Origin: Methanothrix sp.
Lineage (GTDB): Archaea > Halobacteriota > Methanosarcinia > Methanotrichales > Methanotrichaceae
Assembly: GCA_026394555.1 (NCBI GenBank)
Contig: JAPKXZ010000064.1
Span: forward strand, 1 to 56,727
Direction of reading: 5' to 3'
Length of the DNA: 56,727 nucleotides
Made by a program: the position numbers and the translations under genes. This document shows positions 1-56,727 of the stretch, one piece after another (position 1 is the stretch's first letter; each line of letters begins with the position of its first letter). The notes below the pieces were generated by a model. That model made no database searches. It had not been told where the DNA came from and was given only the letters and a program-made list of their open reading frames with translations.

Positions 1-98
1 CCTGTTTCAATCACGGGATCGAGCGTCCCATAAACTTGTCGGCCTTCACTGCCCATATCCGGCTTAACGTGAACGGATAACAATATGTGGTTTTCCAT
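1..98 (-). CDS. Partial ORF at the left edge, unknown function
   Basis: An ATG at 98 opens a frame that stays open to the window edge (32 codons seen, beginning MENHILLSVHVKPDMGSEGR). It overlaps the last 35 bases of the next gene on the same strand in a different frame. The residues look coding (mixed composition, no stop), but the fragment is too short to assign. It is either a separate downstream gene, translationally coupled to the regulator-like gene before it, or the frameshifted continuation of that gene. No good ribosome binding site is visible ahead of the ATG, which slightly favours the frameshift reading. Confidence 0.35.
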   Translation of the reverse strand, partial: MENHILLSVHVKPDMGSEGRQVYGTLDPVIET

Positions 99-558
99 CC
101 GTCACGTGTGAGCCCCTGCCTGGGCTCATGTGCGTTTCAATACCGATCCCATACTTCTTGAAATTTCTCAAGTAATGTTGATATAATTCCTTCACCTTGG
201 CCTTTCGAAAAGCCATTTCATCGGGCGGTTTCCAATAAGTATTTACCTTATCCAGGTTCTCTTCCCAGATTATTTCTGGGTTTGCCGGCAGATACGTTTC
301 GCGGTCGAAGTCTACATCAGAATCCTCTGTGAAATAGGTCCTGCCAATAATTCCATGCCTCTGCAACTCCTTTCTTCCAGCATACAGTGCTTGCCGATTG
401 ATATCGGTCCCATAAATTGCCTGGGCCTCGTTTAAAATACCCTGGAGATTTGTAGGGAAATTTATTATTAGGCTAACATAATATATTGCAGCGGCCCTGG
501 GATTTTCAAAGTTCAGGCCTCTGAATATTGGAGAGAAAGTCCTGATGATCTCATACAT
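64..558 (-). CDS. Hypothetical protein, possible winged-helix regulator
   Basis: The frame is open from 651, but the ATG at 558 is the better start: AAAGG lies seven bases upstream and a TATA-like AAGTTTAAAAAC (about 583-596) sits at promoter distance. That gives about 164 residues. The N-terminal half is helical with a pattern reminiscent of an archaeal HTH protein (residues about 30-75 of the shorter form, with a KELQRHGIIGRTYF segment like a recognition helix and wing). A PANPEIIWEENLDK segment recalls the linker after the HTH in some TrmB-like archaeal regulators. This is a resemblance from memory, not a firm family call. The C-terminus is rich in basic residues and may be truncated by a frameshift (see the overlapping partial ORF). 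Confidence 0.5.
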   Translation of the reverse strand: MYEIIRTFSPIFRGLNFENPRAAAIYYVSLIINFPTNLQGILNEAQAIYGTDINRQALYAGRKELQRHGIIGRTYFTEDSDVDFDRETYLPANPEIIWEENLDKVNTYWKPPDEMAFRKAKVKELYQHYLRNFKKYGIGIETHMSPGRGSHVTDGKPHIVIRSR

Positions 559-761
559 GGTAGTGCCTTTAAGCAATTGATGAGTTTTTAAACTTATCCA
601 ATTCGTAAAATAGCTCTTTTTATCATATTGTCTGAAATCGTGATAATACATTTTGACTCACTCACGGAGAATGTAAATTAGCAGAAACCACAAATATTGT
701 AGCTTAGATCAATTTATAATCATCGTTATGTGATTATTATGTTAAATATTTTGACGTATGG

Positions 762-780
762 CCGAAAAGTATATGTATAC
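762..780 (+). promoter_or_regulatory. Archaeal promoter for the acyltransferase gene
   Basis: CCGAAAAGTATATGTATAC combines a BRE-like purine-rich stretch (CCGAAAA) with a TATA box. Transcription would start near 800, leaving a leader of roughly 75 bases before the ATG at 875. Confidence 0.5.
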
Positions 781-874
781 TCAAGACAATGCGATGAGTA
801 AGACATAATGAACCCTGTGAGAATGAATCATCCGCAGAATCGATAGTTAAGAAACATGTCTAGTGGGGAACTAA

Positions 875-2320
875 ATGAACCAAACGAAACAGAAGACCAA
901 CGACACCAAAATTCCGGGATGTGTGCGCCGCCTCTCAAATAGTGAGAGGTTCTGGCTGTGGAATCCTGCAGCCAATGTGGTCGTAGCTGCCCGGATTATT
1001 GGAGATGTATCTGAGAAGGGGCTCATGACGGCCATCAATGCTGTTCGCCGCATGCATCCTCTGCTGGGTGCGAGGGTTATCTTCGATGACCACCATGACG
1101 CATGGCTTTCCACGGATAAAGTCCAGGATACGGTGTTACGTACCGTTCCAAGAATATCGGAGACCCAGTGGTTCGAGGAGATCAGGCATGAGAACAGGAT
1201 ACCCTTCGAGCCTGAAATCGGCCCACTGATTAGACTTGTACTTGTCTATTCTCCACAAGTATCGGAGCTGGTTGTATTCGCCACACACAGCATCTGTGAT
1301 GGGGATGCACTGGCAATTCTCATTCGCGATATTCTGATATGCTATGCCAATCCGGCAAAAGAGGTGCAGGTCCTCCAACCGCTCAATTTGGAGGACTGCT
1401 TGCCGAAGGAGAGATTCTCCCTTCCTGGATTAATCGCAAAGACATTCATCAATTACTATAACCGTCAGTGGAGAAATAGGCCATATTACTTCACCCAGAT
1501 GGATTTTAACGAGATTCATAAAGCATACTGGGACAGGACGCGGTATAACATTGCCCTTATCCAGCTTGAGCCGGAAGAGACATCTGTTTTGGCAGCTAAA
1601 TGTCGGGAGAACGGTGTCACCATCACCTCAGCATCCACTGCTGCCTTTCTGGCAGCATATCGGGATATCCTTGGGCCATTTCCCAAGGACAAGAGGGTCA
1701 TATGGGTGGCCTATGACCTGCGCAGGCACCTTCAGAAGAATATAGGGGACGTCTTTGGCCTTTTTGCCGGGGCCATCCAGTTCAAGTTTGACTATAAACC
1801 GAATAAATCCCTCTGGAAAAATGCCAAAAAGCTCCACGGCATCATTCGTAAAGATGTGGAGAATAACAGGATAGCGGGCCGCGAAATGTTGCTAATTGAC
1901 CCGACGCTGATCGATGCATTCAACTTTGTCTTCTCTATGAAGCTCGTCCCCGAGGCCTCCGAAAGGACGAAGAACCTTTCAGCTTTCGTACATGATACTA
2001 AGAATGCTGCACTAGGACTCTCACAGAAGATCATATCCGGCCTCCCAGGGACCATCATCACCAACCTTGGGCGTTTGAACTACCCTGAGATCTATGGGAA
2101 TCTCAGGCTCGATCGCATGTTTTTCATTGTGGGTTCAAGCGGATTTACTCCACTGATACTTGGAGGAGTTGGCCTCAATGGCAAGCTGGTTTTTTCCTTA
2201 AACTATGTAGAAGAAGTGGGAAATGAGGGTTCACCGCTAGATCAGGATATGATCCGGATCCGAAACAGGGCGCTCGAACTCCTGGGATTCCCAGAGAAGG
2301 CCAACGATAGGGCGATGTGA
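875..2320 (+). CDS. Condensation-superfamily acyltransferase (copy 1)
   Basis: This 481-residue protein has the HxxxD motif of the condensation/PapA5/alcohol-acetyltransferase superfamily: H138-S-I-C-D142 followed by Gly. Further C-terminal, a TNLGRL stretch corresponds to the conserved asparagine/glycine segment near the second half-domain tunnel. Such enzymes transfer an acyl group from a CoA or carrier-protein thioester to an alcohol or amine. No carrier or adenylation domain is present, so a free-standing ester-forming role like PapA5 is more likely than peptide synthesis (inference). A GGGGAA stands before the ATG. Copy 2 lies at 3618-5069, collinear over its whole length, with H138 and D142 at the same positions. 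The substrate cannot be told from sequence. The neighbouring methyltransferase suggests a shared small-molecule or lipid pathway. Confidence 0.8.
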   Translation: MNQTKQKTNDTKIPGCVRRLSNSERFWLWNPAANVVVAARIIGDVSEKGLMTAINAVRRMHPLLGARVIFDDHHDAWLSTDKVQDTVLRTVPRISETQWFEEIRHENRIPFEPEIGPLIRLVLVYSPQVSELVVFATHSICDGDALAILIRDILICYANPAKEVQVLQPLNLEDCLPKERFSLPGLIAKTFINYYNRQWRNRPYYFTQMDFNEIHKAYWDRTRYNIALIQLEPEETSVLAAKCRENGVTITSASTAAFLAAYRDILGPFPKDKRVIWVAYDLRRHLQKNIGDVFGLFAGAIQFKFDYKPNKSLWKNAKKLHGIIRKDVENNRIAGREMLLIDPTLIDAFNFVFSMKLVPEASERTKNLSAFVHDTKNAALGLSQKIISGLPGTIITNLGRLNYPEIYGNLRLDRMFFIVGSSGFTPLILGGVGLNGKLVFSLNYVEEVGNEGSPLDQDMIRIRNRALELLGFPEKANDRAM

Positions 2321-2359
2321 AGCCCATGATGAGTCATGAAAATCAAACGGTGTGCGGAC

Positions 2360-2383
2360 TACCCCAACCTGAAGGTCGGGGTA
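2360..2383. mobile_element. Hairpin resembling an IS200/IS605-type end
   Basis: TACCCCAACCT and AGGTCGGGGTA form an 11-bp stem with one mismatch around a GA loop. The following bases (GGGGTATTCGTGACCC, then a TTTGCGCCCC stretch) look like the subterminal hairpin flanks of IS200/IS605 elements as I recall them. No tnpA or tnpB is present here, so this would be a relic end. It lies exactly where copy 1 loses similarity to the copy 2 flank. Confidence 0.35.
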
Positions 2384-2413
2384 TTCGTGACCCTTTGCGC
2401 CCCCTATGTAATA

Positions 2414-2554
2414 GAGGCATTCCTTATGGGGTGGTGCTTTTCCCAGGTCCATAGTGTGACCTGCCAGAATTATAAAAAGGCTTATTTCCACGAGGCGAAT
2501 GAAGGTCGGTATGTATGCAGGTTGTTGAATTTCGTCCATGCAGTGGTTGGGTGA
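2414..2554 (+). pseudogene. 3' remnant of an LCMT-type methyltransferase
   Basis: The last ~46 codons of a methyltransferase survive here. The residues FLM, then QNYKKAYFHEANEGR, then VCRLLNF and HAVVG before a TGA stop align directly with the C-terminus of the complete methyltransferase at 2620-3552 (DYKKSYFHGANEGR, VCSLLNF, YAVVE). No N-terminal part exists: upstream lies the end of the acyltransferase and the transposon-like hairpin. The frame is open back to 2336, but that upstream part has no similarity to the methyltransferase. This is a relic of a second methyltransferase copy. Confidence 0.75.
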
Positions 2555-2619
2555 ATCTGATTAAAACTTGCAACAGATAACAATAAGAGAAGCGTGATAT
2601 TAAAGCAGGTGGATTAACA

Positions 2620-3552
2620 ATGAAAGGATCGGAAGATGCTAAGAAGGATTTTATCAAGACAAACAAGTGGTTCACGGAAAAAGCAAGATCCAGCAGCAAG
2701 ACTGCTGAGGGAATCGCAACCCTCAGGTTCCACGAATCGCAACGGCCCGAAGGCGAACGAATCTGTTATGACCCTTGTGCCGTCCATTTCATAAGCCCGG
2801 AAATATTGGAATGGATAGCTTGTAACCCAGATAAGGCAGAGGCAAGTTGGGAGCAACGCGAGCGCATCCTTCCCGGAATTGACAATTCAGTCATTGCCAG
2901 AGTCAGGTATTTTGATGATTTTGTAAAGAGATCTATCGAAGAAGGGCTTGAGCAGTTGGTTATCTTAGGTGCAGGGTATGATTCTCGTGCCTATAGGATT
3001 GAGGGGCTGACGAAGATAAAAGTCTTTGAAGTAGACCATCCTGCTATGCAAGCTCTGAAAATAGAAAAGATAAGAAAGATCTTTGGCAGCCCACCAGATC
3101 ATGTCACGTACATTCCTGCGGATTTAGGAAGAGAAGATTTTGGCCAAACGCTGTTGGAAATGGGATATAGCCCGTCTAAAAAGACTCTATTCCTCATGGA
3201 GGGGCTCTTATACTACCTTCCGCCTGAGATAGTGAACAAAATCCTTTCCTTCATATCCAAAAATTCGGGCAAAGGCAGTGCCATCATTTTCGATTATTAC
3301 TCACAGTCTGTGGTTGATGGAAGCTGCGAACTGGAAGTGGGAAAGAATCTCTATAACCAGCTGATTCAATATGGAGAGCCTTTGCGGTTTGGCATTAAGG
3401 AAGGAAGTATCGAGGTGTTCCTCATGGAGCGAGGATTTTCCAAGATCCAAAATGTGACCAGTAATGATTATAAAAAATCCTATTTCCACGGAGCAAATGA
3501 AGGCAGGACAGTGTGTAGCCTGTTGAACTTCGCCTATGCAGTGGTCGAATAA
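2620..3552 (+). CDS. LCMT/TIGR00027-type SAM-dependent methyltransferase
   Basis: This 310-residue protein has the features of the leucine carboxyl methyltransferase/PPM1 family (PF04072): an arginine-rich RVRYFDDF helix, the SAM-binding glycine motif LVILGAGYDSRAYR (about residues 107-120), the acidic VFEVDHP strand and the LFLMEGLLYYL segment. Bacterial and mycobacterial members often methylate carboxyl or hydroxyl groups of polyketide-like products, and function here is inferred only to that level. AGGTGG lies seven bases before the ATG. It stands between two acyltransferase paralogues on the same strand, 65 bases ahead of the second, so a common transcript is likely. A 3' fragment of a sister copy lies just upstream. 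Confidence 0.8.
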   Translation: MKGSEDAKKDFIKTNKWFTEKARSSSKTAEGIATLRFHESQRPEGERICYDPCAVHFISPEILEWIACNPDKAEASWEQRERILPGIDNSVIARVRYFDDFVKRSIEEGLEQLVILGAGYDSRAYRIEGLTKIKVFEVDHPAMQALKIEKIRKIFGSPPDHVTYIPADLGREDFGQTLLEMGYSPSKKTLFLMEGLLYYLPPEIVNKILSFISKNSGKGSAIIFDYYSQSVVDGSCELEVGKNLYNQLIQYGEPLRFGIKEGSIEVFLMERGFSKIQNVTSNDYKKSYFHGANEGRTVCSLLNFAYAVVE

Positions 3553-3617
3553 GTTTTGACTGGAGCACTCGCAAGAGTAACATTTAGACGAATTATTTGA
3601 TGAATTGAGGTGACGAA

Positions 3618-5069
3618 ATGAGCCGGAATGAACCGAAGACCTGTGGTATCGATATTTCGGGATGTGCGCACCGTCTCTCCAACACAGAGAGAATATTTCT
3701 TTGGGGCGTCAGATCTAAAATCGCCGTAGTCGCTCGGATTGTGGGGGATGTGGCTGAAAAAGATCTTGTACAATCGATTAAAAAGGTCCGGCAGATGCAT
3801 CCACTGGCGGGCTGCAAAATCATTTTCGATGATCATAATGATGCCTGGTGCTCGACGGAAAATGTCCCCGAAACAATATTGCGCGTCGTGCCAAGGAAAT
3901 CCGAAAACCAATGGTTCAACGAGATCCGCCGCGAGCACTTGATACCTTTCGAGCCGGAAAAAGGACCACTTGTCAGGTTCGTGCTTGTGTATTCGCCACA
4001 GGTTTCAGAATTGATTGCATTTGCCCAGCACTGTATCTGCGACGGCACGGCTGTGGCAAACCTGATCCGCGACGTCCTTGTCTGTTATGCCGAACCGGCA
4101 AAGGAAGTAAAGACCATTCAACCGCCAACTTTGACAGACTACGTGTTGAAAGATGAGGATTCATCCACATCAAAATCTATGGGTGGAGCCATGATCAACA
4201 ATTTTAACAACCAATGGAGGGAAAGGTCGTATCATTTTTCCGGGGCGGACTTTTGTGAGATCCATAATGCATTCTGGAAAAAGGTCAGTTATGGTATGAC
4301 CCTTCTCCAGCTTGAGCCAAAGGAAACGTGTGACTTGATCGCTCGATGCCGGATGAATGGAGTGACCATCATCTCTGCATTGACGACCGCGTTTCTTGCA
4401 GCACGCCAGGAGGTCCTGGGCCCACTTCCCGAAGAAAAGAGAACCATCGGCATCCCATTTGACCTGCGAAGGCACCTTGGAGAGAATATCGTGGAAGCGT
4501 TTTGCTTTTTTGCAGGAGACTTCAACTTGCAGTTCTCATGCAGCCCAGACAAACCATTCTGGGAAAATGCCCGAAAGCTGCATAGTATCATTCAGGAACG
4601 AGTGAAGACGCTCGATACTTCCGCTCTGGACATGAGATATTTTGATCCGACCCTCGTCGATGCAGTCTTCAGCTACGCACAATATGTCCAGAAAATCCCG
4701 GAGGGCTTCGACCGGACAGAAAACCTCTCCAACTTTGCTAAGGATTCAAAGAACATCGCTTTTGCCATCTCCAAGAAGGTTATTTCCAAGCATCCGAGCA
4801 TGATCGTCACGAACCTCGGAAGGTTGGATTTCCCGCAGATCTATGGAGACCTTCGGCTTGATCGAATGTTTTTCGCGCCGCCAGCCAGCGAGACAATTCC
4901 TATGATACTCGGCGGCGTCGGTGTCGGCGGATGCTTGACATTTTGCTTAGTTTATTTGGAGAAGAGAGAGAAAAGTGGCCAATTGCTCGCTTTGGATATG
5001 ATCCGCATCCGAAACCGGGTGCTCGAACTCCTGGGATTCCCGGAGAAGGCCAACGACAGAGCGATGTGA
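3618..5069 (+). CDS. Condensation-superfamily acyltransferase (copy 2)
   Basis: This is a 483-residue paralogue of the protein at 875-2320, collinear from the first 20 residues to the identical C-terminus (LELLGFPEKANDRAM). The catalytic HxxxD is intact (H138-C-I-C-D142-G), so both copies should be active. GAGGTGA sits five bases before the ATG. The divergence between copies is spread through the central region (about residues 160-260 and 340-400), which would be expected if they now accept different acyl donors or acceptors; that is inference. The DNA just past the stop repeats that after copy 1 for about 20 bases (CCCATGATGAGTCATGAAAA), marking the edge of the duplicated segment. Confidence 0.8.
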   Translation: MSRNEPKTCGIDISGCAHRLSNTERIFLWGVRSKIAVVARIVGDVAEKDLVQSIKKVRQMHPLAGCKIIFDDHNDAWCSTENVPETILRVVPRKSENQWFNEIRREHLIPFEPEKGPLVRFVLVYSPQVSELIAFAQHCICDGTAVANLIRDVLVCYAEPAKEVKTIQPPTLTDYVLKDEDSSTSKSMGGAMINNFNNQWRERSYHFSGADFCEIHNAFWKKVSYGMTLLQLEPKETCDLIARCRMNGVTIISALTTAFLAARQEVLGPLPEEKRTIGIPFDLRRHLGENIVEAFCFFAGDFNLQFSCSPDKPFWENARKLHSIIQERVKTLDTSALDMRYFDPTLVDAVFSYAQYVQKIPEGFDRTENLSNFAKDSKNIAFAISKKVISKHPSMIVTNLGRLDFPQIYGDLRLDRMFFAPPASETIPMILGGVGVGGCLTFCLVYLEKREKSGQLLALDMIRIRNRVLELLGFPEKANDRAM

Positions 5070-5084
5070 ATCCCATGATGAGTC

Positions 5085-5579
5085 ATGAAAATAAACAGAT
5101 TAAGGAGATATGTTTATAGTAGAGGTGGGAATATAAAGGTCACAAAGTACATAATAACCTCCCCCGAATGCACAGATATCCTCCCTTCAGACATATCCAC
5201 GATGATCTATGAATTAAAATATGGCGTAAAAGTCAAAGAAACCTGCTTTGGGGCGATCATAGAGGGCGAAGAGCAACCGATCAAGTCGCTGGTCGAAGAG
5301 ATCCGGGCTCTTGACCCACCGGGAATTTTCATTAAGGATCGGGGCTTCCCTCTGGGCGATCCCAGGCGCTGTCGAGGGGTTGATTCTGGTTCTCCTTGCA
5401 AATTAGTCTGGCTAACTTCGGGCAAACGGAGTGGAAGTGTCAGGCCAGGTTGCTACATGATCGAGGCCGAGTCAAAGATGTTGCCGCTGATATCACGAGC
5501 CTTGGCTTCTATGGCCAAAGGAGAGTCAAAAACGGATATGACGTCTGAGCCTATTGGAAATAGACCTTGCAAGCGCTAA
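5085..5579 (+). CDS. Methanogenesis marker protein 6
   Basis: The protein carries the segments I associate with the Mmp6 family (TIGR03272): VKVKETCFGAIIEGEE, EIRALDPPGIF and KDRGFPLGDPRRCR. These are found only in methanogens and relatives, function unknown, so the gene supports a methanogen host. The start is doubtful. The only ordinary start codon in frame is the ATG at 5085, which lies inside the flank shared with the upstream duplicated gene and adds 16-18 unconserved residues. The conserved region begins about residue 19, and the best ribosome binding site (GAGGTG, 5122-5127) is followed five bases later by ATA at 5133, with no ATG, GTG or TTG near it. The duplication may have replaced the original start. 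The C-terminal 20 residues are also unconserved-looking. Confidence 0.75.
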   Translation: MKINRLRRYVYSRGGNIKVTKYIITSPECTDILPSDISTMIYELKYGVKVKETCFGAIIEGEEQPIKSLVEEIRALDPPGIFIKDRGFPLGDPRRCRGVDSGSPCKLVWLTSGKRSGSVRPGCYMIEAESKMLPLISRALASMAKGESKTDMTSEPIGNRPCKR

Positions 5580-5864
5580 CACATACAATCCAGTAGGTTT
5601 AGGCCTTGGAGCCCTTCTGGGTCCGCTTGACCTAGCTCCAGCTTACACACGGTCAGATCTTTCCCGCATGGGGCTTGAAAAGAAACTCAGGGAGGGGCTT
5701 CCCTAACAGATGTTGTTCTCGATACGCATTTTGTTTTGAAAGCGAGGTTGGCCGATTGGGAAACATGGATTACAAGAAGCACAAAAAGTTTTACATTTTC
5801 AGTGATAAGACGCAGAACAAAGCAGAATTTTTATCGAAGAATCGCGTACCATCTCTGTCGTTGA
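5554..5864 (+). pseudogene. Two overlapping frames that look like one decayed gene
   Basis: A frame from TTG 5554 to TAA 5706 encodes about 50 residues with coding character (NTYNPVGLGLGALLGPLDLA, then YTRSDLSRMGLEKKLREGLP). A second frame, open from 5679 to TGA 5864, continues with SLTDVVLDTHFVLKARLADW and a basic tail. They overlap by about 28 bases and neither has a proper start with a ribosome binding site. A single frameshift near 5690-5700 would join them. I do not recognise the family. It overlaps the end of the mmp6 gene by 26 bases, so it could be a relic of a following gene in the marker cluster. Confidence 0.35.
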
Positions 5865-6026
5865 TAAGATCTAGAACCTGACGGCTCCGGCCTCTGACGA
5901 GGTGTCATATGCGCCCCTCCTTGCAACTGCGGGGTATTCGAATAGAGCGATAATTCGACATTTGTATCAGTTTCGCTCCAAGCATGAATCGCACTTAAAT
6001 ATTCAGCCTGTGCAAAGGAATCCATC

Positions 6027-7232
6027 TTGACCCAGATATTCACAGTCACCGACCTGAATCAGAGGATAGCAGACCGCCTGGAGAACGATCCCCGCCTGCA
6101 CGACCTCTGGGCACGAGGCGAGGTCTCCAACTACCTGCATCACCGGTCAGGGCACAGGTATTTCACCCTCAAGGACCAGGGCTCCTCCATCTCCTGCGTT
6201 CTCTTCAAAGGTAGCGCCCTCTCCCTGAACTTTGAGCTGAAGGACGGCACAAATGTGATGGTCTTCGGAGATGTTGCCGTTTACAGGCCGCAGGGCAGAG
6301 TGCAGCTGGTAGCTCGCGGCATAAAGCAGGATGAGGGCCTCGGTTTCCGGCACCTGCAGATGGAGGCCCTCAAAAAGAAGCTGGCCGGGGAGGGGTTATT
6401 CGCCCAGGAAAGAAAGCGGGCGCTGCCTTTGTATCCGGAGCGAATCGGCATTGTTACCTCCCCCCAGGGAGCGGCACTGCAAGATGTTCTGCGAACCATT
6501 GGCACCTATCCCGCCAGAATCATCCTCTCTCCGGCCCAGGTGCAGGGAGAGGGAGCCGAGGAGAGCATTGCCTCTGCCATCTTAGCCCTGCGAGGTCGGG
6601 CTGATGTAATCATAGTATGTCGCGGGGGCGGCTCGACTGAGGATCTGTGGTGCTTCAACTCCGAAATTGTAGCCCGCGCCATATTCGCCTGCGACGTGCC
6701 TGTCATCTCCGCAGTCGGTCACGAGACGGATGTAACCATTGCCGACTATGTGGCGGATATGCGAGCAGCGACGCCCACGGCGGCAGCAAAGATGGCTGTG
6801 CCGGATGTAGAGGAGATAAAGGAAGGACTGCGCTCCACAAAGGTCAGAATAATGCGCGCCCTCTGGACGAACCTGGAACGAAAAGAGGAGCGCCTGGAAT
6901 ATCTAAAGCACAATGTCTCCGCCAAAAGGATGTACTCTCTGGCGCGGGACGCTCGCCAACGCCTGGATATTCTTTGCCAAAGCCTGGACGGCGCCCAGGC
7001 GGAAAAGATGCAAAGCCTGAAAAGCCGTCTGGAGCTGGCCAAAGGACGCCTGACGGCTGTGGGGCCGCGAGCCACTCTTCTCAGGGGCTATGCCATCGCC
7101 CGCTCAGAGAAGGGCCTGATACTGCAAGCCCAGGACGCCCGGCCCGGTGAGGAGATAGAACTGATATTGGGCAGGGGAAGGCTGAGGTGCAGGGTGCTGG
7201 AATGCCGGGATGATAGCGAGGGAGCACTATGA
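6027..7232 (+). CDS. xseA: Exodeoxyribonuclease VII large subunit
   Basis: This 401-residue protein matches XseA throughout: an N-terminal OB-fold (VTDLNQRIADRLE, WARGEVSNYLHH, GHRYFTLKD; residues about 5-95) followed by the catalytic domain with PERIGIVTSP, DVIIVCRGGGSTEDLW and AVGHETDVTIADYVADMRAATPTAAA. The enzyme, with XseB, degrades single-stranded DNA to oligonucleotides in the cytoplasm. The central coiled coil (about 270-340) is shorter than in Escherichia coli, as is common for 400-residue homologues. The start is TTG, preceded by AAAGGA seven bases upstream. A CTTAAATA box about 26 bases before the TTG could act as a promoter. This is a bacterial gene pair, presumably acquired by transfer, known in other Methanosarcinales. 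Confidence 0.93.
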   Translation: MTQIFTVTDLNQRIADRLENDPRLHDLWARGEVSNYLHHRSGHRYFTLKDQGSSISCVLFKGSALSLNFELKDGTNVMVFGDVAVYRPQGRVQLVARGIKQDEGLGFRHLQMEALKKKLAGEGLFAQERKRALPLYPERIGIVTSPQGAALQDVLRTIGTYPARIILSPAQVQGEGAEESIASAILALRGRADVIIVCRGGGSTEDLWCFNSEIVARAIFACDVPVISAVGHETDVTIADYVADMRAATPTAAAKMAVPDVEEIKEGLRSTKVRIMRALWTNLERKEERLEYLKHNVSAKRMYSLARDARQRLDILCQSLDGAQAEKMQSLKSRLELAKGRLTAVGPRATLLRGYAIARSEKGLILQAQDARPGEEIELILGRGRLRCRVLECRDDSEGAL

Positions 7233-7438
7233 AGAAGGAAGAGATGGGCCTGGAAGAGGCTCTGGACAATCTGGAGCAGATTGTAGAGGTGCTGGAAGAG
7301 GGAAAGATGACCTTAGAGGAGAGTCTGGACCTGTATGAAAAGGGCATGAAGCTGGTCAAGCTCTGCAATGCCCGGTTGGAGAGCGCACAGAGAAGGATAG
7401 AATGCCTGACGGGAGAGCTGCCCCCCGATCTGAGCTGA
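7229..7438 (+). CDS. xseB: Exodeoxyribonuclease VII small subunit
   Basis: A 69-residue, highly acidic helical protein with the XseB signature: MGLEEALDNLEQIVEVLEEG, then MTLEESLDLYEKGMKLVKLC. It forms a helical hairpin that binds the coiled coil of XseA. The ATG overlaps the xseA stop (ATGA), so the two subunits are translationally coupled. Length is typical of the family (60-80). Confidence 0.92.
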   Translation: MKKEEMGLEEALDNLEQIVEVLEEGKMTLEESLDLYEKGMKLVKLCNARLESAQRRIECLTGELPPDLS

Positions 7439-7460
7439 TAAGTTTAAATACAATCAATTA

Positions 7461-7509
7461 TGTACTTTTTCATACACCATAGTATTAATTAGTACATTTA
7501 AAGTATATA
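7461..7509 (+). promoter_or_regulatory. Promoter with candidate TRP boxes before trpB
   Basis: TGTACT (7461-7466) and AGTACA (7491-7496) are inverted half-sites exactly 30 bp apart, about three helical turns. They resemble the TGTACA TRP boxes bound by TrpY, the tryptophan repressor described in Methanothermobacter. A TATA-like TTTAAAGTATATA follows at about 7497-7509 and the trpB TTG is at 7525, so the second box abuts the promoter. The link to a TrpY-like repressor is inference; no trpY gene is in the window. Confidence 0.45.
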
Positions 7510-7524
7510 CAAGCCGGTGATCCT

Positions 7525-8721
7525 TTGCATACAGAGATATCCGAAAACAAAGCCGTCAAGTTCGGCAGGTACGGCGGCCTCTTTGTGCCCGAGACCCTGG
7601 TGCCGCCCCTGACGGAGCTGGCGCAGGCTTACCAGCGCCTCATGAAGAGCGAAGATTTTAAAGAAGAGCTGAACCTGGCTTTAAAGACCTTTGCAGGTAG
7701 GCCAACCCCCCTCTACTATGCCCGAAACCTCAGCCAAAAACTGGGCCGCAAGGTCTACCTGAAGAGAGAGGATCTGGTGCATGGCGGGGCGCACAAGCTC
7801 AACAATACCCTGGGCCAGGCGCTGGTGGCCAAGAAGATGGGCAAGACCCGGCTCATCGCCGAGACGGGCGCCGGCCAGCATGGCGTGGCCACGGCCATAG
7901 TGGGAGCAAATCTGGGTTTTGAGACCCAGGTCTACATGGGCGAGGTGGACATAGAGCGACAGAAGATGAATGTCTACCGCATGCAGCTCATGGGAGCAGA
8001 GGTCATACCCGTGCGCTCCGGGTCGCGGACCCTCAAGGACGCCATAAACGAGGCCATGCGAGACTGGGCCTCCAGTTTTGATCACACCCATTATCTGCTG
8101 GGCACGGCAGCGGGCGCCCATCCCTTCCCCAGCATGGTGCGCGACTTTCAGAGCGTCATAGGCAAAGAGGCGAGAAGCCAGATCCTGCAAGCAGAAGGCC
8201 GACTGCCGGACAGCATCACGGCCTGCGTAGGAGGAGGCAGCAATGCCATGGGCATCTTCGCTCCTTTCCTGCAGGACGAAGACGTTCGGCTTTTGGCAGT
8301 GGAGGCGGGCGGGCGAGGCCTTGGCAAGACGGATAGAATTGCGGACCATGGAGCCAGTCTGGGTCTGGGCACGGATGGCGTTTTGCACGGCGCTCTTACT
8401 AAAATTTTGCAGGACCCATACGGCCAGATTCTGGAGTCCTATTCCGTGGCCGCCGGCCTGGACTATCCCGGCGTGGGCCCGGAGCTGGCTTTTCTGGCGG
8501 AGAAGGGGCGCGTGCTGACCAAGATCGCCGATGATAAGACGGCCATGCGAGGATTTCATGCCCTCTCCAAACTGGAGGGGATCATCCCGGCTCTGGAGTC
8601 AGCGCACGCCGTAGGCTATGCCTTAGAGGAGCCGGAGGCCTTGGGAGATCTGGCCATCATCAACATCTCCGGTCGGGGCGACAAGGATCTGGCAACGGTG
8701 ATGGACTATGAAAATCTCTGA
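7525..8721 (+). CDS. trpB: Tryptophan synthase beta chain
   Basis: This 398-residue PLP enzyme condenses indole and serine to tryptophan. The PLP lysine is K91 in [15 protein letters not shown], and the phosphate-binding loop is [12 protein letters not shown]. Other family segments include [13 protein letters not shown] and the substrate loop YCGEVD-equivalent [16 protein letters not shown]. The sequence pattern is of the TrpB1 type that pairs with TrpA, which follows directly and overlaps by 14 bases. The start is TTG 7525 with GGTGAT close upstream, and an N-terminus of normal length ([13 protein letters not shown] at residue 13). No other trp genes are nearby, so trpBA is separated from the rest of the pathway. 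Confidence 0.97.
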
Positions 8722-9493
8722 AGCATTTGAAGAAGCGCCCCTCCTGATCGTTTACATCTGCGCCGGGGACCCGACGCCCGCGGCAACGCCCGACCTGGTG
8801 CGGCGACTGGCTGCCGCCGGGGCGGATATCATTGAGCTGGGGCTGCCTCACTCCGACCCTATCGCGGACGGCCCGACCATCCAGGCGGCAGCGCAAAGGG
8901 CCATCGCTGCCGGCATGAACACGGATGTCTATTTCCAAAAGGCCGCCGAGGCGAACGTCGCCATCCCCAAGATCTTCATGGGCTACTACAACATGATCTA
9001 TGCCCGCGGCCTGGACCGCTTTGCCGGAGACTGTGCCCGCTGTGGCATCACTGGTATGATCGTGCCCGACCTGCCCCCCGAGGAGGCCGGACCTCTCCTG
9101 CAGGCCTGCGCCAAATTCGACGTGGACCTCATCTTCCTGGCGGCGCCCAACACACCCGCACAGCGGTTGAAGATGATCGAAGAAGAGACGTCGGGTTTTC
9201 TTTATCTGGTGGCCCGAACTGGCGTGACTGGTGCACAAAGCGATATCCTGCAAAGCACGCGCGACCTCATCGCCCGCGTGCCGGGCAGCAAGCCCAAGGC
9301 CGTCGGCTTTGGCATCTCCACTCCCGCCCAAGCCGCTGAAGTTATTACCGCCGGAGCAGATGCCGCCATTGTGGGCTCGGTCTGCGTGGACCTGATCGCA
9401 CGGGGAGAGGTGGAGCTGTTGGAGCAGCTCGTCCGCGACATGAAAGCGGCGGTAGTGGCGGCAGGAAAGAGCAAAGCTCCAATAGTTGTCTGA
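8708..9493 (+). CDS. trpA: Tryptophan synthase alpha chain
   Basis: This 261-residue TIM-barrel protein cleaves indole-3-glycerol phosphate to indole and glyceraldehyde-3-phosphate. Catalytic Glu43 is in [11 protein letters not shown] (equivalent of E49) and Asp54 in [11 protein letters not shown] (equivalent of D60). The usual GxPFSDP is here GLPHSDP. The phosphate-binding end [10 protein letters not shown] and VGSVCVDLI is intact. It overlaps trpB by 14 bases in another frame, the normal arrangement for coupled synthesis of the two subunits. Confidence 0.97.
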
Positions 9494-9507
9494 AGGGTTC
9501 TACCCAT

Positions 9508-10122
9508 ATGGACGAAGGGAAAAGATTTGTGGAAAAGACGAGGCGTGACCTGGAAAGCGGCTGCAATGTCAGCATTGTGGCCTTTGGCGACTCCATCACC
9601 GCCGGCTACTGCGTGCGGCGCGGCTTTCCTTCTTTCTGGAAAGCATTGCTGGCAGAAAAATATCCAGACGCGAGAGTGGAGATGATCAACTCCGGCATAT
9701 CCGGAGACACGAGCCTGGACGGCCTGGCCCGGCTGGACTGGGCCGTTCTCGCTTACGAACCGGACCTGGTCACCATCAACTTCGGCATCAACGACTGCGC
9801 GCTGGGCCTGGATCTGGAGGAGTTCGAGATGAACTTCGTGGAGATGGTGCGACGCATCCGGGCCGGCCCCAACTCGGAGATACTGCTGCTCTCCTCCCAG
9901 CCCCTGGAGACGCCGCCCTACGATCGACGGGTTTTAGATTACTATCAGGCCATCGAACGGCTGGCGAAGCAGATGGATGTGGGCTTTGTGGATGTCTACG
10001 GGGCCTGGATGCGACGCGTTCGTGCGGGCACCTCTCTGGGATCGCTGATCCTGCCGGGCCTGGACCATCCCAACGAGGCGGGCTACAGGATCATAGCCGA
10101 GGAGCTGATGCAGTTATTTTAA
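9508..10122 (+). CDS. SGNH/GDSL-type hydrolase
   Basis: This 204-residue protein has the SGNH hydrolase blocks: GDS with nucleophile S29, the block II glycine in GISGDT (about 63-68), GIND with N95 (block III) and catalytic His187 in LDHPNEAGY (block V). The Asp normally three residues before that histidine is replaced by Gly184, with Asp186 directly before the histidine instead, so the triad geometry may differ. There is no signal peptide or membrane segment, so it is cytoplasmic. It starts 14 bases after trpA on the same strand and is probably cotranscribed. Substrate unknown: an esterase, thioesterase or deacetylase of small esters is likely. Confidence 0.85.
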   Translation: MDEGKRFVEKTRRDLESGCNVSIVAFGDSITAGYCVRRGFPSFWKALLAEKYPDARVEMINSGISGDTSLDGLARLDWAVLAYEPDLVTINFGINDCALGLDLEEFEMNFVEMVRRIRAGPNSEILLLSSQPLETPPYDRRVLDYYQAIERLAKQMDVGFVDVYGAWMRRVRAGTSLGSLILPGLDHPNEAGYRIIAEELMQLF

Positions 10123-10808
10123 TCTCCCGTGTAGCCGCACATGCCCATGCGTGGGGAGTTGACCACCGGCAGAAGCATGTCCTCTCCGCACTCGTGCTTT
10201 TCTGCGCAGTCCTCGCAGACCCAACCGATGCCCTCATCGATGCACTGGCAGCAAACGGCAACTGCCGGTTTGCCGCACACGTCGCATCTTATATCCGGTG
10301 GATCGTTTCGGGCCATGATCCTCACTGCTTTTCCCTGTGCCAGGCCCTGCCTGGCAGATATCACCTTTAGCGATAGCTCAGTTGAGGTCCCGAAGTCGTA
10401 GGTGTGCTCGAACACCATTTTGGGCCCGATCACTTTTCCTAAGGAGATATTCATGCTCTTGTTGCCCATCTCCGCGCTCTCGCAGTCGAATGTTTCGCCT
10501 GCAATTTCAAAGCAGCTCAAATGGCCGCAGCATTCCAGCCAGGTCAGGCGAAGGAAGTCATCCAAATCCGTCAAGGTGGCACCGGCAGGAATCTCGATAT
10601 GCATCCAGTACATCGGTCTGTCGCGACCCACCACCTGCAAATGGAGGATAGTTCTCTTGGCGCCGCCTTTTGCAGAATTGCTTATATCCGATTCATTATC
10701 TTCCTGCCTTGCTTTGCAGGCCTTCAAATGCCGGGCCATTGCCGACTTGGCATAGCTTCCCTGGCAATAGCTGCAGCTTCCACTTGAGCTTTGTCGAGTC
10801 ATTTTCAT
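10119..10808 (-). CDS. pRiA4b ORF-3-like protein with zinc fingers
   Basis: The central 110 residues match the plasmid pRiA4b ORF-3-like fold (PF07929): ILHLQVVGRDRPMYWMHIEI, LDDFLRLTWLECCGHLSCF, and FEHTYDFGTSTELSLKVI. It is flanked by metal-binding modules: an N-terminal CSYCQGSYAKSAMARHLKAC finger (C2HC type) and a C-terminal set of CxxC pairs (CDVCGKPAVAVCCQC, VCEDCAEKHEC). The biochemical role of the family is unknown. In archaea it is a common single gene. It ends convergently with the GDSL hydrolase, the two stops overlapping by four bases. Confidence 0.8.
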   Translation of the reverse strand: MKMTRQSSSGSCSYCQGSYAKSAMARHLKACKARQEDNESDISNSAKGGAKRTILHLQVVGRDRPMYWMHIEIPAGATLTDLDDFLRLTWLECCGHLSCFEIAGETFDCESAEMGNKSMNISLGKVIGPKMVFEHTYDFGTSTELSLKVISARQGLAQGKAVRIMARNDPPDIRCDVCGKPAVAVCCQCIDEGIGWVCEDCAEKHECGEDMLLPVVNSPRMGMCGYTGD

Positions 10809-10897
10809 CCCTCAGATACATCCCCTAGATAATTCAAAATCAAAAACTCTTCGCAAGCACGCAAAAGTTGAACTCCTGAAACAGAGAGGACTTCATC

Positions 10898-11092
10898 ATG
10901 AAGCTAGAGAAGATGTTGGAGGTATGCCCGGTCTGCGGCAGCGCTGACCTTTATTACGAGGCGGGCGGCTACACCGGCAAGATCTACCGCTGCAAGAACT
11001 GCGATTACATGGGCGCTTTGATCGTGGAAGCGGACGAGGAGATGGCCAGAGCCATACGAGAGGACTACGAGCAAAATAAGAAAAATGGCTGA
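10898..11092 (+). CDS. Small zinc-ribbon protein
   Basis: A 64-residue protein with CPVCGSADLYYEAGG and YRCKNCDYMGAL forms one four-cysteine zinc ribbon, followed by an acidic helix (EADEEMARAIREDYEQNKK). AGAGAGGAC stands just before the ATG. Such proteins are common in methanogens; partner and function are not known. Confidence 0.75.
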   Translation: MKLEKMLEVCPVCGSADLYYEAGGYTGKIYRCKNCDYMGALIVEADEEMARAIREDYEQNKKNG

Positions 11093-11178
11093 TCGTCTGG
11101 TGCCCCGTCGACTCTGTAATGTTGGAAAAAGGCGATGTACTGATGGGCTTTATTCATATAATTTAGCGAAGAGCATAA

Positions 11179-11778
11179 TTGATATACTCAAAGCACCAAG
11201 TTACCTTGCAAGAATCAATATCGAAGGTGACAGGAACGATCAGACAAACAACGTCTCTTTCAATTAAGATTATATTTTGTTTTTTATGCTTGTCCGGTGT
11301 AAGCATTTGCATTGCCCAAGATTCCCCCTTAGACAGTGGGTCAGTCGATTGTGCCGGTCTGGTCTCCTCTGGCCGGAATGTTGAGGCATTTGACTGTTTT
11401 GGGGATGCAATCGAGGCGAATCCAACCTCGGCCTTCGACTGGGCCGGTCAGGGAGATGTCATGAATAATTTGGGATACTATTACCAGGCATTGGCATATT
11501 ACGAAATGGCATTAAGTCTGAAGCCAGACTCTGCAAATATACTGACGAGCAAAGGCAGAACACTTACCCGTCTGGGCAAATATGATGATGCCATGGATAG
11601 CTTCGCCTTGGCATTGGAACAGAATCCTGATAATACATATACCTGGGAGAGTATAGGCGATGTTTACACAAAGCAGCATGATACCGTCAAAGCAGAAGCC
11701 GCATACGCCAAAGCGAAGACCGACAAACCGCGCAAATCGGTCGACGACTACCTCACCAGCAGTCAAGAGGGTATCTAG
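11179..11778 (+). CDS. Secreted TPR-repeat protein
   Basis: About three tetratricopeptide repeats occupy residues 65-175 (the clearest are DVMNNLGYYYQALAYYEMAL, GRTLTRLGKYDDAMDSFALA and GDVYTKQHDTVKAEAAYAKA), preceded by a hydrophobic segment IKIIFCFLCLSGVSICIA that looks like a signal peptide ending near residue 46. The listed start is TTG; a TTG a few codons downstream (before QESISK) would give a more usual signal peptide, so the start is uncertain. Extracellular TPR proteins are frequent in Methanosarcinales and probably serve protein-protein contacts at the surface; partner unknown. Confidence 0.7.
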   Translation: MIYSKHQVTLQESISKVTGTIRQTTSLSIKIIFCFLCLSGVSICIAQDSPLDSGSVDCAGLVSSGRNVEAFDCFGDAIEANPTSAFDWAGQGDVMNNLGYYYQALAYYEMALSLKPDSANILTSKGRTLTRLGKYDDAMDSFALALEQNPDNTYTWESIGDVYTKQHDTVKAEAAYAKAKTDKPRKSVDDYLTSSQEGI

Positions 11779-11851
11779 TCAACCGTCAACAAAAGGCAAT
11801 ACGCCATAATTATCCGTTCAATCCAGAAAAAAAGTTATGCAGGGGTTGGGT

Positions 11852-13354
11852 TCACAGGAACCTGATCCCCTTAGGCATCTTACCAATGCGTTTTTGGAAT
11901 TCTTCCGGCCAATTAGCAGTGTCCAGCCCCTTCTGGCTCAGCAATGCTGAGGCCCAGCGCTCGAGACCGACGCCGCTGCATCCCGACCAGAGCGCTTCTC
12001 CCGATTGGGACTTCACTGTGAAGCCCTTGGGATACTTCTCACCATTGACGGACAAATTCTGAAACTCGATCCAGTTGCCGTTGTAGGGCAGCACCGCCTC
12101 GTAGTCCACAGTTCCTGCCCCGGACATCTCGGAAAGGCCCGTCTTTCCTTCCTGGGCCATGAACCAGGGCGTGACCCAGGCAGTCCTCCAGTGCAGCTCC
12201 AGGATATCCTCGAAGATGTGCTTGTAGCAGGCCTTCAGCTTCTCGGCTTCAGCCAGAACCTGCTCGCGCGTGCCCAGCCACACGATCTCGATCCTGTGGA
12301 ACTCATCCACCCGCTCGATGCCGTGAATTCCGCCGGACTCGTAGCGATGAGAGGTGCCGGATCTATCGAAGACGGTTATGGGCATCTCCTCGCTCGGCAA
12401 GGTCATGCCCTGCAGAAATCCCCAGAAGGTAGGGCATTGGGCATAGCACATGCCTCCAATGGGTAAATCTATCTTCTCTTTGACCAGTTCCAGGGGCACC
12501 TCATGGGTGACCTTGTAGTAATCCATGACCTCTTCCCAGAAGGCCGGATCGCGAGTCTTGGGCGGGCAGACGAAGTAGATCTCCGGGTAGACGCCTTGGG
12601 CGTGGCCGCTCTTCTTCCAGACATCCCAGGTGTCAAGCTTTGGAAAGATCATCTCGCGATAGCCCAACGGCTCCACGATCTCTTCCAGCACAATTTTCTC
12701 GAAGGTGCGAAATACGTGCGTCGCCTCCGGCCCGTAGATCCACTGGCCGCGGCTCGAACCATGCTTGATCCAGCCGGCCTTTTGCATCTCTTCGGTAGGA
12801 TCGCCTGTGAACTTGGGCGGGCGTGGCGCGCTCTCCCAGAGCAGCTCCCAGTGCTCGGTCTTGCCTCCATAGCTGCTCTGCAGCTTCTCTTCCAGAAGGC
12901 TGATTATCCGATCAGGTATGCGATTTTCCATCTCCGACTGGCCTAAAGTTCCCTTCGGGCCCACGTCCAGGGATAGATGCAGCCGGCCATCCTCAAATCT
13001 TATCTCTCGAACATAAGGTATCTTGTGATTAATGGCCCTCTCCGACTCGACCTCTATCTCGAATTTGTTTACATCCAGGCCGCGCACGCCGATACGAAAT
13101 TCTTTTCCCAAAAGCTCGGACAGCGGCCGGCGCAGCCTTAGCAGCGCATCGTGGGCTCGCACAAACCGATCACTGTCAATGACCAAATCGATCTTGCTGC
13201 CGGCCAGCTTCCATGCTGTAATCTTGGCGCCCTGGCCAACAGGTGCGCCCTTCTGCAATATAGGCCCAGCGTTGCCAAAAAAGTCTGAAACGACCGCCTC
13301 GGCCTTTTCCGCGTCCGCGCTCAGCCGGAAGCTTGCCTCTAAATGGAATTTCAT
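11852..13354 (-). CDS. serS: Seryl-tRNA synthetase, methanogen (type 2) form
   Basis: This 500-residue class II synthetase matches the atypical methanogen SerRS rather than the bacterial/eukaryotic form. The tRNA-binding N-terminal domain begins [19 protein letters not shown], and the core holds [72 protein letters not shown] and the terminal [12 protein letters not shown]. The cysteines in MCYAQCP and WSGCSG, with the Glu in HRYESGG, fit the zinc site that recognises the serine amino group. The ATG at 13354 directly follows GGAGGAG and overlaps the pcc1 stop (ATGA). Last gene of the rps15-recJ-pcc1-serS operon. Confidence 0.96.
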
Positions 13355-13572
13355 CTCTCCTCCGCACAAGATTGTGTCTCTTCCGCTATTTTAATGTTCA
13401 TCAGTAGATCGTCAACCGTGGAGAGCAGAGTGCCTATCTTCTCCGTGGAGAATTGCAGGCAGAGACGGTCGGCATCTATCACAAGACTCATATTGGGCAG
13501 GTTATCGGGCAGAACCGCCTTTGCCACAGTTTCGGCTTGCTTCCCCCAAAAAGTCAGACGGGACCATGTCAT
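13351..13572 (-). CDS. pcc1: KEOPS complex subunit Pcc1
   Basis: A 73-residue protein with the Pcc1 pattern: [49 protein letters not shown]. Pcc1 dimerises and bridges Kae1 in the KEOPS complex that makes N6-threonylcarbamoyladenosine in tRNA. The gene overlaps both neighbours through ATGA junctions (recJ upstream, serS downstream). The rps15-recJ-pcc1 order is a known archaeal arrangement, which supports the call. Confidence 0.9.
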
Positions 13573-14879
13573 GCCGTATCCTCGAATGCCGGCGCATCCT
13601 TATGCAGTTGCTCCCCCACAATCTCGTCCAGAATGGCCAGGAACCGATCCTCGGCGCCGGGTGGGATAGAAGCGCCACTGGCGATGGTGTGCCCCCCGCC
13701 CACCCCGCCTACGGCCCCGGCGGCTTTGCGGAGAGCAATGGATAAGTCAAGGCCCCGGGATATGAGCGGCTTGGTTCCGCGTGCCGATATCTTGACCATA
13801 TCGTCCTTGTGATTCAGGGTGATGAGCGGCAGGTCGGCGTATAAATACCGGATTCCTAGTCCCGACACAATAGCTCCCGCTTCCATATTCACCATTTTGA
13901 GGTAGCGGATGTTCTGTAGCACTTTATTTTGCTCTCGCAGCATGCCAACCTCCCGCAGGATATGGCCTTTGTAATCCTTTGCCAGGCTTCTGGCCGGCTC
14001 AAGTGCGCCAGTATCGCGCAGGCACAGTGTCAAGCCCAGGCCCGGAACGTCTCTATTGCCGCAGGCGTTGAGCAGCTCTACCATCTCCAGGGAGTTTTCC
14101 ACCACTTCGTGCTTGAGGCGAATGGCCTCACCTATGATTGAATCGGCGGCAAAGCTTCCTTGCATAAGTAATTTTAAAGTTAAGGCGGTGCATAATTTTG
14201 CCAGGTCATCTCTTGCCAGGCTCTCTACATTGCCCTTTATCTTTAAATCATCTAAAAATTGGCGGGTCTTTTCCGTGTCGCCGGTAAAGTCCAGGAGCGG
14301 CTCTATGCTGCTCTGAAAAACATCTTCGACCAGACCGTCTTCAGACATCTTCAAGCCGGATTTCAACTCTACGGCTCCGCAAGCGACCGCCTCTTCCAGA
14401 ATGGTTTTATTCGCGCCGATCATGCCCTGCCGGTCACCCATGGCACCTACCAGTGCCAGGCCGGATAGATCCGCGTTCTCGCCCATGTGGCGCACCACAG
14501 AATATACGGTGCCCGCGGCAGACAGCTCAAAGGCCCCATCTATGCCGAAGAGATGAGGATTGAGGTGCATGCAGTCCAGCGTGCCCACGGGCCGATGGTG
14601 GTCCAGGACAAAGCAGTCATCTTTGACGCGGGAGATCAGTTCTGGCTTGCCGCTGCCCATATCGCAGAATACCACCGGCCCCTCTAGCCCGGCAAGCACG
14701 GACTCGTCCAGCCGATTTAGCAGAGATGCCTGAAAAGGTATCCCTGCGCGATGGAGGGCACTACAAATCAGCCCTGCGGATGTGATCCCGTCCGCGTCGT
14801 TATGCGAGATCACGCGCATGCTGTCGCATTGCATTATCGACCTGGCAATAGCCTCTGCAGCTTTGTCCAGCCGCTTCAT
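13569..14879 (-). CDS. Archaeal RecJ-like DHH exonuclease (GAN type)
   Basis: This 436-residue DHH/DHHA1 phosphoesterase has motif I as VISHNDADGITSAGLI (residues about 23-38), the DHH motif in FVLDHHRPVG (about 91-100), a GAMGDRQG stretch (motif IV region) and a DHHA1 C-terminal GGVGGGHTIASGASIP that binds the DNA backbone. Archaeal homologues associate with Gins51 (GAN) and act as single-strand-specific nucleases in the replisome, or degrade RNA. Gins51 is encoded at 33870 in this window. Starts by ATGA overlap with rps15. Confidence 0.9.
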   Translation of the reverse strand: MKRLDKAAEAIARSIMQCDSMRVISHNDADGITSAGLICSALHRAGIPFQASLLNRLDESVLAGLEGPVVFCDMGSGKPELISRVKDDCFVLDHHRPVGTLDCMHLNPHLFGIDGAFELSAAGTVYSVVRHMGENADLSGLALVGAMGDRQGMIGANKTILEEAVACGAVELKSGLKMSEDGLVEDVFQSSIEPLLDFTGDTEKTRQFLDDLKIKGNVESLARDDLAKLCTALTLKLLMQGSFAADSIIGEAIRLKHEVVENSLEMVELLNACGNRDVPGLGLTLCLRDTGALEPARSLAKDYKGHILREVGMLREQNKVLQNIRYLKMVNMEAGAIVSGLGIRYLYADLPLITLNHKDDMVKISARGTKPLISRGLDLSIALRKAAGAVGGVGGGHTIASGASIPPGAEDRFLAILDEIVGEQLHKDAPAFEDTA

Positions 14880-15331
14880 GAGATGAGAATCTCAGCCGTC
14901 TCAGGCGAGTAAGTCCAATCCGGTGCCAATCGCCCGGAGTCATGATAGTATTTTACCAATCTTCGGACCTTGTTCTCGGTGAGATGCAGTGATCTCTTGT
15001 TATGGACGTCCTTCTTGTTGGTCTTGATGTGCTTTCTGACGTGCAGAGCTTTCCTCATCAGATTGGTGAGGTCCTCAGGTATGTCAGGCAGGACCTTGTT
15101 CTCCTTCAGGAAGCCGGTTATATTCTTGCCCAAGACCAATTTGGTGCTTGGCACTCCGTACTGATCACGTAAGGTGAGCCCAATGCGGCTGGGGGGCATT
15201 CCACTCTCGTGCAGCTTCATGATTGTCTTTTCCAGCTCCTCGTTGGATACATCGGACCACGCGGGTATTTTGGCAACCACGGGTGGTCTGGATCGGGAGG
15301 AACCCTTTTTTCTGCTGTGCATTTTAGCCAT
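14876..15331 (-). CDS. rps15: Ribosomal protein S15
   Basis: A 151-residue archaeal uS15 with the archaeal/eukaryotic N-terminal extension (MAKMHSRKKGSSRSRPPV), SNEELEKTIMKLHESGMPPS, and the conserved helical core LTENKVRRLVKYYHDSGRL. The ATG at 15331 has GAGGA nine bases upstream and gives the standard MAKMHSR start; an in-frame extension to 15346 is unlikely. First gene of an operon with recJ, pcc1 and serS. A divergent promoter region of about 40 bases separates it from the DUF116 gene. Confidence 0.96.
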   Translation of the reverse strand: MAKMHSRKKGSSRSRPPVVAKIPAWSDVSNEELEKTIMKLHESGMPPSRIGLTLRDQYGVPSTKLVLGKNITGFLKENKVLPDIPEDLTNLMRKALHVRKHIKTNKKDVHNKRSLHLTENKVRRLVKYYHDSGRLAPDWTYSPETAEILIS

Positions 15332-15371
15332 TTTGATAGTCCTCATTAAATTTCATAAAGGCGAAGGTGTA

Positions 15372-16127
15372 ATGCTCACTGCCAGGTGGGATAAAAAACT
15401 TGCGCCGCTCTCTAGGCAACAAATTTATAGGCAGGAGGTTTTTCAAACCACTGTCATGTTTCCCGAGTATATAAACCAGCTATTTTATCTGGTGGGCGAA
15501 GCGGTGGTGCTTTTAGTCGTATTGATCTTGATTCTGTCGATAATAGTATCTATGCTCGTTCTTTACTCCTTTAAAACCGGCAATTTCTTCGCGGCCCGGT
15601 ACATGCTTTTAGGCATCGTTCTTCTCGAGAATGTAATAAAGACTCTCTTCTGGATTACCCGTGCCGATGATTCCATAGTAGACGATGTGGGTGTACGACT
15701 TCGTAATTACATTAACAACAAGGAATTCTTGAAGACTCCATGTGCTATGCGATTCATCTTTATGCCCCAATGCGTTCGCAGCACAGAGTGTCCGGCCAAG
15801 CTCACGCCAGAGGGCATAAAGTGCGTGAACTGCGGGCGCTGCAACGTAGGCGAGGCCCAGAAATATGCCGAAAGCCTTGGTTACCGGTTCTTTATCGTGC
15901 CCGGCTCCAGCTTCATAAAAAGGATAATCAAAAAATACCGGCCGCGAGCTATTGTCGGCGTCGGCTGCCATATGGAGATAAAAGAAGGCTTGGATCTCTG
16001 CCACCGCCACGGCATACCGGCGCGAGGGGTGCTGCTCTTAAAAGCGGGTTGTGTGGCTACGACACTGGATTGGGAGCAGTTCTACGAGGCCATAAAAGAA
16101 AAAGAACCGTTGCAAAAGAATGCCTAA
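15372..16127 (+). CDS. DUF116 family membrane protein
   Basis: The protein has two or three hydrophobic helices near its start (FYLVGEAVVLLVVLILILSI, VSMLVLYSF, YMLLGIVLLENVIKTLFWI) and then the DUF116 domain (PF01976), with cysteines in CVRSTECPAKLTPEGIKCVN, CGRCNVG, GVGCHMEIKEGLDLCHRHG and LLKAGCVATTLDW. The cysteines suggest a metal or iron-sulfur site. The function is unknown. The frame is open further upstream, but that part is antisense to rps15; the ATG at 15372 preceded by GAAGGTGT is the reasonable start. The family is widespread in methanogens and other anaerobes. Confidence 0.85.
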   Translation: MLTARWDKKLAPLSRQQIYRQEVFQTTVMFPEYINQLFYLVGEAVVLLVVLILILSIIVSMLVLYSFKTGNFFAARYMLLGIVLLENVIKTLFWITRADDSIVDDVGVRLRNYINNKEFLKTPCAMRFIFMPQCVRSTECPAKLTPEGIKCVNCGRCNVGEAQKYAESLGYRFFIVPGSSFIKRIIKKYRPRAIVGVGCHMEIKEGLDLCHRHGIPARGVLLLKAGCVATTLDWEQFYEAIKEKEPLQKNA

Positions 16128-16150
16128 AAAAATTTGCTGAATGGTACAGT

Positions 16151-16327
16151 TTATTCCATGCTGATGGCTTCGGATGGGCAAGCCTCAACGCATGTCTTGC
16201 ACTCAGTGCACTTTTCCTTATTTACAACTGCAATTTCCTCGTCGTCCAAGGTGATGGCTTCTTCCGGGCACTCCTCGACGCAAGTTCCACAGCTTACGCA
16301 TTCCTCTCTGTTAACAACTGCAGGCAT
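16151..16327 (-). CDS. 2[4Fe-4S] ferredoxin
   Basis: A 58-residue protein with two CxxCxxCxxxCP motifs ([12 protein letters not shown] and [12 protein letters not shown]), each coordinating a [4Fe-4S] cluster, separated by the usual acidic linker. It carries electrons at low potential for methanogen redox enzymes. The ATG at 16327 ([10 protein letters not shown]) is preferred over the one at 16342 because GGAGG is then nine bases upstream. It is convergent with the DUF116 gene and lies downstream of the anaerobic ribonucleotide reductase, for which it could serve as reductant (inference). Confidence 0.93.
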
Positions 16328-16410
16328 TAATAACTCCTCCAATTTGCCTCACTAGGGCAAATCCACCTGTAAGTATATCCGATATATACCTTTCGTTAGC
16401 CTATGTTAGC

Positions 16411-18687
16411 CTATGCCAGTTCGTTGTACCTTTTTCGGTCTTTCAGCTCCTGGCGTTTGGCGCTGTTCCATCCGCTCACAGCCTGGAGGTATCCGGTAAT
16501 TCGGCTAATGTGATCCACGTCATCCGATCCGCAGCTCGGGCACTTATCTTCCAGTCCACCTGATACCCTGGCGCATCCCAGGCATACGGTCATATCCCGG
16601 CTGAAGGTGAAGTAGCCGATCTGGGTCTCTTTGGCCAGGCGCATTCCAAAGTCCATCAGGCCCTGGGGGTCTGGGGTGGCTTCTCCCATGAAGATATGGA
16701 ATATGTTGCCGCCATCGACTATGGGGAAGAAGACATGTTCGAGCTTTGCTCTCTCGAAGATGGTCACGTCGGCGCCGGGCGGCAGATGGGTGCCGTTGGT
16801 GTAATAGACGGGCAGATCGCGCGTCTTCTGCAAATTCTTCTTCACGGCGTCCAGGTCGCCCTTGACAACCTTCTCCGCACAGTCCCGGAACTCCTCGTGG
16901 ATGAGGTCAGATACCGCGAATCGCTGGGCGGTGGTTTCCGCGGGTGTACGCGCCAGGGCAATGGTCATGCCATGCTGCAAAGATAGTTTTTTGGCGTAGA
17001 TCTCCATCTCCGTCATGGCGCGCACGGCCAGCTTCCAGGCCTCTCTGGACTCGTGCATCTGCTTTCCCGTGTGGAACTGCACCATCTCGTTGACGCCCAC
17101 CACGCCGATGGTATAGACCAGGCCCTCCAGGCCCACGGCGACAGAGCCCTTTTCGCCCGTAAGCGGGTCGCGCGGCCGCTGGGTGGCGAAGGGCATGCGG
17201 TGGTTCTTGATGATCTGGTTCATCCACTCACGCTTAACTTTGAAGATCTCCACAGAGGTGTCCATCAGCTCTCGCAGGTACTCGAAGAGCAGCTCGTCGT
17301 CACCCCTCGCCAGGTAAGCGGCGCGAGGACAGTTGAGGGATACCACCTGCCAGGAGCCCATGGAGAAGTGCTTGCCGTCTTTGAAGTACAGCTTGTCCTC
17401 AAACTGGCTGTCGCTGTCATAAGTGGCCGCGAACTGGTAGGCACAACATTGATAGCATGATATTCCTTCGCCTGCACCGCGGTAAGCGGGAAGCTGGTTG
17501 TCAAAGTAAGGTGTGCCGTACTCAGCGGCCAGCTTAAAGGTCAAAAGATATAGCTGCTGGTAGGTGGGCAGATCCGGATGGGCGGCATTGAAGGCCTCGT
17601 CCTCCTTCATGAAGTCCGGCTCAATGCTGATCTCAGGCTTGGGGAAGTTGAAGGGCTTGCCCCAGTAGTCACCGGCCAGCATGACCTCCATGAGGGCTTT
17701 GAAGGCTAAACGGACCTCGCGCTCGAACTGGCCGTAGGTCTTCAGGGGTGCCTCAGGTGATGAGCCGTTCCAGACCTTCCCCGCGTAAACGGCGGGCTTG
17801 TCCCGCCACAGTTTGGGAACTCCCGGCGTGAGCTGCACCGAGGAGAAGACGAGCTGGCCGCCGCGAGCAACCATCATCTGTGTCATCTCGTAGACGAACA
17901 TCTGCATGAGCTGCACGATCTCGGCGTAGCTCTTGCTCTCAAAGTAGGGGGCGATGAAGGTGAGGAAGTTGTAGAAGCCCTGCCCTCCCGCGAAATTGGT
18001 CTGGGCGCTGCCCAGGGCTTTTACAGCGTGCAGCATGGCCACCTCCGGTTTCTTAGCAGGACCGGCAACGCTGGCTTTGGTGCCCAGACCATCGGGCATC
18101 AGGCCGTAGTATAAGAAATAACGCAGATCCCAATCTTGGCAGAACGGCCTGGTCCCGAAGTACTCCAGATCGTGGATGTGCAGATCTCCAGCCAGGTGGC
18201 GATCGGCAAGATGGGGGGGCAGCAGCAGCAGGTATTGCTCCTTGCTGATCTTGTCTGCCTTCTTCTTGTGGCTGGTCTCGGCATTTTCCTGGAGGTTGGC
18301 ATTCTCCTTGGACTCAAAACCCGTACCGATGTCGATGAGATGGGCATCGTAGACCGGAGTTCCCACGCGAGTGCAGATGTTGCGCCACTCCGTGTGGTGC
18401 CTCTCTAAGAGGACCACATTCATGATCTCGCGCACGAGGGGGCCGCTCAGGTACTGGACGTTCATCCATCGCACCCGGCGCTCCACCTCTTTGGCGATGT
18501 CCTGGGCCTCTTCCTCAGTAATTCCCGGCTCTTTGTAAAATTGTTCAGATAGCTTTGTCTCCTTGAGCAGCTGCTTGGCTATGGCCTCTCTATCCCAGTC
18601 CAGCAGATGGCCGTCCGTAGTCCTAACCCTGGGCATAACAGAAACGGCCAAACCTTCCAGTGTCTGCTGCACAATTCTGCTGCTCAA
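16411..18687 (-). CDS. nrdD: Anaerobic ribonucleoside-triphosphate reductase
   Basis: This 758-residue class III reductase makes dNTPs using a glycyl radical. It begins with an ATP-cone (VRTTDGHLLDWDREAIAKQL, residues about 20-110), has a long barrel domain (GGQGFYNFLTFIAPY, YGTPYFDNQLPAYRGAGEG, CYQCCAY), and ends with a zinc site CLGC...CPSCG and the radical loop RITGYLQAVSGWNSAKRQEL. The glycine of RITGYL is the radical site. The start is TTG, with GAGGGGATG upstream; a GTG four codons on is an alternative. The activase nrdG is not within the window. Oxygen-sensitive chemistry agrees with a strict anaerobe. No intein is present. Confidence 0.96.
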   Translation of the reverse strand: MSSRIVQQTLEGLAVSVMPRVRTTDGHLLDWDREAIAKQLLKETKLSEQFYKEPGITEEEAQDIAKEVERRVRWMNVQYLSGPLVREIMNVVLLERHHTEWRNICTRVGTPVYDAHLIDIGTGFESKENANLQENAETSHKKKADKISKEQYLLLLPPHLADRHLAGDLHIHDLEYFGTRPFCQDWDLRYFLYYGLMPDGLGTKASVAGPAKKPEVAMLHAVKALGSAQTNFAGGQGFYNFLTFIAPYFESKSYAEIVQLMQMFVYEMTQMMVARGGQLVFSSVQLTPGVPKLWRDKPAVYAGKVWNGSSPEAPLKTYGQFEREVRLAFKALMEVMLAGDYWGKPFNFPKPEISIEPDFMKEDEAFNAAHPDLPTYQQLYLLTFKLAAEYGTPYFDNQLPAYRGAGEGISCYQCCAYQFAATYDSDSQFEDKLYFKDGKHFSMGSWQVVSLNCPRAAYLARGDDELLFEYLRELMDTSVEIFKVKREWMNQIIKNHRMPFATQRPRDPLTGEKGSVAVGLEGLVYTIGVVGVNEMVQFHTGKQMHESREAWKLAVRAMTEMEIYAKKLSLQHGMTIALARTPAETTAQRFAVSDLIHEEFRDCAEKVVKGDLDAVKKNLQKTRDLPVYYTNGTHLPPGADVTIFERAKLEHVFFPIVDGGNIFHIFMGEATPDPQGLMDFGMRLAKETQIGYFTFSRDMTVCLGCARVSGGLEDKCPSCGSDDVDHISRITGYLQAVSGWNSAKRQELKDRKRYNELA

Positions 18688-18840
18688 CGCCCATCCCCTC
18701 TACCATAAAGCAACATAACTCATCCTCTTCGCAATCAACTTATTATACCAGTATTTCACCTATGGTTTATTCGCGTTTCGCTCCGAACTCCATCAAAATC
18801 TTTCTATAGGTATATCATCTCGAGGTAATAAGCTGATCGG

Positions 18841-19008
18841 GTGAAATCTGCGCCAGGAAATATTAAACCCAATCGTGCACGGGGCGAAAGTAATCTGTCC
18901 TGCAATACGAAAACTATTTCTCACTTAAAAAATCATGTCGAATTCGATCACCACGAGGAGTTCGCAAAAGATGCCAGCAAGATAATCGGGTCACTTGTCG
19001 TGGCATGA
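18841..19008 (+). CDS. Possible 55-residue small protein
   Basis: In the 346-base gap between nrdD and the superoxide dismutase (both on the other strand), a GTG at 18841 opens a 55-residue frame containing NHVEFDHHEEFAKDASKIIG. A TATA-like AGGTATATC lies about 28 bases before the GTG, which would suit a leaderless message. There is no recognised family and the frame could be chance. Otherwise I see nothing in this gap except the nrdD upstream region. Confidence 0.22.
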   Translation: MKSAPGNIKPNRARGESNLSCNTKTISHLKNHVEFDHHEEFAKDASKIIGSLVVA

Positions 19009-19033
19009 ATCCCAGTTTTTAAAAAAATATTTT

Positions 19034-19648
19034 TTATTTAATTATCGCCTCTAGCCTCTTATTAACTTCATCCCAATTCACTATGTTCCAGAAGGCCTCC
19101 ACGAACTTGGGCCTCTCGTTCTTGTAGTCCAGATAGTAGGCATGCTCCCAGACATCCAGGACCATAAGAATGCGAAACATGGGGTAAACGTTCACATTAT
19201 GCTTTTCGATCTGCATGATCAGCGGCCTGCCGGTCATGCCGCACCAGGCGAGCGCCGCCCAGCCCGAGCCTTCTGTGCTGGCGGCCGCCGCAGAAAACTC
19301 CTTCTTGAAGCGCTCGAAGGATCCGAACTCATTCTTCAGGACGTCCGCCAGAGCGCCGACTGGCTCCTTGCCGGCCTTTGCCGCCGGGGCCAGATTTTGC
19401 CAGAAGAGGCTGTGCAGAACATGGCCTCCTGCCTGGAAGGACAGTTCCTTTAGGGTGGCTTTCATGTCCACGTCGGTCCCCGTCTGGCGGGCCTTTTCCA
19501 GTCTCTCCAGGATGGCGTTGGCCCCATTCACGTAGGCGGCATGGTGCTTGTCATGATGCAGACGCAGCTGTGCCTCGGAGATAAACGGCTCAAGGGCATT
19601 GTAGGTATAGGGTAGCTCCGGCAGGGAATATAATTTCTTATCAGACAT
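19034..19648 (-). CDS. sod: Iron/manganese superoxide dismutase
   Basis: A 204-residue enzyme converting superoxide to oxygen and peroxide. The metal ligands are visible: H31 in [11 protein letters not shown]79 in [11 protein letters not shown]166 and H170 in [12 protein letters not shown]. Archaeal members are usually iron-dependent or cambialistic tetramers; the metal cannot be fixed from sequence alone. It follows an FMN reductase gene on the same strand after a 54-base gap, suggesting a small oxidative-stress operon. Confidence 0.96.
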
Positions 19649-19702
19649 ACAATCTCACCTTTGGTAAAAGCAATATAACGCATTCTATTTAGCTTTTCTT
19701 TC

Positions 19703-20257
19703 TCAATAACTCTCACTAGAAGTCTCCCGCCCAGCCTTCAGCGCCCTGGCGTACCAGATCAGCTCCTCTAAAAGCCTCTTTGCCTGGCCGTGCTGCGAAT
19801 TTCCTTTCAGAAGGCCTGCCTCATCAAACAGCTCCTGAACCCTGGGAAAGTGCACTGCTTCGCCGGTGGGAACCATGTGAAAGGCCAGGCAGACCTGGCG
19901 CAGTTGCTCGACCATGCGCGTCCCGCCCCAGGTTCCAGAGGAGACGCCGCAGATGCCTACCGGTTTATGGGCATATTGGGAAAAGAGCATATCCAGCAGC
20001 ATCTTCAGCTCGCCGGGATAGCCGTGGTTATACTCGGGTGAGACTATGATGAAGCCGTCGGCGCGCCTGGCTTTCTCAGCGAGATTTAGGGCCGGCTGGC
20101 TTTTTTCCGTGTTGTCCGTGGCCTCCAGACGATAGTCTCGCACGTCTATGATCTCGCACTCAAGACCTGCCTCCCGGGCTTTTTGCAGCATGAATTGGGC
20201 CGCTTTTTCGGACTGGCGGCCCAGTCTGGCTGTGCCCAGGATTACGGGGATGTACAT
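19703..20257 (-). CDS. NADPH-dependent FMN reductase-like flavoprotein
   Basis: A 184-residue flavodoxin-fold protein: the phosphate-binding loop is GTARLGRQSEKAA (residues 8-20), and the flavin site is IIVSPEYNHGYPGELKMLLD with the typical PEYN, followed by KPVGICGVSSGTWGGTR. These enzymes reduce FMN, quinones or metals with NAD(P)H. It lies directly upstream of superoxide dismutase on the same strand, so a role in oxygen or radical defence is plausible (inference). Confidence 0.88.
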   Translation of the reverse strand: MYIPVILGTARLGRQSEKAAQFMLQKAREAGLECEIIDVRDYRLEATDNTEKSQPALNLAEKARRADGFIIVSPEYNHGYPGELKMLLDMLFSQYAHKPVGICGVSSGTWGGTRMVEQLRQVCLAFHMVPTGEAVHFPRVQELFDEAGLLKGNSQHGQAKRLLEELIWYARALKAGRETSSESY

Positions 20258-20275
20258 TGTATCTTGATACTATCA

Positions 20276-20658
20276 CTATTGCTTTTTATGTTTTTCCTTG
20301 CTCTTAAACGACGGGAACTTTAGCAGCAGCCATAATGTCCTTATCCTTACGCATCCGGCCCAATCGGTCACAGGTAGCGCAGGGCCTGGGTGGTGATCCT
20401 CGTCATAATCGAGAACTATGGTTATTCCTGCATGGCCTGGTCAAACTCATCCCGGTATCTAGCCACGCCCGACACGTCTTCCATCGCTGCTTTGTCCAAT
20501 ATCAAGATCAAGAAGGCTTCGTTTGGAACTCCATCCCACTGGCTGCAAATGAGGCGTGAAAGATCCTCTGGCGAATCTAATTTGATACCATAAGCATGAT
20601 CACCAGGAAAAGGGCCGGGCGTTTGACGATTTCTCCCGGCTTCCTTCTCCTGAAAAAA
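20276..20658 (-). pseudogene. Remains of one or two genes broken by frame changes
   Basis: Two consecutive minus-strand frames look coding but have no start codon. The first (20422-20658) reads PGDHAYGIKLDSPEDLSRLI and, after CSQWDGVPNEAFLIL, ends ARYRDEFDQAMQE. The second (20276-20441) reads HAGITIVLDYDEDHHPGPAL and ends in a lysine-rich tail. An AGGAGAAGG ribosome-site-like motif precedes the first, but no ATG, GTG or TTG follows in frame until deep inside. The ITIVLDYDED strand recalls a TOPRIM-like or DUF3226-type acidic motif, weak evidence only. A frameshift near 20425-20445 would join the pieces. Confidence 0.4.
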
Positions 20659-20689
20659 TTATAGGTTTTTCATAAAAATATCTTAGTAT

Positions 20690-20720
20690 ACCGGGAAGTG
20701 CTCTCTGTAAGCTTCCCGGT
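20690..20720. repeat. Perfect inverted repeat (hairpin)
   Basis: ACCGGGAAG (20690-20698) and CTTCCCGGT (20712-20720) form a perfect 9-bp stem with a 13-base loop in the noncoding stretch 20660-20960. No T-tract follows on either side, so it is not an obvious terminator; it may be an operator or structured RNA end. The rest of the stretch shows no gene. Confidence 0.5.
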
Positions 20721-20960
20721 CCTCTCCTCTCTCTAAGATAATAATTCATGGCTTTATGGAAGAGGGCCATGGTCATGCATCAATTCGGTATCGTTAAGTT
20801 ACCTCCAAAGGTTGCCATACTTGCCGATGCTTAAACATTTTAGTTGGTTCTTTATCGCTTCAGTAGGTCCCTTTCTCAGCTTTATGAAAATAGTGAGCAG
20901 CTATTTATAGATTCTCTGTTATTTCGAAAATGTGAATTTGATGGAGGGACGATTGCAGGC

Positions 20961-21413
20961 ATGTCTAGACAATCCGATGAGGATATTAGAAAAATAAGAA
21001 GCGAACTTGAAGCAGCTAGAAGAGAAAGAGAAGCTGAAACAAACGCTCAATCCAATGAGGCTATTGCCGGGGCTATTAAATATTTTGTAATTTTTATAGT
21101 ACTTATACTTTATGCAATAGCAAAGCCAATCCGTGGTATGTTTTCTCCTCGAATAAATCGGATTTTAGACATTACCGGTATTAGCTTGCTTCTTATCGGT
21201 TCTGCAATGATCTATGTATTGTGGTCTTTGTCTAACTATCCAATCAACTATCCACACAACATGTTTTATAGCTTATATCAAAGCAGCGTGTTTTGGCATA
21301 GGTATGAAACTACATACGGGGGGTATGGTGTTTATATCTTAATTGTGGGTATCCTCTTATGCATTACTTCTCCTCATCATTCTGATTTGATGAAGAGGTT
21401 AGCAGAGGGATAA
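20961..21413 (+). CDS. Membrane protein with N-terminal coiled coil
   Basis: From the ATG at 20961 (MSRQSDEDIRKIRSELEAAR) the protein is about 150 residues: a charged coiled coil of some 30 residues, then three predicted membrane helices (YFVIFIVLILYAI, ITGISLLLIGSAMIYVLWSL, YGVYILIVGILLCI). The frame is open upstream to 20844, but GGAGG ahead of 20961 favours the short form. No family recognised. The gene is AT-rich relative to the housekeeping parts of the window and lies in an accessory stretch. Confidence 0.6.
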   Translation: MSRQSDEDIRKIRSELEAARREREAETNAQSNEAIAGAIKYFVIFIVLILYAIAKPIRGMFSPRINRILDITGISLLLIGSAMIYVLWSLSNYPINYPHNMFYSLYQSSVFWHRYETTYGGYGVYILIVGILLCITSPHHSDLMKRLAEG

Positions 21414-21567
21414 AACTGTTGCCAATGGCAACAGCTCCTTTTGTGAGTAGGCCAAAGCTCCAAAATGCTATTAAGATAGAACCATTATCCGAAGACGTAA
21501 AAAGAACTAAAAGTAAGAAGAGCTAAAATCGGCTTTCTCTGCATTGAGACTCTCCATATCATCCAGG

Positions 21568-22416
21568 TTATCCCTGCCCAATAGCTGATTTAAGGAGACC
21601 AATTAAAAACAATCCACCAAATAGTATAATAACCCATTTGATTATTTCTACCGTCTTGGACACATACTTCTTCATCTTGTTAATAGGGGGTTCATCGCCA
21701 TAGATCTCACAGGTGACTCCATTGATCAGGTTACGATAGATCCTGTCTTTGTGTGAGTAGGATAAAACAAACATTGGCAAGAGGGCAAAGGTTGAGGTAT
21801 TGTATGTCACTTTGGTACTACATCCTCTAAGCCTTTCAACCTCATATTTACAGGCTTGCGTTTCTAGCTCATTTATACGTCTATTGCAGGTGTCTTTAGC
21901 TCCCATCTTACTCAGATCTGTTGCCAGTACTTGCAACCCTTCCAGGTACGATTCATCATAGCTCTTAAAATCCAATTGCCTAAACTTCAGAGCCTCTATT
22001 TCATTCTGTGTGATCTCTCCAGATGTTGATACCGGAACTAAGTAGTTGTCGTAATGATTGCCCGAAACTGATTCCCATACCGTACGATATTTTGTAACTG
22101 CAACTTGCTTAGATTCATAAACACCGGGGCCGGACTTGGTTTCCCAATCAGTATATGGCTCTTCATGACTTACTTCTCCATGCCATGCACTCTCGGCTGA
22201 CACTTCAAACAACCAAACAGGTACCCAACATCCCTTGATCTTCTCTAGGCTACTGTCAATATCAAAATCATCTTGGAGGTGTTTTTCCTTTTCAACCCAA
22301 CTTTTGTAATGATTTCCTGCCTCCTTTACGGACATCTGAAACTTAACAATTGATGGCCTTGCTTCCTCCATCGCTTTTCCTGTCCCCGTTGACAAAGGGG
22401 ATACGTGTGTTTCCAT
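21568..22416 (-). CDS. Membrane-anchored conserved protein, paralogue 1
   Basis: This 282-residue protein has one C-terminal membrane helix (IIKWVIILFGGLFLIGLLKS). The body carries IKGCWVPVWLFEVSAESAW, NHYDNYLVPVST and, just before the helix, LLPMFVLSYSHKDRIYRNLI, NGVTCEIYGDEPP. The pattern (a vP.WLFev strand, then LLP...Y.yk...y..liNG.tgeiyG.) is shared with widespread uncharacterised zinc-ribbon proteins, but the N-terminal zinc ribbon they usually have is missing. A close paralogue lies at 23288-24100. GGAGGGAG precedes the ATG, and the leader is nearly the same as that of the paralogue. Function unknown. Confidence 0.65.
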   Translation of the reverse strand: METHVSPLSTGTGKAMEEARPSIVKFQMSVKEAGNHYKSWVEKEKHLQDDFDIDSSLEKIKGCWVPVWLFEVSAESAWHGEVSHEEPYTDWETKSGPGVYESKQVAVTKYRTVWESVSGNHYDNYLVPVSTSGEITQNEIEALKFRQLDFKSYDESYLEGLQVLATDLSKMGAKDTCNRRINELETQACKYEVERLRGCSTKVTYNTSTFALLPMFVLSYSHKDRIYRNLINGVTCEIYGDEPPINKMKKYVSKTVEIIKWVIILFGGLFLIGLLKSAIGQG

Positions 22417-22474
22417 CTTAATCTCCCTCCTACCAATTCATAGATAGGTAGATCTAACAAAAAGCTTTTGGGTC
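22417..22474 (-). repeat. Duplicated 5' leader, copy 1
   Basis: The ~50 bases before the ATG at 22416 match those before the ATG at 24100: AAGCTTTT, AGATCTACC, ATGAATT, then GGTAGGAGGGAGA in one and AGTAGGAGGGAGA in the other. The gene duplication therefore included the leader and ribosome binding site, and perhaps the promoter. Confidence 0.7.
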
Positions 22475-22575
22475 TATACCTTGCCAAAGTTTGGTCTTGG
22501 TTATGTTTGGGGCTGAAGTCCCTAAGGACTCTCAACCTACTCCCTTTTATAACTGAGTCAATCTATGGAGATAAC

Positions 22576-23151
22576 ATGCCAGAAGACCGATTGATGATCT
22601 TTATTGACGGTTCAAACCTTGATGGTGGAGCTAGTGGATTGGGTAAACAAGTTGATTGCATTAAATTGGTGAAAGTGCTATCTGAGGGCCGGAAGCTAAA
22701 GAGGGCATACTACTATGGATCAATTCATCCCAACCCAAATAATGATGAAGTAATAGCAGCAAGCGTTAACAAGAAATGGGGCTTCTATCACATGCTGGAG
22801 TATAATGGACTCAAAACCAAGATCATTCCAAGGAGAAAAAGGAACTCTGAGTTCACATGCGAAGGCTGCAACCACGTTACCATCAGTGAAACGTTCATCG
22901 AGAAAGGCGTGGACATTGCTTTAGCGTCGGATGTTCTATCCCTGGCAACAGCAAAGGCCTATGACGTGGCTATTATCGTATCAGGGGATTTTGATTTTCA
23001 CCAGGTAATAGACGACGTTCAAAGGCAAGGGCTAATTGTGGAAGTAGCATACTTCCAAAGTCAGGGTATCAATAGAGAGATGATCAGGCTATCAGATCGG
23101 TTCATTGATTTAGAGATGATCATAAGCCAAATTGAACGTGATAAAAGGTAA
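22576..23151 (+). CDS. NYN-domain (LabA/DUF88-type) nuclease
   Basis: A 191-residue PIN-like NYN protein. The acidic active-site set is visible: D11 in FIDGSNL, D113 in EKGVDIALASD with D119, and D138/D140 in IIVSGDFDFHQVI. The family members are metal-dependent ribonucleases. A C95-x-x-C98 pair with H100 may bind metal in an insertion. The ATG at 22576 has GGAG five bases upstream. It is transcribed divergently from paralogue 1 and towards paralogue 2, placing the nuclease between two related membrane proteins. Whether they work together is inference. Confidence 0.88.
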   Translation: MPEDRLMIFIDGSNLDGGASGLGKQVDCIKLVKVLSEGRKLKRAYYYGSIHPNPNNDEVIAASVNKKWGFYHMLEYNGLKTKIIPRRKRNSEFTCEGCNHVTISETFIEKGVDIALASDVLSLATAKAYDVAIIVSGDFDFHQVIDDVQRQGLIVEVAYFQSQGINREMIRLSDRFIDLEMIISQIERDKR

Positions 23152-23160
23152 TTAATCCAG

Positions 23161-23205
23161 GCGGCATAGCGGTTATCCGCCATTTGCATGGGGATAGAAT
23201 CCCCG
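23161..23205. repeat. Two adjacent hairpins after the NYN gene
   Basis: GGCGG and CCGCC (23161-23182) pair around a 12-base loop, and GGGGAT-AGA-ATCCCC (23191-23205) is a perfect 6-bp stem with a 3-base loop. They stand between convergent genes and may serve as a transcription end. A further near-palindrome, ACGGTAACCGT, follows at about 23232. Confidence 0.45.
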
Positions 23206-23287
23206 CCGCCCGTGAGCTGTTAACAGTTATTACGGTAACCGTTATCCGATAAAAAGATTTTGGTATCCCTTCAGCCGGTCCTAAAAG

Positions 23288-24100
23288 CTATCGATTCTGA
23301 GAAATTATGAAGTAGACGAATGCAACCACAGCCACAACTAATGCTGCAATGACTAAAAGCTTTTTGATCCAGTCAACGGGGACTTTGCCATAGACCTCAC
23401 CAGTTAGTCCATTGATCTGATTGCTGTAAGGCTTATCTTTATATGTATAGCTCAAGCCGAATATCGGCAAGAGAACAAGGCTAGAGAAATTAAACGTCGA
23501 TTGAGGATTGTAATCATTCAGTTGTGCAACCAGCTTTTTACATTCCTTATGCTCTGAATCTCCAATACGTCTATTACAGATGTCACTGGCATCGGAGTAA
23601 TTTAGTTCCGCTTCCACCACATCCCATTCAACCAAGCGTGTGGCATCATATTTTTGCAGTTCCGATACCTCAAACGGCCATTTCTCTATTTCCGCTTGAG
23701 TTATGTCATTGGATGCAGGCACTAAAATACGATAGTTTTGTCGATGAACACCATGCATAGGTTTCCACACAGGGTAAGGTTCGCTATCTACGTAATCTAC
23801 ATAATTGTGTGTTGCGTGATCGTACTTTGTTTTAGTTACCGTACGATAATGTGTCTCGTTATATCCACCCCTCCAATCGCTCTTTGCAGATACCTCAAAT
23901 AGCCAAATAGGGACATAAATTCCTTTGATCTTATCTAAATTGCCAGCAATATCGAGATCTTTGGGAACAAAGCTTTTTGTGCCAATCCAATCACGGTAAT
24001 GATTTACGGCATCTTCTCTAGATATCTGAAATTTGGCGATAAATGGCTTTTCCTCCTCTATCGTTTTCCCCGTTGGCAAAGTTGGCACATTACTTTCCAT
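23288..24100 (-). CDS. Membrane-anchored conserved protein, paralogue 2
   Basis: A 270-residue paralogue of the protein at 21568-22416: LDKIKGIYVPIWLFEVSAKS, then RQNYRILVPASNDITQAEIE, LLPIFGLSYTYKDKPYSNQI, NGLTGEVYGKVP, and a single C-terminal membrane helix (LVIAALVVAVVAFVYFII). The conserved cysteines in DICNRRIG and KECKK are shared with paralogue 1 (DTCNRRIN, QACKY). The same leader and GGAGGGAG ribosome site precede the ATG. The C-terminal anchor with a large preceding domain suggests a membrane-bound binding protein; no enzyme motif is seen. Confidence 0.65.
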   Translation of the reverse strand: MESNVPTLPTGKTIEEEKPFIAKFQISREDAVNHYRDWIGTKSFVPKDLDIAGNLDKIKGIYVPIWLFEVSAKSDWRGGYNETHYRTVTKTKYDHATHNYVDYVDSEPYPVWKPMHGVHRQNYRILVPASNDITQAEIEKWPFEVSELQKYDATRLVEWDVVEAELNYSDASDICNRRIGDSEHKECKKLVAQLNDYNPQSTFNFSSLVLLPIFGLSYTYKDKPYSNQINGLTGEVYGKVPVDWIKKLLVIAALVVAVVAFVYFIISQNR

Positions 24101-24149
24101 CTTTGTCTCCCTCCTACTAATTCATGGATGGGTAGATCTAGTGAAAAGC

Positions 24150-24350
24150 TTTGGGGTAGTCATAAAAGTTTACTTTGACATCTACCCTGAGAAGAGTTAG
24201 CTGCTATTGAAATTGATCTTTTAAACTGATCTGAGAAGATATCTACAGCTAGATGCTATGCCTCTATGCCCTTCTTTGGGCCACAGGAGAGGAGAAGTTA
24301 GGCCATGTTCAGGTTATCCTTTAGGGTAGTCAATGTCAAAGTTTATTGGG
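24150..24350. repeat. Repeated motif pair in a gene-free stretch
   Basis: GGGTAGTCATAAAAGTTTA (near 24153) recurs as GGGTAGTCAATGTCAAAGTT (near 24325). In addition, TTTACTTTGACAT followed by CTACCC (near 24170-24188) is close to the reverse complement of the second copy. The ~200 bases between hold no gene. This could be a short nonautonomous element, but the repeats are imperfect and no target duplication was identified. Confidence 0.3.
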
Positions 24351-24477
24351 CTGATAGTGGTCTTAGCCTCAGATAGACGTACTTCCCCTTCTTGATGGTC
24401 TCAAATCTTCCATCGGCCATGCAGATTTTATAGAGAACATGGGCCAACTGACGGCTCTTCAGGTTTAGCCATCCGTG
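24343..24477 (-). pseudogene. C-terminal gene fragment fused behind a broken acetyltransferase
   Basis: A 44-codon minus-strand frame without a start reads LNLKSRQLAHVLYKICMADG, then RFETIKKGKYVYLRLRPLS before TAA. It looks like the C-terminus of a winged-helix-like or DNA-binding protein, but I do not recognise it. The acetyltransferase frame runs into it out of phase, so this marks a rearrangement junction at about 24470-24490. Confidence 0.35.
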
Positions 24478-24869
24478 CTATGTATGGAGGCGCACGCAAA
24501 GCCGAAGCGGGGATAGTACACCACATGTCCGAGCACGATGATAAAGGGACAATCCCGGCTCCTCAGCATCTCGATGCCCCGTTTGACGAGTTGTGCGCCA
24601 ATGCCCTGGCGCTGCCGCTCCGCAAGGACGGCCACGGGCGCCAGGCCCATACCCTCCGTTGTCTTTGTGTCGCCTTCAATTTTGGCAGGGGAGAAGTGGA
24701 TGTGGCCTACAACCTCATCGTTCTCAAGGGCAACCAATGAGAGAAAGCCGGGACTGTTTTTTTGCAGCTTATCAACTATTTCGGCCTCCGACGGCTGGTC
24801 GAAGGCTTTTTCGTTCACGGCACGGACCGATTCTCAATCCTTTTCTCTCTCCTCACTAATGATGATCAT
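24465..24869 (-). pseudogene. Broken GNAT acetyltransferase
   Basis: The reading frame encodes a GNAT-family N-acetyltransferase core: VALENDEVVGHIHFSPAKIE, LAPVAVLAERQRQGIGAQLV (the acetyl-CoA loop RQRQGIG), and IIVLGHVVYYPRFGF. From the natural ATG at 24869 (MIIISEEREKD) a TGA at 24834-24836 interrupts just before ESVRAVNEKAF, where relatives read DIE-like residues. Only a GTG at 24818 allows a shortened 117-residue product. The C-terminus also ends abruptly after RFGF, where family members continue for about 40 residues. Both ends damaged, so a pseudogene is the best reading. Confidence 0.7.
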
Positions 24870-24873
24870 GTCT

Positions 24874-25251
24874 TCACCAGAGTACAATGTACACCGCGTC
24901 TCCTTCCTTTTTGCCTTTCAAGAGCTGGCAGTGGCGCAGTATGGCAAACTGGTTCTCCAGTTCCGGGGCGGGCATTTGGAATTTCTCCATCAGCTCCAAC
25001 TTGGTGGCCTTGCCTTTCTCCCGAATGTACTCGTAGATCTCCTTTTGCAGATCCGTGAGGCCGTTCGTCCCTTCCAGGCCGTGACTCTCCCGGAATATCT
25101 GCTTCGACCGGACGCCCCAGGGATCGCAGACGCGAATTTTGTGGCCTGCATCGATGTAGCAGTTCTCGCAGAGGGTCTTGCCTTCTGTTGCGAATACTTC
25201 GTCCTCAGCGATCTCTTTGCCGCAGCTTTGACACTTTATTCCTTCCAGCAT
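24874..25251 (-). CDS. Zinc-finger and winged-helix protein
   Basis: A 125-residue protein. The N-terminus has a four-cysteine LIM-like finger (CQSCGKEI, then TLCENCYID), and the C-terminal 70 residues look like a winged helix (TDLQKEIYEYIREKGKATKL, LMEKFQMPAPELENQFAILR, HCQLLKGKK). It is probably a transcription factor; target unknown. AGATGGA precedes the ATG. It lies five bases upstream of the broken acetyltransferase on the same strand and is divergent from the secreted beta-helix gene. Confidence 0.7.
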   Translation of the reverse strand: MLEGIKCQSCGKEIAEDEVFATEGKTLCENCYIDAGHKIRVCDPWGVRSKQIFRESHGLEGTNGLTDLQKEIYEYIREKGKATKLELMEKFQMPAPELENQFAILRHCQLLKGKKEGDAVYIVLW

Positions 25252-25313
25252 TTTCCATCTACCTCAATATTAATGAAAAAGTTCTAATAGAAAGAAGCTA
25301 CTACGAGAAAATT

Positions 25314-26021
25314 ATGAGGGCATGCTTAATATTAATACTCATCCCAATTCTGGTCCTGGGGTTTGCCAATGCCTCCAAGATAACCGTGGGGCCGAAGGAT
25401 GCAAATTATTCGCATATTCAGCAGGCAATAGACAATTCCAGCCAGGGGGATGTCATTGAGGTGCAAAGTGGAGTTTATCGCGAGAACGTTTATGTCGATA
25501 AGACTCTTACTTTGCAGGGCATTGACAACGGCAACGGGAGTCCAGTTGTGGATGCCGGAGGATCGGGAAGCGTCATCAGCATAACGTCCAACGGCACGAT
25601 TGTTGAGGGCATTAATATAACGGGCTCGGGCGGTTGCGGATGCGGAAACGCCGGAATAAAAGTTGAATCCAGCAATAATATTGTGCAAGGCAATACAATT
25701 TACAAGAATAAGTATGGAATTTATATCCAGTCAGGCAATGAAAATAATACATTTCTGTCCAACGACCTGCTGGAGAATGAAATAGCTGTAAGCGACAGTG
25801 GAATCAATAATCGATGGAATGGGAGCGTGCAGGCAGGAGGATTACAGGGCCTCCTGGAGCTGATAAGCGGCCCGCGAGTTATGGGAAACCATTACAGCGA
25901 TTACGATGAGGCGTCGGAGGGCTGCAATGACACCAACCAGGATAAAATCTGCGACATGCCAAGGAAGATAGGAAGCGGTCCCGGCATGGATAATTATCCA
26001 TCCATTTCCTCCGCGAATTGA
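25314..26021 (+). CDS. Secreted right-handed beta-helix (NosD-like) protein
   Basis: The ATG at 25314 begins a signal peptide (MRACLILILIPILVLGFANA). The rest is a parallel beta-helix of the NosD/pectate-lyase superfamily, with GDVIEVQSGVYRENVYVDKT, TLQGIDNG and repeating asparagine turns (SSNNIVQGNTIYKNKYGIYI, NNTFLSNDLLENEIAV). The end GNHYSDYDEASEGCNDTNQD, ICDMPR, GMDNYP is typical of Methanosarcinales surface proteins. It is about 235 residues, probably exported and attached or released. The frame is open upstream to 25188 but overlaps the divergent gene, so the shorter start is chosen. Confidence 0.8.
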   Translation: MRACLILILIPILVLGFANASKITVGPKDANYSHIQQAIDNSSQGDVIEVQSGVYRENVYVDKTLTLQGIDNGNGSPVVDAGGSGSVISITSNGTIVEGINITGSGGCGCGNAGIKVESSNNIVQGNTIYKNKYGIYIQSGNENNTFLSNDLLENEIAVSDSGINNRWNGSVQAGGLQGLLELISGPRVMGNHYSDYDEASEGCNDTNQDKICDMPRKIGSGPGMDNYPSISSAN

Positions 26022-26032
26022 TCTGAATAGAA

Positions 26033-26680
26033 ATGCTCGATTTGACTGATGGCAGCAGAGATAGGTGGTCGTCCGTTCGTGCTTCGATCGATCTTTCCGG
26101 CGTGCCCACTTCCGAAGCTGCTGCCAGAAATGGCAGCTTCTGCCGGGAGCTTTTCCGCCTCTTCGACCGGCTAGAGGAGGATTTTAATCGCCTGGGATCA
26201 GCGGAGAGGGCGAGGTGCGGCCTGGATGGAGTGGCCTTTGAGGTCTTTCTGAAAATCGATCTGGAAAAGAGGATAATTGTGCTGGATAAGCTCTTCAAAT
26301 ACGTTGATCTGGATTTTCATCTCTTCACAGAGCTTCTGGAGATACTGCAGAATCATTTTCCCGGGTGGGATCTGGCGGTTCCCGCTTTGCAGGGATACGA
26401 GCTGGCCAGGGAGATCCGGCGATTTCTCGGGGTGCCCGAGGTGGAGTGCGTCTTCCTGAAGGGGGACACTGAAGAGCGGCTGCTCCTGGGCGAGGCTTTG
26501 CAGGTGGTGAGCTTCGAGGGCATCCTGGAGGATACACAGAGGCACTACGAGGAGCAAGGCGGCGTGGAGAAGAAGAAGCAGGAGCTGGGGCGGGGCAGGG
26601 AGCTTTCTATGTACTGGCAGGGGGCTGAGGGCGAAGAGGAGGTCTTGTGGATGCAGGTGAAAATTTCGTTGTCGAGATAA
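26033..26680 (+). CDS. Conserved-looking hypothetical protein
   Basis: A 215-residue cytoplasmic protein, acidic and helical, without recognised motifs. Segments such as VAFEVFLKIDLEKRIIVLDK, LFTELLEILQNHFPGWDLAV and CVFLKGDTEERLLLGEALQV have normal coding character. It begins 11 bases after the beta-helix gene and ends 21 bases from a convergent gene. I cannot name a family. Confidence 0.6.
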   Translation: MLDLTDGSRDRWSSVRASIDLSGVPTSEAAARNGSFCRELFRLFDRLEEDFNRLGSAERARCGLDGVAFEVFLKIDLEKRIIVLDKLFKYVDLDFHLFTELLEILQNHFPGWDLAVPALQGYELAREIRRFLGVPEVECVFLKGDTEERLLLGEALQVVSFEGILEDTQRHYEEQGGVEKKKQELGRGRELSMYWQGAEGEEEVLWMQVKISLSR

Positions 26681-26701
26681 TTATTCCACAAGATCTCCGC
26701 T

Positions 26702-27466
26702 TCACATCTCAAACCCCTTTTCACCAGAAACTTCCCTTATCAGCACCTCTGCCTTCTCCATCTGCTCCTCGCTCCCTCGCAAGGCCAGCCAGACCGCCCC
26801 CTCTGCGCCGCCAACCCCGCCCGCGGCCACCAGCTCCGCCTCTGCGCCCGTGAGCAGCCGGATGGCCTCGATCTCGGTGAAGACCTCTCCCTGCACGGGC
26901 AGAAGGCGCGGGCCGCTGCTGCCCGGCACATTCATCCTGGTCGCCAGTGTCATCAGATCGCCGGAAACGCGCTTTTCCAGGCCTACGGGCAGGATGAGCC
27001 GCACCCTGTGGCCCACGGCCGCTTGCAGAGCCTTGATAGTCGTCCCTCCCTGCGGGTGTCCGATGAGCACAGCCGCCTCTTTTCTTGTCTGGTCCAGGGC
27101 ATTGGTCCCTTTTAAAATGACATCGCCCTCTCTCAGGCTGTCCGCAACGTCGAAGATTGTTTTGCCCTTCTGCCAGCCTCCTTTTACGATTACCACATCG
27201 CCCGGAAACTCGCTCTCATCCGGCAGCCTTCCCGTCTCGGTGGTCCTTCCCGGCGGCAGGACGACGCCCCTGAAAAATCTCTTTCTGGAAAACTCTTCTG
27301 CCTGACCCAATTCTCTCAAAATCTCCTCAGCCACGTAGCCGTTGGTGGTTCCGGCGATGATGACCAGAGTGGCAGAGGAAAGGGCTGCCTTAACGGCCGG
27401 GTGAGCTGCCAGGGCTTTGCCTATCAGGCGCTTTCCAACGGCTGGGGTGAGGATGAATTGCTTCAT
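26702..27466 (-). CDS. Conserved hypothetical protein with glycine-rich loops
   Basis: A 254-residue protein with strongly ordered motifs: [74 protein letters not shown] and [11 protein letters not shown]. The loops look like a sugar- or nucleotide-binding fold, and I believe related proteins occur in other archaea and thermophilic bacteria, but no function is known to me. No signal peptide or membrane segment. It is convergent with the preceding gene and divergent from the AlkD-like gene, with 46 bases between. Confidence 0.7.
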
Positions 27467-27512
27467 AGTATTAGCGAAGATTTTTTGATAAAGATAAGTC
27501 TACTGGTAAAAT

Positions 27513-28223
27513 ATGGAAACGGATGTCCTGGTGGCCGTGCGCCAAGAGCTGCTGCAAAGCATTGACGAGAAGACTCGGGAGAGCGCTCAGCGCTTTTTCA
27601 AGGAAGAGGTCAAGTTCCATGGCGTGAAGAGCGCCCTGGTTAAGAAAATCGCCACAAAATATTTCCGGGAAATAAAAGATCGAGACAAAAATGAGATCTT
27701 CTCTTTATGCGAAAATCTCCTGCATACCAACTTTGGTGAGGAGGCCTTTATCGCCTTTGAATGGTCCTACTCTCTGCGCCGTCAGTTCGTCCCCGAGGAC
27801 TTTCTGGTATTCGAGAGATGGGTGAATCTGTATGTGGACAACTGGGCCAAGTGCGACACGCTTTGCAACCACACCCTGGGCACCTTCGTGGAGACCTATC
27901 CGCAGTTCATCGAAAACCTGGCGATCTGGGCCCGCGCCGATAATCGCTGGCTGCGGCGCGCCTCCGCTGTGACGCTCATTCTTCCCGCCCGGAAGGGCCT
28001 GTTTCTGAAGGAGGTTTTTGAGATCTCGGACATTCTCCTCACGGACAAGGACGACATGGTGCAGAAGGGCTACGGCTGGCTGCTCAAGGAGGCAAGCCGC
28101 AAGCACCAGGCGGAGGTCTTCGACTATGTGATGAAGTGGAAGGCGAAGATGCCACGCACGGCGCTACGGTATGCTATCGAGAAGATGCCGGAGGAGATGA
28201 AAAAAAAGGCGATGGCGAGGTAG
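27513..28223 (+). CDS. AlkD-like DNA alkylation repair protein
   Basis: A 236-residue all-helical HEAT-like protein of the DNA alkylation repair family (PF08713). Matching segments are KFHGVKSALVKKIATKYFRE, EEAFIAFEWSYSLRRQF, WVNLYVDNWAKCDTLCNHTL and RWLRRASAVTLILPARKG, with a final helical repeat including MVQKGYGWLLKEASRKH. Members remove positively charged alkylpurines such as 7-methylguanine and 3-methyladenine from DNA. The Trp-Asp pair used in catalysis by AlkD corresponds to WAKCD here. Monocistronic, ending at an inverted-repeat element. Confidence 0.87.
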   Translation: METDVLVAVRQELLQSIDEKTRESAQRFFKEEVKFHGVKSALVKKIATKYFREIKDRDKNEIFSLCENLLHTNFGEEAFIAFEWSYSLRRQFVPEDFLVFERWVNLYVDNWAKCDTLCNHTLGTFVETYPQFIENLAIWARADNRWLRRASAVTLILPARKGLFLKEVFEISDILLTDKDDMVQKGYGWLLKEASRKHQAEVFDYVMKWKAKMPRTALRYAIEKMPEEMKKKAMAR

Positions 28224-28251
28224 GTGCATTTATGATTTTTTAACTTCGCGG

Positions 28252-28315
28252 CTTCGCGCCTTCGCGTGAAACCGGAACCGTTTGAATCTCACGCGAAGCC
28301 TTGATTAGCGCGAAG
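28252..28315. repeat. Nested inverted repeats between convergent genes
   Basis: CTTCGCGTGA (28260-28269) pairs perfectly with TCACGCGAAG (28289-28298), and outside it CTTCGCGC (28252-28259) pairs with GCGCGAAG (28308-28315). The palindromic units are built from TTCGCG steps. The position between the convergent alkD-like and ureohydrolase genes suits a bidirectional transcription end, or a dispersed palindromic repeat of the genome. Confidence 0.6.
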
Positions 28316-28363
28316 AACGACTAGCCGTTCACAAAGGCACATTATCCTCTCACAATCATGGCT

Positions 28364-29347
28364 TCAATTAGGCCCGGAAGTACCAGGCGCCTGGGACGAA
28401 GCCGCCAGGCAGAAAATTTCGAACATCAGCGTGGCCCCGGCCAGAGCCGTAATCCCGCTGGGATCGTAGGGTGGGGCTACCTCCACCAGATCCCCGCCGA
28501 TGACATTCAGCCCTGACAGGCCCCGCAAGACCTGCAAGGCTTCGAAGCTGCTCATGCCTCCCACCACCGGGGTTCCCGTACCCGGAGCAAAGGCCGGGTC
28601 CAGACAATCGATGTCAAAGGATATGTAGACAGGACCGTCTCCCACCCGGCTCTTGATTTCCGAGACGACTTTCTTCATTCCCAGCTCATAGAACTCTTCG
28701 ATGTGAATTACTCTCATGCCGCTGTCATAGGAGAATTGCCAGAGCAGCTCCGCCGCACCGCGGATGCCGAGCTGCACCGTGCGCTTGGGGTCCACCAGCC
28801 CCGCCTCCACGGCATTTCGCATGGGGCAGCCGTGCTGCAATCCGCTTCCGTGAAAAGGTGCCGAGGTGTCACAATGCGAATCGAAATGGATGAGTCCGAC
28901 CTTCTCTTTTGAAGAGAGGCCTTTGAGAATGGGAAAGGTTATGGAGTGATCTCCGCCTGCGGTTATGGCCAGGACATTGGCCGATGACATTTTCCGGTAG
29001 AATGATTCAATATCTTTGAGGGCCTCATCCAGATTGTAGGTGGTATGAAAGGGCACGTCTCCCACATCCGCTACTCGGTAATCGGCAAAAGGCGACATGC
29101 GGCTGTAGTGGTTGTAGACTCCCACCAGCCGGGACTGGTTCCTGATCTCCCGCGGGCCCAGGCGCGCGCCGCTGCGGTTGGTCACGCCCAGGTCGAAGGG
29201 CACGCCCACCAGAGCAATGTCCATATCTTTTATCTCTGGCTGATGCGGCGCCCCGAAAAAGGTAGGGATACCAGAGTAAGGTGGTTCCAGCATCTGGGGC
29301 GTGAAGGTCTTCACGCTCTTCGCGAGCTTTTCCAAGTTGTCGTCCAT
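28364..29347 (-). CDS. Ureohydrolase (agmatinase/guanidinobutyrase/guanidine hydrolase family)
   Basis: A 327-residue binuclear-metal hydrolase of the arginase family: metal ligands H134 in GGDHS, D156-x-H158-x-D160 in HFDSHCDT, and the two aspartates of SFDIDCLDPAFAPGTGTP. The long N-terminus (SGIPTFFGAPH) and segments such as NRSGARLGPREIRNQSR and GGDLVEVAPPYDPSG fit the GbuA-like branch, which includes guanidinobutyrase and the nickel guanidine hydrolases, better than the short archaeal agmatinases. HFDSH replaces the common HxDAH. The substrate is therefore open: agmatine (polyamine synthesis) or guanidino compounds. Confidence 0.85.
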   Translation of the reverse strand: MDDNLEKLAKSVKTFTPQMLEPPYSGIPTFFGAPHQPEIKDMDIALVGVPFDLGVTNRSGARLGPREIRNQSRLVGVYNHYSRMSPFADYRVADVGDVPFHTTYNLDEALKDIESFYRKMSSANVLAITAGGDHSITFPILKGLSSKEKVGLIHFDSHCDTSAPFHGSGLQHGCPMRNAVEAGLVDPKRTVQLGIRGAAELLWQFSYDSGMRVIHIEEFYELGMKKVVSEIKSRVGDGPVYISFDIDCLDPAFAPGTGTPVVGGMSSFEALQVLRGLSGLNVIGGDLVEVAPPYDPSGITALAGATLMFEIFCLAASSQAPGTSGPN

Positions 29348-29389
29348 ATCATCTCTCCTGAGATTCCTGCGCGGGGTGCCGCCATCATT

Positions 29390-29644
29390 TCACGGTCTAT
29401 ATACCTTGCTGCGATTCCTGATTCGCAATACCAATAAACCACCCTGTTTTTTGGAATAAACGACCCGGTAGTCTCCAATGCGCAGCTTGAACAGTCCTTT
29501 GAATTGCCCGGTGAGCGCCTCTCCGCAGTCCGGGTCGCAAGATAATGCCTCTTCCAACTCTTTGACTAATCTCAGGGCAACTGCCTTGTCCAGATTCTTC
29601 AGGTCGTGGGCCACAGATGATTTGTACTCAATCAGGCAGGCCAA
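29390..29644 (-). CDS. RelE/ParE-type toxin
   Basis: An 84-residue RelE-superfamily protein: DLKNLDKAVALRLVKELEEA, GLFKLRIGDYRVVYSKKQGG and LRIRNRSKVYRP. The LRIGDYRVVY strand and the terminal R..VY are the usual active-site region of RelE mRNA interferases. It overlaps the upstream antitoxin gene by 17 bases, the normal antitoxin-first order of a type II system. Confidence 0.88.
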   Translation of the reverse strand: MACLIEYKSSVAHDLKNLDKAVALRLVKELEEALSCDPDCGEALTGQFKGLFKLRIGDYRVVYSKKQGGLLVLRIRNRSKVYRP

Positions 29645-29861
29645 TTAGTTCCCTCATCTCTTCGCTAGATATCACGTTGTCGTTTTTATCGTTCAAACGT
29701 TCCTGGGCAATCAGGTAATCTGAATAATCCTCAAGGTATGCCTGCAATGCTTTCTTGATGATATACGCCTTGGAGCGATCTATGGTTTCAGAGAGGCTCT
29801 TCAAAGTATCTGCCATGTCGTCTGGAAGCCTAATCGATACTGATGTGGAGATCGTAATCAC
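29628..29861 (-). CDS. Ribbon-helix-helix antitoxin
   Basis: A 77-residue protein with an N-terminal ribbon-helix-helix domain (VSIRLPDDMADTLKSLSETI, DRSKAYIIKKALQAYL) and an acidic C-terminal tail (NDNVISSEEMRELIGLPD) of the kind that neutralises RelE toxins. The start is GTG at 29861. A palindrome and TATA box directly upstream suggest autoregulation. Confidence 0.88.
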   Translation of the reverse strand: MITISTSVSIRLPDDMADTLKSLSETIDRSKAYIIKKALQAYLEDYSDYLIAQERLNDKNDNVISSEEMRELIGLPD

Positions 29862-29892
29862 CTTGTATTACAATGCATTGCAAGTATATCAA
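29862..29892 (-). promoter_or_regulatory. Toxin-antitoxin promoter with palindromic operator
   Basis: Reading the minus strand, GATATACTT (29883-29891) is a TATA box about 25 bases before the GTG at 29861, so the message is probably leaderless. Between them lies the perfect palindrome CAATGCATTG (29871-29880), inside a larger imperfect inverted repeat CTTG...CAAG. This is the expected binding site of the RHH antitoxin. Confidence 0.6.
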
Positions 29893-29897
29893 TGTCT

Positions 29898-30074
29898 TCA
29901 CATCCTCCATCCCACATCATACCGCGCCCCGCACTCCGGGCAGATGAGGATGATCCGATAGCCCTCCACCGCCCTCAAAAAAGAGCTGTGAAAGCCCAGC
30001 TCATAGCCGCACTGGGGACAGATTCTAAACTCTTCTGCCAGTCCAACCTTGACGATATCGCGAGAAGCCTTCAT
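29898..30074 (-). CDS. Small zinc-ribbon protein
   Basis: From the ATG at 30074 a 58-residue product has CPQCGYELGFHSSF and ICPECGARYDVGW, a four-cysteine zinc ribbon. The frame is open upstream with another ATG at 30125 that would overlap the end of the channel gene. AAGGAT lies ahead of 30074, although at a slightly long spacing, so the start is uncertain. Its location directly after the channel gene suggests cotranscription. Function unknown. Confidence 0.6.
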   Translation of the reverse strand: MKASRDIVKVGLAEEFRICPQCGYELGFHSSFLRAVEGYRIILICPECGARYDVGWRM

Positions 30075-30102
30075 GCAGACTGCATTATCCTTGTGACCTA
30101 TT

Positions 30103-30951
30103 CTATTTTTCCTCGGGGCCATCATCGCCGGGCCCGACAGAACATGCCAGGTCGCCGATATACCGCCCACAATGCGGGCATCTAAATTTTTGCATCTTCC
30201 GATCCTCCTTTCTCTTAGCCAGCACCTCGGCAAAACCGGAGGCCAGAACCCCGGTGGGCAGGGCGAAGAGTCCTATGCCTAATATTACTACTATCGAGCC
30301 GATCAACTTGCCCCAGAGTGTCACGGGATATACATCTCCGTAGCCCACCGTGGCCAGGGTCACAATGCCCCACCACATGGCCACCGGAATGCTGGAGAAG
30401 GCCTCAGGCTGAGCAGCGTTCTCCGCCTCGTACATGAGGCTGGAGGAGACGACGAGCAGTATCATAATGGCAAAGAACATGAGCAAAATCTCTTCCTTCT
30501 TCAGCCGCAGCACATCCACGAAAGTCTGCAGCGCCTCGGAGTAGCGGGCCAGCTTCAGCACCCGGAAGAGACGGAAGAGACGCATGGCTCGCATGAACCT
30601 CAAATCCAGGAAGAAGACGGGCAGATAGAAAGGCAAGAAGGCCATGAGATCGACTAAGGACAGGGGCGTCATAATAAACCGCATCCTGCCCCGCACCGGA
30701 TCTTTGAATCTGGGATTTACGGTGCAGCTCCAAAAACGAAGGATGTATTCAACTGTGAAGACGGCCACGGAAAATACATCGAAAGCACGAAAGAGGAAGG
30801 CGTAGGCAGAGTAGATCGACTGCACCGTCTCCAGGACCACAGCGGCTACGTTTAATACAATCAGTCCCATGATGAAGGGGTCGAAGTACTTGCTGTCCTC
30901 ATCCCCCGGCTCCAGTATGCCGTAGATGCGTGTCTTGAGGTCCAGATTCAT
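30103..30951 (-). CDS. Voltage-gated potassium channel (six-helix type)
   Basis: A 282-residue six-helix channel. S4 carries regularly spaced arginines (RFMRAMRLFRLFRVLKLAR, about residues 118-136), and the pore has a standard K+ filter T201-V-G-Y-G-D206. The C-terminal cytoplasmic tail contains CPHCGRYIGDLAC, a possible zinc-binding element unusual for this family. A paralogue lies next to it at 31003-31803, with a different filter. Probably sets or senses membrane potential; the gating ligand, if any, is unknown. Confidence 0.92.
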   Translation of the reverse strand: MNLDLKTRIYGILEPGDEDSKYFDPFIMGLIVLNVAAVVLETVQSIYSAYAFLFRAFDVFSVAVFTVEYILRFWSCTVNPRFKDPVRGRMRFIMTPLSLVDLMAFLPFYLPVFFLDLRFMRAMRLFRLFRVLKLARYSEALQTFVDVLRLKKEEILLMFFAIMILLVVSSSLMYEAENAAQPEAFSSIPVAMWWGIVTLATVGYGDVYPVTLWGKLIGSIVVILGIGLFALPTGVLASGFAEVLAKRKEDRKMQKFRCPHCGRYIGDLACSVGPGDDGPEEK

Positions 30952-31002
30952 TGCCAGGAATTATGGAGTGCCGCTTTGCATTTAAATTCTTTCTAGTACA
31001 AT

Positions 31003-31803
31003 TTAGGGGCCATTTTCGAGTCTTTCTTTCGCTGCGGCTTCCTTCTCCTCCCGGCGCCTCTCCAGCTCATCCACAAAGCCGGAGGTGAGAATCGACGTAG
31101 GCAGCGCGAAGGTGGCCACGCCCAAAATTATGATCAGCCCGCCTGCCAGCTTTCCCAGTGGAGTTATGGGATAAAAATTGTCTCCGACTGTGGTCATGGT
31201 CAGCACCGCCCACCACATGGTGGCGGGTATGTCCGGAAAACGCTGGGGCTGAGCCTCATGCTCCAGGAAATAAATCACCGTCGAGGATAGCACCATGAAG
31301 AAGATGATGGCCGAGAAACTCATGACCAGCTCGCGCTGCTGAGCCCGTACCACATCCATTATGGTCTGCAGGGACTCGGAGTAGCGGCTCATCTTGAGCA
31401 GCCGGAAGGTCCAGAGCACGCGAAGGCTTCGCAGTAGCTTATGATCTGTGGGAAAGGCAAGGGCGGCATAGGTCGGCAATATCACCAGAAGATCGATCAG
31501 CGCCAAAGGAGTCATGGCGAAGCGCAATCTTCCCAGGAAGGGATGTCTGTATTTGGGGTCCACATCGCATGACCACAGGCGCAAAATGTATTCAATGGTG
31601 AATACTACTACGGATATGTCCGATAAGTAATGGAACAGATCCTTGTGGGCCGCATAGATGCTCTCCACTGTTTCCAGGACCACGGCAGTGACATTGAGGA
31701 CCACCAGTACCAGCATAAAGAGATTTACAGCCTCAGCCGTTTTGTCTTTTGCATTGGTCGACTCCAGGATCTCATAAATGCGGAGCTTGTAGCTCTTGGC
31801 CAT
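31003..31803 (-). CDS. Six-helix cation channel with altered selectivity filter
   Basis: A 266-residue paralogue of the adjacent potassium channel, with S1-S6 and an S4 bearing R125, R128, R134, K137 and R140. The pore reads T204-T-V-G-D-N-F210-YP in place of TVGYGD: the tyrosine is lost and the loop is one residue shorter. The TVGD core is like that of the nonselective NaK channel (TVGDG). The rest of the pore (MWWAVLTM before, PITPLGKLAGGLIIILGV after) is well kept, so the gene is probably functional but less K+-selective (inference). A charged coiled tail follows S6. Confidence 0.9.
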   Translation of the reverse strand: MAKSYKLRIYEILESTNAKDKTAEAVNLFMLVLVVLNVTAVVLETVESIYAAHKDLFHYLSDISVVVFTIEYILRLWSCDVDPKYRHPFLGRLRFAMTPLALIDLLVILPTYAALAFPTDHKLLRSLRVLWTFRLLKMSRYSESLQTIMDVVRAQQRELVMSFSAIIFFMVLSSTVIYFLEHEAQPQRFPDIPATMWWAVLTMTTVGDNFYPITPLGKLAGGLIIILGVATFALPTSILTSGFVDELERRREEKEAAAKERLENGP

Positions 31804-31837
31804 TTTAACCTCGCTATATTTGGCTTGATATGTCTAT

Positions 31838-31850
31838 CTTAATATATACG
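31838..31850 (+). promoter_or_regulatory. Promoter of the nitrilase-priS pair
   Basis: CTTAATATATACG includes a TATA box about 25 bases before the ATG at 31870, with no ribosome binding site in the gap, which points to a leaderless message. Confidence 0.5.
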
Positions 31851-31869
31851 AACTTGCCTTATTTTTGAT

Positions 31870-32640
31870 ATGCGAGCCGCTTGCCTCCAGCTTTCCGTAG
31901 AGCCCTGTCATCCCGATAAAAATCTCTCTCGCGCATTGCAGATGGCCGGCCTGGCCCTGACCAGCGGAGCCGAGATCCTGATCTTTCCTGAGCTCTTCCT
32001 GACCGGCTTTTGCTACGAGCCTTCCTGGCAGTCCTCCCCCAACGCTTCGGATCTTTCGCCCTATCCCTCACTTGATCCCTTCCGGACGCTGGCTCGCGAT
32101 CACAACTGCCTTTTCATCGGCTCGCTACGCAGCGGCCGGCAGAACCTGGGCTTCTGCCTCGACGGCAACGGCCTAGAGCTTCGCCCCAAGATCCACCCCT
32201 TCGCTGAGGAGAAGAAGCATTTTGACGGCGGAGACCACATCTCGCCCATAGCCACGAAGTGGGGGCTGGCGGGGTTAGAGATCTGCTACGACCTGCGCTT
32301 TCCTGAGGTGGCGCGCACCCTTGCCCTGCAGGGCGCAGATTTTCTGGTTACCGTGGCCCAGTTTCCCGCGTCGCGACGCGAGCAGTGGCGCGCGCTGGCC
32401 GTGGCCCGGGCCGTGGAAAACCAGATGCCTCATCTGGCTTGCAACTGGGCGCGCGGCGGGGGCTCATTGATCATCGATGCACGCGGCCGGGTGTTGGCCG
32501 AAGCCGGCTCAGAGCAAGCTCTGCTATGGGCCGATATCGACCTGGCCGATCGGGATCTATTCCGTCGCGAGGTCTCCTGTTTTGCCGATCGCCGGCCAGA
32601 GATCTATGGAAGGTGGAAGGCTGAACGCTCTAACCCATAA
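31870..32640 (+). CDS. Nitrilase-superfamily amidohydrolase
   Basis: A 256-residue carbon-nitrogen hydrolase with the Glu-Lys-Cys triad: E41 in IFPELFLTGF, K107 in LRPKIHPF and C139 in GLEICYDLRFPE. Length and the CYDLRFPE box resemble the omega-amidase/deaminated-glutathione amidase branch, but substrate cannot be fixed. No export signal. The 3' end overlaps the primase gene by 35 bases, so the two are coupled, although no functional link is known. Confidence 0.87.
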   Translation: MRAACLQLSVEPCHPDKNLSRALQMAGLALTSGAEILIFPELFLTGFCYEPSWQSSPNASDLSPYPSLDPFRTLARDHNCLFIGSLRSGRQNLGFCLDGNGLELRPKIHPFAEEKKHFDGGDHISPIATKWGLAGLEICYDLRFPEVARTLALQGADFLVTVAQFPASRREQWRALAVARAVENQMPHLACNWARGGGSLIIDARGRVLAEAGSEQALLWADIDLADRDLFRREVSCFADRRPEIYGRWKAERSNP

Positions 32641-33826
32641 TTTCCTGGTCTCCAAGTTCCGAGGCTATTACATTGAATCCTCCCTGGATGCCCCGCCTAG
32701 CCTTGCTTCTCGCGAGTGGGGCTTTCTCTTCTTTGACGATTCCGGCATGCGTCGGCACAAGTCCTTCTTTTCGCGTGGCGAGCTTGTCGATTATGTGCGC
32801 TCAATGGTGCCGCGCCACGTCTATCACTCCGCCGCTTACTACCAGCGGCCCGGCGCGCCCACTATGAAAGAGAAGCTCTGGCAGGGCGCCGACCTCATCT
32901 TCGATCTGGATGCCGATCACCTGAGAAATGCGCCCAAAAGCTACAGCGAGATGCTGGAATTGGTAAAGAAGGAGACACAAAAGCTCCTGACTTTTCTTCT
33001 ATCCGACTTCGGCCTTAGCGAGAGCAAAATGAGTGTGGTCTTCTCCGGAGGCAGAGGCTATCACATCCACGTTCGAGACCCGCGTGTTTTTAGTTTCGGC
33101 AGCGACGAACGCCGGGAGATCGTGGATTATCTAGCTGGCCGGGGTCTGGCCATGGATCGGTTCATCCACATGGCACCCATGGAAGGCGATTGGGGAAAAG
33201 ATAGGGCTTTTCGGCTGCATGCGCCCCCCACAGGCGCGCCGGGATGGGGGGGCAGGATCAATCGATCCATCATCTCCTTTGTCGAAGATCTGCGCGGCTT
33301 GAACGAAGCGGATGCCATCGCGGTTCTATCGAAACATAAGGGCATCGGACCCAAAAAAGCCGCCAGCTTTTACAAAAGCCTGCAAGGGGAAAATGTCCCG
33401 GATGAGATAGGCCGGGGAAATCTGGACCTATTTAGGGGCAGTGCCGCTATCTGGAAACTTCTTCTCGTGGAGTTTTTGGACAGCGAGGGCGTGAAGATAG
33501 GCTTCAATTTAGATGAGGAGCGTGGCGAGACCGACGAGCCTGTGACTGCCGATGTGCGCAGGCTGATTCGCTGTCCCGGCAGCCTGCACGGCGGCTCAGG
33601 GCTGCGCGTGACCTCCCTCACGCTGTGCGACCTGGAGGACTTCGATCCTTTGCAAGATGCGGTGGTCTTCGGAGAGGAGGCCGTGCCTCTGCATATCTTA
33701 AAGCCCTTCAAAACACAGATGAGGGGCGTTAGCTATAATCTGGAAGAGGGGGCGACAGAGCTGCCCGCCTGCGTCGCGGTCTTTCTCATGGCGCGGGGTG
33801 TGGCGGAAGCCTGCACAAAGCATTAA
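32606..33826 (+). CDS. priS: DNA primase small (catalytic) subunit
   Basis: A 406-residue archaeo-eukaryotic primase. The catalytic acidic motif is ADLIFDLDADHL, the nucleotide-binding motif is VVFSGGRGYHIHVRDPR, and the conserved RLIRCPGSLHGGSGLRV lies near the C-terminus. It makes RNA/DNA primers with PriL. The ATG at 32606 (MEGGRLNAL) lies within the nitrilase gene; the longer frame from 32477 adds unconserved residues. Followed by gins51, as in many archaea. Confidence 0.94.
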   Translation: MEGGRLNALTHNFLVSKFRGYYIESSLDAPPSLASREWGFLFFDDSGMRRHKSFFSRGELVDYVRSMVPRHVYHSAAYYQRPGAPTMKEKLWQGADLIFDLDADHLRNAPKSYSEMLELVKKETQKLLTFLLSDFGLSESKMSVVFSGGRGYHIHVRDPRVFSFGSDERREIVDYLAGRGLAMDRFIHMAPMEGDWGKDRAFRLHAPPTGAPGWGGRINRSIISFVEDLRGLNEADAIAVLSKHKGIGPKKAASFYKSLQGENVPDEIGRGNLDLFRGSAAIWKLLLVEFLDSEGVKIGFNLDEERGETDEPVTADVRRLIRCPGSLHGGSGLRVTSLTLCDLEDFDPLQDAVVFGEEAVPLHILKPFKTQMRGVSYNLEEGATELPACVAVFLMARGVAEACTKH

Positions 33827-33827
33827 T

Positions 33828-33837
33828 CTATATATTA
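33828..33837 (+). promoter_or_regulatory. TATA box before gins51
   Basis: CTATATATTA begins right after the priS stop, about 35-40 bases before the ATG at 33870, and can start the operon that follows. Confidence 0.45.
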
Positions 33838-33869
33838 TTTGATTCTCAGATAACAGGCCCGCTCAGGGC

Positions 33870-34451
33870 ATGAAGGTGGAAGAATTGGATCTGGCCAATG
33901 CGCTTCGAGAGGAGCGCAAATCCGCGGAGCTTCAGCATCTGGATAAGGACTTTTACCAGCAGGTGGGCGTCTATCTGGCCGGCCTGGGGCAGGAGCTCTC
34001 ACTGGTAGGGGACCCCTTCAGCGTAGAGGCTCAGATTCTGCAAGACACCCTCAAGAGTGAAAAGAACAGCGTCAATAAGCTCATCGACCAGAGGGTGAAA
34101 AAGATCGTCCGCCGGGCGCTACGTAGTGCCCGATCCGCTTCTCGGGAAGAGGTCCTCCCAGGCATGACCGAGGAGGAGGAGGAGATCTACCGGCAGATGC
34201 TCTCTGCCATTGCCTCTGGACGCGAAGCCATCTTGGCCCATGTGGCTCACACCGAAAGGCCTTTAACGGGCAAGAAAGATATATCTCGGGAATACGAAAT
34301 TGTGCGGTTGCTGGATAGTGTTCCTCTGTTCGTGGGAGTTGACGGGAGAAATTACCTTCTCGGGAAGGATGATGTGGCTGTGCTCCCGGCCGTTCACGCC
34401 AGAAATCTGCGCAACAAAAAATTAGCTTCTGAAGTGAAGATTGAGAGATGA
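33870..34451 (+). CDS. GINS complex subunit Gins51
   Basis: A 193-residue protein with the helical A domain first (LREERKSAELQHLDKDFYQQ, then RRALRSARS) and a small beta B domain at the C-terminus (LLDSVPLFVGVDGRNYLLGK, DDVAVLPAVHARNL), the order of the Gins51/Psf1-Sld5 class. GINS tethers MCM helicase, the RecJ-like GAN nuclease and primase at the fork. The primase subunit is encoded just upstream and a GAN-like protein at 13569 in this window. Confidence 0.88.
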   Translation: MKVEELDLANALREERKSAELQHLDKDFYQQVGVYLAGLGQELSLVGDPFSVEAQILQDTLKSEKNSVNKLIDQRVKKIVRRALRSARSASREEVLPGMTEEEEEIYRQMLSAIASGREAILAHVAHTERPLTGKKDISREYEIVRLLDSVPLFVGVDGRNYLLGKDDVAVLPAVHARNLRNKKLASEVKIER

Positions 34452-34457
34452 TGCGTT

Positions 34458-34739
34458 GTGAAGATGCCAAAAAAGCTTAACGCTTACTGTCCGTTCTGCA
34501 AAAAGCATACCCCCCAAACGGTGGAGAGGGTGAGAAAAGGCCGTGCTTCCTCGATGACTCATATCGTGAGGCAGAAGGCGCGAGCCAATGGAATAGGAAA
34601 TCAGGGCAAGTTCTCTAAAGTTCCGGGCGGCGACAAGCCCGTCAAGAGGCTGAACCTGCGCTACCGATGCAATACTTGCAAGAAGGCCCATAACCGTCCT
34701 GGCTTTAGGGCTGGCAAGTTCGATCTGGTGGAGGGATAA
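34458..34739 (+). CDS. rpl44e: Ribosomal protein L44e
   Basis: A 93-residue zinc-binding protein of the large subunit: [20 protein letters not shown], the long basic middle, and [20 protein letters not shown], with CxxC pairs forming the zinc ribbon. The GTG at 34458 gives (V/M)[13 protein letters not shown], aligning with the usual MKIPRRFNTYCPYC start, so it is preferred over the ATG two codons later. Confidence 0.95.
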
Positions 34740-34741
34740 AT

Positions 34742-34909
34742 TTGCCATCTAAGTTCGTCAAGGTAAAGTGCAACGACTGCGAGAACGAGCAGGTTATATT
34801 CGCTCATGCCTCTACGGTTGTCAAATGCCTGGTCTGCGGGCGCACGCTTGCAGAGCCCACGGGCGGCAAGGCTGAGATCAAGACTACCGTAGTAGAAGTC
34901 TTAGAGTGA
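34742..34909 (+). CDS. rps27e: Ribosomal protein S27e
   Basis: A 55-residue zinc-ribbon protein of the small subunit: [20 protein letters not shown], then [20 protein letters not shown]. The TTG start at 34742 has GGAGGGA seven bases upstream. It lies between L44e and aIF2-alpha, the standard archaeal order. Confidence 0.94.
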
Positions 34910-34915
34910 TTGATA

Positions 34916-35689
34916 ATGCAACGTGAGGGCTGGCCAGAGCTCGGATCTCTAGTCGTCTGCACCGTGACTCAGGTAGTGGACTTCGGAGCTTTCGTCTCCA
35001 TGGACGAGTATTCCGGTAAGCAAGGCCTGATTCACATCTCGGAGGTGGCCAGCGGATGGATCAAGTACATTCGCGACCACGTGCGAGAGGGGCAGAAGAT
35101 CGTCTGCAAGGTATTGAATGTAGACACGTCCCGGCACCACATCGATCTCTCCCTGAAGGACGTAAATGAGCATCAGCGTCGGGAGAAGATTCAGGAGTGG
35201 AAGGCGGACCAAAAAGCCTTGAAATGGCTGGAGATGGCTTACAAGGACCGGCCCGAGGACGTCAAACGTGTCGCTGATATTCTGGTGGCAGCGTACGACA
35301 GCCTCTACCTGGCCATGGAGGAGGCGGCGATCAGCGGTGTGGAAGCACTGGCCGATGAGCGCCTGACGGAAGAAGACCTGAAGATGCTGGAGAGCCTCTC
35401 CAAGGATAACGTCAAGATACCCTCCGTTGATATCAGCGGCTATGTGGATATCACCTCCCCTGCTCCTGACGGCGTGGATGTCATCAGGAAGGCCCTCAAG
35501 CAGGCCAAGCGCATAAAAGACAAAGATGCTACGCTCTTCATCACATATATTGGAGCGCCACGCTATCGCATTCATGTAACCGCGCCGGACTACAAGCATG
35601 CGGAGTCTGTTCTCAAGAAGTCTGCTCAGGCTGTGGTGAAATACATAGAACAGCACGGCGGAGAAGGCACTTTCCTTAGAGAGGCATGA
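34916..35689 (+). CDS. Translation initiation factor aIF2 subunit alpha
   Basis: A 257-residue protein with an N-terminal S1 domain (PELGSLVVCTVTQVVDFGAF, YSGKQGLIHISEVASGWIKY, DVNEHQRREK), a helical middle and a C-terminal alpha/beta domain that binds the gamma subunit (VDISGYVDITSPAPDGVDVI, LFITYIGAPRYRIHVTAPDY). With beta and gamma it delivers initiator tRNA. The ATG at 34916 is two codons inside the longer TTG frame. Confidence 0.95.
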   Translation: MQREGWPELGSLVVCTVTQVVDFGAFVSMDEYSGKQGLIHISEVASGWIKYIRDHVREGQKIVCKVLNVDTSRHHIDLSLKDVNEHQRREKIQEWKADQKALKWLEMAYKDRPEDVKRVADILVAAYDSLYLAMEEAAISGVEALADERLTEEDLKMLESLSKDNVKIPSVDISGYVDITSPAPDGVDVIRKALKQAKRIKDKDATLFITYIGAPRYRIHVTAPDYKHAESVLKKSAQAVVKYIEQHGGEGTFLREA

Positions 35690-35847
35690 GATCCAAAATC
35701 CTGAGGTGTACGGCATGCGGCCGCTACACCCTAACGGATATCTGCTCCGCCTGTGGGGGCCATACTACTATTACTAAGCCCGCCAGATTCTCTCCTGATG
35801 ATCCTTACGGCAAGTATCGGAGAGCTCTCGGCCAGGAGGCAAAATGA
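35686..35847 (+). CDS. nop10: H/ACA RNP protein Nop10
   Basis: A 53-residue protein with CTACGRYTLTDICSACGGHT (zinc ribbon) followed by PARFSPDDPYGKYRRALGQE, the pattern of Nop10, which helps Cbf5 in RNA-guided pseudouridylation. Both ends overlap neighbours by four bases (ATGA), so it is translationally coupled to aIF2-alpha and the PAC2 gene. Confidence 0.95.
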   Translation: MRSKILRCTACGRYTLTDICSACGGHTTITKPARFSPDDPYGKYRRALGQEAK

Positions 35848-36617
35848 AGGATACCCTGGTTTCCCGTATCAAAGAAGTAACCCTTAAGGACCCAATTCTT
35901 GTTGAGGGTCTGCCGGGCGTGGGCCACGTGGGAAAGCTAGTAGCCGATCACATGGTGGAAGAGCTCAAGGCAGAGAAGATCATAGAGATCTACTCGCCCC
36001 ATTTTCCACCCCAGGTGATGGTAAAAGAGGACGGAACCATCAAGCAGGTCCGAAATGAGATTTATGCCTATCATGGCAAGAACGATGAGCCGGATCTGCT
36101 CATACTCATAGGCGACTATCAGAGTGCCACCAACGAGGGGCATTACGAGCTTTGCAGCATCTTCCTGGACATCGCCCAGAGCTTCCATGTAAAGAGGATA
36201 TATGCTCTGGGGGGCTACGGCACCGGCCAGTTCGTGGACAAGCCAAACGTCATGGGGGCGGCCACAAGTATCGAGCTGGTGGAGGAGATGAAACAAAAGG
36301 ATGTCGTCTTTCATGAGAATGAACCGGGCGGTGGCATAATCGGTGTCTCAGGATTGCTGCTCGGCATGGGAGCCCTGCGGGGTATCGATGCCGTCTGTCT
36401 CATGGGGGTGACCTCCGGCTATCTGGTCGATCCCAAAGCCGCGTCCGAAGTTCTGCGCATTCTCTCCGGCATTCTGGGTATCGAAGTGAGCATGCAGGCT
36501 TTGGAGGAGAGGGCCAAGGAGATGGAGAAGATCATAGGCAAGCTGCAGGAGATGGAACGAGCTCAGGCCCCTTATGAGGCGGTCGGCGGGGATGAAGATC
36601 TCAGATACATCGGATAG
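35844..36617 (+). CDS. PAC2-family proteasome assembly chaperone-like protein
   Basis: A 257-residue PAC2-fold protein: PILVEGLPGVGHVGKLVADH, PHFPPQVMVKEDGTI, DLLILIGDYQSATNEGHYEL and IIGVSGLLLGMGALRGIDAV. Archaeal homologues (PbaA/PbaB) bind the proteasome or alpha rings. AGGAGG precedes the ATG. The C-terminal helix (ALEERAKEMEKIIGKLQEME) is a coiled coil. In archaea this gene regularly follows nop10. Confidence 0.88.
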   Translation: MKDTLVSRIKEVTLKDPILVEGLPGVGHVGKLVADHMVEELKAEKIIEIYSPHFPPQVMVKEDGTIKQVRNEIYAYHGKNDEPDLLILIGDYQSATNEGHYELCSIFLDIAQSFHVKRIYALGGYGTGQFVDKPNVMGAATSIELVEEMKQKDVVFHENEPGGGIIGVSGLLLGMGALRGIDAVCLMGVTSGYLVDPKAASEVLRILSGILGIEVSMQALEERAKEMEKIIGKLQEMERAQAPYEAVGGDEDLRYIG

Positions 36618-37935
36618 TATCGACGCTCTCTTGAATTATGGGCATGCGCTCCTCTCTCAAGCCTTGCAAGAGGGAGCGGAGCAGGCGGAAGTCTACGGCA
36701 TGTCTGGTCGCTCTGTCGACATTGATCTACGTAGGGATGTCGTGGAGCTGGCCAGCCAGAGCTTTCATCGCGGCCTGGGGCTTCGGGCGGTGATAGCTGG
36801 CGGCGTGGGATTTTCCAGTACAAGCGACATGTCGCTCTTGCCGTTCGTGGCCAAGAGCGCCGTTGTATCCGCTCGGGCCAGAGGTGCTGATGAATCCTGG
36901 CGCTCTCTTCCCCGACCTAAAAAGGTGGTGCGCCCGGAGGGCATCTTCGATTTGCGTTTGCAGCAAATCGGCCCCGAGGAATGCCTTGACATCGCAGAGA
37001 GCATGCTTTCCGGCTGCAGGACCGTCAAGGAAGCGGAGCCGGTAGCCGGCAGTGTGGCCTGTATTTGCGGCAGCGGTTTTGTGATTAACTCACTGGGGAT
37101 GGAACTTCTGGAGACCTCCACACTCATGCATGCCTCTTTGGAAACTATTGCCAAGGCGACTGATGTGGCCACAGGCAGCGAGTTTTATAGCTCCCGAGGC
37201 TATCAGCCCTCAATGGAGGACGTGGGCCGCGCCGCCGCAAAGATGGCTATCTCCTCTCTGGGCGGCTGCCGAGCAGAGAGCGGAACCTTTGATGTGCTCT
37301 TAAAGCCCCTGGCTGTAGCTGAGCTGCTCGATTATACCCTGCTTTCCGCTCTTGCTGCCGACAATGTGCAAAAGGGCAGATCCACTCTTGCAGGACGAGT
37401 GGGCGAAAAGATCTCGGCTGAAAGCCTCGTGATCACCGATGACGGACTTCTCCCCGGGGGCATGGACTCCTCGGCCTTTGATGGCGAAGGTGTGCCTTCC
37501 CAAAGGACGGTCCTCATTGAGAAGGGCATTTTAAGGGGCTATCTCTACGACAGCTACACGGCTGGAAAGGAGGGCGTGCCATCCACGGGCAATGCGGTGC
37601 GCTCCGGATACACGGGTGTTCCCTCTGTGGGAAGCCGAAATCTCATTGTCAGCTCCCCTGATGCTCGGGATCTTCTGGCGGAGACAAAAGGCCTTGTGGT
37701 GGGGGGTCTCATCGGTGCTCACACTGCTAATCCCATCTCCGGCGACTTCTCGGTGGAGGCAAAAAATGCCTTCCTTATTGCGCCGGGTGAAGAGGCTAAG
37801 CCCATACGTTCTTTGATGCTGGCCGGAAATTTCTTCGAGCTCTTGAAAGATGTCGAAATTGGCAGAGACGTGCGGGCCATTGGGGCCATTGTCACGCCCA
37901 CCATCAAAGTCAGAATGAAGGTAGTAGGAAGCTAA
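36592..37935 (+). CDS. TldD/PmbA-family protein (TldE-like)
   Basis: A 447-residue PmbA/TldE homologue: ELASQSFHRGLGLRAVIAGG near the N-terminus, FYSSRGYQPSMEDVGRAAAK in the middle and SGDFSVEAKNAFLIAPGEEA near the end. These subunits pair with the metalloprotease TldD to degrade or mature peptides. PmbA-type proteins lack the HExxxH motif of TldD, and none is seen here. No TldD gene is in the window. The ATG at 36592 overlaps the PAC2 gene by 26 bases. Confidence 0.87.
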   Translation: MKISDTSDSIDALLNYGHALLSQALQEGAEQAEVYGMSGRSVDIDLRRDVVELASQSFHRGLGLRAVIAGGVGFSSTSDMSLLPFVAKSAVVSARARGADESWRSLPRPKKVVRPEGIFDLRLQQIGPEECLDIAESMLSGCRTVKEAEPVAGSVACICGSGFVINSLGMELLETSTLMHASLETIAKATDVATGSEFYSSRGYQPSMEDVGRAAAKMAISSLGGCRAESGTFDVLLKPLAVAELLDYTLLSALAADNVQKGRSTLAGRVGEKISAESLVITDDGLLPGGMDSSAFDGEGVPSQRTVLIEKGILRGYLYDSYTAGKEGVPSTGNAVRSGYTGVPSVGSRNLIVSSPDARDLLAETKGLVVGGLIGAHTANPISGDFSVEAKNAFLIAPGEEAKPIRSLMLAGNFFELLKDVEIGRDVRAIGAIVTPTIKVRMKVVGS

Positions 37936-37947
37936 AGGTGGTTTTTG

Positions 37948-38799
37948 ATGATAATTGGAGGGCCTGCCTCCCAGCTTCTCGCTGGCCGGGTGGCTACAAT
38001 ATTAAATGAAACACTTGCTCTTTGCGATTACAAGACATTTCCCGATGGCGAATCGTATACGCAAATTGTGACCCAGCTTGATGACGAGATCGTAATAATT
38101 CAGTCTACACCCACCGATCAAGACCTGGTCTATCTCCTGCAACTGCTGGACATTTGCCGGGACCGACGTATCTCTTTGGTCATACCCTACTTCGGTTATG
38201 CCCGCCAGGACAAGATCTTCAAGCCGGGCGAGCCTATGACCGCTCGGGCAGTGGCTACGGCCTTGAATCCCTTTTTGCAGAACGGTCGTGTCCATCTGGT
38301 CAACATTCATGCCCCTTCCATTATGGCCCATTTCCAGTGCCCCATCGAGAATCTGGATGCCACAGGCCTGCTGGCCGAGCGGATAGGCAGCATGGGGCTG
38401 AAGGACACCGTTGTCATATCTCCTGACAAAGGGGCGGTAGCCATGGCCCGCACAGCAGCTGCCTGTCTTGGCTGCGACTCAGACTATTTGCAAAAGACCC
38501 GCCTCTCCGGAACGGAGGTCTCCATGGCCCCCAAAGAGGTGGCCGTTAAAGGCAGGGACGTGGTTATCTTCGACGACATGATTGCCACGGGCGGAACCAT
38601 GGCTACGGCCATTGCACTTTTGCGCCAGCAGGGGGCGCGGCGCGTCTTTCTGGCGGCCGTCCATCCCGTCCTGACCGGATCGGCGATTCTCAAGCTCTAC
38701 CGCTCCGGAGTGGAGACGGTGCTGGCCACGGACACCCTGGACAAGGGCGTGAGCACGGTGTCGGTGGCGCCGCTGATTGCGAAGGCGCTGAGGGCGTGA
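37948..38799 (+). CDS. prs: Ribose-phosphate pyrophosphokinase
   Basis: A 283-residue PRPP synthase converting ribose-5-phosphate and ATP to PRPP. Motifs: FPDGESYTQI (flexible-loop region), LVIPYFGYARQDKIFKPGEP, VVISPDKGAVAMARTAAACL and the PRPP-binding loop VVIFDDMIATGGTMATAIAL. AGGTGG sits six bases before the ATG at 37948. Short archaeal type. It supplies PRPP to nucleotide, histidine and tryptophan synthesis. Confidence 0.96.
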   Translation: MIIGGPASQLLAGRVATILNETLALCDYKTFPDGESYTQIVTQLDDEIVIIQSTPTDQDLVYLLQLLDICRDRRISLVIPYFGYARQDKIFKPGEPMTARAVATALNPFLQNGRVHLVNIHAPSIMAHFQCPIENLDATGLLAERIGSMGLKDTVVISPDKGAVAMARTAAACLGCDSDYLQKTRLSGTEVSMAPKEVAVKGRDVVIFDDMIATGGTMATAIALLRQQGARRVFLAAVHPVLTGSAILKLYRSGVETVLATDTLDKGVSTVSVAPLIAKALRA

Positions 38800-38883
38800 T
38801 AGTGTCCAGGGTCAGAAATTTTTTTCTTTGGAAATCAGTCTCTTCACAGTAATTCTTCACAGTAATATTTGTGAGGGAATTCG

Positions 38884-39633
38884 ATGGGGCAGAAAAATAG
38901 ATATGGGCTTTCAAGAGACATACCTGAACCCACAAAGAGAGATATCAGAAAGCGATGTGGTTTTGGTTGTGTGAAGTGTGGATTTGCTTATTATCAATAT
39001 CATCACTTCGATCCACCATTTGAAGAGGCCAAATCGCATGATCCAAGAGGTATAACTCTGCTCTGCGGAAGATGCCATGATCTTGAAAAAGGAGGATTGC
39101 TATCTCAAGACAGCGTAAGAGTATGCAACAAAAACCCAATATGTCTTACAAATGGATTTTCCTTTTTTCCTCTTGATCTTGGAACTAAAACACCGGAAGT
39201 CATTTTGGGAACTAATATGTTCATAAACAATCCTATTATCATTGAGGGTTATGGACTACCACTCCTTGAAATAGAAGCCCCCGAAGAGTCAGGTACACCT
39301 TTTCGGATAAGTGCCGTGTTTCAGAATAAACTTGGGAAAGAAATCGCGAGGATAGTTCAAAATGAGTGGCATGGGGTTCAGACTAATTGGGATATTCAGA
39401 TTAATGGGCCGAAAATTATCATAAGACATGCACTTCGCTCTATCGATCTGGAGATCAATATAGAAAGCCCTAATAGATTGATCATAGAACGCATTAATAT
39501 GTTTTACAGAGGATGGCAATTAAACTCAACAAAAGATGAGTTAGAGGTCTATTATCCCGATGGTTCAAGATGGTTTACAGCACGCAATGCATTGTTCTGT
39601 GGCAACTCTCATGGAATCGTATTTGGGGATTAG
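38884..39633 (+). CDS. HNH-type zinc protein, probable nuclease
   Basis: A 249-residue protein with an N-terminal HNH-like module: CGFGCVKCGFAYYQYHHFDP and RGITLLCGRCHDLEKGG, giving two CxxC pairs, a His-His and a CHD. The C-terminal 150 residues are mostly beta strand with no motif I recognise, perhaps a DNA- or ligand-binding part. The gene is markedly AT-richer than the preceding operon, which suggests transfer. It lies upstream of a duplicated gene unit. A restriction or defence role is possible but not shown by the sequence. Confidence 0.7.
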   Translation: MGQKNRYGLSRDIPEPTKRDIRKRCGFGCVKCGFAYYQYHHFDPPFEEAKSHDPRGITLLCGRCHDLEKGGLLSQDSVRVCNKNPICLTNGFSFFPLDLGTKTPEVILGTNMFINNPIIIEGYGLPLLEIEAPEESGTPFRISAVFQNKLGKEIARIVQNEWHGVQTNWDIQINGPKIIIRHALRSIDLEINIESPNRLIIERINMFYRGWQLNSTKDELEVYYPDGSRWFTARNALFCGNSHGIVFGD

Positions 39634-39728
39634 ATTTTATAATTTTTAGCATTAATATATGATTAAGCTTGATAAATTTTTGTGATCAAAGTAGAGTTTA
39701 TAACTAATTACCTGCAAACTATATGTAA

Positions 39729-40298
39729 ATGAAGCTGCAGGCTAAGATTTTAGGGCACAAGGTCCATGAGGTTGGCTATAGGGTCTTTTTGCTCCACAAA
39801 GCTATTGAATTGAGTTGTCAGCAGTTTTCTGCATACAACCGATTTCAGAATGGGCTTCAGATGGTTTTGGCTTTGGTAGAGGGCGATGAAGATCAACTGG
39901 ACCTATTCAAGTGCTTTGTCAAAGAAAATAATCCGGAAGGTGCCGAAGTCACAGACATGTACTTCGAAGAGTATCATGGCTATGTAATGTCCGTTGAAAA
40001 TTTTATGCGTGTGTCTATGGTGGAGCAATTAAACAAAGGCATTCCTGCACTGTTACGCATTGACCGCAAGCAGGATAGGATGCTCGAAAAGCAGGATGCA
40101 ACAATTGCGAAACTAGAGGAGACCCGAGCCGACATCGTCTCGGAGATACGAGCATCACGAGAAGAGGTGATTTCCAAACTGGACGAGAATCGCGAGGCAA
40201 TCATCGGTGAGATTGGGGAACAAAGTATGACCCACTATGATCGCTTGAAGCGGATCGAAAGCGACATACTCAAGCTTAAAGCAAAAGTAGGCATCTGA
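39729..40298 (+). CDS. Acylphosphatase-like domain fused to a coiled coil (copy 1)
   Basis: A 189-residue protein. Residues 1-90 resemble acylphosphatase: KVHEVGYRVF matches the phosphate-cradle loop (GxVQGVGFR) with R18, and N37 in SAYNRF fits the catalytic asparagine (R23 and N41 in the classical enzyme). Residues about 100-189 form a coiled coil (IDRKQDRMLEKQDATIAKLE, EIRASREEVISKLDENREAI). The family with this fusion is unfamiliar to me. Copy 2 is at 40550. Whether it hydrolyses acyl phosphates or only binds anions is unknown. No ribosome binding site; probably leaderless. Confidence 0.65.
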   Translation: MKLQAKILGHKVHEVGYRVFLLHKAIELSCQQFSAYNRFQNGLQMVLALVEGDEDQLDLFKCFVKENNPEGAEVTDMYFEEYHGYVMSVENFMRVSMVEQLNKGIPALLRIDRKQDRMLEKQDATIAKLEETRADIVSEIRASREEVISKLDENREAIIGEIGEQSMTHYDRLKRIESDILKLKAKVGI

Positions 40299-40307
40299 GA
40301 CTTAACT

Positions 40308-40484
40308 ATGTCCGGCAACACCTTTGGCACCATATTTCGCATCACCACCTGGGGCGAGTCGCACGGCCTTGCCGTGTGCGTGGTCGTGGACGGCTGCCCG
40401 TCCAGCCTCACGCTTTGCGCAGCGGATATTCAGATGGGGACTGGACCGCTAGGCGTTCCGGCCAGAGCCGCGCCGCAAGTTTAG
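40308..40484 (+). pseudogene. aroC: Broken 5' end of chorismate synthase (copy 1)
   Basis: A 58-codon frame starts like chorismate synthase ([20 protein letters not shown]), where GESHG is the conserved family motif, then loses phase after AADIQ and stops. Only the first fifth of a normal aroC (about 360 codons) is present. It begins 10 bases after the acylphosphatase-like gene, the same arrangement as in copy 2. Confidence 0.85.
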
Positions 40485-40549
40485 CGTCGCACTGCTGATT
40501 GTCAAGTCGTTGGGAGGGCTTATTAACGAGTAGGCATAAAATTATGCTG

Positions 40550-41119
40550 ATGAAGCTCAAGACCATCATTAAAGGCGGCAAGGTTCATGAAGTAGGCTAC
40601 AGGTTTTTTCTTTTCACAAAGGCTATGGAACTGGGCTGCGATAGGTTCTTTGCCAAAAATGAGTCGGATGGTGGAATTCAGATTGTTGTGGCCATTATTG
40701 AAGGTGATGAGCTGCAATTAGCGGATTTTAAGATGTTTGCTCAGTCCCATCGTCCCGAAGGCTCGGATGTCGCAGACATTGCTTTTGAGGATTACAGTGG
40801 GCCGATAATGTCTACGGATGCGTTCCTGCACTTTTTTACAGCAGACCAGCTTAACAAAGGCATCCCAGCGCTCCTGCGCATTGACAGAAAGCAGGATAGG
40901 ATGCTTGAGAAGCAGGACAAAACAATTGAAAAACTGGATGAGACCAGAGCCGACATAGTCTCGGAGATACGAGCCTCACGAAAAGAGGTAACTGCCAAGC
41001 TGGACGAGAATCGGGAGGCAATTATTGGGGAGATCGGCGAACAGAAGGAGAGACTGGACGATCGCTTCAAACGGATAGAAAGCGAGATTTCCAAGCTTAA
41101 AGCAAAGGTCGGCATCTGA
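40550..41119 (+). CDS. Acylphosphatase-like domain fused to a coiled coil (copy 2)
   Basis: A 189-residue paralogue of the protein at 39729, same length and domain order. KVHEVGYRFF keeps R18 and FAKNES keeps N37 (numbered from the ATG at 40550). The coiled coil is nearly the same in both (NKGIPALLRIDRKQDRMLEK, IVSEIRASRKEVTAKLDENR), whereas the acylphosphatase-like part has diverged more. Two further ATG/TTG starts upstream (40544, 40499) are possible; 40550 matches copy 1. Confidence 0.65.
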   Translation: MKLKTIIKGGKVHEVGYRFFLFTKAMELGCDRFFAKNESDGGIQIVVAIIEGDELQLADFKMFAQSHRPEGSDVADIAFEDYSGPIMSTDAFLHFFTADQLNKGIPALLRIDRKQDRMLEKQDKTIEKLDETRADIVSEIRASRKEVTAKLDENREAIIGEIGEQKERLDDRFKRIESEISKLKAKVGI

Positions 41120-41128
41120 GACATAATT

Positions 41129-41585
41129 ATGTCCGGAAACACCTTTGGCACCATATTTCGCATCACCACCTGGGGCGAGTCGCACGGTCGGGCTGTGGGC
41201 GTGGTTGTGGACGGCCGGCCTGGCCCTGGCTGCGGAAGATATTCAGAAGGAGCTGGACCGCAGGCGTCCCGGCCAGAGTCACGCTTCCACAGCCCGGCAG
41301 GAAGCGGACCGCGTTGAAATACTGTCAGGCGTCTTCGAGGGCCGGACCACAGGCACGCCCATCTCTCTGCTCGTCTGGAACAAGGACGCAAACTCCTCCG
41401 CCTACGATCTCCTGCGCGACAAACCCCGGCCGGGGCACGCCGACTATACTTACCAGATGAAATACGGCCGGCGTGATCAACCGGGGCGGGGGCCGGGCCT
41501 CGGCGCGGGAGACGGTGGGCCGCGTCGCCGCCGGAGCCGTCGCCAAGAAGCTGCTGCCGGCCGCGGGTGTGAAGGGCGCGAAGAA
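41129..41585 (+). pseudogene. aroC: Broken 5' half of chorismate synthase (copy 2)
   Basis: Starts [20 protein letters not shown], shifts frame after VVVDGRPG, continues in a second frame ([56 protein letters not shown]) and shifts again into [20 protein letters not shown] before losing similarity near 41570. At least two frameshifts and the missing 3' half make it a pseudogene. The order of conserved blocks is otherwise intact. Confidence 0.88.
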
Positions 41586-41694
41586 GGCAAAAGTGCCGGG
41601 ATATGATGGCCAATTAGGACCATTAGATGAAGGCACGCTACCGAAATGCTATTTAATATGGGCGTAACTTCATTAGAAAAAAGAGGAATGTCTT

Positions 41695-41778
41695 ATGAGA
41701 ATGACAACATTTCTATCAATGATCTTTTTGGCAGTACTACTTGCAACACCCTGGGCTGACCAGGCGGATATCAAGTAA
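41695..41778 (+). CDS. Possible 27-residue peptide, signal-peptide-like
   Basis: ATG at 41695 with AGAGGA eight bases upstream encodes a short hydrophobic peptide (MTTFLSMIFLAVLLATPWAD and six more) ending at TAA. It looks like a signal peptide with almost no mature part. It is either a truncated secreted-protein gene or a real small peptide. Confidence 0.3.
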   Translation: MRMTTFLSMIFLAVLLATPWADQADIK

Positions 41779-41882
41779 GATGGAATTGATCTCGGGCGGT
41801 TAAAATCGCTTTTCAGCAAATGAATGGGAAATGATGGCTCATGCCGCGTTCTCCTTTTTTCTTACCTGTGCGATCCAGAACT

Positions 41883-42920
41883 TCATTCATTTGCCTCGCA
41901 AAACTTCACCGCCATGGCCGCCCAGGTGAATCCCGCACCACTGCTTGCGATAACTATTAGATCGCCCGGCTTTATCCGCCTCTCTTCTATCGCCCGCCCC
42001 AGGTTGAAGAGGGTATCAACCGTGCCCATGTGGCCATAATCTTCAATGGAGGTCAGTGTGTTTTTCTCGCTCAAGCCCACGGATTGAAATATATCTCTTG
42101 AGAGGCTTCTTTTAACCTGGTTGGTGAAGAGAAAATCAATGTCCTCTAGCGAGTAGCCGCTCGTTTGTACGGCTCTTGTTATCACCTTGTTATAATTGTC
42201 CAGGTAGGTTTGGGATAGGATGCGATCCAGCCAATCGGGGTCGTCCACACAGATGTATTTGCTCCGGCTATCGTGAGCTGTCTGGCCATAGGGCATCTTT
42301 GTCCCGCCTAGTGGAACTTTAATGCAATCGACTGTTGATCCATCTGTTATCGAGGCGTATTCAAGTAGCTGGTTTTTTGCCTCACCTTTCTTGAGCAGGG
42401 CGGCTGCAGCCCCGTCCCCAACCATGAAGAGTGAAAGTGATCTTTTGTCAGTATAGTCAATGAATGGCGAAAGCTTTTCCGAGCATACAACCAGGGCATA
42501 CTCCTTTTCCAGATGGCCTAACGCCAGGTTTTTGCACAAATTGATGCCCAGGTTTCCGCCGTTGCAGCCGTTCTTGACCTCAAAAGCGTAGCAATCATCT
42601 GCCCCCAGAGCCGCTTGAATCCTGGCAGCCGGCGACCACATACTGTAGTCATAAAAGCTGGCACCGCAATAAGCGATGATTCCAATCTCTCTCGCATCTA
42701 TCCCCGCCCTTTGGACAGCCTGCCTGGCGGCGCGAATGCCCATATCCGAGGGCTGCTCATCCGGGGCGGCGATGTGCTTTTTTTCCATGCCGATCTTCTC
42801 TCTGAAGACCTCTTGTGGTATACCGGAGAGTTTCGATATCTCGCTGCTGGTGATGGTGCTCTCTGGAATGTAATAGCCGATCGATGCTATTCCCATTGTA
42901 TCGCTCTGCTGGCGTGTCAT
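41883..42920 (-). CDS. 3-oxoacyl-ACP synthase III-like thiolase-fold enzyme
   Basis: A 345-residue KAS III/FabH-type protein. The nucleophile is C119 in EVKNGCNGGNLG, and DYGHMGTVDTLFNLG holds the catalytic histidine. FTNQVKRS occupies the place of the family's asparagine region, and VGDGAAAALL is the usual KAS III loop. AGGA precedes the ATG at 42920. It is not the archaeal HMG-CoA synthase sequence type as I know it, so the condensation substrate is open. A stand-alone KAS III in a methanogen is notable next to the acyltransferase cluster 37 kb away, but no link is shown. Confidence 0.82.
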   Translation of the reverse strand: MTRQQSDTMGIASIGYYIPESTITSSEISKLSGIPQEVFREKIGMEKKHIAAPDEQPSDMGIRAARQAVQRAGIDAREIGIIAYCGASFYDYSMWSPAARIQAALGADDCYAFEVKNGCNGGNLGINLCKNLALGHLEKEYALVVCSEKLSPFIDYTDKRSLSLFMVGDGAAAALLKKGEAKNQLLEYASITDGSTVDCIKVPLGGTKMPYGQTAHDSRSKYICVDDPDWLDRILSQTYLDNYNKVITRAVQTSGYSLEDIDFLFTNQVKRSLSRDIFQSVGLSEKNTLTSIEDYGHMGTVDTLFNLGRAIEERRIKPGDLIVIASSGAGFTWAAMAVKFCEANE

Positions 42921-42937
42921 TTATGTCATTCCTGGTG

Positions 42938-45634
42938 CTAAAAATCAAACAGCGACTTCTGCTTCTGCTCTTTGGGAGCCTCGCAAAAGCTGAAGAGATT
43001 GCTCTGCCCCTTTCCCGGGCAGAGCCGGTCCCTGGTGATCCCAAAGCTTTCGAAGATGCGCAGCACGGGCGGCAAGATCTGCTTTTCCACGTAGTACTCT
43101 GTGTCCAGCGGCAGGTTCTTCTCCAAAACATAAGAAGGGTCCTCCGCCCGGTTCACGAACAGCTCTTTGTTCTTTTTGCCCCTCTTTCCCTGGACGATGA
43201 CAAAGGGCACCCTGTCGCCCACGCCCGGCACAGTTCCGCCCCGCTCTCGGATCTTCTCCACCAGTTGAATGTGCGGCTGCTTGTTCTTGTAGGAGTCGGA
43301 GCTTTTGGTGTAGCGGCGCGTTAAAGTAAGGTCTTCCAGGAAGGACGGGTCCAAAGAGAGATCCAGATTCTGCAGCCGGAGCACTACGGAGCGGACGTGC
43401 TCTACTGCCTCCTCCACCTTGCCTTCTTTGAGGACCAGCTCCAGGCAGGTCTTGAGCGTCTTCGAGGTCAGGCCGCACCAGTCGCGGCGCACCGTCTCCA
43501 TGCCCCTTACCTTGATTTTATCCTTCCAGCCGTCGCCCGCCTGCTCAAAGATCCAGAGAGCGTAACGCTTCTTGGCCAAAAAGATGCCTCGCCTTGCGAA
43601 GGCCTCAAAGACCAGCTCCATGGGCGCGGGAAGAGAAGAGGTGACCGTTTCTGCAATCTTTCTGCCGATCAGCCCGGCATCTTCGAGCGAGATTGCCCCC
43701 GTTTCTGGCCCGGCGGGCCGCAGTCGCACAAAGACGCTGTCCGTGTCCCCATAGACTACAAAGAGGTCAAAGCATTTCTCTGCCGCCTTTCCGAAGGGCA
43801 GAGCATCCTTGAAGACCACCTCCCCGTCTATCACGTAGGCTGAGCCGATCTCATCAATGATCTTCTGGGTGCGCAGAATGTTCTCCCTGCCAAATGAGGT
43901 GACGGCATTGGCCAGTGCCAGGCTGTAGAGCCGGGCGCGGGCATAACCGGAGTAACCGTAAAAGCTATTGAGCAGAATCTTCATGGCGTTTTGCTTGGCA
44001 TCCAAAAAGCGGCGCTCGTCTTCGCCTGCCTTCTTCATCAGATTTTTGGTTGCCGTTCTCTCATCGAGCAATTCCCGCAATACGGCAGGCATGATGCCCG
44101 GTGAGACCTGGGGGGAGACGAACCTGCCGCCCGAGGGAGCGGTTATAATCTTTGTCACACCACTGTCTACCTCTGGTGAACCCGGTGTCAATACGGTTGT
44201 GTAGCAAAGGTTATGGGCCATCATAATGGTGGGATAAAGGGACTTGTAGTCCAAAATAACAACGTCCTCCACCAGCCCCTTCTCCGGCACCAGGACGGCA
44301 CCCCCTTTCAGGCCCTCGTTCTCCACATAGCGCTCATCCGATACCTCTGCATCGGGCTTGGGCGGCACCACCCGGCCACGTTCGCGAAAGCGGCGCATGA
44401 GCAAGTTCTCCACCATGCCCGACTGCCCGCCGTTCACAACGTCCTGCAGCAATGAGCCGCTGGCCCGGGAGAGAGCGATGTACTTGTCCATGAGCCGCAG
44501 GTCGAGGAGCATGTGCATAGCCAGTACGGCATCTCTTCGCGAGTAGCTGATGAAGCGAGATAGACCCTCGCCGCTTTCGCCCCAGAGGCCCTCGATCTCT
44601 TTGGGGTCCACATCGTACTTCTCCATTCTAAGAAGCTCGGCGGCCGCGTTTCGAAGGGTGTACTGCTTGAGGCTGTAGGAGGAGCGGATAATAGGCAGCA
44701 GGTCCACCACCACCCGACCGGTAATGGAGACGTCGGTTCTGCTTACGATCTTTCTTATGTACCAGGAGTTGTTGTCCCGGCCCACTCGCGCCTCCACGTG
44801 ATTTTGCCTGCACCTCTCCTGCAGGTAGGGAAAATCGAACTCATTGGAGTTGTAGCCGGCCAGGATATCCGGATTGTAGTCACGAATGATTGCTACAAAC
44901 TGGGCTAAGAGGTCGTACTCATCCTGGCAGGTTCTGGTGTCAGAGCGAGGGCAGTCAATACTCTTTCCCACCAGCACCAGATCCTTATTACCCTGATATT
45001 TTGGCTCAAAGGCCATGCTGATCAAAATGACGGGCGACTTCTCCGCCTTGGGCATCTCCCCCTGATCAGGCAGGCACTCGATATCAAAGCTCATAAAGCG
45101 CAGCGGTGCATTGGTTTCATGCGAAACCGGATGCAGTGCCTCAACGTGTATCGGCGGTAGGGCCGAGGTAGAGTAGGCGGTTCCCGCGACAGCGCCGCCG
45201 GCGCCAGCGGTCCATTCCGGAATGGGGGCCTCCACCCATCCCATGCCACCTAAAGAGCGGTCGATAAGAAACCTGTTCTTGAAGAGAATGTCCGTCTCGT
45301 AGACGACCTTGATGCCGGTCACCTCTTTGGCCCTTTCCCTGAGGCTTCTCACCTCTTTGGGATCGTGAGTGGTGATCTTGAGCATCTTCTGAGGGGTGGT
45401 CTGAAAGCCGATGGGCAAAAAGCGCTCCACCTCCTCTACATCCTGTCCCATTGCCCGAAGATCCTCTAGGGCGCTCCTTCTAAAGTTTTCCTCCACGCCT
45501 GCATAAAAGTAGGGGCGAAAGCCTGCTACTCGGCAGGTAACGCTTTTTCCCTGTGGGGTTGGGCCGAAGAGCTGCACCAGTGGATTTCTATCAGAATCAT
45601 AGGTGTAGTTGGCGTCCAGGATCTGGAAGATCAT
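42938..45634 (-). CDS. polB: DNA polymerase, family B
   Basis: An 898-residue archaeal PolB. Exonuclease motifs are FDIECLP (Exo I), YNSNEFDFPYL (Exo II) and YSRRDAVLAMH (Exo III). Polymerase motifs are DYKSLYPTIM (A), LLNSFYGYSGYARARLYS (B) and VYGDTDSVFV (C). The extreme C-terminus QKSLFDF is a PCNA-interacting box, and QSNLFSF a few residues before may be a second. The ATG at 45634 (MIFQILDANYTYDSD) is preferred over the longer frame from 45712, which runs through the promoter region. No intein. Main or repair replicase of the cell. Confidence 0.96.
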   Translation of the reverse strand: MIFQILDANYTYDSDRNPLVQLFGPTPQGKSVTCRVAGFRPYFYAGVEENFRRSALEDLRAMGQDVEEVERFLPIGFQTTPQKMLKITTHDPKEVRSLRERAKEVTGIKVVYETDILFKNRFLIDRSLGGMGWVEAPIPEWTAGAGGAVAGTAYSTSALPPIHVEALHPVSHETNAPLRFMSFDIECLPDQGEMPKAEKSPVILISMAFEPKYQGNKDLVLVGKSIDCPRSDTRTCQDEYDLLAQFVAIIRDYNPDILAGYNSNEFDFPYLQERCRQNHVEARVGRDNNSWYIRKIVSRTDVSITGRVVVDLLPIIRSSYSLKQYTLRNAAAELLRMEKYDVDPKEIEGLWGESGEGLSRFISYSRRDAVLAMHMLLDLRLMDKYIALSRASGSLLQDVVNGGQSGMVENLLMRRFRERGRVVPPKPDAEVSDERYVENEGLKGGAVLVPEKGLVEDVVILDYKSLYPTIMMAHNLCYTTVLTPGSPEVDSGVTKIITAPSGGRFVSPQVSPGIMPAVLRELLDERTATKNLMKKAGEDERRFLDAKQNAMKILLNSFYGYSGYARARLYSLALANAVTSFGRENILRTQKIIDEIGSAYVIDGEVVFKDALPFGKAAEKCFDLFVVYGDTDSVFVRLRPAGPETGAISLEDAGLIGRKIAETVTSSLPAPMELVFEAFARRGIFLAKKRYALWIFEQAGDGWKDKIKVRGMETVRRDWCGLTSKTLKTCLELVLKEGKVEEAVEHVRSVVLRLQNLDLSLDPSFLEDLTLTRRYTKSSDSYKNKQPHIQLVEKIRERGGTVPGVGDRVPFVIVQGKRGKKNKELFVNRAEDPSYVLEKNLPLDTEYYVEKQILPPVLRIFESFGITRDRLCPGKGQSNLFSFCEAPKEQKQKSLFDF

Positions 45635-45742
45635 TGTTTTTAAATGGAAATTTCGGCTTAAATAGCTAATTGTGCTGAGAGCATCACAACTAAATATGTA
45701 CATGGAATACAATAATGTTGGATAGTTGCCAGGAGAAAAACG

Positions 45743-46057
45743 ATGATAAGAAAAACCGGGTTTTATAATACTGCCAATTTGTATATTATAATTATAATAT
45801 TAATCATTCTCGCATCCCAGTCCTATATAACTTTGTCATCCGCGGCGGCCGATAATTCGGCACTCATGAAGTTGATCTCTCAGAATGAAGATTCCCGGAT
45901 GGGCGTGAAGGATCTTGCATTCTTTTTGGTCACACATGATTTTGATGCCTTTCCTAAGAAAGACCACGTAGAAGTCAAAATAGATGATATCGTCTACGTG
46001 TTGGTGCCCAATGGTCAATATCCTGGACTGGCCAATGTAACCGTAGCGTCTCTATAA
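45743..46057 (+). CDS. Small secreted protein
   Basis: A 104-residue protein with an N-terminal hydrophobic segment (ANLYIIIIILIILASQSYIT) that should act as a signal peptide or anchor, and a mature part of about 70 residues (MGVKDLAFFLVTHDFDAFPK, VEVKIDDIVYVLVPNGQYPG). No family recognised. AGGAGA precedes the ATG. It stands first in a run of exported-protein genes on this strand. Confidence 0.6.
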   Translation: MIRKTGFYNTANLYIIIIILIILASQSYITLSSAAADNSALMKLISQNEDSRMGVKDLAFFLVTHDFDAFPKKDHVEVKIDDIVYVLVPNGQYPGLANVTVASL

Positions 46058-46131
46058 AAGAACAAGTTTAAAAAATGAAGAGAAGTAATAAGTAATGCAA
46101 GCAATAACCAATTGGTGAGGAGATTAAAATT

Positions 46132-48750
46132 ATGCAAGCTTTGATAAAATTCATTATCGGATTTCTTCTGATAGCTTTTCTGGTTACGGGTTCTTTAGCA
46201 GCTGAAGAAAAGACATCGAAGCAAATTCTAATTCTTGCCTCCTATAATCTTGGGATGAAATGGGATGATAGTATTATCTCCGAGATAAAGCATCAATTTG
46301 CAATTTATATGCCTTCGGCAGTTATCGACGTCGAATTCATGGACACAAAGAGAATCGATCCAAATGTTACCCGTTTGGCAGACTTGAAGACATTGTATCT
46401 TAAAAAGTACAAAGAGAGGCACTTCGATGTAATCATTTCTACCGATACCGACGCCTTCAAATTCTTGCTTAATAACAGCGAGGAGATTTTCCCGGATACG
46501 CCAGTCGTCTTCTGCGGCGTTATCAACTTCGATGATAATATGCTTCGAGGAAAACGCAATTTAACAGGCGTAATGGAGGTATTCGATATCAAAGATACCA
46601 TTTCATTGATGCTCAAATTGCATCCCCATACAAAGCTTATTGCTATTGTAAATGATAATACAACAACCGGTCAGTCCAATCGAGAGATTATGGATGCAGC
46701 AATTCCCGAATTCAAGGGCAATGTCTCCTTTGAGTACCTTGACAACCTCACGACAAAGGAACTCAGGCAGCGTGTCTCTACCCTGCCTAATGATAGCCTC
46801 ATCTTGGAGATGACCTTTAATAGGGACCGGACGGGAAAGATCTTGACTTATGAAGATGCAACAAGCCTAATTCAAGGAGCAAGCTCCATTCCAATTTATG
46901 CATTATGGGAGTTTTTTCTGGGATATGGAGTTGTAGGGGGAAAGATGCTCACCGGCGCGTCTCAGGGAAGCGAAGCGGCGAATCTTGCCTTCCGCATCTT
47001 AAGGGGAGAACCTGCGAAGAATATCCCTGTTGCAAGAGAGAACTTCAACCGTTACATGTTTGATAATTTTGAGCTGAATCGTTATGGCATTCCCATCTCC
47101 AGCTTGCCTCCAGATAGCGTGATAATTAACCAGCCATTCCAATCACGCGTTGATCTCAGCGAAAAGAACCTGAGCGGACTTAATCTATCCGGGGCCAACC
47201 TGAGCCGCTCCCAGCTACAAAATTGCAATCTGGAAATGACGAACCTTTGCGGATCAGTGCTGGAAGGATCCGAATTAGGCGATGCCCGGCTGGTTAGAAC
47301 CAACTTCCGGGGAGCAACCATGGATGAGACCGACTTAGATGGATCTGATCTATCTTTTGCCGATCTAAGGGGTGCTATTCTGGTCGGATCGGACATCACC
47401 GGCTCGAATCTGACCGGCGCGGACCTGCGAGGTGCAGATCTGGACCAGGCGCGTTTGCCAAATGCGATTCTAGCCGGAGCAAATCTGGATAAGGCAAACT
47501 TGACTGCGGTCGATCTTCAAAGTGCAGATCTTACCGGAACCTCCTTATTCCGAGCCTATTTGAGGCGGGCTAACTTACGTAGTTCGCGACTGATGGGTGC
47601 CAATCTATCCGGGGCAGACCTGGTTGGGGCTAACATGATTGATGCGGATCTATCCAATGCCGATCTGACCAATGCAGATATCTCAGAGAGCCGCTGTCAT
47701 GGCGCAAAGTTCGTCGGCTCTCGGTTAATCAATTCCCGGATTGGGTTTGCCAACCTGACTGATACGAACCTCAGCCGGGCCAACCTCTCCGGTTCATATC
47801 TTGCTTCTTCCGGTCTTACGGGTTCCGATCTCTCCAAAGCCAACCTCTCAAGGGCAAATCTCGAAGTTGCCAATATGCACAAAACTAGACTTGTCGGAGC
47901 AGATCTATCAAGTGCCAGTTTGCCCGGAGCGCATCTGGAAGATTCCGACCTCTCTAACTCTAATCTTGAAAACGCCGATCTTACCGGCGCATTGCTGGGC
48001 GGGTGCAATCTAACCGGCGCTAATCTGAATGGTGCCAGGCTTCTTGGTGCTGATCTTAGCCTTGCTCTCATGAAAGATGCATATATGACTCGCACCAACC
48101 TGATGGGTGCCAAAATGAGCTGGGTAGATATGGGCGATAGCAGTTTCAACGATTGCCAGTTCACCAGATCGGAACTCTTTGGAGCCAACCTCAGTAATTC
48201 CGATCTGACCGGTTCGGACTTTACCCGAGCATATTTGGTGAGAGCAAATCTGTCCGGCTGCACTCTGAAGGACGTCAACCTGGACTTTGCCGACCTTACC
48301 GGAGCAAAACTGCATAATGCCCAATTGAGCGGGGTCAGACTGGCGAACGTACTTCTAAATGATGCAGACTTATCGGGCGCGGACCTCACGGGATCTTATC
48401 TTTATGGCATGACCCTTACTGGAACTGTATGGAGCAAGGCGAACATAAGATCGTCCAGCATAATTTTGCTGAACTTTTTGGATGCAGATTTCAGCGGTGC
48501 CAACCTGCAAAAGACCCGTTTTGCCCAGACCTATATGAATAACACCAACTTTTCCGGTGCGGATCTGAGTGGTGCCGTCTTTGACACCTCGGCCTTCGAA
48601 AACGCCGATTTTACGGGTGCAAATCTGCAGGGCATCAAGTACGATTCCATAGCGCTACAGTTTTTCGCGGCGTCCAAACTGGATGGTGCCAAGATGAGCG
48701 CAGATTTGCAAACGGATCTGGAAAAATTGCGGTCAGGGATAATAACCTGA
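46132..48750 (+). CDS. Exported substrate-binding domain fused to a long pentapeptide-repeat helix
   Basis: An 872-residue protein. Residues 1-24 are a signal peptide (FIIGFLLIAFLVTGSLAA). Residues about 30-330 form a periplasmic-binding fold like the ABC_sub_bind domains of sensor kinases (QILILASYNLGMKWDDSIIS, DVIISTDTDAFKFLL, DTPVVFCGVINFDD, VNDNTTTGQSNREIM). From about 340 to 850 there is an almost unbroken A(D/N)LXX pentapeptide repeat (LSGLNLSGANLS, ADLTNADIS and so on), a right-handed quadrilateral beta-helix. The C-terminus (ASKLDGAKMS, LEKLRSG) matches the protein at 49998. GGTGAGGAG lies before the ATG. I know no described protein with this fusion; role perhaps ligand-responsive surface scaffold. 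Confidence 0.85.
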   Translation: MQALIKFIIGFLLIAFLVTGSLAAEEKTSKQILILASYNLGMKWDDSIISEIKHQFAIYMPSAVIDVEFMDTKRIDPNVTRLADLKTLYLKKYKERHFDVIISTDTDAFKFLLNNSEEIFPDTPVVFCGVINFDDNMLRGKRNLTGVMEVFDIKDTISLMLKLHPHTKLIAIVNDNTTTGQSNREIMDAAIPEFKGNVSFEYLDNLTTKELRQRVSTLPNDSLILEMTFNRDRTGKILTYEDATSLIQGASSIPIYALWEFFLGYGVVGGKMLTGASQGSEAANLAFRILRGEPAKNIPVARENFNRYMFDNFELNRYGIPISSLPPDSVIINQPFQSRVDLSEKNLSGLNLSGANLSRSQLQNCNLEMTNLCGSVLEGSELGDARLVRTNFRGATMDETDLDGSDLSFADLRGAILVGSDITGSNLTGADLRGADLDQARLPNAILAGANLDKANLTAVDLQSADLTGTSLFRAYLRRANLRSSRLMGANLSGADLVGANMIDADLSNADLTNADISESRCHGAKFVGSRLINSRIGFANLTDTNLSRANLSGSYLASSGLTGSDLSKANLSRANLEVANMHKTRLVGADLSSASLPGAHLEDSDLSNSNLENADLTGALLGGCNLTGANLNGARLLGADLSLALMKDAYMTRTNLMGAKMSWVDMGDSSFNDCQFTRSELFGANLSNSDLTGSDFTRAYLVRANLSGCTLKDVNLDFADLTGAKLHNAQLSGVRLANVLLNDADLSGADLTGSYLYGMTLTGTVWSKANIRSSSIILLNFLDADFSGANLQKTRFAQTYMNNTNFSGADLSGAVFDTSAFENADFTGANLQGIKYDSIALQFFAASKLDGAKMSADLQTDLEKLRSGIIT

Positions 48751-48836
48751 CCTGCAATTTTTTTGAGAATAACCTTTATCATTTTTGTGGGGTAATCAAT
48801 TATACACTCGTGTGAAGTTGGATGGAGATGGTCTGA

Positions 48837-49895
48837 TTGAAATGCATGTGGATTATAATTCTTTGTGCTCTTTTCCTGGTTGGCTTGGCTGTAGCAGGCG
48901 GTGGTGCAGCCATTAATGACTCCTCGGGAAAATATGAGCTGAATGTGACGTTGCTCGATTTTGGCCCGGTGGGGGACCATGGCTGGACGTACGAGGCCCA
49001 TGCAGGTGCATCCCAAATGGCCCAGAAGCTATCTTTTGTCAACCTCTCCGAGAGAGAGAATGCCGCCGGTCCTGACGCATCCCAAATATTGAGCGAATAC
49101 GCCAAGAATGGAGCTAAGCTGATATTCTGTCACAGCTACAACTTCATAGATGCCATCAAAGAAGTGGCCCCAAAATATCCGGATGTCATTTTCATGTGGG
49201 GCGGTGGGACGGAAAAGCTAGTCCCCAATGCAGGAGTTTATTACGAAAGGATTTATGAGGCGCAGTATCTTGCCGGAATCGTGGCTGGCAATATGACCAA
49301 GACGGGAAAAATCGCTTTTGTTGCTGCTCTGCCCACATCCCAGGTAATAATCGGCATCAATGCCTTTGCCAGGGGCGTCGCATCCTCCAATCCTCACGCC
49401 AAAGTGTACGTAGAGTGGATAGGGGACTGGTATGCCCCAGAAAAAGAGCGGGCCGTGGCCTTATCACTTATTAGCAAAGGATGCGATATCATAACCCATT
49501 GGTCCGATTCCGATGCGACGGGTCAAACTGCGGATGAGATGAATATCTACTTCATATCTTTCGGCTCAGATGTAGGCCGTTTCTCTCCTCGTGTCTACCT
49601 TACGGGCGCAATCTGGAACTGGGAGCCCATTATGACCGATATTGTAGAATCTGTGCATAACGGGACCTGGGATTCCCGCCCTGGGCATGATTGGTGGTAC
49701 GGACTGGCAGAAGGTGGAGTAAAGCTGGCGCCTTTTGGAGATCAGGTTCCCGGCGATGTCCGATCTTTTGTAGACAAGAAAGAAACGGAGATTATGCAGA
49801 AAAAACTGGCAATATTCCCCAATATTCGTGATGAAGAGCTGAAAACGATGTATTATCTCGAAGCAAATGTTGTGGGCAAGCTGCCTAAATCATAG
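48837..49895 (+). CDS. BMP/PnrA-family substrate-binding protein
   Basis: A 352-residue exported protein with signal peptide (MWIIILCALFLVGLAVAGGG) and the BMP family pattern: LLDFGPVGDHGWTYEAHAGA, GAKLIFCHSYNFIDAIKEVA, YEAQYLAGIVAGNMTKTGKI, GCDIITHWSDSDATGQTA. Members bind nucleosides or related ligands for ABC import. No lipobox cysteine is seen and no permease or ATPase gene is adjacent, so the protein may act in sensing or with a distant transporter. TTG at 48837 or ATG at 48846 are the possible starts. Confidence 0.85.
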   Translation: MKCMWIIILCALFLVGLAVAGGGAAINDSSGKYELNVTLLDFGPVGDHGWTYEAHAGASQMAQKLSFVNLSERENAAGPDASQILSEYAKNGAKLIFCHSYNFIDAIKEVAPKYPDVIFMWGGGTEKLVPNAGVYYERIYEAQYLAGIVAGNMTKTGKIAFVAALPTSQVIIGINAFARGVASSNPHAKVYVEWIGDWYAPEKERAVALSLISKGCDIITHWSDSDATGQTADEMNIYFISFGSDVGRFSPRVYLTGAIWNWEPIMTDIVESVHNGTWDSRPGHDWWYGLAEGGVKLAPFGDQVPGDVRSFVDKKETEIMQKKLAIFPNIRDEELKTMYYLEANVVGKLPKS

Positions 49896-49997
49896 GCGCT
49901 TTCCTTTTTTCTGGATTGGTGTGGCTTATCTCATTGTCTACTAGGAGGAGTTCACTCCCGATTAAAAATTAATAGTAGTAGTGCAGATAGTATTATC

Positions 49998-51698
49998 ATG
50001 GCTATTTCTGTTATACGGTTAGTTTTATGGGTGTGTTTGCTTTTCGTTCTTCTATCTATTATTTCGTCAGCAATCGAAGAAAATCCTTTCAAAGATCATG
50101 CCCTGCTCATGGGCATGAACCTGAGCGGCATGAACCTGTCAAGAACCAGCTTGAATCATTCCGAGTTGCAGGGATCAGATCTTGGCGGGACGAACCTCTG
50201 TCGATCCTTTTTGGTGCAGGCCGTCATCTCCAACGCCAATCTTATCGGAGCCAATCTTAGTGGCGTATTCATGCCAGCCGTTGATCTTCATGGATCCGAT
50301 CTCTCTCATGCTGATCTCAGAGGTGCCTACTTGCCAATCAATTACTTGATCGACTCAAATCTGACAGGAGCTGATCTATCTGGATCTTTTATGGATCAGG
50401 CCATGTTGGATAATTCAACTCTCGTTGGTGCCAAGCTGAATGAGGCCAGCTTGTCGGCTGTGAAAATTAGTTACGCAAATCTGGGTGGAGCAAGTCTCGT
50501 AAAAGCATTCATGAACCGGGCCACCTTCCAGCAATCTCAAATGATTGGAGCCAATCTGAGCGGAGCAAGCCTGGTCGGGGCGAACCTGATTAATGCAACG
50601 ATATCCAATGCAGACCTCTCCGGTGCTGATCTATCCGAGTCGCGCTGTTCGAGAGCGAATTTCTTTGACTCAAGGCTAGTCAAATCAAAATTGGGTTTTG
50701 CCAACCTGACCAGTACAAACCTGAGCCGTGCGGACCTCTCCGGATCTTATCTTATGGCTTCCTCTTTGGATGACTCCGATCTTTTCCAGGCGAATCTAAC
50801 CGGTGCGAACCTGGAAAATGCCTTAGTGCATAGAGTTAGACTTGTTGAAGCCAGACTAACCGGCGCAATTTTGGCCAGAGTGCATTTGGAGGATTCGGAT
50901 CTATCTAACTCCTATCTTGAACAGGCCGATCTTACCGGTGCATTGCTTAGTGGAGCCAATCTGACCGGTGCCGGTCTGACGGGTGCCAGGCTTCTGGGTG
51001 CTGATCTTAGCCTTGCCGTCCTGAAAGGTGCGGATCTGAGTGGAGCAAACCTGGTAGGTGCCAGACTAAATTGGGCGAATCTTACGGGCAGCGCTCTTAT
51101 GCGTTGCCAATTCTCCCGAGCAGAGTTATTTGGAGCCGACCTGAGTCACTCTGATCTCAGCAACTCGGACTTCACCAGGGCATATTTGCCAAGGGCCAAG
51201 TTGCATGAGTCTAACCTCCGAAACACAAAATTGGACAATGCAGATCTTAGCGGTGCAGATATGTCGGGGGCGGATCTTGGGGGTGTCCAGATCGTTAAAG
51301 CAGATCTGGATGAGGCTAACTTATCCGGGGCAGACATGGCCGGATGTAACCTGGAATCCATGAACTTAAGGGGGACGGTTATGCAGAGAGCTGTGTTGAG
51401 ATCAGCAAGCTTGAATTGGATGATACTTAATGAGGTTGATCTTCAGGGCGCAGACCTCCGAAATGCCAAATTTAATGCGGTCTTCCTGGAAAATGTAAAC
51501 CTTTCCGGGGCAGATCTGAGGAATGTAGATTTAAATAAGACCGCACTGGTGAATGTTGATATGAGTGGAGCGAATCTCGTGGGGATAAAGTATGATGACC
51601 TGATACTCCCCATGATTGCGAGTTCAAAACTTGATAACGCCAAAATGAGTGTCGATATGCAAAAGGATCTTGCAAAATTGAGGTCGGGACAAACCTGA
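49998..51698 (+). CDS. Exported pentapeptide-repeat protein
   Basis: A 566-residue protein: signal peptide (VLWVCLLFVLLSIISSA), then from about residue 38 to 545 continuous pentapeptide repeats (MNLSGMNLSRTSLNHSELQG, ADLSGADLSESRCSRANFFD). It is paralogous to the repeat part of the protein at 46132, down to the end (SSKLDNAKMSVDMQKDLAKL). A beta-helix of roughly 25 coils, over 100 angstroms long, is expected; it should be extracellular, unlike the usual cytoplasmic pentapeptide proteins such as Qnr/MfpA. Confidence 0.87.
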   Translation: MAISVIRLVLWVCLLFVLLSIISSAIEENPFKDHALLMGMNLSGMNLSRTSLNHSELQGSDLGGTNLCRSFLVQAVISNANLIGANLSGVFMPAVDLHGSDLSHADLRGAYLPINYLIDSNLTGADLSGSFMDQAMLDNSTLVGAKLNEASLSAVKISYANLGGASLVKAFMNRATFQQSQMIGANLSGASLVGANLINATISNADLSGADLSESRCSRANFFDSRLVKSKLGFANLTSTNLSRADLSGSYLMASSLDDSDLFQANLTGANLENALVHRVRLVEARLTGAILARVHLEDSDLSNSYLEQADLTGALLSGANLTGAGLTGARLLGADLSLAVLKGADLSGANLVGARLNWANLTGSALMRCQFSRAELFGADLSHSDLSNSDFTRAYLPRAKLHESNLRNTKLDNADLSGADMSGADLGGVQIVKADLDEANLSGADMAGCNLESMNLRGTVMQRAVLRSASLNWMILNEVDLQGADLRNAKFNAVFLENVNLSGADLRNVDLNKTALVNVDMSGANLVGIKYDDLILPMIASSKLDNAKMSVDMQKDLAKLRSGQT

Positions 51699-51733
51699 CC
51701 ACCTGATCTCAACTCATTCATAGATACTGCTTA

Positions 51734-52003
51734 TCACTTTCTTTTGGCGTTCTGCTCTGCTTTGGCCAGGCGAACGCTGCCCTCCTCTTGCAGATGTTTT
51801 TCCAGATCCGGGGGCGGGCTCTTACTGAGGGGGAGTTTGCTGGAGAAAAAGGCACCATCCTTTTGGAGGGCATAACAGAATAAGCCCAGTTCCTTGTCGT
51901 AAACTACGGAGTAGTCTTCTTGTGTCTCGAAAATATTTAAATTTTTGCTTTTCGAAACCCTCTTAAGGGGCCAAATCCTCTCCCTCTTTATGAAACCAGG
52001 CAT
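51734..52003 (-). CDS. Small hypothetical protein
   Basis: An 89-residue protein (SKNLNIFETQEDYSVVYDKE, LGLFCYALQKDGAFFSSKLP). The only start in frame is the ATG at 52003, which overlaps the divergent panE start region by 14 bases and covers the panE promoter. Either the gene is real and overlapping, or it has lost its start. Family unknown. Confidence 0.45.
   Translation of the reverse strand: MPGFIKRERIWPLKRVSKSKNLNIFETQEDYSVVYDKELGLFCYALQKDGAFFSSKLPLSKSPPPDLEKHLQEEGSVRLAKAEQNAKRK
51929..51942 (+). promoter_or_regulatory. TATA box for panE
   Basis: GAAAATATTTAAAT is a good BRE/TATA match, about 50 bases before the ATG at 51990. Confidence 0.45.
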
Positions 52004-53009
52004 AAGCCCGGACTATCTCATCTACGGTGCAGGAGCCATAGGCAGCGTTCTAGGCGCATTTCTGCACAAAATCGGTCGCCGTGTGACCTACACCGGCAGA
52101 GGCGAGCATTTTCAGGCGATTTCCGAGAAGGGATTGAGGATCACGGGTATCTGGGGAGAACACATTGTTCCGGTGCAAGAGACCGAGATTCTTTCCACCC
52201 TGCTTTTGAAAAAGCAATTTTCCATCATCCTGCTCTGTGTAAAATCAAAGGACACCGATGCAGCAGCGATTGATGCTGCATCTTTGCTCAAAGAGGACGG
52301 CATCATGGTCTCCATGCAAAACGGCCTGAACAACTGGGAGGCCATCGCCCGTCAGGTGGGAGAAGATCGCACGGTGGGTGGGCGGGTCATCTTTGGCGCC
52401 GAGATCATTGATCCGGGCCACGCTAAGGTCACCGTCAACGCCGACGACGTCCTTTTAGGCGAGCCATTTCTGCCTGTGAACCAGCGGCTTTTAGAGGCAT
52501 TGCAGTCGGATCTCTCCCTCTCCGGCATTCCCTGCAGAATTGTGAGCAAGGATGACATTTGGGGGGCCATCTGGGGAAAGGTGCTCTACAACTGCTCCTT
52601 GAACCCGCTGGGCGCATTGCTCGAAGTGGCTTATGGAAAATTGGGGGAAAATGCAGAGACAAGAGGCATCATTAAGGTCATAATTGAAGAGATCTTTCTC
52701 GTGATGAAGGCTAAAGGGGTAGCGGTCCCTTATCAGGATGCAGATGAGTATTACCATTATCTGCTGGAAAGGCAGCTTCCCCCCACGGCAGGCCACCGGG
52801 CCAGCATGCTGCAGGATATTTTGCTGGGACGGCAAACGGAGATCGATGCCTTGAACGGGGCCATCTCCCAGTATGCCCGGGCTTATGGTATCTCTACACC
52901 TTACAATGACCTTCTCACCGCCCTGATAAAGTTCAAGGAGAAGAAGAAAGCTTTTTTACCCATCCCTGACTATTATTACCAGGAGTGTGAAACAATTGGC
53001 AGGGAGTGA
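51990..53009 (+). CDS. panE: 2-dehydropantoate 2-reductase (ketopantoate reductase)
   Basis: A 339-residue NADPH-dependent reductase for pantoate and so CoA synthesis. The N-terminal Rossmann motif is LIYGAGAIGSVLGAFL, with ILLCVKSKDTDAA after it. NGLNNWEAIA and the C-terminal helical domain with VLYNCSLNPLGALL (conserved Lys-Asn region) and the TAGHRASMLQDILLGRQTEI substrate loop complete the match. ATG 51990 (MKPGISPDYL) is chosen because it is close to the Rossmann motif; a frame from 51945 exists. Archaeal coenzyme A pathway gene. Confidence 0.92.
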   Translation: MKPGISPDYLIYGAGAIGSVLGAFLHKIGRRVTYTGRGEHFQAISEKGLRITGIWGEHIVPVQETEILSTLLLKKQFSIILLCVKSKDTDAAAIDAASLLKEDGIMVSMQNGLNNWEAIARQVGEDRTVGGRVIFGAEIIDPGHAKVTVNADDVLLGEPFLPVNQRLLEALQSDLSLSGIPCRIVSKDDIWGAIWGKVLYNCSLNPLGALLEVAYGKLGENAETRGIIKVIIEEIFLVMKAKGVAVPYQDADEYYHYLLERQLPPTAGHRASMLQDILLGRQTEIDALNGAISQYARAYGISTPYNDLLTALIKFKEKKKAFLPIPDYYYQECETIGRE

Positions 53010-53013
53010 GAGG

Positions 53014-53388
53014 ATGCAAGAACTTACCGATATACTGAAAACCATAACTGAAGAGATGCAAAAAGCCCTATCCGCTAGGACTTGCGTAGGCGATCCGGTC
53101 ACCGTGGAGGGCAAGACCGTTATCCCCCTGATGAGCGTGGGCATGGGCTTTGGCGCAGGTTCAAGCTCAGGAAAGGCGGATAATCCGGGCGGAGGTGGCG
53201 GCGCACTAGGCATGAAGCCTGTTGCCGTGATAATAATCGACCAGGATGGTGTGCGAGTAGAACGGCTGAAAGAGGCCCAACACACGTTAATAGAGCACGT
53301 GGCAGAGGCCGTGCCAAAGCTCTTGGAGGGCTTGACCCGCAAGAAAGAGACGCACGTGCAGATTAAGGGCGATGATGAACACCCCTAA
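53014..53388 (+). CDS. GerW/YtfJ-family protein
   Basis: A 124-residue protein of the GerW (YtfJ) family: CVGDPVTVEGKTVIPLMSVG, MGFGAGSSSGKADNPGGGGG, ALGMKPVAVIIIDQDGVRV. The family is known from spore formers but is widespread in archaea, role unknown. The ATG at 53014 follows GAGAGG; it overlaps the next gene's start. Confidence 0.85.
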   Translation: MQELTDILKTITEEMQKALSARTCVGDPVTVEGKTVIPLMSVGMGFGAGSSSGKADNPGGGGGALGMKPVAVIIIDQDGVRVERLKEAQHTLIEHVAEAVPKLLEGLTRKKETHVQIKGDDEHP

Positions 53389-54175
53389 AATGCATAAATG
53401 GGACCCGGCTGATTATCAGAAGAGCTCATCGGCCCAGTACAATTGGGCCATGGCTCTAATTGCCGATCTGAAGCTGGAAGGCGAGGAAAGAATTCTGGAT
53501 ATTGGATGCGGAGACGGCCGGATCACGGCTCACCTGGCCGGCCTGGTGCCGAATGGCTGTGTTCTGGGAATAGACCTCTCCCCGGAGATGATCAGCTTTG
53601 CTGCCGGCCAGCATGTAGATCATTCTAATCTCTCTTTTCGGGTGGGCAATGCCTCAGAGTTGCACTTTATTGAGGAATTTGATCTGGTGGTGTCTTTTGC
53701 TTGCCTGCACTGGGTTAAAGATCATCTGTCCGTCCTGAAAGCCGTCCGGCAGAGCCTGGTGCCGGACGGTCGCTTTCTCATGCAGTGCGGGGGACGGGGA
53801 AACGCCGCCCGGATCCTGGACCTTACCGATGATCTTACCACAAGGGCGTCCTGGAAGAAGTACTTCTCCGGATTTTCCTTTCCTTACCACTTCTACGGGC
53901 CGGAAGATTACAGGGTCTGGCTGGCGGAGGCGGGCCTGCGGCCCCTGAGGGTTGAGCTGGTTGCCAAGGACATGATCCATTCGGGTCAGGCGGGCCTGGT
54001 GGGCATCATCAGGAATACCTGGCTACCCTACACAGAAAGGCTGCCCGTCCATCTGAGGGACGAGTTCGTAAGGGAGATCGCAGGAAGGTATCTGGAGAGG
54101 TATCCTCTGGATGAGAAAGGCCAGGCTCACGTGCAGATGATGCGCCTGGAAGTGGAGGCGAATAAGCCGCGCTGA
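53372..54175 (+). CDS. Class I SAM-dependent methyltransferase
   Basis: A 267-residue methyltransferase: motif I is ERILDIGCGDGRITAHLAG (residues about 39-57), followed by VLGIDLSPEMI and FDLVVSFACLHWVKDH (post-motif). The pattern LLxxxxxxLxPGGRFLMQCGGRGNA matches the trans-aconitate/malonyl-ACP O-methyltransferase group, and the length fits that group. Acceptor unknown. Overlaps the GerW-like gene by 17 bases, so it is cotranscribed with it and probably with panE. Confidence 0.87.
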   Translation: MMNTPKMHKWDPADYQKSSSAQYNWAMALIADLKLEGEERILDIGCGDGRITAHLAGLVPNGCVLGIDLSPEMISFAAGQHVDHSNLSFRVGNASELHFIEEFDLVVSFACLHWVKDHLSVLKAVRQSLVPDGRFLMQCGGRGNAARILDLTDDLTTRASWKKYFSGFSFPYHFYGPEDYRVWLAEAGLRPLRVELVAKDMIHSGQAGLVGIIRNTWLPYTERLPVHLRDEFVREIAGRYLERYPLDEKGQAHVQMMRLEVEANKPR

Positions 54176-54245
54176 TTTTCAGCTAAATATTTAATTCTTT
54201 AGCTGTATAGATATTCCTGGTAACCCGTTGCCAAATGAAACGATT

Positions 54246-54365
54246 TTATACGGATTTACTCGCCGTTTCTTTACTGATCGTCACTTTTTTGTCGGCATCT
54301 TTTTGATCTGCTTGGGCCTTCTTACTTTCTCTTCCCGCCGTTATCTCGTCTGAGGATTTTGACAT
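54246..54365 (-). CDS. Small lysine-rich acidic/basic protein (39 residues)
   Basis: A 39-residue frame from ATG 54365 to TAA 54246 (MSKSSDEITAGRESKKAQAD, then QKDADKKVTISKETASKSV). Composition is fully polar, with no Cys, Trp or Phe, suggesting an intrinsically disordered or nucleic-acid-associated peptide. A strong TATA box (see below) stands about 30 bases upstream, and GAGGT is adjacent to the ATG. Too short for ordinary gene callers. Confidence 0.5.
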   Translation of the reverse strand: MSKSSDEITAGRESKKAQADQKDADKKVTISKETASKSV

Positions 54366-54391
54366 ACCTCTATAACATAGATTAAAATGGA

Positions 54392-54406
54392 TATAAATCT
54401 TTCTAT
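54392..54406 (-). promoter_or_regulatory. TATA box for the 39-residue gene
   Basis: On the minus strand the sequence reads GAAAGATTTATATCC, an archaeal BRE-TATA combination, about 30 bases from the ATG at 54365. Confidence 0.5.
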
Positions 54407-54426
54407 TTTTTATACCGATTCAAGTT

Positions 54427-54558
54427 TCAAATTTTAATTTCCTTGGCCCTGGCCTGCCATCCTGCGGCCTTCATAAACACCGCCGCTCTATATCCAATCG
54501 GCCCGGAGTCCCATGCTACGCCCCAAGTTGCTTGGACCTCTTCCGGGCCATAAAGCAA
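54427..54558 (-). pseudogene. Short coding-like fragment
   Basis: A 43-codon frame from TTG 54558 reads GPEEVQATWGVAWDSGPIGY, then RAAVFMKAAGWQARAKEIK, ending TGA. It reads like the C-terminal part of a protein, without a ribosome binding site. No family recognised. The rest of the 300-base stretch between 54366 and 54684 shows no convincing gene. Confidence 0.3.
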
Positions 54559-54684
54559 TTATTCTTGTTTGTCGTTTGTGATCTTGGGCGAAGTGATCTC
54601 CCGGTTTGACCAATCCAACATAGTCCCTTCGCTTCATCCATCCAAGGGCTTATCCTGCCTTCACCGAGTGCCAAAATTTGGGCT

Positions 54685-55407
54685 TTATGCCATTGCGGCC
54701 AATCCTCCTCTGAAGAAACTTGCGTGAGAATTTGATGGATCAAACCGAAGGACCTTTTCATAGGCGTCCATAGCCGCAGCAGTATTCTTTTGCTCTCGTA
54801 GAGCATCGCCAATTGAATTCCAATATTGGCTTAGACTAATTCCACTGTACCCATAATGGTGCAATTTTTCGATCTCGATTTGGGCAGCACGAATTGGATC
54901 TTCCTGATTGGTTTGATTATCCGTAAGACTATCACTACCTGGATGCACAATTACGCTTTGAACATAACTCTTCTGCTCTATTTGGAGGCTATTTAGGAAG
55001 AAGGTGGTATCCATCGGCGGTAAACTACACTCAATGATGGCATAATATCCATCCACGGGCCTGTAAAATACTGCATAACCCCCTGTTTTCCCAGGTGCCA
55101 CTTTACCATCTTTCCCGTCTATACGCAAATTTTCAACTTTGGCCCCGGCCAAACCAAATAGTTTTACCAACATTTGATCGAATTGAGATGAGGATAATCC
55201 AGATTCATCTTTGAGAATTTCTATCTCGGTATAGCCTTCAGATGTTTTTATTTTTGTCACATTATCAATATATCCTACTTCATGGGCTTTATTCATTTCA
55301 AAGGATATATCAAATTGCCCAGATTGAACGTGTTCTCTTTCAGCTGTTGCGCAGCTAAACAAAATCATTGGCAGCAGTAATAATGCCAATAGTGCAACTA
55401 TTTTCAT
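54685..55407 (-). CDS. Exported protein with C-terminal TPR
   Basis: From ATG 55407 (GGTGGGGA four bases upstream) about 240 residues. The signal peptide KIVALLALLLLPMILFSCAT ends in a lipobox-like LFSC, so the protein may be lipid-anchored. The middle holds mixed beta strands (EGYTEIEILKDESGLSSSQF, GGYAVFYRPVDGYYAII), and the C-terminal 50 residues resemble one and a half TPR units (SQYWNSIGDALREQKNTAAA, MDAYEKVLRFDPSNSHA). Function unknown. The usual start context beyond 55407 extends to 55437 but is less likely. Confidence 0.65.
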   Translation of the reverse strand: MKIVALLALLLLPMILFSCATAEREHVQSGQFDISFEMNKAHEVGYIDNVTKIKTSEGYTEIEILKDESGLSSSQFDQMLVKLFGLAGAKVENLRIDGKDGKVAPGKTGGYAVFYRPVDGYYAIIECSLPPMDTTFFLNSLQIEQKSYVQSVIVHPGSDSLTDNQTNQEDPIRAAQIEIEKLHHYGYSGISLSQYWNSIGDALREQKNTAAAMDAYEKVLRFDPSNSHASFFRGGLAAMA

Positions 55408-55593
55408 AAATTCCCCACCAGTTTTATTGGTATTCATCCGTTTCCAATAAGTTAGTTAAGTTTATATTCGTTATCCTTCAATTCTACCGCGAATGTAGGG
55501 TCTCATCCCTGAATAAACCGCCATAACGACCATTATCGACAGTAAGTCTTATTTGTTTAGAAATAGAGCCAATCACTAAAAAAGAGGGATATC

Positions 55594-55935
55594 ATGAATA
55601 ACGGCTTTCTAGCTAAACTAACAATTATTATTTTAGTGATGGGCTTGCAAGTTAGTACTGTATCTGCGATTCTATTTGATGTATACGCATATGATAGCAC
55701 TACTAATCAGCCTGTATCTGGTGCAACTGTGACGGTTAGAACCGGTTCTGTTCAAATTGAAGGCGAAACAGACAGCAAAGGCATATATACATTTGATATC
55801 CCACGTGACCTGGGAACGATATATATTGTTGCAGCTAAAGATTACGTTGGATTCGCGATGTGGAAAGGTGAATTTGCTGATTACGTAATACAGGATTACA
55901 TAAGAATGGGATTAGGAAAATCTTTACCGTTTTAA
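55594..55935 (+). CDS. Secreted protein with carboxypeptidase-regulatory-like domain
   Basis: A 113-residue protein with signal peptide (AKLTIIILVMGLQVSTVSA) and one Ig-like beta-sandwich of the CarboxypepD_reg type (DSTTNQPVSGATVTVRTGSV, ETDSKGIYTFDIPRDLG). Such domains occur as surface modules in archaea. GAGGGATATC precedes the ATG. Confidence 0.7.
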   Translation: MNNGFLAKLTIIILVMGLQVSTVSAILFDVYAYDSTTNQPVSGATVTVRTGSVQIEGETDSKGIYTFDIPRDLGTIYIVAAKDYVGFAMWKGEFADYVIQDYIRMGLGKSLPF

Positions 55936-56099
55936 CTTAGTATGTCGTCGGTCATCTCCAGAACTGCCACCATCCCTTTTTTTGGCCTCTTCCTGGCTTG
56001 GTGGTAGTGCCGGCGTGATCTTCTCCGAGAGCTGACCAGCCATGCTTGGCGCAGAAAAGAAAATAGCGGAAATACCGCCAAATATCTATCATTCTCCTG

Positions 56100-56570
56100 C
56101 TAGCGATCTTCTGCAAAATATTGATCAAACCGTGTCATAAGACCAACAGTAAAATACTTTATCACTCCATCTTGCCTATCGCTTTCCGGTTTCTTATATT
56201 CTGCCTCGATCAGATTATCAAGCTCATCAACTGCCTGCAAAAGTTCAATGCGGTCTGCCTCTTTTCCGATGGGCGCGTCATCTAATCGCAACCGCTCTAT
56301 ATAATTCATCAACTTATTATCGTCCATTTGTATCTCCTGCCGTCTTTGGTAATAGGTAAAGAGATAACATAAGCTTAGCGCCACGGATGAGAAGAGGATT
56401 AAGCCTCTTCCTAGCCGGTAAAAATGGTTGTTTATTCTTTCTCGTTGTGACAGCAGCAGTGATGCTTCTTTTTCACGAAACACAGAAGAGCTATCAAGCC
56501 AATCACGAGAAGGTGTATTTTTATAATCTTCTTCACAAGGTTCCACAGCATAGTCTATTTCACCTATCAA
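56100..56570 (-). CDS. Hypothetical protein with one membrane helix
   Basis: A 156-residue protein, TTG start, with one central membrane helix (LILFSSVALSLCYLFTYY) between an acidic N-terminus and an acidic helical C-terminus (EADRIELLQAVDELDNLIEA). No family recognised. The message may be leaderless; no ribosome binding site is clear. Confidence 0.5.
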   Translation of the reverse strand: MIGEIDYAVEPCEEDYKNTPSRDWLDSSSVFREKEASLLLSQRERINNHFYRLGRGLILFSSVALSLCYLFTYYQRRQEIQMDDNKLMNYIERLRLDDAPIGKEADRIELLQAVDELDNLIEAEYKKPESDRQDGVIKYFTVGLMTRFDQYFAEDR

Positions 56571-56649
56571 TATATGTGCCTTAAAACTATAGTTATTCTC
56601 CTAACTTTTTACACTAAAAATTTATCCACCCAGGATTTTGAATATCCAT

Positions 56650-56676
56650 CTTTTCTATAATAAAGTATATTTAAAG
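56650..56676 (+). promoter_or_regulatory. TATA-like promoter for the last gene
   Basis: TTTCTATAATAAAG and AGTATATTTAAAG lie 10-34 bases before the ATG at 56684; the first would give a leaderless transcript. Confidence 0.35.
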
Positions 56677-56683
56677 CGCAGTC

Positions 56684-56727
56684 ATGGCTTTTGACAATCG
56701 CTTCATTAAAATATGTGTATTTGGAGA
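56684..56727 (+). CDS. 5' end of a probable small GTPase
   Basis: An ATG opens a frame of 14 codons to the window edge, MAFDNRFIKICVFG. The strand KICVFG is what precedes the P-loop (GDGGVGKT) in archaeal Rab-like small GTPases, so a GTP-binding protein is the likely product. The P-loop itself is outside the window. Confidence 0.35.
   Translation, partial: MAFDNRFIKICVFG

Follow-up and report, generated by a model that had tools for sequence, protein, structure and literature searches.

What would a methanogen do with two acyltransferases on either side of a methyltransferase? The window, a 56,727-nucleotide stretch from Methanothrix sp. (contig C27 of a 2.5 Mb assembly, 96% complete), carries such a trio, AT1, MT and AT2. 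A sequence-only reading had proposed a pathway for an esterified, methylated lipid or small molecule. Our main finding is a conserved set with its regulator and putative operators. We read AT1, MT and AT2 as an accessory, laterally shared, ligand-responsive set for small-molecule modification, whose likeliest purpose is to inactivate toxic or unwanted compounds, and give this a probability slightly under one half (about 0.47).

Three intact enzymes at a rearranged locus

The three open reading frames lie on the forward strand where the sequence-only reading had placed them (Table 1). It had also credited each with a good ribosome site, which applies to MT (AGGTGG) and AT2 (GAGGTG), but the AT1 site (GTGGGG) is weaker. 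Its host call, a methanogen, agrees with the methanogenesis marker gene at 5085 and with the nearest named homologues, which are Methanothrix/Methanosaeta MAGs.

Table 1. Positions of the locus features in the window, and of the second operator-like repeat at related loci
Feature	Position	Strand	Description
Probable insertion element, end	1..132		contig begins inside the element; divergent gene split by it
Divergent gene, N-terminal part	64..651	-	about 173 aa; 76% to L049 598-1467
AT1	875..2320	+	481 aa; standalone HxxxDG acyltransferase, condensation/PapA fold
AT1 active site	H138 1286-1288; D142 1298-1300	+	
Copy of post-AT2 sequence	2321..2350		near-identical to bases beyond 5069; includes first codons of mmp6 paralogue
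CCCCAACCTGAAGGTCGGGG hairpin	2362..2381		seen in sequence; possibly an IS200/IS605-type end remnant
MT remnant (second MT)	2411..2548	+	C-terminal 46 residues; 63% to MT residues 264-309, E 1.6e-11
MT	2620..3552	+	310 aa; SAM-dependent LCM/TIGR00027 methyltransferase
AT2	3618..5069	+	483 aa; AT1 paralogue
AT2 active site	H138 4029-4031; D142 4041-4043	+	
mmp6 paralogue	5085..5579	+	methanogenesis marker protein 6, second copy; 15 bp past AT2
TAAAGTTAC-N4..6-GTAACTTTA	L111 7603; L112 8238; L113 3224; L118 7380; L121 7827		operator-like repeat

AT1 and AT2 share 54% identity. Both retain the H138/D142 pair that had been noted from the letters, in HSICDG and HCICDG. Twelve homologues, from Methanothrix, Methanosarcina, Methanoregula and two bacterial MAGs, were aligned, and all keep H138, I140, C141, D142 and G143. 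AT1 passes the Pfam models PapA_C (35.9 bits; cut-off 30) and AATase PF07247 (24.9 bits; gathering score 22). AT2 passes AATase only (22.4 bits), and for both the AATase pass is narrow. AT1 and AT2 fall short of Condensation PF00668 (25.3 and 19.0 bits; cut-off 30.6) and of the curated PapA5 model NF006787 (37.1 and 23.4 bits; cut-off 396). An AlphaFold2 model of AT1, built from an alignment of homologues from the window and public loci, reached a pLDDT of 86.3 and a pTM of 0.89. Foldseek matched this model to AzeD (8s6l, TM 0.68), TRI3 (0.60) and PapA5 (1q9j, 0.58), followed by many condensation domains. The Pfam scores, the HxICDG motif and the matches of the predicted fold place AT1 in the condensation/acyltransferase superfamily, as a standalone enzyme. 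The ATs are single proteins of some 480 aa, not parts of a multi-domain synthetase as NRPS condensation domains are.

MT clears the cut-offs of TIGR00027 (244.6 bits; 93.55) and LCM (183.4 bits; 22.3). Its motifs GAGYDSR, EVDHP and MEGLLYYL are conserved in the family, and 2ckd and 6id6 are solved relatives. Carboxylates are the main methylation target of characterised LCM-fold enzymes, and by this precedent MT would be a carboxyl-O-methyltransferase. The family assignments made from the letters for the acyltransferases and the LCMT/TIGR00027-type methyltransferase are thus borne out by Pfam, TIGR00027 and fold.

The locus also carries an MT remnant, duplication scars and a split gene, none of which had been mentioned before. 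Over their final 75 bases AT1 and AT2 reach 92% identity, compared with about 60% in other parts, and the sequence of 30 bases past AT1 duplicates the beginning of the mmp6 paralogue. Together with the MT remnant, this 3' duplication points to duplication or recombination ahead of the mmp6 paralogue as the origin of the arrangement. In the AT tree the pair falls inside a Methanothrix clade and a sister relation is not resolved, so nothing marks AT1 and AT2 as a recent duplicate pair. The G+C content is 41-49% across 1-6 kb of the window and 55-61% at 6-10 kb, a difference that fits acquisition without proving it.

Upstream, homology of the divergent reading frame stops near 132, and the end of contig C26 (L170) holds the C-terminal remainder of a gene of this type. 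ATGGAAAACCACAT stands at one break and its inverse complement at the other, and the gene was probably split by an insertion element. Rfam searches of 1-6100 and L170 detected no group II intron or other known RNA at threshold; a 2dG-II match at 1644-1697 was sub-threshold (21 bits vs 60) and was dismissed. The divergent family, a Methanothrix protein of about 330 aa (L040, L043, L171, L172 and L049), is known to date solely from Methanothrix-type genomes with MT matches, and in most of those with the gene it adjoins MT, AT or DUF3795. Pfam and family scans of the divergent gene returned no match, and structure prediction gave no usable model (pLDDT 31.7).

Downstream, the mmp6 paralogue scores 109 bits for DUF2102 and 111 bits for TIGR03272 (cut-off 126). 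The other copy in this genome (G000:C39:59973-60317) is 70% identical, and the ordinary copy of relatives is surrounded by conserved genes. G004 and G006 also have extra copies and G016 a similar one, so that this is an accessory paralogue in a subset of Methanothrix. A tie between the set and a sole mmp6 copy was rejected, since the 5085 gene is the second copy and another lies on contig C39.

These scars raise the question of whether the window set is a relic, duplicated, severed from its regulator and perhaps unexpressed. The MT remnant, the duplicated 3' junction, the insertion-split neighbour, the lack of an adjacent TetR gene or operator (see below) and the broken copies in G016, G007, G233 and L140 all point that way. 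All three window genes are, however, full length with intact motifs despite a 46% difference between AT1 and AT2, so they have probably long been kept by selection. We regard a relic as quite unlikely.

A conserved neighbourhood with TetR regulators

The sequence-only reading had suggested a search for a conserved neighbourhood across archaeal genomes. Several methanogen genera have linked homologues of AT and MT, with TetR neighbours in common. Linkage in Methanothrix, Methanosarcina and Methanoregula excludes isolated homologues in one genome that lack partners, an outcome the sequence-only reading had named as refuting its proposal. In Methanothrix, MT overlaps AT (G022) or the order is MT-TetR-AT-TetR-MT (G024). 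The order is MT-MT-TetR-AT in Methanoregula (L135) and TetR-AT-abH-MT in Methanosarcina (L140), where abH is an alpha/beta hydrolase and AT is broken. AT and MT are adjacent or clustered in G233 and lie 12-27 kb apart in Methanosarcina G390, G402 and G411. In G016, MT stands ahead of an mmp6 paralogue, as in the window, and AT is cut down to 63 residues. Several of these gene associations come from metagenome assemblies that are fragmented, and loci that share a common descent do not count as independent cases.

A homologue of AT is present in 8 of 61 near relatives and in 15 of 393 genomes across the phylum, several of the 15 being weak or NRPS-type matches. Full-length AT is found in Methanothrix, Methanosarcina and G330; that of G233 is frameshifted. 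Named loci with AT come from Methanosarcina sp. 2.H.T.1A.6, UBA289, UBA11020, UBA10923, ERenArc_MAG2 and Methanoregula OWC_0057, and bacterial homologues from a deltaproteobacterial and a Clostridia MAG (both 37%). At E below 1e-20, MT has homologues in 26 of the 393 genomes, most of which have no AT. The patchy distribution and the broken copies fit an accessory function. One Methanosarcina genome (L115, L116, L117 and L118) encodes five TIGR00027-type methyltransferases, two in tandem; most have TetR neighbours, and the genome has no AT match.

Gene content around AT and MT varies between genomes. The recurrent partner families are TetR, a ferredoxin-nitroreductase (Fer4-nitroreductase), Amidohydro_3, two alpha/beta hydrolases (Abhydrolase) and DUF3795. 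Near AT in Methanoregula there are a luciferase-like oxidoreductase (Bac_luciferase) and an ICMT/PEMT-like gene (L135). No carrier protein, ACP, PKS, NRPS or other synthase was seen adjoining AT or MT in the window, as had been stated, or in the related neighbourhoods read. Among the latter, no lipid-synthesis gene was conserved and no efflux pump was recurrent.

The KAS III gene at 41883-42920, which had been called unlinked, is real (PRK06840-like, 311 bits vs a cut-off of 315); it adjoins a DNA polymerase B gene, and a link to the set was rejected. Farther along the window, a PnrA-like (Bmp) substrate-binding protein is flanked by two large pentapeptide-repeat proteins (46132-51698), one at 46132-48750 that also has an ABC substrate-binding domain and the other at 49998-51698.

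In 15 genomes a TetR gene lies within 1.5 kb of 22 of 35 AT/MT genes, where TetR density predicts 0.25; because the AT/MT genes share descent, the figure stands for an enrichment and not for 22 independent events. Some MT loci have no TetR nearby (copies in G343, G363 and G354, and one in G414). The putative operator GACTNNNAGTC (GACT-N3-AGTC) precedes 6 of 30 TetR genes of these loci (Fisher p 4e-8) and 1 of 31 MTs, and is absent before all 434 other genes of the neighbourhoods. It stands upstream of TetR-AT in Methanothrix, Methanosarcina and Methanoregula and of TetR-MT in Methanothrix and the Methanosarcina genome of L115-L118, sometimes in tandem copies. The strict motif is rare genome-wide (about 22 sites in 19 genomes), and the backward control is several times more frequent. 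In G402 and G006 it occurs once per genome, ahead of TetR-AT. We propose WYGACTNNNAGTCRW as the putative target sequence of the cassette TetR. At five Methanosarcina loci (Table 1), mostly MT-amidohydrolase operons, divergent TetR and MT genes have a second operator-like repeat, TAAAGTTAC..GTAACTTTA, in the space between them; it is a ready candidate for an inducible promoter. The window locus has no adjacent TetR gene, the three TetR genes of its genome being on other contigs, and the strict operator has no site in that genome.

A proposed modification set for small molecules

Our reading is built on what the sequences show: the enzyme families, their intact motifs and fold, the conserved linkage, the adjacent TetR genes and the operator motif. 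From them we infer donor, acceptor, induction and purpose. In its typical form, a TetR repressor would sit on an inverted-repeat operator before its own gene and an AT or MT operon, and a small molecule would release it. Superfamily precedent suggests that His138 of AT acts as the base and Asp142 is structural; His138 would deprotonate a hydroxyl or amine acceptor, which then attacks an acyl thioester. To our knowledge, methanogens lack the bacterial fatty-acid carrier system, which makes acyl-CoA, most simply acetyl-CoA, the simplest donor. MT would use SAM to transfer a methyl group to a carboxylate or another oxygen, so that AT and MT jointly cap polar groups of a small molecule. The nitroreductase, amidohydrolase and hydrolases would work on the same class of compound. 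With no TetR gene or operator beside it, the window set may be constitutive or otherwise controlled.

An esterified, methylated small molecule, one half of the original proposal, is a fair chemical inference. The other half, a lipid, is unsupported: genes for a synthase, ACP, PKS or lipid do not recur, and the recurrent nitroreductase, amidohydrolase, hydrolases and TetR resemble inducible small-molecule modification. An archaeal membrane lipid esterified and methylated in PapA5-like fashion would account for the distant sequence similarity to PapA5, its place among the fold matches and the ICMT/PEMT-like gene beside AT in Methanoregula. The PapA5 model score is far below its cut-off, the neighbourhoods hold no conserved lipid-synthesis gene, and few genomes per genus carry the set, when a membrane lipid should be steadier. 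We consider this improbable.

A small biosynthetic set is a better candidate. Its product would be a signal or secondary metabolite that is acylated and methyl-esterified, and TetR would be the autoregulatory receptor of the set. Natural-product tailoring typically includes capping by acyl and methyl esters, TetR receptors also control sets of this kind, and the nearest fold match, AzeD, comes from a natural-product pathway. Yet no committed synthase or carrier protein adjoins AT or MT in the loci read, gene content changes from genome to genome, and MT mostly occurs without AT. On balance we are doubtful of this alternative.

We favour the modification set because inducible control, redox and hydrolytic partners, a patchy distribution and decayed copies suit outside or unwanted compounds better than a fixed lipid. 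Against it stand the window copy, without the TetR gene and operator on which most of the argument depends, some MT loci with no TetR nearby, and the lack of a recurrent efflux pump, which many detoxification sets have. A bolder version, which we think unlikely, is a mobile TetR-gated capping system (acylation plus methyl esterification) that spans several methanogen orders, produces or silences a diffusible signal or toxin in methanogenic communities and would be the first such system in archaea.

We found no description of a conserved AT/MT set with regulator and operators in the open-licence papers searched, and those on TIGR00027/LCM enzymes offered nothing of use for bacteria or archaea. 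The main text of two M. acetivorans transcriptome papers does not mention genes of the set. If the modification reading is true, acetate-using methanogens hold inducible small-molecule chemistry with a defined regulator and operator, which points to chemical exchange or warfare within methanogenic communities. It would also provide a ready inducible promoter and genetically tractable carriers, such as the Methanosarcina genome of L115-L118 with its several MT-TetR loci.

Comparison with known systems

PapA5, the phthiocerol/phthiodiolone dimycocerosyl transferase of Mycobacterium, is like AT1 a standalone HxxxDG acyltransferase of the same fold (1q9j, TM 0.58). The two differ in that AT1's sequence score is very low (37 of 396 bits) and in that PapA5 has a linked polyketide synthase, none of which was seen in the window or related neighbourhoods. 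AT1 and AT2 narrowly pass the Pfam cut-off of the alcohol acetyltransferase (AATase) family, and trichothecene 15-O-acetyltransferase (TRI3) is AT1's second fold match (TM 0.60), but these enzymes are fungal and share 13% identity. AzeD of Pseudomonas aeruginosa (8s6l), a condensation-like protein, is the best solved-structure match of AT1 (sequence E 1.2e-16, TM 0.68). Identity is 22%, the entry title says dehydratase, and the natural-product context is missing at the window.

The related loci resemble TetR-controlled operons for small-molecule modification in a divergent or leading TetR gene, a putative inverted-repeat operator (before 6 TetR genes and 1 MT) and modifying enzymes. The window copy has no adjacent TetR gene or operator. 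We did not find TetR control combined with AT/MT enzymes in methanogens in open-licence papers. MT shares family cut-offs and SAM motifs with mycobacterial ML2640 and Rv0731c and with eukaryotic LCMT1, whose protein substrate is not expected for MT. Compared with these TIGR00027/LCM enzymes, MT belongs to an archaeal branch that is linked to TetR and an acyltransferase.
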